Source: a virus. Taken from it: a stretch of 46,221 nt of DNA. The stretch is from positions 1-46,221 of IMG/VR virus record IMGVR_UViG_3300046167_000776; one strand, given 5' to 3'. How positions within the stretch are numbered: position 1 is the stretch's first letter; each line of letters opens with the position of its first letter. Below, one piece after another: positions 1 to 46,221 of the stretch. The position numbers and the translations under genes are program-made. The notes beneath the pieces were generated by a model. That model saw only the letters and a list, made by a program, of their open reading frames with translations. It was not told the DNA's origin and did no database searches.

Positions 1-228
1 GGTCCCCCTTTCCTGTCCCAGATGCAACTTCCCCCATGGCCCCCCTTCGCTTAGGCTCAGGGGCTGCCTGGGGCAAGGTTGCCTGGGCCAGGGACCATGA
101 AGCACGGGACCATGGCTCTGCCCTTATAGTATGCCCATGTACCATGAAGCAGGGTGCCAGTGTACCATGAAGCAGCATGAAACATGTGCCAATGAACCCC
201 TGTTTCAGTGGCTTAATGCAACTGGCTT
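1..228. repeat. Left copy of 228-bp direct terminal repeat
   Basis: Bases 1-228 are repeated without a difference at 45994-46221. The length is close to the direct terminal repeats of T7-like phages (about 160 bp in T7), and the position beside the terminase end of the late block fits a packaging end. The repeat contains three copies of the 11-mer ACCATGAAGCA at 94-104, 141-151 and 164-174. An overlap left by a circular assembly would look the same, so physical ends are inferred. Confidence 0.8.
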
Positions 229-240
229 ACATTAAGCCAC
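208..240. other. Perfect 11-bp hairpin at the inner edge of the terminal repeat
   Basis: GTGGCTTAATG (208-218) pairs perfectly with CATTAAGCCAC (230-240) around an 11-nt loop. The terminal repeat ends at 228, inside this loop, so the right-hand copy carries only one arm. A hairpin straddling the boundary may mark a packaging cut site or hairpin-primed end formation; that role is inferred. Confidence 0.6.
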
Positions 241-899
241 CTACCATATACCATGTATCATGCTACCCTATCCCTTGATACACAGCTACTTACGCACCGT
301 GTCCCCTGTGTCATTGCTACTTTGAGTCATCAAAGTCACGCCTTCTACCCCTCAAACCGCTTGTTTAGGCACCTCAAACAGCTCTTTAAACTGGCTCACG
401 ACAATCATTTGGCCGGGGAGAAGTCTCTCCCCACGATCAAGCCGTCGTCGCAAGCTCCTAGTCTTGCTCTCCCCTCTCGCCTAGGGAGCAAGCTCCCTAA
501 AACCCTCAATCAGGCGCTATCGCGCATTGTTTCAAAGCTGACTCCGCTGGCTCACTCTCAAGGGCAGTTACCTTATGTGTTCTTTTTGGCTTGATCCAAA
601 AGAACCAAAAAGATCAAGGGCTTCAATCGCCAGCCCCTGGCTACACACACAAAGAAGGAGCAGTCAATAGGGTTGCTATGCGAACCATGCTCAATGCTCC
701 CTTTGTGCCTAGCCAGCACTCTTTCACCAGTTCAAGAGCACTGTCCAGTCACGGAGCCTTGGCAGGAGCTCCTGTCTCTTATCAGCTAAAGCTGAAGAGC
801 ACAGGGCTCGTCCCCGACCTATCTGACAACTCCTTTTTTCTTTGATGTGTGAAGCACTAAGCCAGCACACAACTTAACAAACTGAAAGGAAACAGAACA
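241..899. other. Structured leader stretch without a convincing gene
   Basis: Two open frames run here (253-594, and 591-845 with a TTG start), but neither resembles a protein I know, their composition is unlike the neighbouring genes, and no good start signal precedes them. What can be seen is repeated secondary structure: GGGGAGA/TCTCCCC at 415-432, TAGGGAG/CTCCCTA at 482-499, and a 12-bp palindrome CAGGAGCTCCTG at 763-774 that recurs in the RNA element at 3308-3386. The early promoter for the rightward genes probably lies in this stretch, but I cannot place it. Confidence 0.4.
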
Positions 900-1106
900 A
901 TGCAACATATCTCAGACATCATCAACAACCTAGACATCGTAACCGAAGACCAGCACGACGCAATGCACGACGAGTTCTACGGACTCGAAAGCTGCACGAC
1001 ATGCGGGCACATACTGGAGCACTGCCACTGCGGCGCGGTTGAGCAGTCTTCCAAAGGCTGCCAACAGGCCGCTGAATCTCTAAATCTCACTTCCTCATCC
1101 AAATAA
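900..1106 (+). CDS. Small cysteine-rich protein, possible zinc knuckle
   Basis: A 68-residue acidic protein. Residues 32-44 hold CTTCGHILEHCHC, a CxxC followed by CxC, which could bind one zinc ion. The start has one of the few purine-rich leaders in the window (AAAGGAAAC about 9 bases upstream). It is the first convincing rightward gene after the terminal repeat, where phages usually encode host-takeover proteins. I do not recognise a family, and the zinc site is inferred only from cysteine spacing. Confidence 0.6.
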   Translation: MQHISDIINNLDIVTEDQHDAMHDEFYGLESCTTCGHILEHCHCGAVEQSSKGCQQAAESLNLTSSSK

Positions 1107-1143
1107 AAGGGAGTATCTGACAATCACGTCATAACAAAATAAA

Positions 1144-1455
1144 ATGAAACAAAATAAAATGAAACCAACACAAGCAATCATCACTAACACTAAAACGCTC
1201 GTCAACAACCGCACTGGCGAGGATCAAACCCTTCACGACGCATACACGCTCGACGGGCAGTTCGTACAGATCTGGTCAGACACCCCCGCTCCACTGGCTA
1301 AGGTGAATGAAGAGGTGTACGTAGTCCAAAAGGTTGAAACCTACGAGAAGAACGGCGAGCCCGTCACACGCACCGAGTGGCACATCATCCCGAACGCATT
1401 TGCCGAACGCATGATCGCCCCCGCCCCTAAGAAACGCACACGCCGCTCTAAGTAA
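1144..1455 (+). CDS. Hypothetical early protein with basic tail
   Basis: A 103-residue protein with a beta-rich core and a strongly basic end (KKRTRRSK), which suggests nucleic-acid binding. Two ATG codons, at 1144 and 1159, each follow a copy of the same 15-base unit (AAAATAAAATGAAAC type), so the true start is uncertain; the duplication is visible in the DNA. No Shine-Dalgarno is present. I do not recognise the family. It lies in the early rightward block just before a 302-residue unknown protein. Confidence 0.65.
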   Translation: MKQNKMKPTQAIITNTKTLVNNRTGEDQTLHDAYTLDGQFVQIWSDTPAPLAKVNEEVYVVQKVETYEKNGEPVTRTEWHIIPNAFAERMIAPAPKKRTRRSK

Positions 1456-1511
1456 TACGCACATTTCACACTGAACCTTCCCGAGCAAGAAGCGAAACTG
1501 CTCATTCAATC

Positions 1512-2420
1512 ATGATTCCAAAAGCAAATAACGAAATCCGTAAAGCTCACGCCACCGCTCTCGAAATGGACAAGACGTTCATCTCTGACGACGAGACTAA
1601 TCACGCTGCAATCGCTTACGAGCGGCTACGTAAAGACCTCTGGATACAAGTCTTCCAAGCCGCCGAGTGCTGTGCACAGATGCTCAACAACCCCGAGTTC
1701 AATATCGAAGACCACAAATGGACAGCTTCTCGTAGCTTCGACGCCGCTGACATCGTGAACCACTGGTACTTGGACATCGAGTCCAATACGCAGATCGCAC
1801 ACGACTTCCGCGCACACGATCGCACAACGGGCTTCAAAACGATATCTCAAGAGCTTCGTGAACTCGAAGAGAACGAGAACCGTCTCGCCTACCAGCTATG
1901 GGAGCGCGAGTTCCGCAAGTGGTACGACAACGGCAAGATCGGCACTAAGCCTCGGCTGCCCCGCAAGGTACGCTACACAGTGGTGCGCGAAGAAGATCAC
2001 GATACATACGGACACGGCGCATGGAGCGAAGTGCAGGATGAAGTAGAGACGCTTGAGATGCTTCGTGAACGCCGTGCAGACATTCGCCAAGATTCGGCTG
2101 ACGATCCCGAGAACCCTTACGAGGATGATCGCGGACGCCGACGCTTGGCACACAACCGCTCCCTCTTCGACAGACACGACCCGAAGAATCCGAAGCTCAT
2201 GTATCGCGGGCAAAAGGGTCTACTCGGCGGCGTCTATCAACTGACCGATCCTGAACCATATAACGGGCGTTCAAGTCCCCAGGGGCGCATGCAGCTCATG
2301 CGTGCTCTACTACGCTCAGACAACGTCATCGACATTATGCTGGCAAAAGGGATGAATCGGAAGTTCAAGTTCCCTGCGGAGCAACGGGCCTCTCGAAACC
2401 TCAAACAACTTCAAGCCTAG
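1512..2420 (+). CDS. Hypothetical early protein, 302 aa
   Basis: A highly charged, mostly helical 302-residue protein with no membrane segment or signal peptide. Acidic stretches near residues 185-210 are followed by a basic C-terminal third. I do not recognise a family. It closes the first early gene group, being followed within 15 bases by a strong intrinsic terminator at 2435-2462, which supports a real gene end. Function is unknown. Confidence 0.75.
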   Translation: MIPKANNEIRKAHATALEMDKTFISDDETNHAAIAYERLRKDLWIQVFQAAECCAQMLNNPEFNIEDHKWTASRSFDAADIVNHWYLDIESNTQIAHDFRAHDRTTGFKTISQELRELEENENRLAYQLWEREFRKWYDNGKIGTKPRLPRKVRYTVVREEDHDTYGHGAWSEVQDEVETLEMLRERRADIRQDSADDPENPYEDDRGRRRLAHNRSLFDRHDPKNPKLMYRGQKGLLGGVYQLTDPEPYNGRSSPQGRMQLMRALLRSDNVIDIMLAKGMNRKFKFPAEQRASRNLKQLQA

Positions 2421-2434
2421 ACGGAATCATGGCT

Positions 2435-2462
2435 GCCGTCGGCCTTCGGGTCGGCGGCTTTT
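2435..2462 (+). terminator. Intrinsic terminator with UUCG tetraloop
   Basis: GCCGTCGGCC (2435-2444) pairs with GGTCGGCGGC (2449-2458) over ten base pairs, two of them G-U, around a TTCG loop, and is followed by TTTT. It ends the transcript of the first three early genes. Confidence 0.85.
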
Positions 2463-2537
2463 CCACCGCATTAAGTAACAATCATCTTTTTCTTACTCCA
2501 GAGCCCTGGGCATGGGGGAACAACTACACTAAACACC

Positions 2538-3020
2538 ATGAAATCACTGGAACAACTCGAACAAGAATCAAAGAACCTTCAGCAACAACAGGCTCAGTTG
2601 ACCGCCGACATCGCTCGTCTTAAAGAGGCAGGGCAAGATGTACCATGGGAGCCTACGCATTGGGGAAGCACTGCTCCTTACGTAGGACTTGACGGCAGCG
2701 CACATAACTCCGCAGCGTATACTAGTTGGGCGAAAGCTGGTCGAGTCTTCCGAACTGCTGCGGAAGCAGCCGAAAAAGCATCAGCATTCTTCACATTTTA
2801 TCAGCGCCTGTACCGACTGGCTCTTGAACTCAATGAGAAGCACGGAAAGCCAAACAATATGTGGCGCACATCCGTATTCTACTCAGAAACAACGAACGCC
2901 TTCACTACAGATGAATGTATGAACACAGGAGATATCAGCCATCTCTTCAACACAAAGAAAGCAGCCAAAGAAGCCTGTAACATCATGAACCGCGACAAGT
3001 GGGTCATGCCTAGACTTTAA
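2538..3020 (+). CDS. Hypothetical phage protein with N-terminal coiled coil
   Basis: A 160-residue protein. Residues 1-32 form a glutamine-rich coiled coil. The body has the W-rich pattern seen in many phage and prophage hypotheticals, with an R.F.TAAEA-like stretch near residues 70-80. It follows terminator 2435-2462 after about 75 bases, so its promoter probably lies at 2463-2537. No function can be assigned. Confidence 0.65.
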   Translation: MKSLEQLEQESKNLQQQQAQLTADIARLKEAGQDVPWEPTHWGSTAPYVGLDGSAHNSAAYTSWAKAGRVFRTAAEAAEKASAFFTFYQRLYRLALELNEKHGKPNNMWRTSVFYSETTNAFTTDECMNTGDISHLFNTKKAAKEACNIMNRDKWVMPRL

Positions 3021-3038
3021 CTCAACCAATAAAATAAA

Positions 3039-3299
3039 ATGAATACAGCAACAAATCCAAAAGTAGTAGCAGCAAAAACAGTCCTTCGCACACGTGGCCA
3101 TAAGGAACTAAACGAAGATCAAATGAAGACAATTCATGATCTTGCACTGATTGAAGAAATCAGCGCCATTGACATCGCCAACGAGGTCGAGAACTCACCT
3201 GCCGAGCGTACAGCACGAACCATTCGCAATGTCCGCTCCAAGACTTCGTCAGTCTTTCAGGCCCTCAGCAACATCGCTAAACCAAAAGAGGAAGAGTAA
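3039..3299 (+). CDS. Small helical protein, possible DNA binder
   Basis: An 86-residue, mostly helical protein with balanced charge. The pattern around residues 30-65 (IEEISAIDIANEV followed by a basic helix with two TRNVRSK-like turns) could be a helix-turn-helix, but this is weak. The leader AATAAAATAAAATG has no Shine-Dalgarno, like the gene at 1144. The stop at 3299 lies eight bases before a tRNA-like RNA element. Confidence 0.6.
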   Translation: MNTATNPKVVAAKTVLRTRGHKELNEDQMKTIHDLALIEEISAIDIANEVENSPAERTARTIRNVRSKTSSVFQALSNIAKPKEEE

Positions 3300-3307
3300 C
3301 CACTTCA

Positions 3308-3386
3308 GGCGTAAAACTGTCGGAGTTGTGTGTCAGGAGCTCCTGAGTATACACACACGTAGGATCGAGCCCTACTTGCGCCTCCA
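3308..3386 (+). ncRNA. tRNA-like RNA ending in encoded CCA
   Basis: The segment folds into a compact four-way junction. GGCGTAA (3308-3314) pairs with TTGCGCC (3376-3382), followed by T and CCA. A mini D-like arm AACT/AGTT occupies 3315-3327. A middle arm GTGTGT/ACACAC (3328-3333 with 3353-3358) encloses 19 nt that include the palindrome CAGGAGCTCCTG. A T-like arm GTAGG/CCTAC (3359-3375) has the 7-nt loop ATCGAGC. Acceptor and T arm have tRNA geometry, but the D arm is too short and no normal anticodon loop is present. I call it tRNA-like, not a decoding tRNA. Confidence 0.55.
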
Positions 3387-3395
3387 TTTCCTTAC

Positions 3396-3476
3396 GCCCT
3401 GTCCTTCCGATCTACGGAAGGCACTGCACTTCCTTTAGACAGTCGCGCAGTGGCATGGTGATCCATGCATCAGGGC
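3396..3476 (+). ncRNA. Cloverleaf RNA next to the tRNA-like element
   Basis: Four perfect helices pack with almost no unpaired bases: closing stem GCCCTG/CAGGGC (3396-3401 with 3471-3476), CCTTCCG/CGGAAGG (3403-3421, loop ATCTA), CACTGC/GCAGTG (3422-3427 with 3447-3452, 19 nt inside), and GCATGG/CCATGC (3453-3468, loop TGAT). That is 25 pairs in 81 nt, and it ends in ACCC, not CCA. It lacks a T-loop, so it is not a tRNA by sequence. It lies between two early genes, nine bases after the preceding element. Confidence 0.55.
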
Positions 3477-3491
3477 ACCCTTTTCAAAACA

Positions 3492-3737
3492 ATGACATCT
3501 TACCTATTCATTAAATACTACAACAACGGTCCCGCAGCAATCATGACAAATGGTTGCTTCAGAGACCTCATGGACAATGTTCTCACCGCTGAAATGGATG
3601 AAGACTTTAAAGACGTAAAGACAGCATACGACTTCTTGAAAGTCATCGACAACGCCTGTATGGACGGAGATTCCGAAGCAGGATACATGCTCTTTGAAGT
3701 ACACAACGACCAACAAACCCTAATCGCAGGATCATGA
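3492..3737 (+). CDS. Small acidic hypothetical protein
   Basis: An 81-residue protein starting MTSYLFIKYYNN. An in-frame ATG at 3465 would place the start inside the cloverleaf RNA, so ATG 3492 is preferred. The protein is acidic, with DEDFKDVKTAYDF-like helices. Its stop overlaps the ATG of the following membrane peptide (ATGA at 3734-3737), indicating translational coupling. Function unknown. Confidence 0.6.
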   Translation: MTSYLFIKYYNNGPAAIMTNGCFRDLMDNVLTAEMDEDFKDVKTAYDFLKVIDNACMDGDSEAGYMLFEVHNDQQTLIAGS

Positions 3738-3814
3738 CACTCTTAATCATAGCAACCGCACTCTTCGCAGTGCTCATACTAGTCAAACACCTACGGGACG
3801 ACAACAAACTCTAA
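3734..3814 (+). CDS. 26-residue single-pass membrane peptide
   Basis: ATG 3734 overlaps the stop of the previous gene (ATGA), and the frame ends at TAA 3812-3814. The product is 26 residues: a hydrophobic helix (LLIIATALFAVLILV) followed by a charged tail KHLRDDNKL. One transmembrane segment with the tail probably cytoplasmic is expected. Start-stop overlap and clean topology argue for a real gene despite its size. Small phage membrane peptides can act in lysis timing or superinfection exclusion; no role is assigned. Confidence 0.55.
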   Translation: MTLLIIATALFAVLILVKHLRDDNKL

Positions 3815-3872
3815 GGCATGGCAGGTGCTGTCTGCAAAACAGACATCTCGTTCGACACGATTCATGCCACCA
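3815..3872 (+). ncRNA. D-armless tRNA-like RNA ending in encoded CCA
   Basis: It begins on the base after the previous stop codon. GGCATGG (3815-3821) pairs with TCATGCC (3862-3868, one G-U), followed by A and CCA (3870-3872). The stem TGTCT/AGACA (3829-3833 with 3841-3845) has the 7-nt loop GCAAAAC, and TCG/CGA has a T-loop-like TTCGACA (3851-3857). Only seven bases stand where a D arm should be, and C replaces the invariant U33, so decoding is unlikely. The architecture recalls minimal tRNAs or an acceptor-T-arm mimic. Confidence 0.5.
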
Positions 3873-3879
3873 TTTTACG

Positions 3880-4275
3880 ATGAAACCAATTGAACAATGC
3901 ATAGCTATAGCCGAAGCTTGCGGCTATAACAGATATCCTGCCCCCGCAGAACATTGCTACACGGGAGAACACGTATGGGCAAAAACAAATGAATATCCCT
4001 ACCTTAATGCAATCGACCTCCCAAACTACTGTAGGGACCTCAACGCCATGCACCTCGCCTGCCAACAACAGAGTGAAGCGTTTCAAGAAGAATTTAATGC
4101 CCTGCTGCTTAAAAGTCACCCTCTGCCAACAAAAGCAACCTCAACACAGTGGGCGGAGATATTCCTTGACGTCGCGTTAAGAATTCAACGTATCCCTCAC
4201 TGTAATCTCAGACATTCGAGCAGGGAAACGGTGGACACACTTATAAAACTCAACCAACTCCCATCATCGAAATAA
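3880..4275 (+). CDS. Phage ABA-sandwich domain-like protein
   Basis: A 131-residue protein. The arrangement of an N-terminal helix with A.ACGY, a central Y-rich strand region, and residues 50-60 with YCRDLNAMHLA resembles the phage ABA-sandwich family, whose hallmark is a Y.nDLNAMHeA segment. Members are widespread in phages and have no established function. It starts seven bases after a tRNA-like element, and its end overlaps a membrane ORF without ATG. The family call is from the motif only. Confidence 0.6.
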   Translation: MKPIEQCIAIAEACGYNRYPAPAEHCYTGEHVWAKTNEYPYLNAIDLPNYCRDLNAMHLACQQQSEAFQEEFNALLLKSHPLPTKATSTQWAEIFLDVALRIQRIPHCNLRHSSRETVDTLIKLNQLPSSK

Positions 4276-4520
4276 TACTCATATCATTCATCTGTGCCCT
4301 GAGCTACCTACTCATCCTGAGCAAGGTATTCAGCCTAACATTCGTTCTACGGACTCAAGTCCTATGGGACGTGATCTTTACCTTATGCATCCCTGCTCTG
4401 TTCTTAGGCACATTCAGCGGCCTATGCACAGCCTTTCTAGCAGGGTTCTTCTTCACCGTAATCACAGCCTTCTTGGGAGTGCTCAATCCACCCAAGAAAA
4501 AGCACATGTACAAATTATGA
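4272..4520 (+). CDS. Multi-pass membrane protein without an ATG start
   Basis: From about 4263 to TGA 4518-4520 one frame encodes an obvious membrane protein of about 82 residues: helix one (LISFICALSYLLIL), a short polar loop, then a long hydrophobic stretch (residues 35-70) that can form two helices, and a basic tail PPKKKHMYKL. No ATG, GTG or TTG begins it. ATA 4272 overlaps the previous stop (ATAA), and its own stop overlaps the next ATG (ATGA). It may use a rare start, arise by -1 frameshift from the upstream gene, or reflect a sequence error. Size and topology suit a holin-like or exclusion protein. Confidence 0.5.
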   Translation: MILISFICALSYLLILSKVFSLTFVLRTQVLWDVIFTLCIPALFLGTFSGLCTAFLAGFFFTVITAFLGVLNPPKKKHMYKL

Positions 4521-4771
4521 AGATCCTAACTACGCTACCTACATTTGACGAAGCGGGCCCTTATGCGTTTTCCCTTATTTTAGAATCAGAAGTCGCACTA
4601 CAATGTCGCCAGCTCTCATGGAATGAAGCTAATTCAAATATTCTGGAAGTATACCATCATGGAGCAGGATGGCGCCCTATAGGCCTCAACGCAATCGACC
4701 GCCTCTGCGAGCGAGGAAGCCATTGCTTCCTAGTTAATGAACACCACACAACTACAGAAAATGAAATCTAA
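4517..4771 (+). CDS. Small paralogue, P-x-x-DG-Y family
   Basis: An 84-residue protein beginning MKILTTLPTFDEAGPYAF. An upstream in-frame ATG at 4364 would read through the membrane gene in another frame; ATG 4517, overlapping that gene's stop (ATGA), is preferred. The N-terminus resembles those of the proteins at 5080 and 5540 (a T-x-x-P-x-DG-Y-V pattern followed by a tryptophan-containing strand), suggesting three diverged copies of one small fold. Function unknown. Confidence 0.6.
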   Translation: MKILTTLPTFDEAGPYAFSLILESEVALQCRQLSWNEANSNILEVYHHGAGWRPIGLNAIDRLCERGSHCFLVNEHHTTTENEI

Positions 4772-5102
4772 CACAGTCACAAAAGCCCAGTTTTCCCATG
4801 CGGTGCGGCAAGAAGCGCAATATCTTCTCAGCGAAGACGTCAAAAAGATGCCAAATAAAAAAGACTTTGAAAAAGAGTTTCGAGCCCGACTTGAGAAGTC
4901 CCTCAAATCCACTGGAGCATACGGAGAACTCCTTAAACAATTAGACAACAACATCGAAGAGTGCCTAAAACTGATTACCCACAGCATACAAGAGTGCATC
5001 ATGGAAACTGTAATCTTAGGGCATTCTCCAAGGGCATCATTGACTACACTGATCGAAGAAACCACTAAAATAATCGAAAATGATTCAACTGCAAACAACT
5101 GA
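4761..5102 (+). CDS. Helical charged hypothetical protein
   Basis: A 113-residue helical protein rich in K and E. ATG 4761 gives an 11-base overlap with the previous gene; ATG 4737 would add eight residues. A central stretch (DFEKEFRARLEKSLKS) looks like an amphipathic helix. Its end overlaps the next gene by 23 bases, so the cluster 3492-5957 is probably one polycistronic unit. No family recognised. Confidence 0.6.
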   Translation: MKSNTVTKAQFSHAVRQEAQYLLSEDVKKMPNKKDFEKEFRARLEKSLKSTGAYGELLKQLDNNIEECLKLITHSIQECIMETVILGHSPRASLTTLIEETTKIIENDSTANN

Positions 5103-5328
5103 AGCTTTTCCAGAAGAAGACGGAGACTACGTCATACTTTGGTCCTTCGTCCCCGTTACTACCAACGTCCGTAGCCTACGTTTCACTATACATGGCGGAG
5201 AGCCCGTAACCTTCTATGACCCTACCCATGGAGGGATGAGAAACTTTGAAGACTGTACCAATCTTGTCAAAAGAGCAGTAAGAGGAGATGTAGGATATAA
5301 TCATGCATATATACGATTCTACCAATGA
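5080..5328 (+). CDS. Small paralogue, EDGDYVILW type
   Basis: An 82-residue protein with PEEDGDYVILW near residues 11-21, matching PTEDGQYVMLW in the gene at 5540 and more weakly the gene at 4517. A beta-rich fold with a conserved tryptophan is likely. The start lies inside the end of the upstream gene (23-base overlap). The repeated family suggests tandem duplication and divergence of an accessory early protein. Confidence 0.6.
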   Translation: MIQLQTTEAFPEEDGDYVILWSFVPVTTNVRSLRFTIHGGEPVTFYDPTHGGMRNFEDCTNLVKRAVRGDVGYNHAYIRFYQ

Positions 5329-5331
5329 CTT

Positions 5332-5484
5332 ATGTTACGACGCGTAATAACCCGATGCGCCTTGTTCTTCGTCCCCTTGATACTTGATGCCCTGTTGCTG
5401 GGGCTAGAGAGATGGGCGCGGACCAAACGCTGGCAGAGCAATCGGCCACAGCTACAGAGAGAAGAAGAAGACCGCATCACCTGA
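5332..5484 (+). CDS. 50-residue single-pass membrane protein
   Basis: ATG 5332 starts three bases after the previous stop, and the frame ends at TGA 5482-5484. The N-terminus MLRRVITR is basic, residues 9-25 form a hydrophobic helix (CALFFVPLILDALLLGL), and the remainder is a charged tail with RWARTKRWQ and REEEDR. By the positive-inside rule both ends are strongly charged around one transmembrane helix. It could be an exclusion or lysis-related peptide; nothing specific is recognised. Confidence 0.55.
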   Translation: MLRRVITRCALFFVPLILDALLLGLERWARTKRWQSNRPQLQREEEDRIT

Positions 5485-5490
5485 ACAGTC

Positions 5491-5520
5491 GCCCGTAGAG
5501 TTGCATGAAACTTTACGGGC
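5491..5520 (+). other. 12-bp intergenic hairpin
   Basis: GCCCGTA (5491-5497) pairs with TACGGGC (5514-5520), continued by a G-T pair and AGTT/AACT, giving about 12 pairs around a GCATGA loop. No T-run follows, so it is more likely an RNA processing or stability structure than a terminator. It fills the gap between the genes ending at 5484 and starting at 5540. Confidence 0.55.
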
Positions 5521-5539
5521 GGCCTACGACTACACTACT

Positions 5540-5755
5540 ATGCAAATACTAACTGAACGACCAACCGAAGACGGACAATATGTCATGCTATGGCAAGGGG
5601 CCGGAGCGCTATGGTGCAACCAAATCAGAATAGAAAACGGCGAGATGACCAGACGAATCAGCTCGACAGCAAGCGCATTTTCCTCGGAAAACTGGGCTGT
5701 CGTCAACTTCGATACAGACAACAGAACGTTCCCAAGAACCTTCCTTAAACTATAA
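5540..5755 (+). CDS. Small paralogue, EDGQYVMLW type
   Basis: A 71-residue protein starting MQILTERPTEDGQYVMLW. An upstream TTG at 5501 in the same frame falls inside a hairpin, so ATG 5540 is used. The N-terminal 18 residues closely match the 82-residue protein at 5080. The rest diverges but keeps a similar length and beta-rich character. Function unknown. Confidence 0.6.
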   Translation: MQILTERPTEDGQYVMLWQGAGALWCNQIRIENGEMTRRISSTASAFSSENWAVVNFDTDNRTFPRTFLKL

Positions 5756-5759
5756 GCAA

Positions 5760-5957
5760 ATGCCAAATCCAACCAAAGACCAACTCAAACAAAAGCTCAA
5801 GGATCTCAAAGAAGAGAATACGAGCTTGAAAAAACAAATCCTCACACTTGAAGAAAAAGTGAGTGATTTGAAGAAAAATCCAACAACCTCTGAATCTTTC
5901 CAAAGCAAGGCGACGAGATTGCAACTGAACAGTGGCAAGATCAAAGAACTTTTATAA
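5760..5957 (+). CDS. Coiled-coil small protein
   Basis: A 65-residue protein. Residues 7-38 are a leucine-heptad coiled coil (LKQKLKDLKEEN then LKKQILTLEEKV), so it should dimerise. The tail is basic. It could be a small regulator or adaptor. It is the last gene before the ubiquitin-like modifier, from which it is separated by 62 A/T-rich bases with a short inverted repeat (GATAT/ATATC near 5965-5985). Confidence 0.6.
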   Translation: MPNPTKDQLKQKLKDLKEENTSLKKQILTLEEKVSDLKKNPTTSESFQSKATRLQLNSGKIKELL

Positions 5958-6019
5958 CACTCTCGATATTCGATGAACGGATATCACTCACAAAAACAAC
6001 GATAAAGTAATACATAGCT

Positions 6020-6238
6020 ATGGCTACTCAAATCAACTACGGCATGTCCTCTGTAACACCTGCACTGGACGCAAACACAACAGTCAGCGATCTCCTCGCT
6101 AACCGCAACGTACTCTCCGTACTCGGCGCTTCAACCGACGTCCGTGCGATGTCTGGCGGCGTTGAGCTCGAAGATGACGAGCTCGTCAGTGCTTACACTG
6201 TCATTACTCTTGAAAAAGAGGGTTCATCGAAGGCTTAG
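6020..6238 (+). CDS. Ubiquitin-like (beta-grasp) modifier protein
   Basis: A 72-residue protein with the ThiS/MoaD/ubiquitin-like pattern: an initial strand, then TVSDLLANRNVLSVLG (helix), strands V.AMSGGVEL, the turn LEDDELVSAY and a last strand VITLEKEG, ending GSSKA. Length and order fit the small modifiers of bacterial ubiquitin-like operons such as the PRTRC protein C type, whose C-terminus also ends in a G-x-K-G/A-like tail rather than GG. The genes that follow encode E2-, E1- and JAMM-like proteins, which strongly supports the call. It has its own downstream terminator, which would give more modifier than enzyme. The target is unknown, and whether the native C-terminus is active is not shown. 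Confidence 0.72.
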   Translation: MATQINYGMSSVTPALDANTTVSDLLANRNVLSVLGASTDVRAMSGGVELEDDELVSAYTVITLEKEGSSKA

Positions 6239-6261
6239 CTGCCCCTGAGCAACCAAACAGT

Positions 6262-6298
6262 GGCCCGTGTCTCCGAAGAGACACGGGCCTTTATCTTT
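6262..6298 (+). terminator. Strong intrinsic terminator after the ubiquitin-like gene
   Basis: GGCCCGTGTCTC (6262-6273) pairs perfectly with GAGACACGGGCC (6278-6289) around CGAA, followed by TTTATCTTT. It separates the modifier from the enzymes, so enzyme genes are expressed by read-through or from a promoter at 6299-6312. Confidence 0.92.
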
Positions 6299-6312
6299 AA
6301 CCTAGTAATACC

Positions 6313-7152
6313 ATGTCCAATTCAATAACAAATAAAACAGAGATCGTTCTAGTAGGTGACCAATTCGTCCGACGCATAACTCAAGAAGTAGGCATCGGCA
6401 CACAAGAACGCTTCATCAAGGCCCTTGTTGAGCGTCAACAAAACGAAATTCTATGGTCCAATAAACCTACGTTTAATGGACCAGACATTGACCCCACTGG
6501 AATGGTTAAAAGAATATGGCTAGGGCACTCCACGGCTGCGAACTCCCCTACCCACGTAATTACCGAGCTTAATTACTTCCCACTTTGCGGCGCCACCTTA
6601 GAGAAACCACAGGGAAATAACGGATATCGCCTCATACTTGTAGATAGACGAAAGCACCCCCACGATGAGTATAACGACTACGGATACACCGAGGAGCAAA
6701 TGGACGACTGTCTATATTTTGATGAGAAACCACTTCGCCTCACTTTCCAAGAAAACCATAATGCAAAGGTATTCTTATACTTTCCACTAACAGAACATTC
6801 AGCTAGTACCCCAAAACTCTTTATTCTACGGGACGGCCTTCCATGGATCCCATACGGACTCCCGAATATTTTCCCAGACGACGGCGCATTGTGCGCAGGA
6901 GACGACTGGGAAGAAGACACGAAGATTTATAGCTCTCCTTCCATGTCGATCAGTACCATGGACCATATCAAAAAAGCAATTGTAGCTTTCTCCTCAACCC
7001 CACCGAACAGCGACCTAAGTAACGATGAATCACACTCCGCGTGGGGCAGCTGGGACTGCAACGGGCATATCACTCCCTGTGGAATCGTTCCTGTAGGAAA
7101 TCAACATCGGGACTCTACTGTCTGCTCCTTTGTCAAACACTTCACCACTTAG
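6313..7152 (+). CDS. E2-like ubiquitin-conjugating protein (PRTRC-B/Prok-E2 type)
   Basis: A 279-residue protein. The decisive region is residues 178-197, with the pattern W-x-P-Y-x-L-P-N-I-x-x-D-G-x-x-C-x-G. A PNv..dG.iC.G signature with the catalytic cysteine is the hallmark of Prok-E2 proteins such as PRTRC system protein B, placing the active cysteine at C194. The N-terminal half has a mixed alpha/beta region and a long acidic loop (residues 115-137). Its role would be to accept the modifier from the E1 at 7600 and transfer it to a target. It is preceded by a terminator and by the leader TAGTAATACC, and followed by an unknown gene after four bases. Confidence 0.72.
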   Translation: MSNSITNKTEIVLVGDQFVRRITQEVGIGTQERFIKALVERQQNEILWSNKPTFNGPDIDPTGMVKRIWLGHSTAANSPTHVITELNYFPLCGATLEKPQGNNGYRLILVDRRKHPHDEYNDYGYTEEQMDDCLYFDEKPLRLTFQENHNAKVFLYFPLTEHSASTPKLFILRDGLPWIPYGLPNIFPDDGALCAGDDWEEDTKIYSSPSMSISTMDHIKKAIVAFSSTPPNSDLSNDESHSAWGSWDCNGHITPCGIVPVGNQHRDSTVCSFVKHFTT

Positions 7153-7156
7153 TATT

Positions 7157-7603
7157 ATGGCTATTCCATTATTCACAGAAGAAGCACGTAGGGTGTTGAA
7201 CGCAATTTTTGAAGGTCAACCAGAACCTGAGACACCTGGCCCTGATACTATTACATTAACAGCTCCGACTGCGCCACTTCCTGATCCCGAGGATACTACG
7301 AAGCATTGCCTTAATCACCTGATCGAAGAATGCTTTGTTAGAAAGACACCCTACCCTGGCCCAGGAAGCATCAACATGTTCCTTAGTTCCACCGAGAGTC
7401 CACAGAACCATGGAGCCGTCGAAGAACGGTATCCTATTCCTGAAGAGGATCTCAAAATCATTGAGAAAATCTACCATAAGAAACTACCTGACTGTGGGCG
7501 TAAACGAGGCGCTCTCCTTCGATACATTTCCTTCTTTAAAGGAGATATTACTGAACCTACCAACTTCTTCGATACACTAAAACGACAACTAGAAAGAACA
7601 TGA
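7157..7603 (+). CDS. Unknown protein inside the ubiquitin-like cassette
   Basis: ATG 7157 gives 148 residues; an upstream in-frame ATG at 7130 would overlap the E2 gene. The N-terminal third is proline-rich and probably disordered (PEPETPGPD, APTAPLPDPED). The rest is compact with two cysteines and a basic patch (KLPDCGRKRGALLRY). Its end overlaps the E1 start (ATGA at 7600). Lying between E2 and E1, it may be a substrate adaptor or E3-like factor, or the protein that becomes modified. No family is recognised. Confidence 0.6.
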   Translation: MAIPLFTEEARRVLNAIFEGQPEPETPGPDTITLTAPTAPLPDPEDTTKHCLNHLIEECFVRKTPYPGPGSINMFLSSTESPQNHGAVEERYPIPEEDLKIIEKIYHKKLPDCGRKRGALLRYISFFKGDITEPTNFFDTLKRQLERT

Positions 7604-8292
7604 AACCACTGAACATCGCTATTATCGGAGCAGGAGGCGTAGCCTCCTACATGCTCCCCGCGCTCTGCCGCACGTTTAACATCTCTGGACATATCATTGA
7701 TGCTGATGTGCTAGAGAAGCACAACCTTAACCGCCAAATCTTCAACGAACGTGACGTCGGTCGAGGTAAGGCTGAAGCACTGGTCCGTTTTACCAACGCT
7801 CCACTGGAACCTGTACGCGAATGGCTACGAGAAGAAAGTAAGAACGACAATCCTGAGTGGTTCCGTGACGTAGACTTCATCATCGCCATCGTAGACAACC
7901 ATGAGGCACGCCGTAATGCCCTTGCAGCAGCCGCACGCTTCGGATGTGGCATCTTCATCGGCGCCAACGAATACGAGACCTCACAGGTCATCTACTGGCA
8001 TCCACGGATGGGTGACACATGGAACCCGATCACCCGATATCCTACCATGGCAACAAGCATGGAGGGCAGCCCCATGGACTGCACTTCTGACGAAGCCATT
8101 GAATCATCCCCACAACTAGCCATCGCCAACCAAGTATCCGCCGCACTGGTCAACTACATGATCTGGCAATGGTACGGACCTGATGGCTTCTACAGCCTGT
8201 CCGACAACGGACGTCATTTAGAGCCACACTGGCCCATTGAGCATCAGACTACACTAGGCGCAATGGAAACAATCAAATTGGGAGACATCTAA
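7600..8292 (+). CDS. E1-like ThiF-family adenylyltransferase
   Basis: A 230-residue protein with the full ThiF/E1 nucleotide-binding signature: glycine loop GAGGVAS (residues 10-16), DADVLEKHNLNRQ (34-46) with the arginine and glutamine that contact ATP, K57 in GRGKAEA, and the acidic metal ligand D99 in AIVDNHEAR. C161 in MDCTSD is at the expected place for the thioester cysteine. It should adenylate the C-terminus of the modifier at 6020. At 230 residues it is a single minimal domain, like the PRTRC ThiF proteins. The start overlaps the previous gene by four bases. Confidence 0.85.
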   Translation: MKPLNIAIIGAGGVASYMLPALCRTFNISGHIIDADVLEKHNLNRQIFNERDVGRGKAEALVRFTNAPLEPVREWLREESKNDNPEWFRDVDFIIAIVDNHEARRNALAAAARFGCGIFIGANEYETSQVIYWHPRMGDTWNPITRYPTMATSMEGSPMDCTSDEAIESSPQLAIANQVSAALVNYMIWQWYGPDGFYSLSDNGRHLEPHWPIEHQTTLGAMETIKLGDI

Positions 8293-8293
8293 C

Positions 8294-9454
8294 ATGAACA
8301 CATACATTATCGACGACAACAAACTCTACCGCGAAGACGACAAAGGCCTCTACGTGGACTACGTCCTCTGCCAAGCAGACGAAGGGGACGCAACTCCCCG
8401 CTGGACAGGGCCGAAGATTCCCTATGAAATGTTCCGTGAAATGACGGCATGGTGCGAAGAGACCCAGCGACGCCTCAAGAGCGAAGCCATGGTCCTTCTG
8501 TTCCTTGACGAGAACAACCAATGGAAACACTGGTACTGTCCTCAAGAGACTTCAGGACTGTCAGTAGAATCTGATGACAATTCTGCTCTCTACAAAGAAG
8601 AGCGCAAGAACTACCCTGACCGTCAGCTTGGAACACTCCACCATCATTGTGGTGTTGATGCCTTCCAATCAGGCACAGACAGCTCCGATGAAGAAGATCG
8701 TGATGGATTACACTTCACTATCGGAAACCTTGACGACGATACATACTCTTTGCACGCACGCTTCTGCATCAACGGCAAGAGCCACGACTGCCCTACTGAA
8801 TCACTGGTTGAGATGCCTAAGTGGATGGAAAATGTTCCAGAGCACGCCCGGATCGACATCATGAAAGGACTGCTAAAGGCCCCTACAGAGGGGTTCAAAA
8901 AAGACCATTTCAAAGAGCTAATTGAGAAGGTAGTAGACAAGAAAGTATACTCCCCTTCAGCGATTGGTAGCTACGGTGGCTACGGTGGGCATAATGGCTA
9001 CAATAGCTACCAAGGAGGCCACAATAGCTACCAAGGAGGCCACAAAACTAGTGTAACAGACGAACAAGCCGTCTCGCGCCTTATTCAGAGCGAAAGTGAT
9101 TGGTACCCTGCGGGCGATAAGCTCGCACGCGTCTGGTTCGTCATGAACGAAGACACCGAAACAGATCTCACTGATATGATCTACGCACTGCAACAAGAAG
9201 CAGACAGTAAAGACGCTTTCTCTACCCAATGTCAGGCATTCACAGCAAAATTACGTAAAGCAATTAATTCTGCTGCATGGTTGCGTGCTGAGGATTTGAT
9301 CGGGTATCTTGAGGAAGTAAACTCAATCAAAGAAGACGATGCAATGGAAACTGCTGCCGACGAAAAAGAAGCACAATTCACTGAAGATCGTATGCTCCAG
9401 ATCGAAGAACAACGAGCTGCGTATTCTGAGAATGATAGCTACTGGAAAGCATAA
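8294..9454 (+). CDS. JAMM/MPN+ metallo-isopeptidase with Gly/Tyr-rich linker and extra C-terminal domain
   Basis: A 386-residue protein. Residues 64-129 contain a complete JAMM motif: E64 in SEAMVLLF, then H116-x-H118, seven residues, S126-x-x-D129, the zinc site of JAB1/MPN+ deubiquitinases and of PRTRC protein A. A GLHFTIGN strand follows at 138-145. Residues about 224-250 are a low-complexity linker rich in G, Y, H, N and S with a 7-residue repeat. The C-terminal 130 residues form an acidic helical domain of unknown function. It probably removes or matures the modifier. The stop overlaps the nuclease start (TAATG). Confidence 0.78.
   Translation: MNTYIIDDNKLYREDDKGLYVDYVLCQADEGDATPRWTGPKIPYEMFREMTAWCEETQRRLKSEAMVLLFLDENNQWKHWYCPQETSGLSVESDDNSALYKEERKNYPDRQLGTLHHHCGVDAFQSGTDSSDEEDRDGLHFTIGNLDDDTYSLHARFCINGKSHDCPTESLVEMPKWMENVPEHARIDIMKGLLKAPTEGFKKDHFKELIEKVVDKKVYSPSAIGSYGGYGGHNGYNSYQGGHNSYQGGHKTSVTDEQAVSRLIQSESDWYPAGDKLARVWFVMNEDTETDLTDMIYALQQEADSKDAFSTQCQAFTAKLRKAINSAAWLRAEDLIGYLEEVNSIKEDDAMETAADEKEAQFTEDRMLQIEEQRAAYSENDSYWKA
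9002..9043 (+). repeat. 21-bp perfect tandem duplication in the JAMM linker
   Basis: Two adjacent identical 21-bp units (9002-9022 and 9023-9043) encode repeats of NSYQGGH within the Gly/Tyr-rich linker. A diverged unit with GYGGHNGY precedes them. The copies are identical at synonymous positions, so the duplication is recent. Confidence 0.9.
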
Positions 9455-9882
9455 TGAAAACAGAAGCACAGTTTAGCAGACACATCTGCCAGCAGCTCAA
9501 GAAACACGGCATCCCTCATCAGCGGTTAGAAGTAACCACTGGGGCAGGGGTGCCTGATCTCTGCATCTTCTACAAGGGTGAGACGATCTGGCTTGAGCTC
9601 AAGAGTAAGACCTACGCACTCCGCGCTGAGCAGGTTGTGTTTGCTAAACGTGCCGCTGCACAGGGTGTCCTGACCTTTTCACTACACGCAATGAGCGATC
9701 ATGGACGTGAACCCTGTGACATGCACACACACATGGAACTGTTTGATTCCTCACAGGCGCTCGTATCGGGTTCAGGAAAAAGCTGGCGTGTGAATCGAGA
9801 CGAGGTTCTCAACAAGTTTAAACATTTCAAAATCATGGACGTACTTGACAGCTGTATCTGGCGCATTCAAGGAGAACTATAA
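9454..9882 (+). CDS. VRR-NUC family nuclease
   Basis: A 142-residue protein with the VRR-NUC (restriction-endonuclease fold) core: an N-terminal helix, then GAGVPDLCIFYKG (residues 29-41) with the catalytic D34, and WLELKSKT (45-52) with E47 and K49, followed by the helix EQVVFAKRAAAQG. Stand-alone VRR-NUC proteins in phages are thought to cut branched or Holliday-like DNA. It is translationally coupled to the JAMM gene, so it may be part of the ubiquitin-like system or simply the next replication gene. The C-terminal 50 residues are not typical of the minimal family. Confidence 0.85.
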   Translation: MKTEAQFSRHICQQLKKHGIPHQRLEVTTGAGVPDLCIFYKGETIWLELKSKTYALRAEQVVFAKRAAAQGVLTFSLHAMSDHGREPCDMHTHMELFDSSQALVSGSGKSWRVNRDEVLNKFKHFKIMDVLDSCIWRIQGEL

Positions 9883-10112
9883 ACAACTTTCGACCTAGTC
9901 GGTTATGTCACACCACGGTAGCTGACAAAACTTCAACTAGGCACTTGGACCATGAAACGACGCCTCAACAGACATACAAAGACACGGAGCCCCTTCACTT
10001 GCAGAGATGCTGACATTTGTCGCATATAAGTTCTGATTGTTAAGATTTAACGCTACTCACGATCGGGGAGCCTACGACCCGTCAAAAGTAATGGTATTAG
10101 CCAAGGATACAG
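9883..10112 (+). other. Intergenic stretch with nested hairpin
   Basis: A 230-base gap. CCTAGT (9894-9899) pairs with ACTAGG (9936-9941), and inside it TGTCA (9906-9910) pairs with TGACA (9923-9927). A 25-codon frame starting at ATG 9952 encodes a basic peptide (MKRRLNRHTKTRSPFTC...), too short to support as a gene. The remainder holds nothing I recognise before the terminator at 10113. Confidence 0.4.
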
Positions 10113-10150
10113 ACACTGGGCCCAAAGGCCACGGGCCCAGTGTTTCAATT
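10113..10150 (+). terminator. Strong intrinsic terminator ending the ubiquitin-like operon
   Basis: ACACTGGGCCC (10113-10123) and GGGCCCAGTGT (10133-10143) pair perfectly over eleven bases around a nine-base loop, followed by TTCAATTT. It separates the ubiquitin-like/nuclease operon from the polymerase block. Confidence 0.85.
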
Positions 10151-10169
10151 TAATAATGGCCCATGGATT

Positions 10170-10385
10170 ATGCTATACAGAAACCGTAAAGAGCTTAAAA
10201 AGGTACCTTTCCATAAGCGATGTGCTTTAATGGAGATGCACAGAAGTGCTGATCGCGACCCTGACGTCATTGCCTACGAGAAAGAAGTCAGACGACAAAG
10301 GGACGTGGCGAACAAGACCAGCCATAAACGACACCAACGAAAAAAAGCAACTGTGGCCATTCTCAAAATGAGAAATGCACTATGA
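10170..10385 (+). CDS. Small basic protein before the DNA polymerase
   Basis: ATG 10170 gives 71 residues, strongly basic (KTSHKRHQRKKATV). A GTG at 10140 in the same frame lies within the terminator stem and is less likely. The stop overlaps the polymerase ATG (ATGA at 10382), so the two are translationally coupled. Basic composition suggests nucleic-acid binding; no family recognised. Confidence 0.55.
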   Translation: MLYRNRKELKKVPFHKRCALMEMHRSADRDPDVIAYEKEVRRQRDVANKTSHKRHQRKKATVAILKMRNAL

Positions 10386-12254
10386 GATCCCTACAAATCC
10401 CAATGTTTGAGCCAGAATCTCTCTGGCGACCGCCCACGTCCTTCCCAACCATGGGGAAGGTCATCGCAATCGACCTTGAGACACGGGACCCCCGTATCAA
10501 GGACCTTGGTCCAGGGTGGAAACGCGAAGGTGATGGAGAAGTCATCGGAATTGCCATAGCAGATGAACACCAAACAATTTATCCTCCCATTCGCTCACCG
10601 ATCAGGCGACAATCTCGCACAAGAACTGGTCCTGCGATACACCAAGCGTTGTATCGAGGGAGCTGAAGAGGTCATCATGGCAAATGCGCAGTATGATCTT
10701 GGGTGGCTACGTATTCTTGGACTCCGCGTCCCTTGCGTGGTCAGAGATATACAAGTGGCAGAAGCTCTCATTAACGAGGAGCGGAACTCATATTCCCTCG
10801 ACAATCTGGCGTTCGACTACACTGGAGAGCGCAAAGACGAGCGACACCTTAGAGCGGTTTCTCAGGCTTACGCAGATGCCAATCCAGGCTTCTGCCCTAA
10901 AGGAGACATGTGGCAGCTCGCCGCCCGACACGTTGGGCGCTACGCAGAAGCTGACGCTCGTCTTACGTGGGACGTCTATCAGTTGCAGTTGCCTGAACTG
11001 TTTGCTCAGGGTCTCTACAAAGTGTTCGAGCTCGAATGCCAAGTAACCAAGGTCCTCGTAGAGATGTCCCTAAAGGGCGTCCCAGTGGACCTGTCTCGCG
11101 CCGAGCGTCTAAGCGATGCGATGCGTAAGGAAGAGGCCACAATTCAATCACGCCATAAAGGCATAAACTTTCAAGCCTCGGAGTCTGTAGGAGAGTATCT
11201 CATAAAACAGGGAATCACTGTCCCAAAGACTGCGAAAGGTAACATATCAATCAAGAACAACTGGCTCGAAGCCCATGACAACCCACTCGTACAGGAAATA
11301 GCAAATGCACGACAAATCAGAAAAATCAGATCCGACTACATCGAAGGAACCATTCTTGGTAGCCATTGCTACAAAGGACGGATTCACGCAGGTTTCCGAC
11401 AGGTCACGTCAGAGGATGGCGGAACGCGCTCGGGTCGCCTCTCATCAGAAAGCCCGAACCTTCAGCAAGTTCCGAAGCGTTCTAAGTGGGGTAAGGAAGT
11501 TCGTAACCTCTATATTCCAGAAGAGGGCACGCAGTGGTGCAGCGCCGACTACTCAGGACAGGAAGTCGTGTGGCAGGTTCACTACGCCATACTTACCAGA
11601 CTGCCTGGAGCCGTCGAAGCAGGAGCTGCAATATCTGCTGGGCACAAGCTCTACACTTTCCTTGAGCGAGAAACAGGTCTTAGCTACAATATATGCAAAG
11701 CCATCGCCCTCGGCCTCGCCTACGGAATGTCGGTTGGCAAGTTGGCGCAAACGATGGGAGTTGGTGAGGCTGAAGGTCAACGAACCTTCGACACCTTCAA
11801 TGACAAAGTCCCCTTCCTCAAAATGCTCTTCGACAACTGCAAAGCATCAGCCACCCGAAAAGGATTCATCAAAACTCATCTCGGACGAAGAAGTCACTTT
11901 GATCAATGGTCCGCTGGATACATCGACGGGCAGCACTCGCCAGCTTATCCCATCTCCAAGGCAAAACAAGTCTACGAAGGACAACGACTAAGCCGCGCCT
12001 ACACCCACAAAGCCCTCAACCGAGTGGCCCAAGGCTCCAGTGGCGACCAGATGAAGATAGCGTTAGTTAATCTTTTTGAAGCAGGACTGGACGTTAGACT
12101 TTCTGTTCACGATGAAGCCAATCTATTCATTCAGGACAAGAAAGAGGCTGTAATGGCTAAGGAGATCATGGAAGAAGCTGTAACAATATCAATACCGACA
12201 AGAGCCGAAGTTGAGGTAGGTACCTCATGGGGCGAAATGGACTACACTGTTTAA
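10382..12254 (+). CDS. Family A DNA polymerase (3'-5' exo + pol), split by a +1 frameshift
   Basis: Two frames together make a T7/Pol I-type replicative polymerase of about 622 residues. The first frame (from ATG 10382, overlapping the previous stop) holds exonuclease motif I, IAIDLETRD. The second, open to 12254, holds exo II (NAQYDLGW), exo III (YAEADARLTW), pol motif A (DYSGQE), motif B (KAIALGLAYG) and motif C (SVHDEAN). The frames join near 10583-10590, TAT CCT CCC ATT, where skipping one C gives an uninterrupted Y-P-P-F-A-H. Either a programmed +1 shift, a real mutation or an overcalled C explains it. In motif B the residue equivalent to E. coli F762/T7 Y526 is leucine (codon 11709-11711). 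There is no 5'-3' exonuclease domain. Confidence 0.9.
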
Positions 12255-12257
12255 CAT

Positions 12258-12497
12258 ATGAATAAAAAATACTCAAAGAACTGTCACATGCACCATCTCA
12301 ACGATGGCAATGAACCAACGGACCCTAAAGCAAAGAAGCTGATTAAGGAACGGCTGGATCTGGCTAACGAGCCTGGCCAGTATCGACCAAAGCACATCGG
12401 CCAATGGCTTCAAGTTACTTACCGAGACATCTTCAACCGAGACTTCGAGCTACACGTCGCCGCTCAAGGACTCACTAAACATCCACTAAGCAAGTAA
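12258..12497 (+). CDS. Small hypothetical protein
   Basis: A 79-residue charged protein with two conserved-looking blocks, DPKAKKLIKERLDLANEP and GQWLQVTYRDIF. It starts three bases after the polymerase stop and ends one base before the next ATG, so it is in the same operon. It could be a polymerase accessory protein; no family recognised. Confidence 0.65.
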   Translation: MNKKYSKNCHMHHLNDGNEPTDPKAKKLIKERLDLANEPGQYRPKHIGQWLQVTYRDIFNRDFELHVAAQGLTKHPLSK

Positions 12498-12498
12498 C

Positions 12499-12720
12499 AT
12501 GTCTGACACACCACCAGAACAATGCCCTGTATGCCAGTCTGTCGAGATCACAGCAGGAGATCATAATTTTGATAGCGGCTTCTGTTGGGTCAAGGTTTCT
12601 TGTGACAATTGCGACAGTTCATGGAACGAAAACTACTCATTTACCGCGATAACAAACCTTAGACAAACCTTAGTAATACACATAACAAATGAACCAAGAC
12701 ACCACAAAACAAATCACTGA
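12499..12720 (+). CDS. Zinc-ribbon small protein (Lar-like)
   Basis: A 73-residue protein with CPVC (residues 9-12) and CDNC (36-39), the two knuckles of a zinc ribbon as in Lar-type restriction-alleviation proteins and related phage zinc ribbons, followed by SSWNENY, typical of that group. Lar relieves type I restriction in the Rac prophage; here only the fold is supported. Its end overlaps the next gene by 32 bases. Confidence 0.65.
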   Translation: MSDTPPEQCPVCQSVEITAGDHNFDSGFCWVKVSCDNCDSSWNENYSFTAITNLRQTLVIHITNEPRHHKTNH

Positions 12721-13192
12721 GATTGGGGAGAAGCTATCCCTATTATACGCTGACCGTGATGCGGCCACAGAAGCCGCCACAGAAGCGCAGCAGCAAATCG
12801 ACAACCTCGAACAACGGGTCCTTCCAGACCTCATGGATCAGGCGGACCTTGAGCTTATCAAGCTCGGGAACGGCGCAGTCATCGAGCTGAAGGACTTCGT
12901 GAACACACGGATCAAGGATCAGGATACCGCGTTTGCGTGGCTCCGTGAGCACGGAAACGACGGAATCATCAAAAATGAGATTAAGATTGCAATGCCGCGT
13001 GGCGATGATGAAGCTGCAAAAGCATTGTCTACGAAACTCAGCGAAGAAGGTATCCCACACACTTTGAAACCAACCATCCACCATGCCACACTCAAGAGCA
13101 CCGTCACCGAGATTCTCAACGGTGAACTACGCGACGACTTCCCACGTGAAGCCTTCGGCGTCTCCGAGTTTCGGAAGGTGGTGTTTAAATAA
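12689..13192 (+). CDS. Coiled-coil phage protein of the replication block
   Basis: A 167-residue protein. Residues 5-50 form a coiled coil (ITEIGEKL..., ATEAATEAQQQIDNLEQRV), and the C-terminal part is a compact alpha/beta domain with GVSEFRKVVF at the end. Proteins with this arrangement are commonly found next to single-stranded DNA-binding and recombination genes in phages, and the putative ssDNA-binding gene is next downstream here. No catalytic motif is seen. Confidence 0.6.
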   Translation: MNQDTTKQITEIGEKLSLLYADRDAATEAATEAQQQIDNLEQRVLPDLMDQADLELIKLGNGAVIELKDFVNTRIKDQDTAFAWLREHGNDGIIKNEIKIAMPRGDDEAAKALSTKLSEEGIPHTLKPTIHHATLKSTVTEILNGELRDDFPREAFGVSEFRKVVFK

Positions 13193-13198
13193 CTTTGT

Positions 13199-13279
13199 GG
13201 GCATTAGCTGAGAAATTGTCGGAACACAGACCTAACCTTTTTAGGAAGTTCGCGGGTTCAACTCCCGCAATGTCCACCA
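13199..13279 (+). ncRNA. tRNA-like RNA with canonical acceptor and T arm
   Basis: GGGCATT (13199-13205) pairs with AATGTCC (13269-13275, one G-U), followed by A and encoded CCA (13277-13279). GCGGG/CCCGC (13252-13256 with 13264-13268) with the loop TTCAACT is a textbook T arm. A D-like arm CTGA/TCGG occupies 13208-13222. The middle is not a normal anticodon arm: CCTAA/TTAGG (13231-13235 with 13241-13245) has only a five-base CCTTT loop and sits within an enlarged region. RNase P, EF-Tu and CCA-enzyme contacts could work, while decoding is doubtful. It begins seven bases after a stop codon. Confidence 0.6.
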
Positions 13280-13339
13280 ATTTGAGCACTCTGCTCAAGA
13301 ACCAAGAAACATAAACCAATAGAACCAAAGAAATAAGAT

Positions 13340-14116
13340 ATGGCATTCGACCCAAATCAATTCGCGGGCGCAGGGACAGAGAATCTCGATGAGAGCTCTT
13401 CCATGCCGCTCCTCAGTATCCTGCAAGCCTTGAGCCCTGAGCTCAAGAAAAAGGATGAAAAGTACATCGATGGTGCAAGCCAAGGTGACATCGTCCATAA
13501 AGGACTCGGGGAAATTATTCCCCAGCCTCTCACAGTCATTCCAATCAGCGTGAAAACGATGTATGTGGAATGGGTGCCCAAAGATCTGGGTGGCGGTCTC
13601 GTAGGCATGCACGGCCCTGAGATCGTAAACAGCCCGCTCTATGAGCAAGGACGTAAAGGAAAGCCCAGCAACACCAAGACCTACGATGAGTGGCTCGGTG
13701 AGAATGAGCTCCGCTACACCGCATACTGGCTGTTCAAGGCACTCATCAAAGGTGAGTGGGTGGAAACCATGATTGCGATGTCCTCCACGCAACTGCGTGT
13801 GCATCGTAAGCTCAATCAGGATATCAAGAAGTTCCGTTATGACGGACTTGATGTTGTCCCGCCTGTGTTCGCACGCAGTTGGGAACTGAGCGCAGTGGAA
13901 GAAACCAACAAGAACAATCAGGACTACTTCAACTTCCAATTCAGCAACCCACAGGTTCTGGACTTCAAGAAGGACGAAGAAGTTCTCGATATCTGCGGGG
14001 CCCTCTATAAGGAATCCGCACTCTTCCTACCCCAAGAACCAAAACCTGCGGCTCCTGCTCTTGAAGCAGGGGAGGCAGTAGACGCAGAAGTGGTTACTGA
14101 ATCAGAACCCTTCTAA
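13340..14116 (+). CDS. Probable ssDNA-binding protein
   Basis: A 258-residue protein with a beta-rich body and a flexible, proline- and glutamate-rich tail ending in an acidic stretch with a terminal phenylalanine (VVTESEPF). An acidic C-terminus with a terminal aromatic residue is the protein-docking tail of T7 gp2.5 and many SSBs. Similar phage proteins with a SMPLLSILQ-type N-terminus lie near polymerase and primase genes. No other SSB is visible in this otherwise complete replication set. The assignment rests on tail and context, not on a recognised OB-fold signature. Confidence 0.5.
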   Translation: MAFDPNQFAGAGTENLDESSSMPLLSILQALSPELKKKDEKYIDGASQGDIVHKGLGEIIPQPLTVIPISVKTMYVEWVPKDLGGGLVGMHGPEIVNSPLYEQGRKGKPSNTKTYDEWLGENELRYTAYWLFKALIKGEWVETMIAMSSTQLRVHRKLNQDIKKFRYDGLDVVPPVFARSWELSAVEETNKNNQDYFNFQFSNPQVLDFKKDEEVLDICGALYKESALFLPQEPKPAAPALEAGEAVDAEVVTESEPF

Positions 14117-14123
14117 CCCTATC

Positions 14124-14189
14124 CCACGCTGGTATACCGTGGACAACGTATACCAAACCTTTCAGTGGCTCACGGAGCAGGGGTGCTCC
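14124..14189 (+). promoter_or_regulatory. Overlapping alternative hairpins before the primase gene
   Basis: CCACG/CGTGG (14124-14128 with 14138-14142) and GGTATAC/GTATACC (14131-14137 with 14148-14154) use the same bases and exclude each other. A third hairpin GGAGCA/TGCTCC (14174-14189, GGGG loop) follows. The arrangement suits an attenuator or an operator. It lies in the 143-base gap between the putative ssDNA-binding gene and the primase; the rest of that gap shows nothing. Confidence 0.4.
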
Positions 14190-14259
14190 ACCGACCAATA
14201 ACACCAAAACCCCTAAGCCCAGTAACCATGGGTGGACGGGGACCTTTTAACTTCCAGTA

Positions 14260-15798
14260 ATGAATAAAACAATCGCCCAAAGATTCATGGAGCTATTCAG
14301 CTCCAACCCCAACATGTACGGGGTTACTACACTTGCAGGGACCCGTGAAACCGACGGGAAACAAGAAGCCCGATGCCGCCTTGAAAAGAAGCCACTCACG
14401 GAAGAAGTATGGGCAGCACACCTGGCTGGCACCAACGCCATTGGTTGTGTACCGATCCACCCAAACAATGCTGTCCGATGGGGGGCCATCGACATTGATA
14501 TTTATGGAGAAGCCTTCAGTATCGAGGACCTCCAACAGAAGATAACAAAAGACAGCTTGCCGTTTGTAGTCTGCCGATCTAAGTCAGGTGGCGCACATGT
14601 CTACCTGTTCGTAAAGAAAGCCATCTCAGCACAGCTGATGATGGACAAGCTCAATGAATTTGCAGCGTACTTCGGCCAGGGAAAGTCAGAGATATTCCCC
14701 AAGCAAGCGAAGATATCAGAGAAGCGCGAGGACGACCACAAGTATGGATCATGGCTCAATATGCCTTTCGATGGGGAGGACACACTGCGTTACGCTTATG
14801 GCGCCGACGGGTCACCGATCCTTGATCAAGAGGATTTCTTAGAGTATGCCGAGAGTCATGCGCTGGAACCTGCTCGCCTCAAGGAACTAGAGGTACCGCT
14901 CATCTCCGATGCCGCACCTCTTCCAGGGGGTCCGCCGTGCCTTAACTACATCTTCACAGAACGCGCAGAGCTCGGGGAGATGCGAAACCAAACCCTGACA
15001 CAGGTGATGGTCTATCTCAAAAAAGCCGATCCCGACAACGCAGAAAAGCGACTGAGTATATACAACTCAATGTTCGGAGACCCTATGAAGCCGAACGAAG
15101 TTGCTGCGATCTTTAAATCTGCCAGCAAGAAAGACTACAAGTACGCATGTCCCAAGGACCCTATCTGCCGATACTGCAACGCCAAACTATGCAAGCAGCA
15201 GCTACACGGAATCGGAAGTAACGACTTCCTGCCAAACAACCGATCACTGGTCCAGTTGATGACGACGCCCACTATTTGGTACCTGACCCTTGAGGGTGTA
15301 GAAATCCAACTAAGCTCAGAGGAGTTCGATAACTTTACATTATTTAACCGACGAGTCATGGAGATGACACGGAAGAAGTATCCACCAATGAAACCTGACG
15401 ACTGGGCAGACATGCAGAACCTTCTGCTTGCCAATGCCACGTGTGTCTGGATACCGAAGGAAATGACACCACAAGGGCAGCTGATCGAGCTTCTGAGTGA
15501 ATACCGTACAACCGCTTCCAGATCCAGCGATGACCTGTTTAAAGGCCAAGCATGGGCCACAGATGCAGGGGACCTCATATTTAGCATGACGCCTTTCAAG
15601 CAATTCCTTGAGCTCCACAAGTTCCGTGACCTCAAGTCCAATGAAATTCTCGGAGTTATCAAAAACGAGCTGAAGGCCACGAAAGAGGACCTTCGCAAAG
15701 GTAATTCCCTCAAACGCTGCTGGCGTGTGTCAGCAGATCAACTCAACACCCACATCGACCCTGATGCCATTAAGTCACCAGACGAATCACCATATTAA
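14260..15798 (+). CDS. Archaeo-eukaryotic-type primase (AEP/prim-pol)
   Basis: A 512-residue protein. The N-terminal catalytic core has the AEP motifs: AIDIDIY with D78 and D80 as metal ligands, CRSKSGGAHVYLF (residues 105-117) with H113, and EIFPKQ as the likely third motif. This pattern is that of the TOTE-type/plasmid prim-pol group. A cysteine cluster (CPKDPICRYCNAKLC) near residue 300 may bind zinc. The C-terminal third is a helical domain resembling the tail of phage D5/PriCT-like primases. It would make primers for the polymerase at 10382, replacing the TOPRIM primase of T7. The stop overlaps the next start (TAATG). Confidence 0.8.
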   Translation: MNKTIAQRFMELFSSNPNMYGVTTLAGTRETDGKQEARCRLEKKPLTEEVWAAHLAGTNAIGCVPIHPNNAVRWGAIDIDIYGEAFSIEDLQQKITKDSLPFVVCRSKSGGAHVYLFVKKAISAQLMMDKLNEFAAYFGQGKSEIFPKQAKISEKREDDHKYGSWLNMPFDGEDTLRYAYGADGSPILDQEDFLEYAESHALEPARLKELEVPLISDAAPLPGGPPCLNYIFTERAELGEMRNQTLTQVMVYLKKADPDNAEKRLSIYNSMFGDPMKPNEVAAIFKSASKKDYKYACPKDPICRYCNAKLCKQQLHGIGSNDFLPNNRSLVQLMTTPTIWYLTLEGVEIQLSSEEFDNFTLFNRRVMEMTRKKYPPMKPDDWADMQNLLLANATCVWIPKEMTPQGQLIELLSEYRTTASRSSDDLFKGQAWATDAGDLIFSMTPFKQFLELHKFRDLKSNEILGVIKNELKATKEDLRKGNSLKRCWRVSADQLNTHIDPDAIKSPDESPY

Positions 15799-16049
15799 TG
15801 AAAACCGAACCCATAAAAGAAGTTCCTTTCCTGTTCTACGTAAAAGAAGGGGAGTGTATCTCCAATAAGGAAATACTAAAACTAGGAGCCAGCCTTAAAG
15901 GCTGGCTCTGTTGTGCTGGTGTCTTACGAAACGCCTATAGGCACGACACCAGCAATATCAAAGCCAGCCTATACGCGCTAAAAGATTTTGTAACAGGGCT
16001 CAAGCCAGATGAAAAAATCCAAGAAACCGACCTGCTTAAATTCTTATAA
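15798..16049 (+). CDS. Small hypothetical protein between primase and helicase
   Basis: An 83-residue protein coupled on both sides: its ATG overlaps the primase stop and its stop overlaps the helicase ATG (TAATG). It is helical with a central cysteine pair (WLCCAGVLRNAYRHD). Position suggests a helicase loader or primase partner, which is inference; no family recognised. Confidence 0.6.
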   Translation: MKTEPIKEVPFLFYVKEGECISNKEILKLGASLKGWLCCAGVLRNAYRHDTSNIKASLYALKDFVTGLKPDEKIQETDLLKFL

Positions 16050-17563
16050 TGCCAAACCCAACCATCTACGTAGCTTCCGCAGGAACAGGGAAGACGACCG
16101 CTCTTCTCGACATCCTGTCGAAGCTGCTCGCCCATACGAAGCCTGAAAAAATATGTTTTACTACATTCACCAATGCAGGAGCCAAGGAACTGGCGCACCG
16201 AGCGTGCCTGAAGTTCCCTGAGCTCTCTGAAGAAAACTTTCGATACTTCCGAACGCTACACTCCGTGGCATACCGTAGCATCCCCTATGCCCCAATGGTC
16301 AGCAGATCGGACCTGATCGGCTACGGTATGCACAGCGGGTATCCTATTACAGGAGCCAATGCCATCAGCAAGAAGGACGGAAACACGAACCAGCGGGCAG
16401 GATTGGGTGACCATATGCTATCGCTCGATGCACTGATGCGCGGGCGACAAGTGAGTGCCGAGGACATTGCTACGACACAGGAAGTGACACACTTCAGTGC
16501 TAATCAGATCGAGGACTTCTCGAACAATTATCGAGAATACCGCGAGTCACTGGGTAAGTATGACTTTACTGACATGCTGGAGCAATTTCTGGCAGTGGTA
16601 AAGCGGAACCCCTTAAACATCGACGCCTTGCTAGTGGATGAAGCGCAGGACCTTTCAGGACTACAGTGGTCCATCATCCACGAGATGTCAAAGCACGTGA
16701 ACGACTACGTGGTGGCGGGCGATGACAAGCAAGCGATCTACGCGTTCAATGGCGGACAGCCAGAAATACTGATCGACATGGAAGGAGAGCGGCACGTTCT
16801 GGACACATCATACCGCTTGCCCGAAGAAATACTGTCGTATGCAGAAGGAATTGCCGAACGTATTACGAAAAAGCAGGAATACACTGTGACCTCGAAGAAG
16901 TCCGAAGGAACCGTGCAGCGTATCCTCGGGATCAATCAACTGGACCTGTCTGAGGGAACATGGTTCTTCCTTGCAAGGAACCGTTCATTCCTACCATGGA
17001 TAGAAGGCGAACTGCTCAAAGCAGGGGTCATGTTTGAGTCAGACAGTGCCGATTCAATACTGTCGCCTGGACTGCTAGAATGTATCAAGTCATGGAAGGA
17101 GTTGAGAAAAGGCTTCTCGATCCCTGTGACAATGGCCAAAGAGATCTACGGCTACCTCAAGTCAGGACCTGGCGTAAAACGCGGAGGCAAGAAGATGCTG
17201 AATGCAGTAGATGACGGAGAATGGTTGGACAAGGACGAGCTAATAGGGCAATATGGCTTACGTGATACCGCACCATGGGAAACAATGTTCCAGCTGCCTG
17301 ACAGAACAAGAGACACCCTTGTCCAGTTGGACAATAGTGGAGCACTGGACGAGGAGTGCCGAGTTAAGATTACAACGATCCACGCGGTCAAAGGGGCGGA
17401 AGCTGACAATGTTGTGCTGCTGCCCGACATGTCCTATTTCACAGAAACCAACTTTAGAAACAATCCCGACGACGAGCACCGCGTATTCTACGTTGGCTGC
17501 ACACGGGCCAAGAAGAACCTATTTCTTCATATCCCATTAACCGAGAGATTTTATCCATTATGA
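16049..17563 (+). CDS. UvrD/Rep-like superfamily 1 DNA helicase
   Basis: A 504-residue ATP-dependent DNA helicase. Motif I is ASAGTGKTTAL (residues 9-19), motif Ia CFTTFTNAGA, motif II LLVDEAQDLSGLQW, motif III VVAGDDKQAIYAFNGG, motif IV LDTSYRLP, motif V TTIHAVKGAEADNVVLL, and motif VI FYVGCTRAKKNLFL. The order and spacing are those of the UvrD/Rep/PcrA group, shorter than UvrD itself (about 720), with reduced 1B/2B insertions. It probably unwinds the fork or works in recombination-dependent replication. Confidence 0.93.
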   Translation: MPNPTIYVASAGTGKTTALLDILSKLLAHTKPEKICFTTFTNAGAKELAHRACLKFPELSEENFRYFRTLHSVAYRSIPYAPMVSRSDLIGYGMHSGYPITGANAISKKDGNTNQRAGLGDHMLSLDALMRGRQVSAEDIATTQEVTHFSANQIEDFSNNYREYRESLGKYDFTDMLEQFLAVVKRNPLNIDALLVDEAQDLSGLQWSIIHEMSKHVNDYVVAGDDKQAIYAFNGGQPEILIDMEGERHVLDTSYRLPEEILSYAEGIAERITKKQEYTVTSKKSEGTVQRILGINQLDLSEGTWFFLARNRSFLPWIEGELLKAGVMFESDSADSILSPGLLECIKSWKELRKGFSIPVTMAKEIYGYLKSGPGVKRGGKKMLNAVDDGEWLDKDELIGQYGLRDTAPWETMFQLPDRTRDTLVQLDNSGALDEECRVKITTIHAVKGAEADNVVLLPDMSYFTETNFRNNPDDEHRVFYVGCTRAKKNLFLHIPLTERFYPL

Positions 17564-17898
17564 GCCACGACGACACAAGACCAACAGTCCAATTGATCGC
17601 TGAAGAACAGAGATGGTCAGGACGAGTTACATTAACACTCACCCTTCCTGAAATTCGTCTCATGCAACTATGCTATCCAGGGGTTTATGACGGCGACATG
17701 GTTGGCGAAACAGTCGCAGCCATGAAGAAGGAACTCGACCAGAAGCTCTACGGGGATGCACAACGTGCCGTTGAGGCGTTGCGACATTCTCTTCGTCATA
17801 TATATGGCGTAGCCGACAGAACTGCGTTGATTGAGGCAATCAATACAATCGAAGAAAAACTACAACTACGAGCCAACTTAGACATCACAGAATTATGA
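17560..17898 (+). CDS. Hypothetical protein of the replication operon
   Basis: A 112-residue, mainly helical protein, coupled to the helicase by a four-base overlap (ATGA) and to the next small gene in the same way. It contains LTLPEIRLMQLCYPGVYDGDMVGE. No family is recognised and no catalytic motif is visible. Confidence 0.6.
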   Translation: MSHDDTRPTVQLIAEEQRWSGRVTLTLTLPEIRLMQLCYPGVYDGDMVGETVAAMKKELDQKLYGDAQRAVEALRHSLRHIYGVADRTALIEAINTIEEKLQLRANLDITEL

Positions 17899-18047
17899 GC
17901 CGATACACCATGACAATCAGAGAGCTGATCAATGCTCTTGAAATCGAAGGAGCCAAACGAGGCGATGACACACATACTAATATTGAAACTGTGCGCACCG
18001 TCTGCGGGCTCACCACGAAACCTGAAACCCAATTACTTGATCACTGA
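17895..18047 (+). CDS. 50-residue small protein between two helicases
   Basis: ATG 17895 overlaps the previous stop (ATGA), and its TGA overlaps the ATG of the SNF2-like gene (TGATG at 18045-18049). The product begins MSRYTMTIRELINALEIEGAK. The TIRELI..L pattern is common in short phage proteins preceding helicase genes. Overlaps on both sides support it as a real gene despite its length. Function unknown. Confidence 0.6.
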   Translation: MSRYTMTIRELINALEIEGAKRGDDTHTNIETVRTVCGLTTKPETQLLDH

Positions 18048-19459
18048 TGGACTATAAAACAGAACCAATGGCCCACCAGCGCGAGGGTGCCGAACGCTTC
18101 CATGAGGAAGAATATGGTGCGCTCTTCTGGGAGATGGGATCAGGCAAGACCAAGACGATCCTCGATGTTGTGGGCAACGGCCCATGCGACGGGATCATGG
18201 TCCTTGCGCCCAATGGCCTTCACCTGAACTGGGACGCTATCGAAGTTGAGAAGCACCTGCCCTGTGAGAATTACGCAGTCTACTGCTGGCGCGGGAAGCC
18301 GACGACGCAGAAGGCAAAGCGTGAGCTGCTGGCCTTCTACGAGTCCACTGCCGAAAAGAAAATCTGGCTGATGAACGTTGAGGCGATCCGCAACAAGTCA
18401 GGGCTGGGCTATGCCATAGACTTCATGAATAGCGTGATCCATACGGAGCTGATCATTGACGAGTCCACCTGTATCAAGAACCATAAGGCAGCGCAGAGCA
18501 AGGCGGCTATGCAGCTCGGAAAGATGGCGACACGTCGCTGGATTCTTAACGGCACGCCCATCACACAGGGACCACTGGACCTGTGGAGCCAGTGCCAATT
18601 TTTAAGTAAAGGGTGTCTTCCATATTCCACATGGACTGGGTTCAAGAACATGTTCGCGATTGAAGAAGTCATGATGATGCAGAACAGAGCGTTCAAGAAG
18701 ATCATCGGCTACCAGAACCTTGAGCGGCTGAAAGAAGACATTAAGCCCTTCTCGTCCAGAATCCTGAAAGAGCAGTGTATGGATCTGCCAGAGAAAACCT
18801 TTATGCAGCGTGCTGTCGAACTGACAGCAGAGCAGCGAAAAATATATTCCGAGGTCAAGGACTTGTGCCTCTCGGAATTGGACAATGGAAGCATAGTATC
18901 AGTGACCATAGCATTAGCGAAGATAGTAAAACTACACCAAATCCTTTGTGGATTCGTCATAGACGACAGCGGCGCAATTACCGACATACCAAACAATAGA
19001 CTTGCCGCAGTCGCTCAGATTGCCGAAACTACAAAACCCCTCGTTATCTTCTGTGCATACCGTCGAAACATCGAACAAGTATCCGAACTCCTCCGTGGAA
19101 TCTACGGGGACAATTCGGTAGTGGAATATCATGGCGGCACTAGCACACAGGATAGACAGGATGCAGTGCGGAAGTTCCAAAACGGAGAAGCAAATTTCTT
19201 CCTTGGAACTTCTGCTGCTGCAAAAGGTTTAACTCTTCACCGAGCACATACCATGGTCTACTATGCCAACACCTATTCACTGGAAGCACGGTTACAGTCG
19301 CAAGACCGGATCCACCGTCACGGCCAGAAGAATGAATGCACCTACATTGATCTAGTAGTCCCTGAATCACTGGACCAGATGATCATTGACCGACTAACCC
19401 AAAAGAAAGATCTGGCCGATATGGTTCTTACAGATCTACAGAAAGCGATTCAATCATGA
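18047..19459 (+). CDS. SNF2-like superfamily 2 helicase/ATPase
   Basis: A 470-residue ATPase. The Q-like N-terminus MAHQREGAERF is followed by Walker A WEMGSGKTKT, motif II IIDESTCIKN (DEST in place of DEAH/DEGH), motif III ILNGTPITQGPLDLWSQ, and the C-terminal lobe with the arginine finger in QSQDRIHRHGQKNECTYI, typical of SNF2 proteins (QAxDRahRiGQ). Phage SNF2-like helicases of this size are usual partners of primase and UvrD-like genes in replication blocks. It follows the 50-residue protein with an overlapping start and is coupled to the DUF3310 gene. Confidence 0.9.
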   Translation: MDYKTEPMAHQREGAERFHEEEYGALFWEMGSGKTKTILDVVGNGPCDGIMVLAPNGLHLNWDAIEVEKHLPCENYAVYCWRGKPTTQKAKRELLAFYESTAEKKIWLMNVEAIRNKSGLGYAIDFMNSVIHTELIIDESTCIKNHKAAQSKAAMQLGKMATRRWILNGTPITQGPLDLWSQCQFLSKGCLPYSTWTGFKNMFAIEEVMMMQNRAFKKIIGYQNLERLKEDIKPFSSRILKEQCMDLPEKTFMQRAVELTAEQRKIYSEVKDLCLSELDNGSIVSVTIALAKIVKLHQILCGFVIDDSGAITDIPNNRLAAVAQIAETTKPLVIFCAYRRNIEQVSELLRGIYGDNSVVEYHGGTSTQDRQDAVRKFQNGEANFFLGTSAAAKGLTLHRAHTMVYYANTYSLEARLQSQDRIHRHGQKNECTYIDLVVPESLDQMIIDRLTQKKDLADMVLTDLQKAIQS

Positions 19460-19680
19460 GTAAAGAAAGCATAACGAAACACGACCCAGTGAACCATCCG
19501 AAGCACTACACCGACCATCCTTCGGGGATCGAGTGCATCCAGATCACGGAGCACATGGGCTTCAACCTCGGCAACGCTGTGAAATATATCTGGCGCGCCG
19601 ATCTGAAGAACGATGCACTAGAGGACCTCAACAAGGCCAAGTGGTACATTGAACGTGAGCTACAAAGGAGGGGCAAGTGA
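19456..19680 (+). CDS. DUF3310 family protein (C-terminal part of T7 gp1.7 type)
   Basis: A 74-residue protein containing the DUF3310 signature: VNHPKHYT near residues 11-18, then GFNLGNAVKYIWRADLKNDALEDLNKAKWYIERE. The family is found in many phages and includes the conserved part of T7 gp1.7, described as a nucleotide kinase; a kinase activity for this short stand-alone form is not shown. It overlaps the SNF2-like gene by four bases and the next gene by four (GTGA). Confidence 0.85.
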   Translation: MSKESITKHDPVNHPKHYTDHPSGIECIQITEHMGFNLGNAVKYIWRADLKNDALEDLNKAKWYIERELQRRGK

Positions 19681-19985
19681 AATCAAAATACAAGCACGCA
19701 AAAGAACGGTTCCTAAAGCGATATGGGCGCGAGATCGAGACAGAACAGATCAATGCTCTGGAGCACCTTATCAGGAATAACAAAGTGGTATCAATGTCTA
19801 CAACGATGAATCCAGACAGGCTTCAAGTAACTGTTAAAGTAGGAAAAGACATGTTCCACTGCATATATTGCAAAGGGACAGGGGACATCATTACGTTCAT
19901 CGACATAAACGAGCGGAAGCACCGCCGTAAACGTGGAAAAATGATAAAAAACGGGAACCGTCGTGGCTCGAAAAAAGGAGGCTAG
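19677..19985 (+). CDS. Small basic protein at the end of the rightward block
   Basis: A 102-residue protein with a GTG start overlapping the previous stop (GTGA). The N-terminus is helical (KHAKERFLKRYGREI), the centre has a beta-like FHCIYCKGTGD with a CxxC, and the last 25 residues are very basic and disordered (RKHRRKRGKMIKNGNRRGSKKGG). RNA or DNA binding is plausible. Its stop overlaps the stop of the convergent PEP-CTERM gene (19982-19985), so the two transcription blocks meet here with no visible terminator. Confidence 0.6.
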   Translation: MKSKYKHAKERFLKRYGREIETEQINALEHLIRNNKVVSMSTTMNPDRLQVTVKVGKDMFHCIYCKGTGDIITFIDINERKHRRKRGKMIKNGNRRGSKKGG

Positions 19986-19999
19986 ATTGCCTTGTGGAA
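19982..19999. repeat. 18-bp direct repeat, copy 1, at the 3' end of the PEP-CTERM gene
   Basis: CTAGATTGCCTTGTGGAA is identical at 20495-20512. Both copies encode the same C-terminal residues, ending in RFHKAI, of two otherwise unrelated proteins. The two copies flank the PEP-CTERM gene as a 513-bp unit, consistent with a cassette gained or movable by recombination at this sequence. Confidence 0.85.
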
Positions 20000-20470
20000 A
20001 CGACGTTTAAAGAAAGCAACAGCTCCAGCCAGTATTCCCATCAAGGTAGCCCACATAGAAGGCTCAGGGGTCTGAGGACGCACGGAGATCACTCTTAGGC
20101 GCTCGTGACGTTTGCGGTAGTGTTTAATGAAATCAATAGCATATGATTGTTTATCATATGATCCAACGATAGTTAAAACATCACAGTTGTCAAACTCTTT
20201 AGGGCTGGTGATATTGAGATCATTAGCTAGGATTAGGTCATCGTTAAATGTCCATCCATTGCCTGATAAGATGATAGAACCGTGGTTACTTCGCATTTCA
20301 ATCTGCGTAGTGGTCTGGATACCTACCTTAATGGCACTTGAACCAATGAACCCATGGTGCTCGCTAGTGTTTAGGAGTCCTTTGTCATATTCACCGACTG
20401 AGATAGCGTGTAGTCCACAGGTCATGATGATAGAGGGCAATAGGGAGGCAGCGTACTGTAAATAGTCCAT
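19982..20470 (-). CDS. Phage-encoded PEP-CTERM sorted protein
   Basis: A 162-residue protein with a tripartite C-terminal signal: PEP at 135-137 (QTPEPSMW), a hydrophobic helix at about 139-154 (ATLMGILAGAVAFF), then basic KRRFHK. This is the PEP-CTERM domain recognised by exosortases in Gram-negative bacteria that make exopolysaccharide, including many Verrucomicrobiota. The N-terminus (SLLPSIIMTCGLHAIS) is a probable signal peptide, and the middle is beta-rich. The protein should be exported and processed at the host surface. Possible roles are superinfection exclusion, altering the host envelope, or a host gene carried as a moron. It is the last gene of the leftward block. Confidence 0.65.
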   Translation of the reverse strand: MDYLQYAASLLPSIIMTCGLHAISVGEYDKGLLNTSEHHGFIGSSAIKVGIQTTTQIEMRSNHGSIILSGNGWTFNDDLILANDLNITSPKEFDNCDVLTIVGSYDKQSYAIDFIKHYRKRHERLRVISVRPQTPEPSMWATLMGILAGAVAFFKRRFHKAI

Positions 20471-20494
20471 GTTATTAGATCTTAGGCGCGGCGA

Positions 20495-20512
20495 CTAGAT
20501 TGCCTTGTGGAA
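20495..20512. repeat. 18-bp direct repeat, copy 2, at the 3' end of a fibre-like gene
   Basis: Identical to 19982-19999; four further bases (CGAC) match after one mismatch. It forms the stop and last codons of the 212-residue protein. See the partner copy for the cassette interpretation. Confidence 0.85.
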
Positions 20513-21133
20513 TCGACCAATTGTAACAGACTTACTGTAAACCGAAACAGTGGGCCCTGCATCCGTCGTATTGATGAACAGACGTCCCTTGTTAGCCACG
20601 AAGGTATCTCGGGAGTATATCATATGCGTCTGTGAGTAACGTGCTTCGGTATTGGCTGACTTCAGGGCCTGAACAGTGTCCAATAGGATCACAATGGAAC
20701 CATCGCCCGTAGGGCTGATATCCAGCTCAATATCGAAGTAGCTGCTCTGCATCGAGCACTTATAGCGGAAGTCGATACGGATCATGTACCCGTCGCCCAC
20801 ATTTTCAGGGACAATATAATCAGAAAGAGTACTCCATAATTCAGGGACTCCCGTAGGCAACTGCTCGGTATAACTACTATCCCCCTCCCCATTAATGGTC
20901 AGCTGTTCCCGCGTATCTTCTATAACTTGTGGGGAAATCTCTGTATGCTCGGCGTCCGCATATACCCCGTATCCAGAACTAGCCCGAAAGGAATCAAGAT
21001 AAGTCAGAAGCCCGCCCGATCTCACCATATTAGTAGAAGCTGCCGTTGGTTCACTGTCAGCGCCATGAACGTCATTCAGGGCAGTCTGAATCTGATCGGC
21101 ATCAAGATTTATGTTATAGGTTTCTTCTGGCAT
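20495..21133 (-). CDS. Fibre-tip-like protein, paralogue of the 216-aa neighbour
   Basis: A 212-residue protein. Residues 1-50 follow the same pattern as the upstream gene: a YNI/YDI strand, ADQI.TAL..VH.A, then an NMVRS segment. This looks like a shared attachment domain. The C-terminal 130 residues are beta-rich (a sandwich like tumour-necrosis-factor/C1q heads is plausible) and end GRFHKAI, encoded by the 18-bp repeat. Small trimeric fibre or spike tips with a common N-terminus and variable heads are usual in phages. Virion location is inferred. Confidence 0.55.
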   Translation of the reverse strand: MPEETYNINLDADQIQTALNDVHGADSEPTAASTNMVRSGGLLTYLDSFRASSGYGVYADAEHTEISPQVIEDTREQLTINGEGDSSYTEQLPTGVPELWSTLSDYIVPENVGDGYMIRIDFRYKCSMQSSYFDIELDISPTGDGSIVILLDTVQALKSANTEARYSQTHMIYSRDTFVANKGRLFINTTDAGPTVSVYSKSVTIGRFHKAI

Positions 21134-21145
21134 AATTAGGAAAGT

Positions 21146-21796
21146 TTAATATATACGAGTGACTGTCACCTCACCACTAAGGTGCACATTACCAGCGCCG
21201 TACTGCGTAAAGTAAGGGCCCAGAGACACAGGACCGTCTGTAACTGTATGATATCTTCTGTCATAGAAAGGGTCAAGATTGGTTGATGTAAGTGTATCAA
21301 ATACATCTACATCATTGATGCGAATCGACACTTTCCAAGAACCTGATGAGTCGTTGTTGTGTATGTAAAGCGCGGTCTCTATTATATAGGTACCTGAAGG
21401 AATAAGTATACCATGTGTACTGCTACTAGGCGTCCATGCTTCTACATCTCCGAAGACCTCTACCCTCGTCAAAGGGTGTAGGGAGCTAGACGGGTAAGAC
21501 AGGTAAAAGTAGCCATCGCTGTTACTTCTTATTCTATCAAGGAGAACTAGCCTGCCTTTATCAAGAAGAGCGGTGGAAGAAGGATTCTCCAGAGCAGTGA
21601 CCCTGCCGTCCAAGGCAGTATCCGCACTGCTACGTGCAGTGGCCTCTGTTTGAATGGCCGTACTTACCGCACGAGAACGGACCATGTTGTCCGAATCAGC
21701 AGGGACGCTGGAGCTGTGCGCATTATGAACCTGTTGCAGGGCAGTGCTGATCTGATCTGCTTCGAGAGGAATGTCGTATGTAGGGTCTTCAGCCAT
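21146..21796 (-). CDS. Fibre-tip-like protein with C1q-like head
   Basis: A 216-residue protein. The N-terminal 50 residues match those of the 212-residue neighbour (ADQISTALQQVHNA, NMVRS). Residues 45-75 form a short helical neck with ATARSSADTALDGRVTALE, typical of trimeric fibres. The rest is a beta-sandwich-like head with ILIPSGTYIIETALYIHN, as in C1q/TNF-like domains. It is probably a receptor-binding or accessory fibre. It starts three bases from the alpha/beta-hydrolase-like gene upstream. Confidence 0.6.
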   Translation of the reverse strand: MAEDPTYDIPLEADQISTALQQVHNAHSSSVPADSDNMVRSRAVSTAIQTEATARSSADTALDGRVTALENPSSTALLDKGRLVLLDRIRSNSDGYFYLSYPSSSLHPLTRVEVFGDVEAWTPSSSTHGILIPSGTYIIETALYIHNNDSSGSWKVSIRINDVDVFDTLTSTNLDPFYDRRYHTVTDGPVSLGPYFTQYGAGNVHLSGEVTVTRIY

Positions 21797-21798
21797 GA

Positions 21799-22350
21799 TT
21801 ACAGGTATTTATTTGCAAGTTCGAGAGTGATATTACGAACATTCTTATGGTTGTCGATCTCAGAATGCGTACAATGTAGTGGTCGCAGCTGCTCCCGTGG
21901 AACATCCGTCCCACCGATCTTCAAATTAGAGGCATTAGGCTCATTCACATCCTGTCGGACACCCTGCCACTCAACAACATTCTCGGGTAGCTCAATGGTT
22001 CCATGGTCCGTGACAGCCATCCACCGCATCCATGGCCACTTGCTGCGGACCACAGGATCGATCAGGAAGACGTGATCGACCTTTATAAGGGGGTTGAGTC
22101 GGAAAAGTTCCCAGAGGAACTTGTAGAGCCAATTACCCGCCCCCCAGGAGTATCCCTGAGCAATAACAGTATCCCCGCGTTGCCACACGTCAGCAAGGTC
22201 CCGGGCATATTCCTTCGGGTCATCGTTCCACTCAACATAGGTCACACGGGCACGAGGGTGGCTGTCCCGTACAATCCGAGCATTGAGTTTAGTTCCAGTG
22301 CGGTTCCCGCGTTTCTCGCGGAATCCAGAGGCATAATAGGCGTATTTCAT
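21799..22350 (-). CDS. Alpha/beta-hydrolase-like protein
   Basis: A 183-residue protein. GYSWGAG at 66-72 is a G-x-S-x-G nucleophile elbow with S68, preceded by the hydrophobic strand DTVIAQ. D98 in VFLIDP and H162 or H168 near the C-terminus are in the right order for the Ser-Asp-His triad. Family members include esterases and LysB-type lipolytic lysis proteins. It could cleave ester-linked envelope material during lysis or be a virion depolymerase. It is the first gene downstream of the repeat element at 22357-22603 and the most specific lysis candidate in the window. No signal peptide is seen. Confidence 0.6.
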   Translation of the reverse strand: MKYAYYASGFREKRGNRTGTKLNARIVRDSHPRARVTYVEWNDDPKEYARDLADVWQRGDTVIAQGYSWGAGNWLYKFLWELFRLNPLIKVDHVFLIDPVVRSKWPWMRWMAVTDHGTIELPENVVEWQGVRQDVNEPNASNLKIGGTDVPREQLRPLHCTHSEIDNHKNVRNITLELANKYL

Positions 22351-22356
22351 AGGTTT

Positions 22357-22603
22357 CGTATCACTCGTATCAGTCCCGTATCACTTTTTTTCGGGCACTG
22401 ATACGTTATGGCTATATAGTATTAAAGGGATTAGGAAGGATTTAGATCAATTGTATCACTTTTTGGCTGGGTATTTTTTTATTTTTTTTTGGTTGAGAAA
22501 AGTGATACAATTGATCGAGTCACGTTTCAGCCCTTTAACAGTATAGTGTTCGTAACGATCAGACGTTAGGAAAAAGTGATACGGGACTGATACGAGTGAT
22601 ACG
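22357..22603. repeat. 247-bp palindromic GTATCA-site array, copy A
   Basis: The outer 33 bases (22357-22389) are the exact reverse complement of 22571-22603. An inner 19-bp pair (22445-22463 with 22498-22516) flanks a T-rich centre with runs of seven and ten T. I count nine GTATCA/TGATAC sites, mostly facing the centre. A copy of the same length is at 44974-45220. It fills the gap between the hydrolase start (22350) and the lipoprotein stop (22606). A leftward promoter-like pair TTGATC-N18-TTTAAT can be drawn in it. Candidate functions are late promoter/operator, origin or centromere-like site. Confidence 0.85.
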
Positions 22604-22605
22604 GG

Positions 22606-22962
22606 CTACTCCACTACGGGAAGAGGAGCGGGGGCGACTAATGGCAGCAGGGCCTGTACCGCAGACAGCCCGAGCTCTGCATTCACCCGACTGGTCTCGG
22701 CCTGAATAGCCTGACGCTCGGCATCTGCGTAAGCTGCCGCGCTTGCCAATACCTTGATATCAGTCGTAGTAACCGCACCGTCAGGGGTGGTCTCTGTGTG
22801 GTTATAGAGAATGTCCTTTTCCGAGCCGTACTTAAACGCGGGTTGTCCAGTGCTCGGTTGAGGCGTGTATTCCGCGTCCGTGCGAATTGGATCAATTCCG
22901 AGGCAGCCAGTAAACAGTGTAGTGGCAACGAGTAGTCCTAGTGTTGTGTGTATTGGTTTCAT
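22606..22962 (-). CDS. Lipoprotein, possible spanin-like lysis protein
   Basis: A 118-residue protein with a lipoprotein signal: basic MKPIHTT, hydrophobic LGLLVATT, lipobox LFTGC with the lipidated C20. The mature part has a helical segment (residues 70-100) and a proline-rich end. It overlaps by four bases the single-pass membrane gene upstream. An outer-membrane lipoprotein next to an inner-membrane coiled-coil protein recalls two-component spanins, but neither sequence matches a spanin I know. Confidence 0.6.
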   Translation of the reverse strand: MKPIHTTLGLLVATTLFTGCLGIDPIRTDAEYTPQPSTGQPAFKYGSEKDILYNHTETTPDGAVTTTDIKVLASAAAYADAERQAIQAETSRVNAELGLSAVQALLPLVAPAPLPVVE

Positions 22963-23174
22963 TTGGTGCAGTATTTACATGTTTGTTCGACTTTGCGAAC
23001 GCGATTTTTCAGGTCCTTAATGTCTTCGATCAAGGAAGTCTCCAGCAGGGTCTCAACTTTCGTAAGTCGATTGCCTTGCTTGATGACAGCGGTAAGAGTC
23101 CACGCACCAATCCCGCAGATGACAAATTGGCCAAGGCCGAACAGGGAGTAGAAGAGTTGAGGGTCGATTTGCAT
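22959..23174 (-). CDS. Single-pass membrane protein with coiled coil, holin- or spanin-like
   Basis: A 71-residue protein. Residues 8-28 form a transmembrane helix (FYSLFGLGQFVICGIGAWTL), followed by a heptad coiled coil (LTKVETLLETSLIEDIKDLKNRVRKVEQ) and a C-terminal CKYC. One helix plus a long soluble coiled coil fits an inner-membrane spanin or a class III-like holin. It lies beside the lipoprotein at the end of the structural block, where lysis genes are common. Confidence 0.6.
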   Translation of the reverse strand: MQIDPQLFYSLFGLGQFVICGIGAWTLTAVIKQGNRLTKVETLLETSLIEDIKDLKNRVRKVEQTCKYCTK

Positions 23175-23178
23175 GGTC

Positions 23179-23571
23179 TTAGATTTCTTCGCTTGTGAAC
23201 CATCCTGCTGCTTCTAGCTGCTCGTAGGTTTGTAGATTGGGTGATAGTGATGGTGAGAGTGAGATAAGTGCTACGATGTCAATTGAGCCGCCCTTGGCTT
23301 CTGTGATTGCCGCGACGATTCCAGCTTCTTCCTCTTCAGTGATTGCTGCGCCGATCAACTGCCCGAATGACAACTCGTCAGCGTCGGAGTGTACTGGTTG
23401 CGTCCCGTCTAACGGGCCAATTGCAACTTGCCCGTCATGCTGAATGACTCCGCAGAAATACTGCGAGGTTTCGTTGTCACTGATTCCGCGAGGACGTGCG
23501 AGCATCCATAGCTCATGCGAGACTGCACGTGCGTATTCTTCAGAGGGTTGGCTTAGGATTAGGTAAGTCAT
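23179..23571 (-). CDS. Hypothetical protein downstream of the fibre
   Basis: A 130-residue protein with an N-terminal MTYLILSQPSEEYARAVSHELW and an aspartate/glutamate-rich middle. No membrane segment or known motif is present. It overlaps the fibre gene by four bases, so it may be a fibre chaperone or a small particle protein; this is inferred from position only. Confidence 0.55.
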   Translation of the reverse strand: MTYLILSQPSEEYARAVSHELWMLARPRGISDNETSQYFCGVIQHDGQVAIGPLDGTQPVHSDADELSFGQLIGAAITEEEEAGIVAAITEAKGGSIDIVALISLSPSLSPNLQTYEQLEAAGWFTSEEI

Positions 23572-24965
23572 AAGTAAATCGAGTAGTGGTCATTGATGTT
23601 CGTCTCGATGCCGACGCGGTTTGCGGATTGGCTAGTGTTGTAAATAATCACCTCTGCAATCTTTCCGTTAAACTCACGCAGACCAGCTGAATCAATGCCG
23701 ATAGTAAAATTAACATTCGCTGGAGTAAATCCAGAGTAAGTGTCCGTGGCTTTGCTAGTTCCGTCTCGCCATATTTCGGCGTTGCTTCCATCTCCATTGA
23801 CAGAAAGTAGCGTTTGAGAAGTTCCGATTGCTCCTGTTCCAAATCCCACGATAGAGTCTGTTGCATGTGCAAAGAAGGAATATTCACTTGAGTTATTGGC
23901 AGATAGCTGGAATCTACCCGATGTTGTTACTTGATATTGCCCAAATACGTTTTGACCATTAGCCGTTGATACCCCCGTTGCGTGTTGCACCACGGAAGTA
24001 GCATAGAACGAAGAGGATGTTAGCACTTGCCCACTTACGGACAGTCCATCATCCACGCCATCAAAATCAAGCCCACCAGTAACCAACGCCCCAGCGTCCA
24101 CAATCTTCGGCTGTGATGTTGTCGTGCCCTGTGTCGCGTTTTTGGCGTTGCCGCTTTGGTCGTACCATGTTGGTACGAAGCCGTCGTAGGGTTGCCCTGT
24201 GTAGGGTGCGCCGCTCGTCTCTGTGCCGTCATTGCTGCCGATGGTGTCCTGCCATGCCGTGACAGATGTGCCGAGACCAGTGTAGGCGTGTGATGATCCC
24301 AGTTCTACGGTTGTTATTAGCCCCTCAAACACTTCACCAGCTTGCGGAAATGATGTAATTACCAAGTCAGTGGCAACGGTTTGACTACCTAGAGATTCGC
24401 CGTCCAATATAACTTCGTATGATGTGCCTGATCTGCGAACAATTAACTCACATGAATTAAAGTCAGAAAATCTAGTCCCATTGCCATATTGATAATTTAC
24501 GCCGCCAAGTCGCAGTCGAACGTCATATACCGAATCTGATATTTTGATATGATTAGATGCCGAGTCACCCGCTAGTCGAAAATCACCAATTGAGGATAAA
24601 TTGTATGTGGTAAAGTTTAAAATTACGTCAGTGTCGGTATTGTGTGTGTATGAAGATATTGAAACCCTTGCGTCCACCCCGTTAAAATACCGCGCCGAGT
24701 TATACAGATCAGTCGTCCCGCCATTCACGAAGTCTAGCATTTGACCATTCGTGATCTGACTAGCCGTGAAATCCTGCGTTGCACTGTCCGAACTGCGCCG
24801 CACCTCCACCACGTCACCAGCTAGCCACCCGCGACTCAATGCGCGGAGGCTATATGCTGCCTTTGCGCCGCCGTAAAGGTCGAGTAGGCCAGTGAAGCCC
24901 GTCGCCCCAAAGACCCCCTGGATCACTGGCGAAAAGACACTGCGTATGACGGGCTTAATTACCAT
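23568..24965 (-). CDS. Tail fibre with two concanavalin/LamG-like domains
   Basis: A 465-residue protein. Residues 30-65 match a widespread phage segment (AAYSLRALSRGW... VVEVRRSSDSATQDF), usually followed directly by VPTWYDQSGN. Here a first lectin-like domain (starting ARYFNGVDARVSI) is inserted between them, and a second begins at about residue 293 (GLDFDGVDDGLSV). Such laminin-G/concanavalin-like folds bind sugars, so host-polysaccharide recognition is likely. It begins MVIKPVIRSVFSPVI, a probable particle-docking region, and its ATG overlaps the stop of the 93-residue protein. Confidence 0.7.
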   Translation of the reverse strand: MVIKPVIRSVFSPVIQGVFGATGFTGLLDLYGGAKAAYSLRALSRGWLAGDVVEVRRSSDSATQDFTASQITNGQMLDFVNGGTTDLYNSARYFNGVDARVSISSYTHNTDTDVILNFTTYNLSSIGDFRLAGDSASNHIKISDSVYDVRLRLGGVNYQYGNGTRFSDFNSCELIVRRSGTSYEVILDGESLGSQTVATDLVITSFPQAGEVFEGLITTVELGSSHAYTGLGTSVTAWQDTIGSNDGTETSGAPYTGQPYDGFVPTWYDQSGNAKNATQGTTTSQPKIVDAGALVTGGLDFDGVDDGLSVSGQVLTSSSFYATSVVQHATGVSTANGQNVFGQYQVTTSGRFQLSANNSSEYSFFAHATDSIVGFGTGAIGTSQTLLSVNGDGSNAEIWRDGTSKATDTYSGFTPANVNFTIGIDSAGLREFNGKIAEVIIYNTSQSANRVGIETNINDHYSIYL

Positions 24966-25246
24966 TAGTACGCGCGTTTAACAGTGGCCTTCAGGTCAAT
25001 TCCTGTGCCCCCTGTAAGAAAGAATGAAATGTACCCCTCGCCAAGCGTGACAACTTTATTGTATGCGGCTGTCACAGCGAGTTCCGCGCCGTCCTCGTCT
25101 AGCAGAGGCGACCATTCGTCACCTTCTTCCTCCTGCCAATCAAGGCGAACAGCGGTCCCACCAAAGGAGGCACCGTCGATATTGAGAAAGTGTGGTCCCC
25201 CTCTGACGGGGAATGATGTTGAGCGTCCTGTGGTGGTAAGGTTCAT
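24965..25246 (-). CDS. Small beta-rich virion-associated protein
   Basis: A 93-residue protein, beta-rich with an acidic loop (WQEEEGDEW). The pattern of a short beta domain just upstream of the fibre suggests a fibre adaptor or particle-surface domain. It overlaps the fibre start by one base. No family recognised. Confidence 0.5.
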   Translation of the reverse strand: MNLTTTGRSTSFPVRGGPHFLNIDGASFGGTAVRLDWQEEEGDEWSPLLDEDGAELAVTAAYNKVVTLGEGYISFFLTGGTGIDLKATVKRAY

Positions 25247-25283
25247 AATATGTTGCTAGTTGGTTTTAGTGATTAAGTCAAGG

Positions 25284-28200
25284 TTATCTGCCATAGTTCT
25301 GTGCCGCTTTAATGAATTTTTCTTGGTTATACTTTCGCTCGAAAAACTCATCTCCCTTCTTCTGTTCATAGTAGAGCGGAAGAGCGTCCCCTAGTGCCGT
25401 TCCCATCAGCATACTGATGACAGGACCAATAACAGGATATGCTGAGCCGTAGAGTGGTCGAGCACGGTGAAGCGCCTGTGCACCACTCTGTGCTCCGAAG
25501 ATCTCCAGCGGAAGTGTCAGGATAGGTGCCGCAGGAACTTCTCGATCAACAATACCTCCGAGCAGTGGGTCAATGATACCCCCTACCCCCGAGGAATTGT
25601 AGACGCGCCCAATACCTGCGGCCGTCATGTTATGTAGGAACATTGGTTCACGTCCCGAGGCAAGGTCCTTCAGAACCATAGAAATGTAGCCCATGGCCAT
25701 TGCCCCACCGATCCAGCCGCTCATGTGGCCCATCATGCGGCTACGAGAGTTGAATCCATGTGAGCCATCATACCCGTTGATGTATCTCTTGAAGTGGATA
25801 TTCGAGGTAGCCAGCGGAAATGACATATATTGCATAACATTACGTGCAGCGACCCCGCGCCACGTACCGTCCTGCTGACCCATGCGAACCTGCGCCTGTG
25901 TTCCAAGGTCAGGAGTAATCACCGCATTATTCATATAGTGAATCTGATACTCCCGAAGCTTACGGGATAGCTCAGGATCAGGAACCATGCTTGAGGATAT
26001 GCGAGAGACGCCGTCAGCCGTCTGACCAACATACTTACCAAGGTCCGCGATCTCCTGTTCAGAGAACCCGAAGTCATTAAGACTATGCCATGCAGGGTCC
26101 CCTTTCTTGAGTCCCTTGATCTGGCTTCCCATGTCCATGGAAAGCAGGTCAATATAAGTGTCCTGACCAGCGGCAGTGATAAGGTTCAGGAAGTTCATAT
26201 TGAACAGCGACTCGTTGGCCTTTGTGATCAACTCTCCTGGGGTGCCTCCCTCAGAGATAGAGAATCGGGCGGACTGTGCATTCAGGAAAGAGTCCATTCC
26301 AGCTGCTTCCGATAGGAAGTAGCGGCTCATCTCATCGCGGTTCCCATTAAACCGACGTGCGACGTTCGAGAGGTAGCTGGACCAGAACCGCATGTCCAGC
26401 ATGCCGATGTTCACTCCCTGATACTTCAACGTCGAAGTAATCCCTGGAACATCGTTCAATGCAGAGATACCTGCCTTCGGAAGATAGAGAATGTTGGACA
26501 CCTGACGAATCTGACGTGCGCGATGCGCAAGGTCTTTGTCTACAGGATTGTCAAGGGCCCCTGTCGCCATACGTACAGTGTTTGACAGGTGGTTCACAGC
26601 ACGTTCGTGGCGCTTGTCCTTGAACCAGCCTTCACGTGTGTTGTTAATTCCCGCCTCTACGCCATGTGCTTTCATGACCTTGTTGAAATTCGGGATAGGC
26701 TGATTACCCAAAGAATTAGCCACACCGAGCATTTCCGAGCGGTACCGAACCTGATCAATATACAGGCGACCAAGGTTCTTGTGGCCGCTATATTTCTTGA
26801 GCATCGCGGCCTCCTTGTCTGACTTGAGGATAACACGACGAGACTTGGACATTGAGCGGGCGATGTCCATGGACGCATGGTCCATGTCTGGTGTAGGACG
26901 GCCAAGCTCAGTGAACCAACCTTTGATAAATGCTTCATCGTCCCAGTCTACCCATTCAGTGGGCTCTGCGGGCATTCCTTGCTCACGGCGTTTACGTGCA
27001 GCCTCGACATCGTTCAGGTTCTTATGGAGCTTGCCTCCGTGCATCTTCTTGGTCGCTTCCCAGTCAACTGCATCTAGCATGTCCGCCTTAAACTGTTCGT
27101 AGCCGTGCTTCTTGATAGTGACTTCATCCCACCGTTGAGAGATGCCCGAATAGAACTTGCGCATGTGAATGTTCGCGCCTGTCTTGTTCATGTTCCCTGC
27201 CTGTGCCTCTGGAGTAGCTTTGAAGACCTTAGCAATCTTCTCAAACTCGGGAACGTCCTTCCATGTAAGGGGAACTTCCCCTGAGCGGGCGTATGCCATG
27301 AGGTCCTCGATAAACGCATTGGACGCCTTCTCAAGGTTCTCACCATAGATCTCGCGGGCACGTTGATCCGCAACCGTTGCAAGCTTATCGAAGCGGTAAG
27401 CATCGGTGTACTTTCCTGTAATCGCCCCCATGAACAAGTCGTAGAACCCTGTTTCATGGAGCACCTCAAGGATCGGCATCTGATCCAGTGTGATCTGGGC
27501 CTTGATCTGTGCATCTATTGAGGCACCTGCATGGATGGCTCTACGCGGAGACGCCTCCGTCTTTGCCTCAGAGCGAATCGTCCCGTCCATGTATGACTGA
27601 AGATATTTAAGCACCGTGCTGGGGGCCTTCCCGTGCATGGACGCATGTCGCTGGCGGACATTGAAATCATGGATCGAGCGCATGGCAAAGGCCAGCTGCT
27701 CCTCTTGAAAAAGTGCGTCCATCTTTGACAAGATCATTGGATCACTGTCGCCATCTGCCACAAGCTGTGACAGGCGCATAAACATATTGTCTGAGAGCTT
27801 TGTACGGATCGGTTTCTTCGCCCGAAGGTCTTTCAGCACACGCGCCGCCTGTTTACGCTGAGACCCCATGTAGCCGTAGAACGAGAAGATGTCGTCAAAC
27901 AACTCAGAGTATTCGGCATGAATAGGATCGTCCTTATCAAAGTTCTCTTCAAGGTATTCAAGGAGCGCTTGCTTGCGCTGCATCTGATCCGTGACACCTG
28001 TCTCAGAGACAGTCTTCGTATCCAACGGCTCATTGAGCAGACGTGCCATCGGAGGAGGAAGAAGCTCTGCGATGCGTCCGATTAGGGAAGATACAGGGTC
28101 GGAGTCGAAAGCCTGTTGGTCGGCGGAACCCTTGGCCTGTGTTTCCGTAGCTTCCTTGACTTCAGGTCCGCGCTTCTCTTCGGCCACCTTCTTAGGGTCT

Positions 28201-30368
28201 ACCGAGCGTTCCGCGTCATTAATGGTCTGAGCGATCTTTTCTTGGGAGGGTGCTTGCTTAGGCTGAGGGCGAGACTCGAACGATTTGATGGCATCCTCTG
28301 TAGCACGTACCTCTACATCAACCTTGTCTTCTGTGAGAAGATCCTCTCCTTCCTTCCAGTACCCTTCCGCATCGTTGTTCTGGAGATGGCTCAATTCATG
28401 TGCAGCAAGGAACTGCTTGACGTCCTCGTCTGTTTTGAGGTTTTTCTGAAACCAGTCTAACGAGTATCCCTTGCTTGCAAGGATATCCAAAACCTTTTTC
28501 TTTTGCTGCGATGCTTTAGAGGTATCTTGACCTGCTACGTAACTAAAAAACTCCTCAACAGTGACGTCATCAGCAATCTTGATCTCACCTGTATAACGGT
28601 CGTAGGTAGCAAGGATTCGCTCCCCTTTCTTATTGGTAAGTTTAGGGATTTCATTGACGGGAGGGGGAACCACTTTTGAGCGTTCTGAAACTGCCTTGGA
28701 CAACCGTGCCTTGGTCTGCTTGACTTCACGAGGACTGAGGCCGCCCTTATCAAGGAGCTCTTGGTCCAGCTGGATCTCTGTGTCCAGTTCCGTGGAGGTA
28801 GGCGTCTGCTTAGGTGAGACTATGGAATCCATATCTTCAGGATAGAGCTTCTCCATTCTGTTTAAAACATACTCATCAGCTACGTTTTGTTCAACGTCCG
28901 CTGTTCCTTCGTCAAACCTATCACTGGCTTCCTTGGCAAGCGAGGGGTCAAAACCTGCATCAATACGTGCGTCGTATGCTGCCTGAATTTCCAGACGCTT
29001 CTTTACAGCCCCTCTCTTATGTTCTGGAACCATCTCAGGATGTATTTCCAGAAACTCCAAGAGATTGGTCGCTGTGCGGGGCCTGTCCTTAAAGAAATCA
29101 TTATTCTTGCCGAGGGAGTCCGCGAGAACCCCTGCCTCCAATGCTAAGGAGCGTTCAGCCTCAGTTATAGATTTCACAGCAACCACAGGCTTACCGTCAG
29201 GGCCGATAGGCTTGATAGTATCAAAGTAAGTGATGAGATCTTGAAATGCCTTCTGCGTATCAGCGTCTGCTTCCGTGACCCATTTGAGCTCCTCGCTGGT
29301 CAGGTCTTCGCGGCGTCCTTCCATGACCTTATTGACCGCTTCCATGACCTGCGCGTTATGTTTGGCCTTCATCTCTTCGGTAGCGAGACGTGTGTCATGA
29401 GGGACAATAGCGGCGAACCGTTTGATCCAGACCGCCTCTTGGTTATCAATCAGGAACTGGGTGACACGTTTGGCCTCATCAGGAGTGATATCAGTTCCCC
29501 GAGACACAATCTCAGATACCTCCTCATCAGACTTGATGACAAGGTCCAGCTCCTGATCATATTTCGCAAGGATCTGTGTGACATGGCCCACGTCGCCATT
29601 GGCGTAGGCCGACTGAATAGAAGCCCGAGCCTGTAGGAGGTCGCGGTTCATCCTCAAATGCTTCGCAGTCTTGGTAATATAACCAGAACCGAAGACTACG
29701 CGGATAGGGAACTGAAAGGCAGTGTCTGCCGCAAGGTCCAGAATCCCATATTCGTCGCTATTACGGTACTTCGCGGCAGTATAAATAAAGGCATTCTCAA
29801 GGGTCTCTTGACGAGCACCCGCCACAGCGACCTGCTTGGTTGCGGACCATATCTCAGACCGGAGCCCTTGGCCAAACTTGGCCGCGTTTAGTGTGTTCCC
29901 TGCTTTGATCGCTCTGCCAGCTGCCTTGGCCCTTCCAAGCACAGGAGCAAAGGGAACAAACATTAGGGGGGCATCGATAGCCATGCTTCCGATGGAACCA
30001 CCTACAAACTGACGGACGCCTCCTGCCTCTGCGGCACGAATGTCCTTGGAAGCAAGTTCAACAGCTCTGTCACGACGGTAATCCCAGACGCGACGAGGGG
30101 TGTCCTCTTGGAACTTCATTGAGGTGTTCTCACCGTAACGACCATAGAACTGCTCCTCGGTAAGACCCTCCTCTTTGTTTACACCTGCCTGAATACGGAG
30201 TCCCACTTCCTGAGAAAGGGAAGCACCTGCGCCGATTACCGACTCAGTAGTTGCTCCACGTTCCATGAGGGCAAGTGAGGACTGTAAGAACCCGAACTTA
30301 GGTGTGGTAGGCGTATTCCATTTCGACTCTTTTGCAAGTCGTGCTTCTGTTGTTCCCGCGAATCCCAT
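25284..30368 (-). CDS. Giant internal virion (ejection) protein with zincin motif
   Basis: A 1694-residue protein, the largest here and in the place of T7 gp16. It is helical and charged, with a hydrophobic region at about 120-145 and glycine-rich hydrophobic segments near the C-terminus (1510-1680) that may enter membranes during DNA ejection. H657-E-L-S-H661 (AAHELSHLQ) is an HExxH zinc-protease motif, followed by acidic residues that could supply the third ligand (VDVEVRATED). I see no lysozyme-type transglycosylase signature, so this zincin may replace the wall-opening activity of gp16. It follows the 893-residue protein after three bases. Confidence 0.75.
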   Translation of the reverse strand: MGFAGTTEARLAKESKWNTPTTPKFGFLQSSLALMERGATTESVIGAGASLSQEVGLRIQAGVNKEEGLTEEQFYGRYGENTSMKFQEDTPRRVWDYRRDRAVELASKDIRAAEAGGVRQFVGGSIGSMAIDAPLMFVPFAPVLGRAKAAGRAIKAGNTLNAAKFGQGLRSEIWSATKQVAVAGARQETLENAFIYTAAKYRNSDEYGILDLAADTAFQFPIRVVFGSGYITKTAKHLRMNRDLLQARASIQSAYANGDVGHVTQILAKYDQELDLVIKSDEEVSEIVSRGTDITPDEAKRVTQFLIDNQEAVWIKRFAAIVPHDTRLATEEMKAKHNAQVMEAVNKVMEGRREDLTSEELKWVTEADADTQKAFQDLITYFDTIKPIGPDGKPVVAVKSITEAERSLALEAGVLADSLGKNNDFFKDRPRTATNLLEFLEIHPEMVPEHKRGAVKKRLEIQAAYDARIDAGFDPSLAKEASDRFDEGTADVEQNVADEYVLNRMEKLYPEDMDSIVSPKQTPTSTELDTEIQLDQELLDKGGLSPREVKQTKARLSKAVSERSKVVPPPVNEIPKLTNKKGERILATYDRYTGEIKIADDVTVEEFFSYVAGQDTSKASQQKKKVLDILASKGYSLDWFQKNLKTDEDVKQFLAAHELSHLQNNDAEGYWKEGEDLLTEDKVDVEVRATEDAIKSFESRPQPKQAPSQEKIAQTINDAERSVDPKKVAEEKRGPEVKEATETQAKGSADQQAFDSDPVSSLIGRIAELLPPPMARLLNEPLDTKTVSETGVTDQMQRKQALLEYLEENFDKDDPIHAEYSELFDDIFSFYGYMGSQRKQAARVLKDLRAKKPIRTKLSDNMFMRLSQLVADGDSDPMILSKMDALFQEEQLAFAMRSIHDFNVRQRHASMHGKAPSTVLKYLQSYMDGTIRSEAKTEASPRRAIHAGASIDAQIKAQITLDQMPILEVLHETGFYDLFMGAITGKYTDAYRFDKLATVADQRAREIYGENLEKASNAFIEDLMAYARSGEVPLTWKDVPEFEKIAKVFKATPEAQAGNMNKTGANIHMRKFYSGISQRWDEVTIKKHGYEQFKADMLDAVDWEATKKMHGGKLHKNLNDVEAARKRREQGMPAEPTEWVDWDDEAFIKGWFTELGRPTPDMDHASMDIARSMSKSRRVILKSDKEAAMLKKYSGHKNLGRLYIDQVRYRSEMLGVANSLGNQPIPNFNKVMKAHGVEAGINNTREGWFKDKRHERAVNHLSNTVRMATGALDNPVDKDLAHRARQIRQVSNILYLPKAGISALNDVPGITSTLKYQGVNIGMLDMRFWSSYLSNVARRFNGNRDEMSRYFLSEAAGMDSFLNAQSARFSISEGGTPGELITKANESLFNMNFLNLITAAGQDTYIDLLSMDMGSQIKGLKKGDPAWHSLNDFGFSEQEIADLGKYVGQTADGVSRISSSMVPDPELSRKLREYQIHYMNNAVITPDLGTQAQVRMGQQDGTWRGVAARNVMQYMSFPLATSNIHFKRYINGYDGSHGFNSRSRMMGHMSGWIGGAMAMGYISMVLKDLASGREPMFLHNMTAAGIGRVYNSSGVGGIIDPLLGGIVDREVPAAPILTLPLEIFGAQSGAQALHRARPLYGSAYPVIGPVISMLMGTALGDALPLYYEQKKGDEFFERKYNQEKFIKAAQNYGR

Positions 30369-30371
30369 AGT

Positions 30372-33053
30372 TTAAAAGATACCAAGTGGTGAAATGAATG
30401 AGCGCTTAGCTGCCTCTGTCACATGCGGCGCAACTTTCCGGGCAGCCCCCTCTCCAGCTGCTTTCAACGGCTGTATTACTTCAAAGTCAAAGACCCGCTG
30501 ATCAATTTCCTTAATCTGCTCACGATAGAGTGCCGCCGCTTTAGGGTCTTGGAGCTTTTTAATAATCTCGTCAACAGGAATGAACACCCCGCGATCCGGG
30601 AACTGGCCCATCGCCCCACGGGAAGAGTCCATCTTCACAATGGATTGCCCTCCCGCGAAACCACCAGGACCTGCTTGGAACGTAGTGAGTCCGACAACGC
30701 GAACGCCATCAGGGTCCATCATTTCAGTGCTGAGATTGAAGTTTTTAAGTAGCTTCTCAACGGGATAATCCTCACGAAACTCCTTCAGCGCCTCTTCATA
30801 TTCCGCGGGACCGTGCTTCTTGAGCCCCCCCACATACTGATCCACGATACTATCGTAGTTCTCCTTCACATACTCCCCCGCCCAGTGATACATCATATCA
30901 GTGGCTTCTTCTCGGGTGATGTTACGATCATGCCTATCTGTATACACAATTCGTTGAGGTGCTAATCGGCCCCCGCCAGATACGTAAGACACTTCACCTG
31001 TTTCTTCTCCTTCTGGTTCAAACAGACCTGCCATAAAGGCAGACAGCGTACCCGAGTGGACCCGAACACCGTCATCTCCGATTTTTCCGCGAGTATTTGC
31101 ATAAAGGAGAACACTACGTCCGTCACTGCCTGTATACGTCTGTGCTACAGAACGTATGAGCTTACGCGCATTGCTGATATGTGACTCAGGAGACCATGAA
31201 GGATTATTCTCTACCGATTCTGCAATAGTTGCATTTTCCAAATTAGCAAAGAACATCGCCTCTTCTTCTGTCCCATATTGTCGAGCATGCGCTTGCAGCG
31301 ATCCTGTAAGCACACTACGACCGTCGTTCAGTTTGTCCATCTCAGCGTAGACAGCGTCGTATGCTTTGAGGGCGTCTCCCCCGAGCGTCGGACGTACAGG
31401 GGCAAGCGACCGTGCCACTACCGAATACATGATATCATTAGGGGCAACATAGAGACTAGTCTGTATACCTCTCTTCATTACCTTCATATCCATACTGTCG
31501 CTGTCTGATGTCACAGCTGCCCATTGTGATATATCAAAATTTCCATCGTTGGCTGCTGTCAGTAGCGTGACAACATTTCCAAGCTGTTCAGGGCTGTCTT
31601 TTAACATCTCCAGCGCGACCTCTGAACCCGCGATCATAGTGTCTCCTGACACTGTACCATTGGGGCCAAAACGGGGATCATACTCCCCTGTAATCTGCTT
31701 CATTTTACGCGCCTCCCGACGAAGCCGAGCACTATCGTCATGGGAAAGTGATTCCCCTGCCGCGAGCTTGGCCTGCATCACACGCATAGATGTATCAAAT
31801 GAATGAAACACCCCTGCGGCATGTGGATAAAGTGTCTTCTTCGCTGCGAACTTCCCATGACTAGATTCTGCATCGTTGTACGCCTTCACAATAGCGTCAC
31901 GGGAACCGAGGACCTTGTTCATGTCCCCGTCATCAATCTTATCAAGAACGTCCTTATCGATTCCAGGAAGGTCAGAAATCTTCCCATCCGGGTTATCAAC
32001 CATCCACTGACGTTGCTCCGAGCCATTCATAGCGGACTGGACCGCGTAAGCCGTATAGGAGGAATCAAGATTCTTGTCCTCACTGGAGCCTGGTTTTACT
32101 ACACTCTTCGCAGCACGGTATTGCTGAGTGATAGTGTCCATATCTCTATCAGCATATCCTGAAGAGGATGCCTCGTTACTTGCCTGCCCAAAGTCATTCA
32201 ATGTGCGATAAACAGACTGGCCGCTTTCGATTGCCTTGAACTGGACGCTGAGAGTGTCAAGCATACCGTTCTGGGCATCTACGCCCATCCATGTAGCTTC
32301 TCTGACCTGCTCGGAAGCGTCCTTTAGCTGCTGCTTAGCGTCTTCGATATTAGGATTACGTGCCTGCTTGAAACGCATAGCATCCACGTAAGCACCCATC
32401 TGCCCTGTAGCATGTGCCGTATAAACTTCCTGAGCACGGTTAGTAGATTCAGCAAAAGCGCCGCTATCAAAGTAGATACCTAAGTGATCCGTAATATCCT
32501 CCCCTGTTTTAGAAGATATCGTGTTACTTGCGACATCGCGCTCAAGAATAGTCCCTGAGCGTTCAAACGTCACCTCGGCCTCATGGACCATTGCTCCTGT
32601 GAGGCTTGCCATATTAAAGGCATGCTCTACACGGCCATAGTCATTGCGGAAATGCTCATTGATGGGATTGGCATACTCGTCACGGACAGAGGTGTCACCG
32701 TCTGTGCTAAACTGGACATCATTAACATGGGCATTCTCTGACCACGCCTTCATCATTTTCTTATGATCATCAAGCAACCCGAACTCTTTGTTTGCAATAA
32801 GTGTCTCACCCTCGCGAACCATATCATCCCATGTCGCCTGCATTTTCGTGCCCTTACGCTTGCCATTGCCCTGTTGTGTGGCTGCGTCTTTGCGCTCAAG
32901 ATTTCCCGCGATCTGCTTCGCAGCCCCTGCAACCTGACCCAGTGCTCCTTGGATAGCGCGAGTGCCACCGTCGCCGTAGTCCAAGCCAAGGCCGAAGGAG
33001 GCTGCGGAAGCTTGTGTGTCTTTCTGCGTGGTCTGTCTAAGTCGTATAGCCAT
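30372..33053 (-). CDS. Internal virion protein (T7 gp15-like position)
   Basis: An 893-residue, helix-rich, acidic protein without membrane segments, beginning MAIRLRQTTQKDTQAS. Size, order and composition match the second core protein of T7-like ejection machines: gene order is gp14-like (33053), this protein, then the giant protein. It overlaps the gp14-like gene by one base. It would form part of the ejection channel across the periplasm. Confidence 0.7.
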   Translation of the reverse strand: MAIRLRQTTQKDTQASAASFGLGLDYGDGGTRAIQGALGQVAGAAKQIAGNLERKDAATQQGNGKRKGTKMQATWDDMVREGETLIANKEFGLLDDHKKMMKAWSENAHVNDVQFSTDGDTSVRDEYANPINEHFRNDYGRVEHAFNMASLTGAMVHEAEVTFERSGTILERDVASNTISSKTGEDITDHLGIYFDSGAFAESTNRAQEVYTAHATGQMGAYVDAMRFKQARNPNIEDAKQQLKDASEQVREATWMGVDAQNGMLDTLSVQFKAIESGQSVYRTLNDFGQASNEASSSGYADRDMDTITQQYRAAKSVVKPGSSEDKNLDSSYTAYAVQSAMNGSEQRQWMVDNPDGKISDLPGIDKDVLDKIDDGDMNKVLGSRDAIVKAYNDAESSHGKFAAKKTLYPHAAGVFHSFDTSMRVMQAKLAAGESLSHDDSARLRREARKMKQITGEYDPRFGPNGTVSGDTMIAGSEVALEMLKDSPEQLGNVVTLLTAANDGNFDISQWAAVTSDSDSMDMKVMKRGIQTSLYVAPNDIMYSVVARSLAPVRPTLGGDALKAYDAVYAEMDKLNDGRSVLTGSLQAHARQYGTEEEAMFFANLENATIAESVENNPSWSPESHISNARKLIRSVAQTYTGSDGRSVLLYANTRGKIGDDGVRVHSGTLSAFMAGLFEPEGEETGEVSYVSGGGRLAPQRIVYTDRHDRNITREEATDMMYHWAGEYVKENYDSIVDQYVGGLKKHGPAEYEEALKEFREDYPVEKLLKNFNLSTEMMDPDGVRVVGLTTFQAGPGGFAGGQSIVKMDSSRGAMGQFPDRGVFIPVDEIIKKLQDPKAAALYREQIKEIDQRVFDFEVIQPLKAAGEGAARKVAPHVTEAAKRSFISPLGIF

Positions 33054-33691
33054 TATTCAGATTTAAATTCAATCCCTGATGCTGTTCCCGCGCCCTGTGC
33101 TACGCCACCGAGGAATGTTGCGTAGCCTCCAATGCGGGCGGAAGATGCTTGTCCTTTATATGCAGCAGAGCGATTACGGCCCTCTGCGAGAATGAGACCT
33201 GATTGAGTGCGCCCTGTTTCAAGAGCACGCTTAGATCGCATGTCAGCGAGCGTTCCTTCTTGAGAGAATTGATAGCGTTCTTGCGCCCCTCCAGACAGTA
33301 TCTCTACTTCTTGACGTTCCAGAAGAAGTGCATCTGATCGAAGGACGTCATCAAAGCTATAATCAAAGGTACCTGTGCGTGCACCCTTGGCCTCTGCCTT
33401 GGCAAGGAGCTGATCCGTCTGTGTCCGCTGATCTCGGAGCATCTTGGAACGAGTCTGTGCGGAGTCAGCAGCATTGAACTGAGCCACGGAAGCCTGGAAC
33501 GACTGGTCCCCTGCTTCCGCCACAGCGTTGTTCTGTGCAATCTGAGCGTTATGGGCCGCCATCTGCTCTGCGGCAGTGGCCTGATGCTCCGCCGCGGTAG
33601 CCGCACGCTGGGCACCAAGATACCCCACCGTGCCCGATGCAAGGCTGGATATTGCAGAAATTGCTAAAAATATTGAGGCGCCTCCGTCCAT
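33053..33691 (-). CDS. Internal virion protein (T7 gp14-like)
   Basis: A 212-residue protein with a hydrophobic N-terminus (SIFLAISAISSLASGTVGYLGA) and a long alanine/glutamine-rich helix, then a glycine-rich hydrophobic end (GGYATFLGGVAQGAGTASG). This matches gp14-like proteins, which insert into the outer membrane to start DNA ejection. It lies directly after the tail tubular protein B gene, as in T7-like phages. Confidence 0.75.
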   Translation of the reverse strand: MDGGASIFLAISAISSLASGTVGYLGAQRAATAAEHQATAAEQMAAHNAQIAQNNAVAEAGDQSFQASVAQFNAADSAQTRSKMLRDQRTQTDQLLAKAEAKGARTGTFDYSFDDVLRSDALLLERQEVEILSGGAQERYQFSQEGTLADMRSKRALETGRTQSGLILAEGRNRSAAYKGQASSARIGGYATFLGGVAQGAGTASGIEFKSE

Positions 33692-33692
33692 A

Positions 33693-36600
33693 TTATTTTA
33701 CTTCGACCTCCGTTACGGTTGAGATGACTGTGAGTGGATAAGGCTGATCTTGGATAAGCACTGGGACATTGTCCACTCCATACTGGGACGAGGGCAATGT
33801 TTTTTCCTTCGTGAAGCCCGTGAAAAGAGGGGATGACTCTCCTGAAGGAGCGTCCTCCAGATGTTTCGTAATATCAAGAGCACCTTCTTCGGTGAATCCC
33901 TGCTTGAACCCAAGGCTGCGGAACAAGTAGAACCACTGCTTCACGTACCTTGTAATCTGTCCATAAGCCGAGCCGCCGCGTACATCTATGCCAAGAGGAT
34001 TTCCTTGAAGCACACCGGTATAAGGAAGTCCGACAAGTGAGTATTTTTTAACGGTCACTCCCTCTGGAAGAGTGACAAGGCCATTCAGGACAGGGAGGCA
34101 TCCATAGTCCAGTCCATCGATGACCGTTCTCACACAGCTGCTCTCGTCCAGCAATCTATCAGGTACAGGTACTTCTACACTTGGGGACTCGTGGTACCCT
34201 GTAGCAGGTGTGCGAGAATAAGAATCAAGAAAGGCAGCATTTTCTTTATAATTATCTGCCCCCGTATCAATGAACGATGCATGCATACGTTCCATAGTAC
34301 GAAGGCCATTGCGGTCGATAATCGCCCATACCTGATCCTCAGAAGTCACCGTATCGCCTTTAGGGACAACCTCTACCTCCACAAAGGTACCGTCAGTGGT
34401 ATGTTCTGCCCACGCGTAGTAATCATCCTCTTTTCGGTATGTCAGCGTGACCAGACGACCAGACTCTGTAATGATCCAGAATACTGCGTTCGGATTTGCC
34501 TGATAGGAAAATGAAATAATCGGATCACTGTCAAACAGGGTAGGTACCAGTTTTGTAGTGGTCTTGGTATCGAAAGACTGTGACTGAAAGTCAAAAATGA
34601 ACTCCGAGAAGCTCCTGCCACTGATATGTGGAAAGAACACAGAAGCACCCACACGCATGCCCTGCTGGTCAGAGCCAATAGAGGTCTCCTGCGTAATTCT
34701 GATATTACTAGGAGTAATGGCAGCTGAGAACTCGTTGGGCCTCAACTGCCATTCATTTGATTCCGTCCCTACAATTAAGGTGGGACCCGATTCCAGCCAC
34801 CTAATAATGGTAGAGGATGTACCGAGGGGGTAAGTGATTCCTGTAGTATCCAGCACGGTGCCGTCAGGCTCAACTGTTCGGAAATCGGTATCGTCCTTGG
34901 TGCTGCTGAGCCATACGAGATTGGGATCATTCTTAGATCCTGCATATACCCTACGCTGTTCGTAGAAGGATACTGAAACAGGCCAGTTGTTATCGTACCA
35001 CGCACCCCATCGATACTCGGTAAATACCCCGTTGTTATTGAGCTCCCCTGTGAGGGCATCCCTTGGGATGTCTGAGAGGACGTCGCAGGTGGCGATGGTA
35101 GATTGAGTAGAAGTAATGCGAAGGAGCACCCACTTATCCACCAAGTTGCCAAGAAAATAACGACCCGTGTCACGGGTGTTAGAGAATACGTTTTTACTGG
35201 CATAAAGTGTAGTTGTATGAGAGGCCAGACCATCAGGGTCATTAGTCAGATCATAGACGGAGACAGTACCGACAGCCGTACGAAGTGTACCGCTTCCCTC
35301 AAGTGTTTTTGTAGTGTCTTCAAGAACCACCTGATTCTCGTCCGCCTCAAACACGTCGAACTGTCTCTGTGTGGACATATTCGCAATAACTGCGTGGTTG
35401 GCTACCGTTATCGGGCTACCCTCAGCACTGTCATCACCCGATGCAGTAGTGATAGAGTGGTCCATGATAAACCGAGGAGAGCTTCCTGAAGAACGTACCT
35501 TGTATCGTTGGCGAGGAGTACCTTCTGGGGCGTTCACATCAAATTCGGTGACAGAAGTGCCCCACTCATATACCTCATAGGTGCTGCCTGACTCGTAGGA
35601 CGTACTTTCAAGGTCCTCATAGATGAAGTCCACAGGGTGATCCTCAAGACCACGGTAGTCCTTCAAATAAAACCATCGGACAAGGCCATCCTGTGAAGAG
35701 TTCACTGTGTCCCCCGTATCACGGGTTGGAAGGCACACATTTGTAAATAGTTTATCACCTCCAACACGGACCCATGCCCCAATATGTGCAGTCTCGAAGA
35801 TGGCAGCATCTGCTCGGACATGCCACTTATTGAGGGGAACCCCGTCGTTTTCCTGCCACTTACCTGAACCTGTTCCTTTGAGTCCGAACAAACGCACGGA
35901 AGGGTCCTCAACATTGACCACGGAATCCACGGGATCAACATAGCAGACAGTATCTGCGGGGTCCGCAGGACCTGTGATACCCTCCTCGTTCGTAGCAAGT
36001 GTCAGGACGCGACCGAGTGCCCACTGGTTGGACACCTTATATTCAACATAATATGGCGTAGTTGCCATGTCGGTAATCTGGGCCGCCGTGAATGTAAAAT
36101 CATCAGCCGTTGACTCAAGGCGAACAACCTCCTTACCAGGATCAACTCGCATAGACACATCTGAAGTATCAATTCTCTCGAAAGGATGTGACGTATAATC
36201 CACCTTACTAAAGGTCCATGGTGTCAGTCCCTCGGAACCCGCAGAACCCGCAAACAAAGGTGTGCCGTTGATGTCCTGAAGACGGTAATTAGGCGGGTTA
36301 TTTACAAGATCCGTTTCTGTAGAATATAGGGCCACAGACTCGAACACCGTATTTGCTGATAACTCATAGGGTGGATGGTTCGTGTGCGTGAATACCATCT
36401 TCTCCACCTCTCGGGAATAGCGCACATCGGGTATCTCAGAGTCCGTATATGGAATGTCTACACCCTCCACACCATTCTCTCGGACATAGAGAAGAAGCCC
36501 GTCCGTGCTATACACATGAAGCAGACCTTCCGACAGGCGGAGCAGGAACCGATTCTCATTATTAATAGAGAACGAGATAAGCTTAACATTGCCTTCAACA

Positions 36601-36776
36601 GCGTCTTCCATCCACTTAAATCCTTCTCGATACTTCACAGGACCTTGGATAGACGGGATGAAGTTCTCTATGCGCTGGAGCCCCTTGTTGTACTTGTCTA
36701 CATCGAGGCGACCACGCATATAGGGGCCCATGAGACCGCCTGTAAAATCTGTAGTAACTTGGTTATATGGTGCCAT
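33693..36776 (-). CDS. Tail tubular protein B (T7 gp12-like nozzle)
   Basis: A 1027-residue protein. The N-terminus, starting MAPYNQVTTDFTGGLMGPYMRGRLDVDKY, has the FTGGL....GR.D...Y pattern of podovirus tail nozzle proteins, followed by NFIPSIQGPVKYREGFKW. ATG 36776 is preferred over 36794, since conserved sequence begins at MAPYN; it overlaps tail tubular A by 14 bases. It is longer than T7 gp12 (about 790), with extra beta domains in the middle that may carry adhesion functions. Confidence 0.85.
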   Translation of the reverse strand: MAPYNQVTTDFTGGLMGPYMRGRLDVDKYNKGLQRIENFIPSIQGPVKYREGFKWMEDAVEGNVKLISFSINNENRFLLRLSEGLLHVYSTDGLLLYVRENGVEGVDIPYTDSEIPDVRYSREVEKMVFTHTNHPPYELSANTVFESVALYSTETDLVNNPPNYRLQDINGTPLFAGSAGSEGLTPWTFSKVDYTSHPFERIDTSDVSMRVDPGKEVVRLESTADDFTFTAAQITDMATTPYYVEYKVSNQWALGRVLTLATNEEGITGPADPADTVCYVDPVDSVVNVEDPSVRLFGLKGTGSGKWQENDGVPLNKWHVRADAAIFETAHIGAWVRVGGDKLFTNVCLPTRDTGDTVNSSQDGLVRWFYLKDYRGLEDHPVDFIYEDLESTSYESGSTYEVYEWGTSVTEFDVNAPEGTPRQRYKVRSSGSSPRFIMDHSITTASGDDSAEGSPITVANHAVIANMSTQRQFDVFEADENQVVLEDTTKTLEGSGTLRTAVGTVSVYDLTNDPDGLASHTTTLYASKNVFSNTRDTGRYFLGNLVDKWVLLRITSTQSTIATCDVLSDIPRDALTGELNNNGVFTEYRWGAWYDNNWPVSVSFYEQRRVYAGSKNDPNLVWLSSTKDDTDFRTVEPDGTVLDTTGITYPLGTSSTIIRWLESGPTLIVGTESNEWQLRPNEFSAAITPSNIRITQETSIGSDQQGMRVGASVFFPHISGRSFSEFIFDFQSQSFDTKTTTKLVPTLFDSDPIISFSYQANPNAVFWIITESGRLVTLTYRKEDDYYAWAEHTTDGTFVEVEVVPKGDTVTSEDQVWAIIDRNGLRTMERMHASFIDTGADNYKENAAFLDSYSRTPATGYHESPSVEVPVPDRLLDESSCVRTVIDGLDYGCLPVLNGLVTLPEGVTVKKYSLVGLPYTGVLQGNPLGIDVRGGSAYGQITRYVKQWFYLFRSLGFKQGFTEEGALDITKHLEDAPSGESSPLFTGFTKEKTLPSSQYGVDNVPVLIQDQPYPLTVISTVTEVEVK

Positions 36777-37359
36777 TACCTTGATGCGCTTCAATAAACT
36801 GTGACTGGGCGTCGCTCATGTAGGTCTGTGGCGGGCCTTGTCGGGAGAATTGGGATTTGGCATCTTTCAGCTCTTGTCGCCAAAGGGTGTCCATCTCTTG
36901 TCGCGTACCTTCTCCTGCGGACAGAGGAACTGAGATACGCGCAGCAAGGTAGTATTCGAGAACACGTGTCAGAACTTCAGGCCATGTGGTCACATCTGTA
37001 GTAGCCACATCAGTATAGCGGAAATACGTATTCTCGACATTCGTATATACGTACCCGTTCTCAATGGCAAAATCGGTAAGCAGGGAGCCGTCCTCTGTCT
37101 CATAACGCCATGTCCCGTTGGGCTTGGAGGCGAATCGGAAACCATATCGGGAGTCTCCTGAAAAAGTACCGTCAGCTACTTGAAGCTCACGTTTGCGTGC
37201 AACAGGCCAATCCCATTTAGACGCTATGTATGGAATGGCACGAGCGAGCGCAGGTTTTACAACCTTCGCCTCGGCTGAATTTTCATCCAGGTCGGTGATG
37301 GTCTCATGTCCGCCTACCTCAGCGATAGCGGTGTTTGCGATCTCAAGCTCTGTTGCCAT
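36763..37359 (-). CDS. Tail tubular protein A (T7 gp11-like gatekeeper)
   Basis: A 198-residue protein beginning MATELEIANTAIAEVGG, with ...ITDLDENSAEAKVVKPALARAIPYIASKWDWPVARKR, the hallmark of gp11-like adaptors (same length as T7 gp11, 196). It joins the connector ring to the nozzle. A terminator lies immediately upstream (37361-37398), so tail genes are read by partial read-through. Confidence 0.9.
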   Translation of the reverse strand: MATELEIANTAIAEVGGHETITDLDENSAEAKVVKPALARAIPYIASKWDWPVARKRELQVADGTFSGDSRYGFRFASKPNGTWRYETEDGSLLTDFAIENGYVYTNVENTYFRYTDVATTDVTTWPEVLTRVLEYYLAARISVPLSAGEGTRQEMDTLWRQELKDAKSQFSRQGPPQTYMSDAQSQFIEAHQGNGTI

Positions 37360-37360
37360 A

Positions 37361-37398
37361 AAAAGGGTGAGGGCCCGCCCATGCCAAGACGGGCCCTC
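37361..37398 (-). terminator. Leftward terminator between decoration and tail genes
   Basis: GAGGGCCCG (37369-37377) pairs with CGGGCCCTC (37390-37398). Read leftward, the hairpin is followed by ACCCTTTTTATG, a T-run ending at the tail gene's ATG. It would reduce tail expression relative to capsid and decoration protein. Confidence 0.85.
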
Positions 37399-37406
37399 GG
37401 TTGATG

Positions 37407-37853
37407 TTAGGTATTAACCACGTACAGGATGAATCCTGTAAGAGTGTCGTCAGCAGCGAGATCACCTACCGAAGTAGTAATAGTCACTGTCTGGATGCCT
37501 TCGCCAACGTCTACACCACGTTCGCCAGCTGCGGAGAGACCTGCAACAGCAGTAGCTGCGAGCAAGGCGTCCGAGTTGTCATCGGTAGGTGTGGCTTTGG
37601 TTGCGTATCCAATTTCGACCTCCGCAGAATTGCTGACAGAGAGAGAACTGAGAACAGTCTCTACAACAACAGCTTTAGACGGGAGCTCGACTGCTTCCAG
37701 AACTGCACCTGCGGTGACAGCCCCAGTTGCGGTATAGGAGAAGCGCTTGATGCGAACGCGAGCACCGTCATCGACGGGGCTAAGCGGATTGTGGCCCTGA
37801 CCGCGAACTTGAGTAAGCTCGGTCGAGGCGTCGGAGTAAACGATACTGGCCAT
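37407..37853 (-). CDS. Probable head decoration/stabilisation protein
   Basis: A 148-residue, alanine-, valine- and threonine-rich beta protein with no cysteine, beginning MASIVYSDASTELTQV. It lies directly after the capsid gene and before a terminator. That position, composition and isolated expression suit a capsid decoration protein made in large amounts. The upstream leader AAACTATTATG has no Shine-Dalgarno. No specific family is recognised. Confidence 0.55.
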   Translation of the reverse strand: MASIVYSDASTELTQVRGQGHNPLSPVDDGARVRIKRFSYTATGAVTAGAVLEAVELPSKAVVVETVLSSLSVSNSAEVEIGYATKATPTDDNSDALLAATAVAGLSAAGERGVDVGEGIQTVTITTSVGDLAADDTLTGFILYVVNT

Positions 37854-37884
37854 AATAGTTTATGATATTGGGTTAAGGGTGAGC

Positions 37885-38901
37885 TTACGCCTCTGTGCAG
37901 CGGATTTCACCAGCAACTTCACCCCACATGCGGGAAGTACCAATGGTCTGCTTGTAGTAGATGTAAGGAGCTTTCTTCTTACCAGACAGGCGCCAGATGT
38001 CGCCAACCAGCTCTTGGCCGATTGTCAGTTTCTGTGCTTGCGGAAGCGAGACACGGATGCGGCGCTCGTCACCCACAATTGGGAGACGCTCACTCATCTT
38101 GAAGTTGAAACCAAGGATATTGGTTGGATTACCATCTGCGAGACTCTTCTTGATAGAGTAGTCTGCATTGATGATCTCTTCAAACTTCAAGAGCTCTTCC
38201 CACTGGTACGAGGTCATCACACAGTCGAGCTGCGTGTTCTCATCGATAGCTTCGAGGCGAAGCATCGAAGTGCGAATCGCCTTGAGTTTATCAATTGTGA
38301 GACCGTATGTTCCAGGAGTACCCGAGAGGGTAAAGTTGGAACCGACGGAGACACCTTCGTAGCTGCCACTCTTGAGCGTATACCGGCCTGAAGTAGCTAG
38401 GATCTTGTTCGAGGAGCCATTACTGATCTCACCGACGGTAACTGTAGTGCCGTCGAGGTCTGTCGGAGCCACGCAGTAATTAACTACGGTGTCACCAGAC
38501 TTACCTGTATACGCGGGAGCGTAGTAGCCTTCGTTGATGATGTCATCGCGCTTACGCTTACCAGAGGAAAGCATGGAAGTGCTGTAAGGATTCTTCGGGT
38601 CAGTGATGACGCGCATGAGATCCTTCTCGTCGATGATCTTACCCAAGTCGTAAGACTTGAGGCCGATGCGACGACGGTCGTGAGGGATCTCAGATACAGG
38701 ATTGTCACCATAACGGGTGTTATCCTCCTGCATTTCTTCGGCTTCACCGATACGGTCCCAATACTGATATTCGGACGATTGTGATTCGTGTTCAACAAGA
38801 GGGTCGAGTTTCGACTCCGTTTGCTGGAAGGCTTTTTGGAAACCTTCGCGAAACTGGTTCACGAAACTGGTTTCAATGCTTTCAGGGGTTCCTGGATTCA
38901 T
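37885..38901 (-). CDS. Major capsid protein
   Basis: A 338-residue protein, of the size of podovirus capsids (T7 gp10A 345). The N-terminal helix (SFVNQFREGFQKAFQQTE) is followed by DPLVEHESQSSEYQYWDRIG and DRRRIGLKSYDLGKIIDEKDLMRV, a pattern shared by HK97-fold capsids of several marine-type podoviruses. It lies between scaffold and decoration genes. A 198-base leader separates it from the scaffold gene and contains a terminator, so it may also have its own promoter. Confidence 0.85.
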   Translation of the reverse strand: MNPGTPESIETSFVNQFREGFQKAFQQTESKLDPLVEHESQSSEYQYWDRIGEAEEMQEDNTRYGDNPVSEIPHDRRRIGLKSYDLGKIIDEKDLMRVITDPKNPYSTSMLSSGKRKRDDIINEGYYAPAYTGKSGDTVVNYCVAPTDLDGTTVTVGEISNGSSNKILATSGRYTLKSGSYEGVSVGSNFTLSGTPGTYGLTIDKLKAIRTSMLRLEAIDENTQLDCVMTSYQWEELLKFEEIINADYSIKKSLADGNPTNILGFNFKMSERLPIVGDERRIRVSLPQAQKLTIGQELVGDIWRLSGKKKAPYIYYKQTIGTSRMWGEVAGEIRCTEA

Positions 38902-39032
38902 AATAAAAATAACTGAATAGAAGTTGCTCGTAGAGCACCGTGCTCTGCGAATGTTTGTGTTTCGAGGAGCTGCCCTTTCGGACTCTTCTAGTATTACGTT
39001 ACCAGCGGCTGATACAGCTTTCCAGAGACCCT
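38902..39032 (-). promoter_or_regulatory. Capsid gene leader with inverted repeat
   Basis: This gap carries an AGAGCA/TGCTCT inverted repeat around 38933-38947 and the A/T-rich leader TTATTTTTATTATG before the capsid start. Together with the terminator at 39033-39067 it suggests a separately controlled capsid transcript. A promoter cannot be placed with confidence. Confidence 0.35.
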
Positions 39033-39067
39033 ACAAAATAGGGCTGCCTCTATGATGAGACAGCCCT
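39033..39067 (-). terminator. Leftward terminator or attenuator between scaffold and capsid
   Basis: AGGGCTGCCTC (39040-39050) pairs with GAGACAGCCCT (39057-39067) over eleven positions with one mismatch. Read leftward, ATTTTG follows. It would limit read-through from terminase, connector and scaffold genes into the capsid gene. Confidence 0.7.
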
Positions 39068-39099
39068 AAAATGAACACTATGTCAACAAGAGATTGTCG

Positions 39100-40050
39100 T
39101 TACGGGTGAAGTTTCTGATAAAGCGCCGTACGTTGCTTTAGCATATCCTCACGCTTCAGTTTATCTGCGATAGACAACGTATTCGGATCAGTCATCAGGA
39201 GATCCGCGTTCTGGGACTCGAAATCCTTAATCTGTGCCTGAACACCCGCTACGGTGTCTCCTGTGAATCCTCCGCCCTGTCGTCCGCCGACCATGCCCGC
39301 GTCCTGTACGAGCGGTGCGAGCGTATGGAACAGCTTCATGATCCCTGGGTGGTTCTCCACAATAGGAGACCACTCAACAAGCTCACGAAGCTCAGGAACC
39401 TTCTCAGCCAAGATCTCAAACGCTTCGTTCGCAGACTTGTGATTGATCTCGTAGTTATCCGCCCACTCGTTCTGGAGCGTACGCTGCTGGGCCGTCACAG
39501 ATTCATTGATCTGCTCTGAAAGGGTACCTTCTGCACCAACTGAGCGGTTCGCCCAGATCTCTCCGAGCTGCGCGGCCTGTTGGGGCGAGAGGTTCAGCTG
39601 ATCGGCCACCGTGCGGAGTTCTGTAACATCGCCCTCAGAGAGGCTGTGCTTCACAACTTCTTCGCCCTTTGTGACGTCATAACTGTCCTCAAAGACATAG
39701 CCGTCAGGTGTCTCTGGACGGACGTTTGAGTAGAAGTTCGACCAGTCCTCCTCACCCCAATTCTCATTGGGAGCTTCGAGTCGCTTTTTGCCAAGGGCCG
39801 ACTGCGCGTTAAGCGTCTGGTCAACCAATGAACCAAATGTCTTGGTGTCCTTGAAGATACCGAGCTCCTGCTGTTCTGCGGGCAAGGAGCCCACAAATGC
39901 CTTGAAAGTATCCTCGGACCCAAAGTCCATGGTTCCAGTGGGCGAAGCAGGGGCAGCGGGCGCGGGACCTCCCCCACCAATACCTCCTGTAGCAGCGGGT
40001 TCTCCCCCTGCGGCCTCTTCGCGTAAAATTGTTCGTGGTCGTAGTAGCAT
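39100..40050 (-). CDS. Capsid assembly scaffolding protein
   Basis: A 316-residue acidic protein with a glycine/proline/alanine-rich N-terminus (residues 13-40), a long helical coiled-coil-like body and a short basic C-terminal helix (KREDMLKQRTALYQKLHP), typical of podovirus scaffolds. It lies between connector and capsid genes as in T7 (gp9). It is followed by a terminator. Confidence 0.8.
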   Translation of the reverse strand: MLLRPRTILREEAAGGEPAATGGIGGGGPAPAAPASPTGTMDFGSEDTFKAFVGSLPAEQQELGIFKDTKTFGSLVDQTLNAQSALGKKRLEAPNENWGEEDWSNFYSNVRPETPDGYVFEDSYDVTKGEEVVKHSLSEGDVTELRTVADQLNLSPQQAAQLGEIWANRSVGAEGTLSEQINESVTAQQRTLQNEWADNYEINHKSANEAFEILAEKVPELRELVEWSPIVENHPGIMKLFHTLAPLVQDAGMVGGRQGGGFTGDTVAGVQAQIKDFESQNADLLMTDPNTLSIADKLKREDMLKQRTALYQKLHP

Positions 40051-40051
40051 G

Positions 40052-40318
40052 TTATTGTTCCTCCTCTATGATGTTGATTAGATGCTGAGGATCGTCTTTC
40101 CCCAGCAGGTGTAGGTACGACATCGCAAGGCGACGTGTCGCCTCTGCTGCCGTGATCTCATAAGGGTCGAGGCTGAACCGCGAACGGGTCACACCACAGT
40201 CCTTGAGAAATTGCTTGAAGAAACGCTCTCCATGAGGGGTATCCAAGATTGCTTGGAGGTCCTCCCGCATCTGACGGCGTTTCTTGAGTCTATCAAGTGT
40301 ATTCAGAATTTTTCCCAT
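40052..40318 (-). CDS. Small Bbp19-like structural-region protein
   Basis: An 88-residue protein. The pattern F...FL.DCGV....F..DPYE..AAEATRRLAMSYLHLL resembles the Bbp19-like family, small proteins placed beside phage connector genes. Function is unknown. Its start overlaps the connector gene stop by one base, and it ends one base from the scaffold start. Confidence 0.6.
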   Translation of the reverse strand: MGKILNTLDRLKKRRQMREDLQAILDTPHGERFFKQFLKDCGVTRSRFSLDPYEITAAEATRRLAMSYLHLLGKDDPQHLINIIEEEQ

Positions 40319-41970
40319 TAAAGCTGTAGCATCTGGCCGATTCCTTCAGGATCGGTCGCCTTGGCATCGGCTACGTCCTTGGCTGCTCCAGCCATTCCTG
40401 GGATATTGTCCATCGTCTGCTGCTGCTGCTCAGCCTCCGCACGCTCCTCACGCATCGCATTCACATCGTCCTTGGTCTTAACGATGCGGCGAGTGACGTT
40501 ACGCAAGCGGCTGATCTCAGCGAAGAGTTCGTTGTCATCAATGTTGTCCATGATCTCAGGTTTCGCCTGAGCCAATGGAATGATGTCCTGAAGCATAGCC
40601 GAGATGTTCGACATTCCCGAGGAGTACTGTGCCTGTGCAGCAGGACTTGTGTAGACAATTTCCATGTCGTGCCCATCCAGAGAGGAAGGTACGGGAGGAA
40701 GCTTGTTCGACTTCTCCAAGAAATCGAACTGCGCCTCGACACACGGGGACAGGAACTCGTTCTCCTGACGGGACAAGAGTGGTCCAAGCTGCTGGAGCAT
40801 CTGGCCGCGTTCGTCCTGAATCTCAAGAATCGTCTGCCGCTCCTTCTTCTGGTCACGGATGATTTGATCCACGAAGAACGCCTTCACAATAGAATCACGG
40901 TCTTGATTGATCATCTCCTGCGTAAGATTCGGCTGACTGCCTGAGAGCACGGGCTCTGGTGCAGGAGACCCTGGTTCACGCCAGATCATCTGGCGGCTGC
41001 CATAACTGAACGGAAGCATGATCGTGTCCTCTTCCGCAGTAAGGGGAGGTGCATTGGCAATCTCCGCACTCTTGATCAGCTCCTTGCGCATCTTGTTCAC
41101 CATCTGAATAGTGGACAAACATGTCATGGCAGGAGACCGCCCGTATACCTCGCCAGGCAATTTAGCCCAGCGAGGAACGATGAACGGGAAATAGCTAAGT
41201 GTGCCTTCTTGAAGGACATCCTTCAGTTCTTCACACCAGTATGTAAATTGATATGGCTTGTTGGCGCCAATGGTTCCGCCCTTCTTCGCCCGCACGTCGC
41301 GGGACGGCTCGACGGAGTACACCAAGCTGTATGTGCGATCCCCCTGACTTGCGTCAAAACCCTCGGCATTCACAATATCAGGGAACGCCTGAATCATGGC
41401 CTTGGTGCGCAGCTTCCTGATGTAGAACATCGTGTCCACATCTCCATCGTCATTCGTATCGAACAGACCCATGGACAGTGGAACAGCCGTGTACTGAGAG
41501 CCCCGCGCAGAGCGGTTGTTGTACAGAATCGCGGTACCGTAGGAGCCCTGATCCATATAAACCTCGTGCCCCGCCTCATAGAACCCTGTCTTAGGCAAAG
41601 CAAAGCTGTGGCTGATCATGTCAGACACCTGCTCAAGATAGATTAGCTCCTCGTCGGTAAGTTCCGAGCTCGGCTTGCCTGCGGGTTTCAAATACGCCCA
41701 CCGCGAGGACTTCGGCATCAAGTAGCTACACATGCCGTTGGCGAACATCTGATTCGCCCATACCGCAGTGTCATCGAACTTGTACTTAGAACCGTCCTCC
41801 TGCGCCATACCTCCCTGCTTCGACGAGTTGTCGAAAGCAGAGCCGTTCGGGCGAACCAGACGCTGGACAGATTCCAGCACTGGTTGAATGCCAGAACGGA
41901 GCATACGCAACTCCTCCAGCCTGTCGGCCAGTCGGAGTCGGTCGGGGGTCATTTGAAAATTAGAGGCCAC
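40318..41970 (-). CDS. Head-tail connecting (portal) protein, T7 gp8 family
   Basis: A 550-residue protein, near T7 gp8 (536). It begins with a helical segment (LRLADRLEELRMLRSGIQPVLES), followed by ANQMFANGMCSYLMPKSSRWAYLKPAG and a C-terminal EERAEAEQQQQTMDNIPGMAGA tail, the layout of the bacteriophage head-to-tail connecting protein family. It forms the dodecameric portal through which DNA is packaged and to which the tail binds. Confidence 0.92.
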   Translation of the reverse strand: MASNFQMTPDRLRLADRLEELRMLRSGIQPVLESVQRLVRPNGSAFDNSSKQGGMAQEDGSKYKFDDTAVWANQMFANGMCSYLMPKSSRWAYLKPAGKPSSELTDEELIYLEQVSDMISHSFALPKTGFYEAGHEVYMDQGSYGTAILYNNRSARGSQYTAVPLSMGLFDTNDDGDVDTMFYIRKLRTKAMIQAFPDIVNAEGFDASQGDRTYSLVYSVEPSRDVRAKKGGTIGANKPYQFTYWCEELKDVLQEGTLSYFPFIVPRWAKLPGEVYGRSPAMTCLSTIQMVNKMRKELIKSAEIANAPPLTAEEDTIMLPFSYGSRQMIWREPGSPAPEPVLSGSQPNLTQEMINQDRDSIVKAFFVDQIIRDQKKERQTILEIQDERGQMLQQLGPLLSRQENEFLSPCVEAQFDFLEKSNKLPPVPSSLDGHDMEIVYTSPAAQAQYSSGMSNISAMLQDIIPLAQAKPEIMDNIDDNELFAEISRLRNVTRRIVKTKDDVNAMREERAEAEQQQQTMDNIPGMAGAAKDVADAKATDPEGIGQMLQL

Positions 41971-42166
41971 TTCCTAGAGACTTCTTCTTTTTGTCTGCGG
42001 TCAGTCCCGCAGGGGTTGTCTTCTTGGTCCGTTGAACCTGTGTAGGGTTCACAACCTTAGCCGCTTTCTTCGCCTGTCGAATAGGCTGCCGTGCCACTGG
42101 AGCAGGGGGCGGTGGGGGAGGTGGAGGTGGAGGGGGCGGCTTGGGTGCTTTTGGTTTTGATGCCAT
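41960..42166 (-). CDS. Polyproline-rich small protein, T7 gp7.3-like position
   Basis: A 68-residue, very basic protein with about twelve consecutive prolines at residues 10-21 and the end KKKKSLGSGL. Small basic proteins with a K-S-L-glycine-rich tail just before the portal gene occur in T7-like phages (gp7.3, tail assembly/host specificity). The polyproline run would stall ribosomes and need EF-P. The leader TTAAACTATTAAATCGTAATG has no Shine-Dalgarno. The gene overlaps the portal start by 11 bases. Confidence 0.6.
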   Translation of the reverse strand: MASKPKAPKPPPPPPPPPPPPAPVARQPIRQAKKAAKVVNPTQVQRTKKTTPAGLTADKKKKSLGSGL

Positions 42167-42518
42167 TACGATTTAATAGTTTAATAAGTCTCTTGGTCGG
42201 CAATAGACGCATTGCCCGTTGCTTATCCTTTGCATGGCGGGAAAACCCGACATAGTCAAGGGGATAAGGCATCAATCGAGCAAAAAGTTCCCCAGTGTCC
42301 TCCTCGGTGGAGCTCGCATACACCACGTACCAGTATGGTTCACGCTTCCGCGAGTCATTGGTACATGGGTCCCACCGCGTCTCCTCATGTGCAAGCAATA
42401 TGTACCCTGGCCCGAAGAACGTGTACCGTTTCGACGCAGGGAAAGAGCTGATATAATGGTCCAGTAGACCCACGAAGTCCTCCCCGAAGCTACTGTACAG
42501 GATTACCGCCCGATCCAT
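42057..42518 (-). CDS. Hypothetical protein, acetyltransferase-like region of podoviruses
   Basis: A 153-residue protein. Residues 1-110 look globular, with YTFFGPGYILLAHEETRWDP and PYWYVVYAS strands and MPYPLDYVGFSR near 85-95, a layout seen in GNAT-like proteins encoded near podovirus connector genes. Its last 37 codons overlap the polyproline gene in another frame and are low-complexity (STSTSPTAPCSS), so the functional end may be nearer residue 118. The family assignment is tentative. Confidence 0.5.
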   Translation of the reverse strand: MDRAVILYSSFGEDFVGLLDHYISSFPASKRYTFFGPGYILLAHEETRWDPCTNDSRKREPYWYVVYASSTEEDTGELFARLMPYPLDYVGFSRHAKDKQRAMRLLPTKRLIKLLNRNGIKTKSTQAAPSTSTSPTAPCSSGTAAYSTGEESG

Positions 42519-42553
42519 AGGGGTCAGGTCGATGGGTGGGGCAGATTTTGATG

Positions 42554-43876
42554 TTATAGAGATACGTCCACCTCCTTGTACTGGGATCTCTCCCCGCGCT
42601 CCTTGGTAGTGTCACCCTTTCCCTGTTTCAGTCCGCACGCAAGGGTACGGAAAGCGTCCGCCCCGTGGGAGGCCGCGTCGTGGACAGGGGACTTCTTGAA
42701 CACGTTCTTAGCGCTGTCAAAATCTTTGTGGTAACTCTTCATGTGCTCAATGCCCATATGACACTTGTCCTCGCTGAACCAGCACTGCGGCAGGATCACA
42801 CGAACCGCCTCAATACCGTCCTGCACGCTCATACGCTTGACCTTGGTAAATCTGATCCCCAGCTTCCGCGCAGTCTCCAACCGAGAGCGACCCGTCCCCA
42901 TCTCCCGTACCGCAATATCATGGGGTGCGTAATGCTTCCCATAGCTGGCATCATTCAAGATGGCCCATCGGTCCAGTTCACGCGCATAGTACGGCAGACC
43001 TTCCCCCGAGTTCTCAAGGTAATGCACAATCCGCACCTCCTTGCCAAACATCTGGAAAAACCAGATACTGGTACTGTCATCCATCCCCAGGTCCCATGCC
43101 GTATGCACGGGGAGACTCGGCTCCACTGGAATGTTGGCCACGATCTGATCCTTGGCATATAGCCGCGACATGATCGAGCCATAATATGCCCCCTCAATGG
43201 GCGTGTGGAACGAGCACATGAACTCCGACTGAAACTTCGCCTCATTGTCCTGCTCCTTCCGCGCCCTGCGCAAGTCCTCGGGACTAATGGCCTTCGTGTC
43301 CAATGCCCCAAGGTGACTGGCAAACCAGTTCTTGTCCGCCTGTGCCCGCAGCAAAATATCATAGAAGTGATTCTGACCACGGGGCGTCCCATTAAACAGG
43401 GCCCATCCACCATTCTCCGCAAGGATCGGATTGGTCAGGGTCCATGCTTGCTTGTCACACAGAGAATACTCCGAGAACACAATACCCACAGGATTAATCC
43501 CCACCAACTTATCAGGATTGTCCGCTCCGAGCAACTGGACGACACTGCCGTTCGTGAGCGTCAGACTCATCTCCTGCTCGCTCTTACGTGACACCAGCTC
43601 CCTCGGAATGAAATCAATGAACTTCCGACCGTCCCCGTCCTGACCCTGCCAAATAATTCGCCTGATCTGATTATTGAATGGACCAATGTACAGGTACAGC
43701 CCCTTCCGCTGGAGCGCCTTGACCGCCATGATATTGATCGACGTCAAATCTTTCCCGGCACGTCTGTGCCATGCAACAACGGCCCGCAGACCCTTCTTAT
43801 TCTGGCACATATATTTGGTGAAGGCCAACTGATAGTCTCGGGGTATCCACCCCTGTGCTGGTATTTGAATGTTCAT
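42554..43876 (-). CDS. Terminase large subunit
   Basis: A 440-residue packaging ATPase-nuclease. Walker A is AWHRRAGKDL (residues 35-44), Walker B GIVFSEYSLCD, and the coupling motif LFNGTPRGQNHFYD. The C-terminal RNase H-like nuclease has AWDLGMDDSTSIW with the first aspartate, HYAPHD in the middle and HDAASHGADAFR as the last acidic site. All parts are present and the length is typical. It is tightly coupled to a small membrane protein upstream (TTAATG overlap). Confidence 0.95.
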   Translation of the reverse strand: MNIQIPAQGWIPRDYQLAFTKYMCQNKKGLRAVVAWHRRAGKDLTSINIMAVKALQRKGLYLYIGPFNNQIRRIIWQGQDGDGRKFIDFIPRELVSRKSEQEMSLTLTNGSVVQLLGADNPDKLVGINPVGIVFSEYSLCDKQAWTLTNPILAENGGWALFNGTPRGQNHFYDILLRAQADKNWFASHLGALDTKAISPEDLRRARKEQDNEAKFQSEFMCSFHTPIEGAYYGSIMSRLYAKDQIVANIPVEPSLPVHTAWDLGMDDSTSIWFFQMFGKEVRIVHYLENSGEGLPYYARELDRWAILNDASYGKHYAPHDIAVREMGTGRSRLETARKLGIRFTKVKRMSVQDGIEAVRVILPQCWFSEDKCHMGIEHMKSYHKDFDSAKNVFKKSPVHDAASHGADAFRTLACGLKQGKGDTTKERGERSQYKEVDVSL

Positions 43877-44019
43877 TAATCTGTAAGTAGTATCAATATA
43901 AGCATGACCGCAGAGGTTGCGTATGCAAAAGGTGCCAGTAAGGGTCCCACTTCAAGCATGAAGCAGGAGTATGGGAACTTGGTGAATCGATACCACCAAC
44001 GATAGGGCCTAATCCTCAT
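43876..44019 (-). CDS. 47-residue membrane protein between the terminase genes
   Basis: A short gene: its ATG (44017-44019) lies inside the end of the small terminase gene, and its TAA (43876-43878) overlaps the large terminase ATG. The product begins MRIRPYRWWYRFTKFPY (basic and aromatic), followed by two hydrophobic stretches, CFMLEVGPLLAPFAYA and AVMLILILL. Start and stop overlaps on both sides and clean membrane topology support a real gene. T7-like phages place a holin (gp17.5) next to terminase genes, so a holin role is plausible. Confidence 0.65.
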   Translation of the reverse strand: MRIRPYRWWYRFTKFPYSCFMLEVGPLLAPFAYATSAVMLILILLTD

Positions 44020-44650
44020 CTTCAAGCTCCTCCTGCACCGCAGCATCAATGGCCAACTGGGCCGCTGATTCCTTCTCCCGCTGAGCGATCTGCTCAGGGC
44101 TCAGAAACTCATCATACTCCTCATCGGGCGGCAGCTCCACGGCATCTGCCTGTTTCAGCTTAGCCTGACTCGCTGTCGAGAAGTCCACCACCTGAATCGA
44201 CACATTGGACGACACGTCCGCCGTTAAATCAATGCTCTTGGGCTTCGGGGCCTGATACTCCAGCAACTTGATCAACAGATCCCTGCGCTTATCGGGCGGC
44301 AGGGCATTCTTCCCTGTCTTACACTTCGCCATGTCCAACAGCTCCTTGAGCGGATTGAGCCCTGAATCCGTGATCATCCCCAGCACAATCTTCCGCTGGG
44401 CCGCTGGCGTAGGAGCCTTCTCCATCGCCTCCAATAATTCCTGTGTCTTGTTCTTAGCCATAGTCAATTGTCCTTTCTGAATGCGCACCTGATCCTTTAT
44501 CGCAGCAAGTTCCGCCTCAGCCTTCGGAATGTTCTTCTTAACCGTCCGCTGGTAATTCTTACGCTTCTTCTGCGCCTTCTTCTTCGCCGCCGAGGGCCTC
44601 CCTGGCTGATTGCGGCGCTTATCCATAAAAGGGTCGTGTCTAATCGGCAT
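44009..44650 (-). CDS. Terminase small subunit (probable)
   Basis: A 213-residue protein. A basic N-terminus (residues 8-45, KRRNQPGRPSAAKKKAQKKRK) is followed by a coiled coil, then SGLNPLKELLDMAKC and RRDLLIKLLEYQAPKPKSIDL, the latter typical of podovirus-type small terminases, and a very acidic C-terminus. It would recognise DNA ends, and it is immediately upstream of the large subunit with a membrane peptide between. ATG 44650 is used; 44626 is also possible. Confidence 0.65.
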   Translation of the reverse strand: MPIRHDPFMDKRRNQPGRPSAAKKKAQKKRKNYQRTVKKNIPKAEAELAAIKDQVRIQKGQLTMAKNKTQELLEAMEKAPTPAAQRKIVLGMITDSGLNPLKELLDMAKCKTGKNALPPDKRRDLLIKLLEYQAPKPKSIDLTADVSSNVSIQVVDFSTASQAKLKQADAVELPPDEEYDEFLSPEQIAQREKESAAQLAIDAAVQEELEDED

Positions 44651-44873
44651 TCTTCTTCCTCCATTCCCTCATATAAGCATTTCTCCGTGATCTCCGTGAA
44701 AAATCCCCCCTGTAGCGCCGTTGCGCGGCGGTCTGTATCCCCTGATCCAGCATAACCCGCCGTGCATACGTCTCAGGAGTCATCCAGTACTCCCCGTTCC
44801 GCGCAGTAGCCTGATATCGGTAAAACACCATACCATCCTCTCTCACATCCCCCCTCTTCCACTTCTTTACCAT
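44640..44873 (-). CDS. Small basic protein at the head of the packaging operon
   Basis: ATG 44873 gives 77 residues beginning MVKKWKRGDVREDGMVFYRY; a longer frame to 45011 would enter the repeat element. The sequence GDVREDGMVFYRYQATARNGEYWMTPETYARR and a very basic arginine-rich end are typical of small phage proteins related to HNH-type nuclease accessory regions. It overlaps the small terminase start by 11 bases. Its role is unknown; DNA binding is likely. Confidence 0.55.
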   Translation of the reverse strand: MVKKWKRGDVREDGMVFYRYQATARNGEYWMTPETYARRVMLDQGIQTAAQRRYRGDFSRRSRRNAYMREWRKKNAD

Positions 44874-44940
44874 ACCCGTATGGTGGTCACCGATGGCCAC
44901 ATAGCAAGAGAAAAAACATTTTAACGGAATAAACACCAAA

Positions 44941-44960
44941 ACTAGGGTGTTTACCCTAGT
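44941..44960 (-). terminator. Hairpin just downstream of repeat copy B
   Basis: ACTAGGGT (44941-44948) pairs perfectly with ACCCTAGT (44953-44960). Read leftward it is followed by TTTTGGTG. It sits between repeat copy B and the packaging genes, so it could end an upstream transcript or attenuate one starting in the repeat. Confidence 0.5.
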
Positions 44961-44973
44961 AAAACATGCTCTC

Positions 44974-45220
44974 CGTATCACCCGTATCAGTCCCGTATCA
45001 CTTTTTTTCAAGTACTGATACGTTATGGCTATATAGTATTAAAGGGGTTAGGAGGGTTTTGTATCAATTGTATCACTTTTTGGCTGGGTATTTTTTTTTT
45101 TTTTTTTGGTTGAGAAAAGTGATACAATTGATCGACCCCCTGTTTCCCCCTTTAACAGTATAGTGTTCGTAACGATCAGACGTTAGGAAAAAGTGATACG
45201 AGAGTGATACGAGTGATACG
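44974..45220. repeat. 247-bp palindromic GTATCA-site array, copy B
   Basis: Same length and layout as 22357-22603, with clear identity over most of it but differences in the spacers (for example 45049-45062 and 45135-45148). It has ten GTATCA/TGATAC sites facing a centre of 18 consecutive T. It lies upstream of the leftward packaging and structural genes. Two more sites occur just to the right (about 45285 and 45319). Confidence 0.85.
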
Positions 45221-45409
45221 GAAACAACAAAACAATAGGACCATGCGACACACCTGAACCATCAACTCTGGAGACAGGCAACTTTTTGTATCAACTGGGA
45301 TCGGCAAACTACCGCCCACTGATACATGTAACAAATGTTTACTGGCAAAATAGGAAAATTGGATGGGTGGGATCTTGACAATGGTCCATATGTCTACAAT
45401 CTAATTTAT

Positions 45410-45966
45410 ATGATATGTAAGACCCTGCAACACAGACAAAGAGGAAAATCTCTTCGCATTCGCTCCTTCCAACAAAACAGGAAGATCCTTCACTGTAGGG
45501 AATGTCTGAACCTAAAGGCACGGCATAGAAGCTATGAACTAGGCAAGACGAAACCTAAACCTCCTCTGAAAACGGAAGAGGATAAACGGAAGGCAGGTCA
45601 GGAATACCGAAAGAACAACAGAGCGCGTATAAACAAATACTACCGTGAGCGTCGAAAGAACGATCCTCAGTATTGTATGAAACGTCGTCTACGTAGAAGG
45701 GCGGATAAATGCATCACTAACCGAACATTGTCCCATAACAAACTCTAGGCTGTAGCGGAACTGGAATATGTAGCATACCTAGAAATTGTTCACTTCTGGC
45801 ATGACATGGGAAAACAAAGGAAAATGGGAAATCGACCCACATAGTCCCGCTGTCTACCTTTGATCTCACGAAAGAGGAGGAACAGCTGAAAGCATTCCAC
45901 TACAGCAATACACAGCCTCTCTGGAGAAGTGATAATATGGCAAAGGGTAACAAATGTTTATCCTAG
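45410..45966 (+). pseudogene. Decayed HNH homing-endonuclease-like gene
   Basis: Fragments of one HNH protein occur in order in changing frames: MICKT then CNTDKEENLFAFAPSNK (from 45426), CRECLNLKARHRSYEL with a long basic helix (45491-45748), LGCS then ELEYVAYLE (about 45748-45785), GMTWENKGKWEID (from 45798), and FDLTKEEEQLKAFHYSN continuing QPLWRSDNMAKGNK (45859 to stop 45966). The two CxxC knuckles, GMTWEN.G.WeID and NtQPLW..dN..KgnK are hallmarks of phage HNH endonucleases. At least six frame changes are needed, so it is dead, although the middle frame alone is open for 137 codons from 45335. Confidence 0.8.
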
Positions 45967-45993
45967 AATCTTAGATTTCATATGGGTGGGATG

Positions 45994-46221
45994 GGTCCCC
46001 CTTTCCTGTCCCAGATGCAACTTCCCCCATGGCCCCCCTTCGCTTAGGCTCAGGGGCTGCCTGGGGCAAGGTTGCCTGGGCCAGGGACCATGAAGCACGG
46101 GACCATGGCTCTGCCCTTATAGTATGCCCATGTACCATGAAGCAGGGTGCCAGTGTACCATGAAGCAGCATGAAACATGTGCCAATGAACCCCTGTTTCA
46201 GTGGCTTAATGCAACTGGCTT
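45994..46221. repeat. Right copy of 228-bp direct terminal repeat
   Basis: Identical to 1-228, including the three ACCATGAAGCA units. It ends at the loop of the hairpin whose second arm is present only on the left. It begins 27 bases after the end of the decayed HNH gene. Confidence 0.8.

Follow-up and report, generated by a model that had tools for sequence, protein, structure and literature searches.

Ubiquitin-like conjugation in bacteria is known mainly as a form of antiphage defence, and a locus at which such a pathway appears to belong to a phage raises the question of what this pathway is and what it could do for its owner. The locus lies in the IMG/VR record IMGVR_UViG_3300046167_000776, the whole of which (46,221 nucleotides) was analysed here and is referred to as the window. 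Within it, about 3.4 kb (positions 6020-9454) hold five open reading frames, all on the plus strand and intact with complete active sites, in the order Ubl-E2-x-E1-JAMM, in which Ubl is a ubiquitin-like modifier and x a 148-aa protein (Table 1). An earlier note made from the sequence had described these reading frames and their motifs, and every one is present at its coordinates. It had also assigned the cassette to a phage genome, next to replication genes, and this too was confirmed: the record is a real phage, with terminase, connector, capsid and tail genes, all on the strand opposite the cassette, and replication genes adjoin the cassette. We favor the model, with a probability of about 0.8, that the cassette is a phage-encoded system for reversible ubiquitin-like protein modification, and its conjugation and deconjugation chemistry is strongly predicted.

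Table 1. Features of the cassette, with positions in the window
Feature	Position	Strand	Evidence or remark
Ubl modifier, 72 aa, C-terminus ...EKEGSSKA	6020..6238	+	AlphaFold/Foldseek; related-phage profile 1.4e-10; SKA tail
Terminator-like hairpin between Ubl gene and enzyme genes	6262..6289	+	12-bp stem, z -5.5
E2-like (Prok-E2_D-like) conjugating enzyme, 279 aa	6313..7152	+	motif GLPNIFPDDGALCAGD; predicted active Cys194
148-aa protein in E2-E1 slot	7157..7603	+	57% identical in L002
E1-like ThiF adenylyltransferase	7600..8292	+	Pfam ThiF; GAGGVAS, NLNRQ, D99, C161; predicted active Cys161
JAMM/JAB metallopeptidase	8294..9454	+	HHHCGVDAFQSGTD; E64; H116-x-H118-x7-S126-x2-D129

Profiles built from other phages only, with the window and its sister phage left out, recognized the four window proteins at 7e-48 (E1), 2e-33 (JAMM), 1.4e-10 (Ubl) and 7e-5 (E2). 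The best scores among 2000 shuffles and all other open reading frames of the window were 0.12 to 1.7 for E1, JAMM and E2, and 0.006 for Ubl. Because matches in Pfam and NCBIfam are joined by independent profiles that score far beyond both sets of controls, the assignment of the cassette is not a product of chance. The E1 consists of one ThiF domain of 230 aa that matches PF00899 of Pfam (4.8e-15) and PRTRC_ThiF (4.4e-15), its PDB matches include NEDD8 E1 and Cap2, and residues R45, K57, D99 and C161 are invariant across the E1s of the clade. E1 matches in Sphingobacterium (L057-L059) were set aside: they group with MoeB-type proteins and have no E2 or JAMM nearby. The JAMM protein, whose catalytic residues are likewise invariant in the clade, matches PRTRC_A (1.6e-4) and aligns with plasmid JAMMs in hhalign (3.4e-6). 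It carries a Gly/Tyr/His-rich linker and a C-terminal extension, and an invariant R36-W37 precedes its core; JAB-N domains are recognized by a conserved Arg and Trp, and no match to DUF2016 was detected. Direct sequence searches of the PDB with Ubl, E2 and JAMM returned nothing meaningful.

The best of five AlphaFold models of the modifier has a pLDDT of 76, against 42-52 for the other four. It adopts a beta-grasp fold, and its top Foldseek matches are to ubiquitin (best PDB E 6.5e-4, TM 0.67), in agreement with the fold that had been proposed for this protein. In the branch to which the window belongs, 14 of 14 Ubl units end in KA, 13 of them, including that of the window, in SKA and one in EKA. 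The corresponding tail is Thr-Lys-Gly in PRTRC Ubls and TKG, AKG or NKG in the majority of the other viral Ubls examined. Four members of the branch encode tandem di-Ubl precursors, and in three of these (L047, L049 and L050) both units are KA-ended; the mature tag therefore probably ends in Ala. The window encodes its Ubl ready-made, as ...SSKA followed by a stop codon. Maturation at Gly68 (EKEG|SSKA) was ruled out, as this glycine is not conserved in related phages and the last K-A is. Profile comparison of the Ubl with PRTRC_C gave no significant match, and the case for their homology relies solely on the fold, the place of the gene and the tail.

The fold predicted for the E2-like protein rests on sequence only: a model built from two sequences (pLDDT 32) contains no reliable fold. 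The window E2 has no Pfam match of its own. That of a sister phage (L022), to which profiles link it, reaches 25.4 bits against the PF14460 cut-off of 25, and the putative kinship with Prok-E2_D thus runs through sister phages and a short motif region. In that region the PN-x-x-G-x-x-C-x-G context of the active cysteine in Prok-E2_D and PRTRC class 6d proteins can be aligned in the window E2 (Cys194 codon at 6892-6894), and N185, D190, G191, C194 and G196 are invariant in the clade. The His downstream of the cysteine that is absolutely conserved in PRTRC/class 6d has no conserved counterpart in the clade, which instead has an invariant D234-L235 downstream of C194; a Bacillus plasmid E2 similarly lacks a conserved downstream His. 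Nor is there a His at +8 or +13 of C194, and the Cys-Glu-His-His motif of Bil is absent.

The 148-aa protein had been put forward as an adaptor or substrate, a proposal that our findings do not bear out. PRTRC/class 6d operons are characterized in part by a largely alpha-helical partner protein. Nearly all relatives in the window's branch have a small protein in the slot between E2 and E1; the window protein, which matched no family in profile searches, has no recognizable sequence similarity to the slot proteins of sister phages other than L002. A resemblance noted by eye ('PD...Y') to helical proteins that precede JAMM in sister phages was rejected as homology (E 22). Among the non-coding elements, the hairpin has an equivalent in the sister phage L002 (z -5.3), and a promoter-like repeat around 5967-5983 was set aside as it occurs once in the window. 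A sliding clamp was considered as a conserved neighbor or target and dropped to the rank of a hint, being absent from the window and from most viral contigs. Clamp-like genes do lie near the cassette in two contigs (L023 and L024), and dnaN lies near four plasmid operons.

Loss of these genes or of their catalytic residues in close relatives would have spoken against a working system, and neither was seen. L002, a 43-kb IMG/VR contig and the only close relative found, keeps all five genes with invariant active sites, and dN/dS between it and the window is 0.10-0.34 for genes in which it could be measured; the cassette genes are under purifying selection. Profile scans added 36 virus contigs that combine E1, E2 and, unless the contig ends first, JAMM: the last lies beside E1 and E2 in every one examined, with L050 stopping ahead of it. 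The scans also found plasmid relatives, of the PRTRC type (Iyer 2006 class 6d). The cassette is mobile and occurs sporadically in phages and plasmids that are unrelated to one another. That the closest known operons sit on PRTRC plasmids, and that some of the TKG-type IMG/VR contigs may be plasmid-like (no terminase was found in 16 of 27), could suggest that the record was wrongly classed as viral and the locus is a plasmid operon, or that the cassette is a functionless passenger in a phage. However, the structural genes of the window, terminase and connector genes in L002, terminases in four further branch members and the purifying selection on the cassette largely refute this very improbable reading. 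In addition, the window E1 sits in a supported branch (99/94) composed of virus contigs only, which did not turn up in our searches of plasmid and genome collections.

We envision a scenario in which E1 would use ATP to adenylate the C-terminal Ala of the Ubl and then hold it as a thioester on Cys161, from which it would move on to Cys194 of the E2-like protein and be attached to amino groups on target proteins. JAMM would undo the conjugate at its isopeptide bond, and could also free the mature ...SKA end where relatives encode tandem or tailed precursors; judging from gene layout, the hairpin behind the Ubl gene could ensure that more tag than enzyme is made. The thioester relay, the conjugation through Ala and the timing are all inferred. 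No E3 or substrate was recognized. An alternative is that the Ubl is a sulfur carrier like ThiS or MoaD, thiocarboxylated by the ThiF protein, with JAMM as a processing peptidase. Sulfur carriers end in Gly, whereas this Ubl ends in Ala; an E2-like protein with a conserved Cys is present in every relative, no rhodanese, thiamine or molybdopterin genes lie beside the cassette, and its relatives are PRTRC-like operons. The single-domain ThiF of the window and the existence of sulfur pathways with JAMM, ThiF and ThiS-like sets (PMC1779556) fit this alternative, which we nonetheless regard as improbable. The prediction made for operons that combine JAMM, E1 and E2 is that they encode genuine modification systems (PMC1779556).

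What reversible modification would accomplish is a matter of ranking. We place first, at about even odds, a role in takeover or replication, in which the targets would be proteins of the host or replication proteins of the phage itself. Since the cassette lies among replication genes and is transcribed in the opposite direction to the virion genes, it would probably act before assembly. Less likely, and in our view doubtful, is a Bil-like defence in which the virion proteins of superinfecting phages are tagged. Both Bil and CBASS fight phages with these activities (PMC11354881, PMC10097602), and a sporadic, mobile cassette would suit such a role, but no Bil or PADLOC match goes past a generic E1 domain, no accessory or defence island is visible around the cassette, which sits with replication genes, and the cassette is conserved in the only close relative. 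Unlikelier still is counter-defence, in which JAMM would remove host Ubl or cGAS tags (Bil, CBASS) and the other genes would assist or act as decoys. The JAMM active site is intact, and tags of this kind do serve hosts in antiphage defence (PMC10097602); yet stripping by JAMM alone leaves the retention of E1, E2 and Ubl unexplained, and the active sites of E1 and E2 are equally conserved and under purifying selection.

In the model we favor, the whole pathway is phage-owned, tag and tag remover included, and if active it would be a mirrored counterpart of Bil and CBASS. We lean slightly towards a broader picture of a phage-confined Ubl lineage, evolved separately from Bil and PRTRC, in which modifiers joined through Ala, some of them made as poly-Ubl precursors, reprogram host or phage proteins. 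The Ala-ended KA tail and the tandem precursors yield definite biochemical predictions, and active cassettes would be compact systems for learning what Ubl tagging does to its targets in prokaryotes. We found no description of such phage cassettes in the open-access literature searched; subscription papers and most preprints lay outside this search, and priority is not established.

How does the cassette relate to known systems? The earlier note had likened it to both Bil and PRTRC; the second likeness holds, with ThiF and JAMM profile matches and plasmid relatives, and identity with Bil does not. Among the family profiles, PRTRC_ThiF and PRTRC_A matched, whereas PRTRC B and C and Bil did not, and the two matches (55.7 and 21.3) fall below the curated NCBIfam cut-offs of 144.75 (ThiF) and 101.8 (A). 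Like PRTRC/class 6d operons (PMC1779556), the cassette has separate adjacent genes for Ubl, an E2-like protein (Prok-E2_D), ThiF E1 and JAMM, with alignable active sites, the JAMM signature HxH...AF[FQ]SxxD and a Ubl tail of the form -S/T-K-A/G. However, the PRTRC order is Ubl-F-E2-JAMM-E1, its Ubl has a highly conserved C-terminal Gly where that of the window has Ala, its E2 has the downstream His that the window E2 lacks, and it is plasmid-borne, whereas the window cassette is in a phage and neither ParB nor proteins E and F were seen next to it. The cassette is thus related to PRTRC systems but departs from them in several defining features and is a separate variant.

BilABCD comprises the same four activities, and some relatives of the window cassette share its tandem Ubl units. 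The Bil E1, however, has an inactive and an active adenylation domain (PMC11354881), and its E2 carries Cys-Glu-His-His, whereas the window cassette has an Ala-ended Ubl and is phage-borne; PADLOC returned generic E1-domain matches only. With a single-domain 230-aa E1, no Cys-Glu-His-His in E2 and no terminal Gly, the cassette is therefore not a Bil system. Type II CBASS, through Cap2 and Cap3, likewise pairs E1 and E2 chemistry with a JAMM isopeptidase, and shows that a bacterial E1-E2 can conjugate a C-terminal Ala, since its cGAS may be Gly- or Ala-ended (PMC10097602), like the Ala tail here. In CBASS, E1 forms a single polypeptide with E2, and what becomes conjugated is a cGAS-like enzyme rather than a ubiquitin fold, whereas the window has separate E1 and E2 and no nucleotidyltransferase. 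Finally, TAPI and TAPK of phages lambda and T1 are also a phage-encoded ubiquitin-like domain and JAB peptidase, but they sit among tail genes with no E1 or E2, and the cassette described here, with both, sits among the genes of replication.

The five open reading frames (ORFs) proposed in the earlier note, with all the motifs it named, are present in the window. All five lie on the plus strand, and the four on the enzyme side overlap or almost adjoin, separated from the modifier gene by a hairpin with a 12-bp GC-rich stem and a T-rich tail (z -5.5). A Pfam search of the cassette matched only the ThiF domain (4.8e-15); NCBIfam returned PRTRC_ThiF (4.4e-15) and PRTRC_A (1.6e-4), both well under curated cut-offs, and PHROGs and PADLOC gave weak or generic E1-domain matches only. 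Independent profiles, from which the window and its sister phage L002 were left out to avoid circularity, detected the window's E1 (7e-48), JAMM (2e-33), ubiquitin-like modifier (Ubl; 1.4e-10) and E2 (7e-5), with scores ahead of every other ORF in the window and of 2000 shuffled sequences.

In an E1 tree computed without the near-duplicates L021 and L050, the window and relatives L002, L020/L021, L022, L023, L024, L046, L047/L050 and L049 form one group (bootstrap 99, aLRT 94). This branch is viral throughout and separate from the plasmid PRTRC operons and the remaining viral sets, which interleave. Its members share the gene order Ubl-E2-x-E1-JAMM. Invariant alignment residues include G10, G12-G13, R45, Q46, K57, D99 and C161 in E1; N185, D190, G191, C194 and G196 in E2; E64, H116, H118, S126 and D129 in JAMM; and S70, K71 and A72 in Ubl. 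By sequence, the window's E2-like protein appears related to Prok-E2_D: the E2 of L022 scores 25.4 bits (cut-off 25), and the clade E2 profile aligns with plasmid E2s exactly on the Cys motif (2.6e-5). Between E1 and JAMM, sister phages carry a conserved protein family of unassigned function, duplicated in some members and not found in the window.

L002 (43 kb; terminase 88% identical) is the sole close relative of the window found in IMG/VR. All five cassette genes are present (81, 60, 57, 89 and 77% identity, in gene order) with every catalytic residue intact, additional sequence between E1 and JAMM, and an equivalent hairpin with altered stem bases (z -5.3). Between the two phages, dN/dS is 0.34 for Ubl, 0.11 for E2 (synonymous sites near saturation), 0.13 for E1 and 0.10 for JAMM; in the 148-aa gene synonymous sites are saturated.

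The Ubl model is a beta-grasp (best of five pLDDT 76, the others 42-52), and Foldseek ranked ubiquitin first (E 6.5e-4, TM 0.67). Among the Ubls examined, those of PRTRC operons and most other viral ones have (T/A/N/R)KG at the C-terminus, at times tailed or tandem. Two TKG-type viral contigs, L028 and L035 (117 and 43 kb), encode tandem GTKG-ended units in a single ORF (...GTKG-AG...GTKG); these are PRTRC-like poly-Ubl precursors encoded by viruses. In the window's branch, by contrast, 14 of 14 units end in KA and 13 of 14 in SKA. L046, L047, L049 and L050 have two units per ORF, with junctions such as NSKA/ADEV, SSKA/AARV and MEKA/SDEL and ORF ends SKA/V and SKA/LA. The most economical interpretation is a mature tag with the Ala of KA as its last residue; where the Ubl has a tail, JAMM would expose this residue, the exact cut site being inferred. 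Chemically, Ala at the C-terminus is no obstacle: the cGAS proteins of CBASS have Gly or Ala as their last residue, and one with Ala undergoes conjugation (PMC10097602).

A JAMM profile scan of IMG/VR yielded 26 additional contigs, all 26 with Prok-E2_D-like, JAMM and ThiF proteins together, and an E1 scan added more. The further virus contigs number at most 36 by locus id and 32 once overlap between scans is removed; several were caught by both scans and some are near-duplicates. The L050 contig stops ahead of JAMM. Terminases in 11 of the 27 first records, and in L046, L047 and L050, indicate that several unrelated phages have such cassettes; some cassette-bearing records may be plasmid-like. 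Plasmid searches with tblastn reached PRTRC operons and, on a 168-kb Subdoligranulum replicon and Bacillus velezensis pAD3, JAMM plus E1 sets. Pfam recognizes the E2s of these two as Prok-E2_D and their JAMMs as Prok-JAB. Two large Bacillota replicons filed as plasmids, L005 (OY725881) and L006 (NZ_AP024502), carry JAMM, E1 and E2 sets and could be phage-plasmids; L006 also encodes DNA polymerase III alpha. Near its cassette, the 188-kb viral contig L027 also encodes a chaperonin of the Cpn60 type and a reverse-transcriptase domain. The same E1 scan, run on 84,980 genomes of bacteria and archaea and restricted to the peptide patterns it used, found no window-branch member, and a search for the window proteins in 50,697 GenBank phage records detected no E1 or JAMM of this kind. 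MT835919, an unverified faecal phage scaffold, encodes TKG-type-like E1, E2 and JAMM proteins.

Genes for terminase, head-tail connector, capsid and tail occupy the minus strand of the window, a 46,221-bp IMG/VR virus record; the plus strand encodes DNA polymerase A, an AEP-type primase, UvrD- and SNF2-type helicases and Pam3 gp33/gp34-like proteins. The closest terminase is from an unclassified spring-water phage (46%), followed by Stenotrophomonas and Acetobacter phages. A frame change near 10570 breaks the window's polymerase in two and may be a sequencing error, a real frameshift or a programmed event; the L002 polymerase is intact (623 aa). Upstream of the cassette, several small ORFs with a common (F/T)P-x-EDG-x-YV-x-LW-like start look by eye like paralogues.

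Because the cassette sits with replication genes, apart from virion genes, we suggest that it acts before virion assembly; the hairpin after the Ubl gene would favour tag over enzyme in amount. Clamp-like genes lie close to the cassette in two branch phages, and dnaN lies close to four plasmid cassettes (L007, L014, L017, L018). The window has no clamp-like gene, so the replisome as target of tagging is just a hint. Possible roles of the cassette are control of replication or takeover, defence against rival phages, and counter-defence.

Coordinates of features in the window and its relatives
Record	Position	Feature
Window	4364-5755	Small ORFs
Window	6262-6289	Hairpin
Window	6313-9454	Four enzyme-side genes
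Window	10382-10666; 10563-12254	DNA polymerase A ORFs
L002	11266-13137	DNA polymerase A
L020	6561-7700	E1-JAMM interval family
L023	6534-7705	E1-JAMM interval family
L046	8708-9256	E1-JAMM interval family
L047	9914-10480	E1-JAMM interval family
L023	10258-11364	Clamp-like gene
L024	11092-12165	Clamp-like gene
L027	697-2385	Cpn60-type chaperonin
L027	10259-11149	Reverse-transcriptase domain
L028	5324-5746	Tandem Ubl ORF
L035	5205-5630	Tandem Ubl ORF

In its predicted action the cassette resembles the E1-E2-Ubl-JAMM modification systems proposed for class 6d operons (PMC1779556). The earlier note had likened it to the Bil antiphage systems, and a Bil system it is not. It also departs from the PRTRC/6d operons: its Ubl lacks the terminal Gly, its E2 lacks the downstream His, and its proteins miss the curated cut-offs. 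We therefore class it as a new, virus-only variant of the PRTRC/6d kind.
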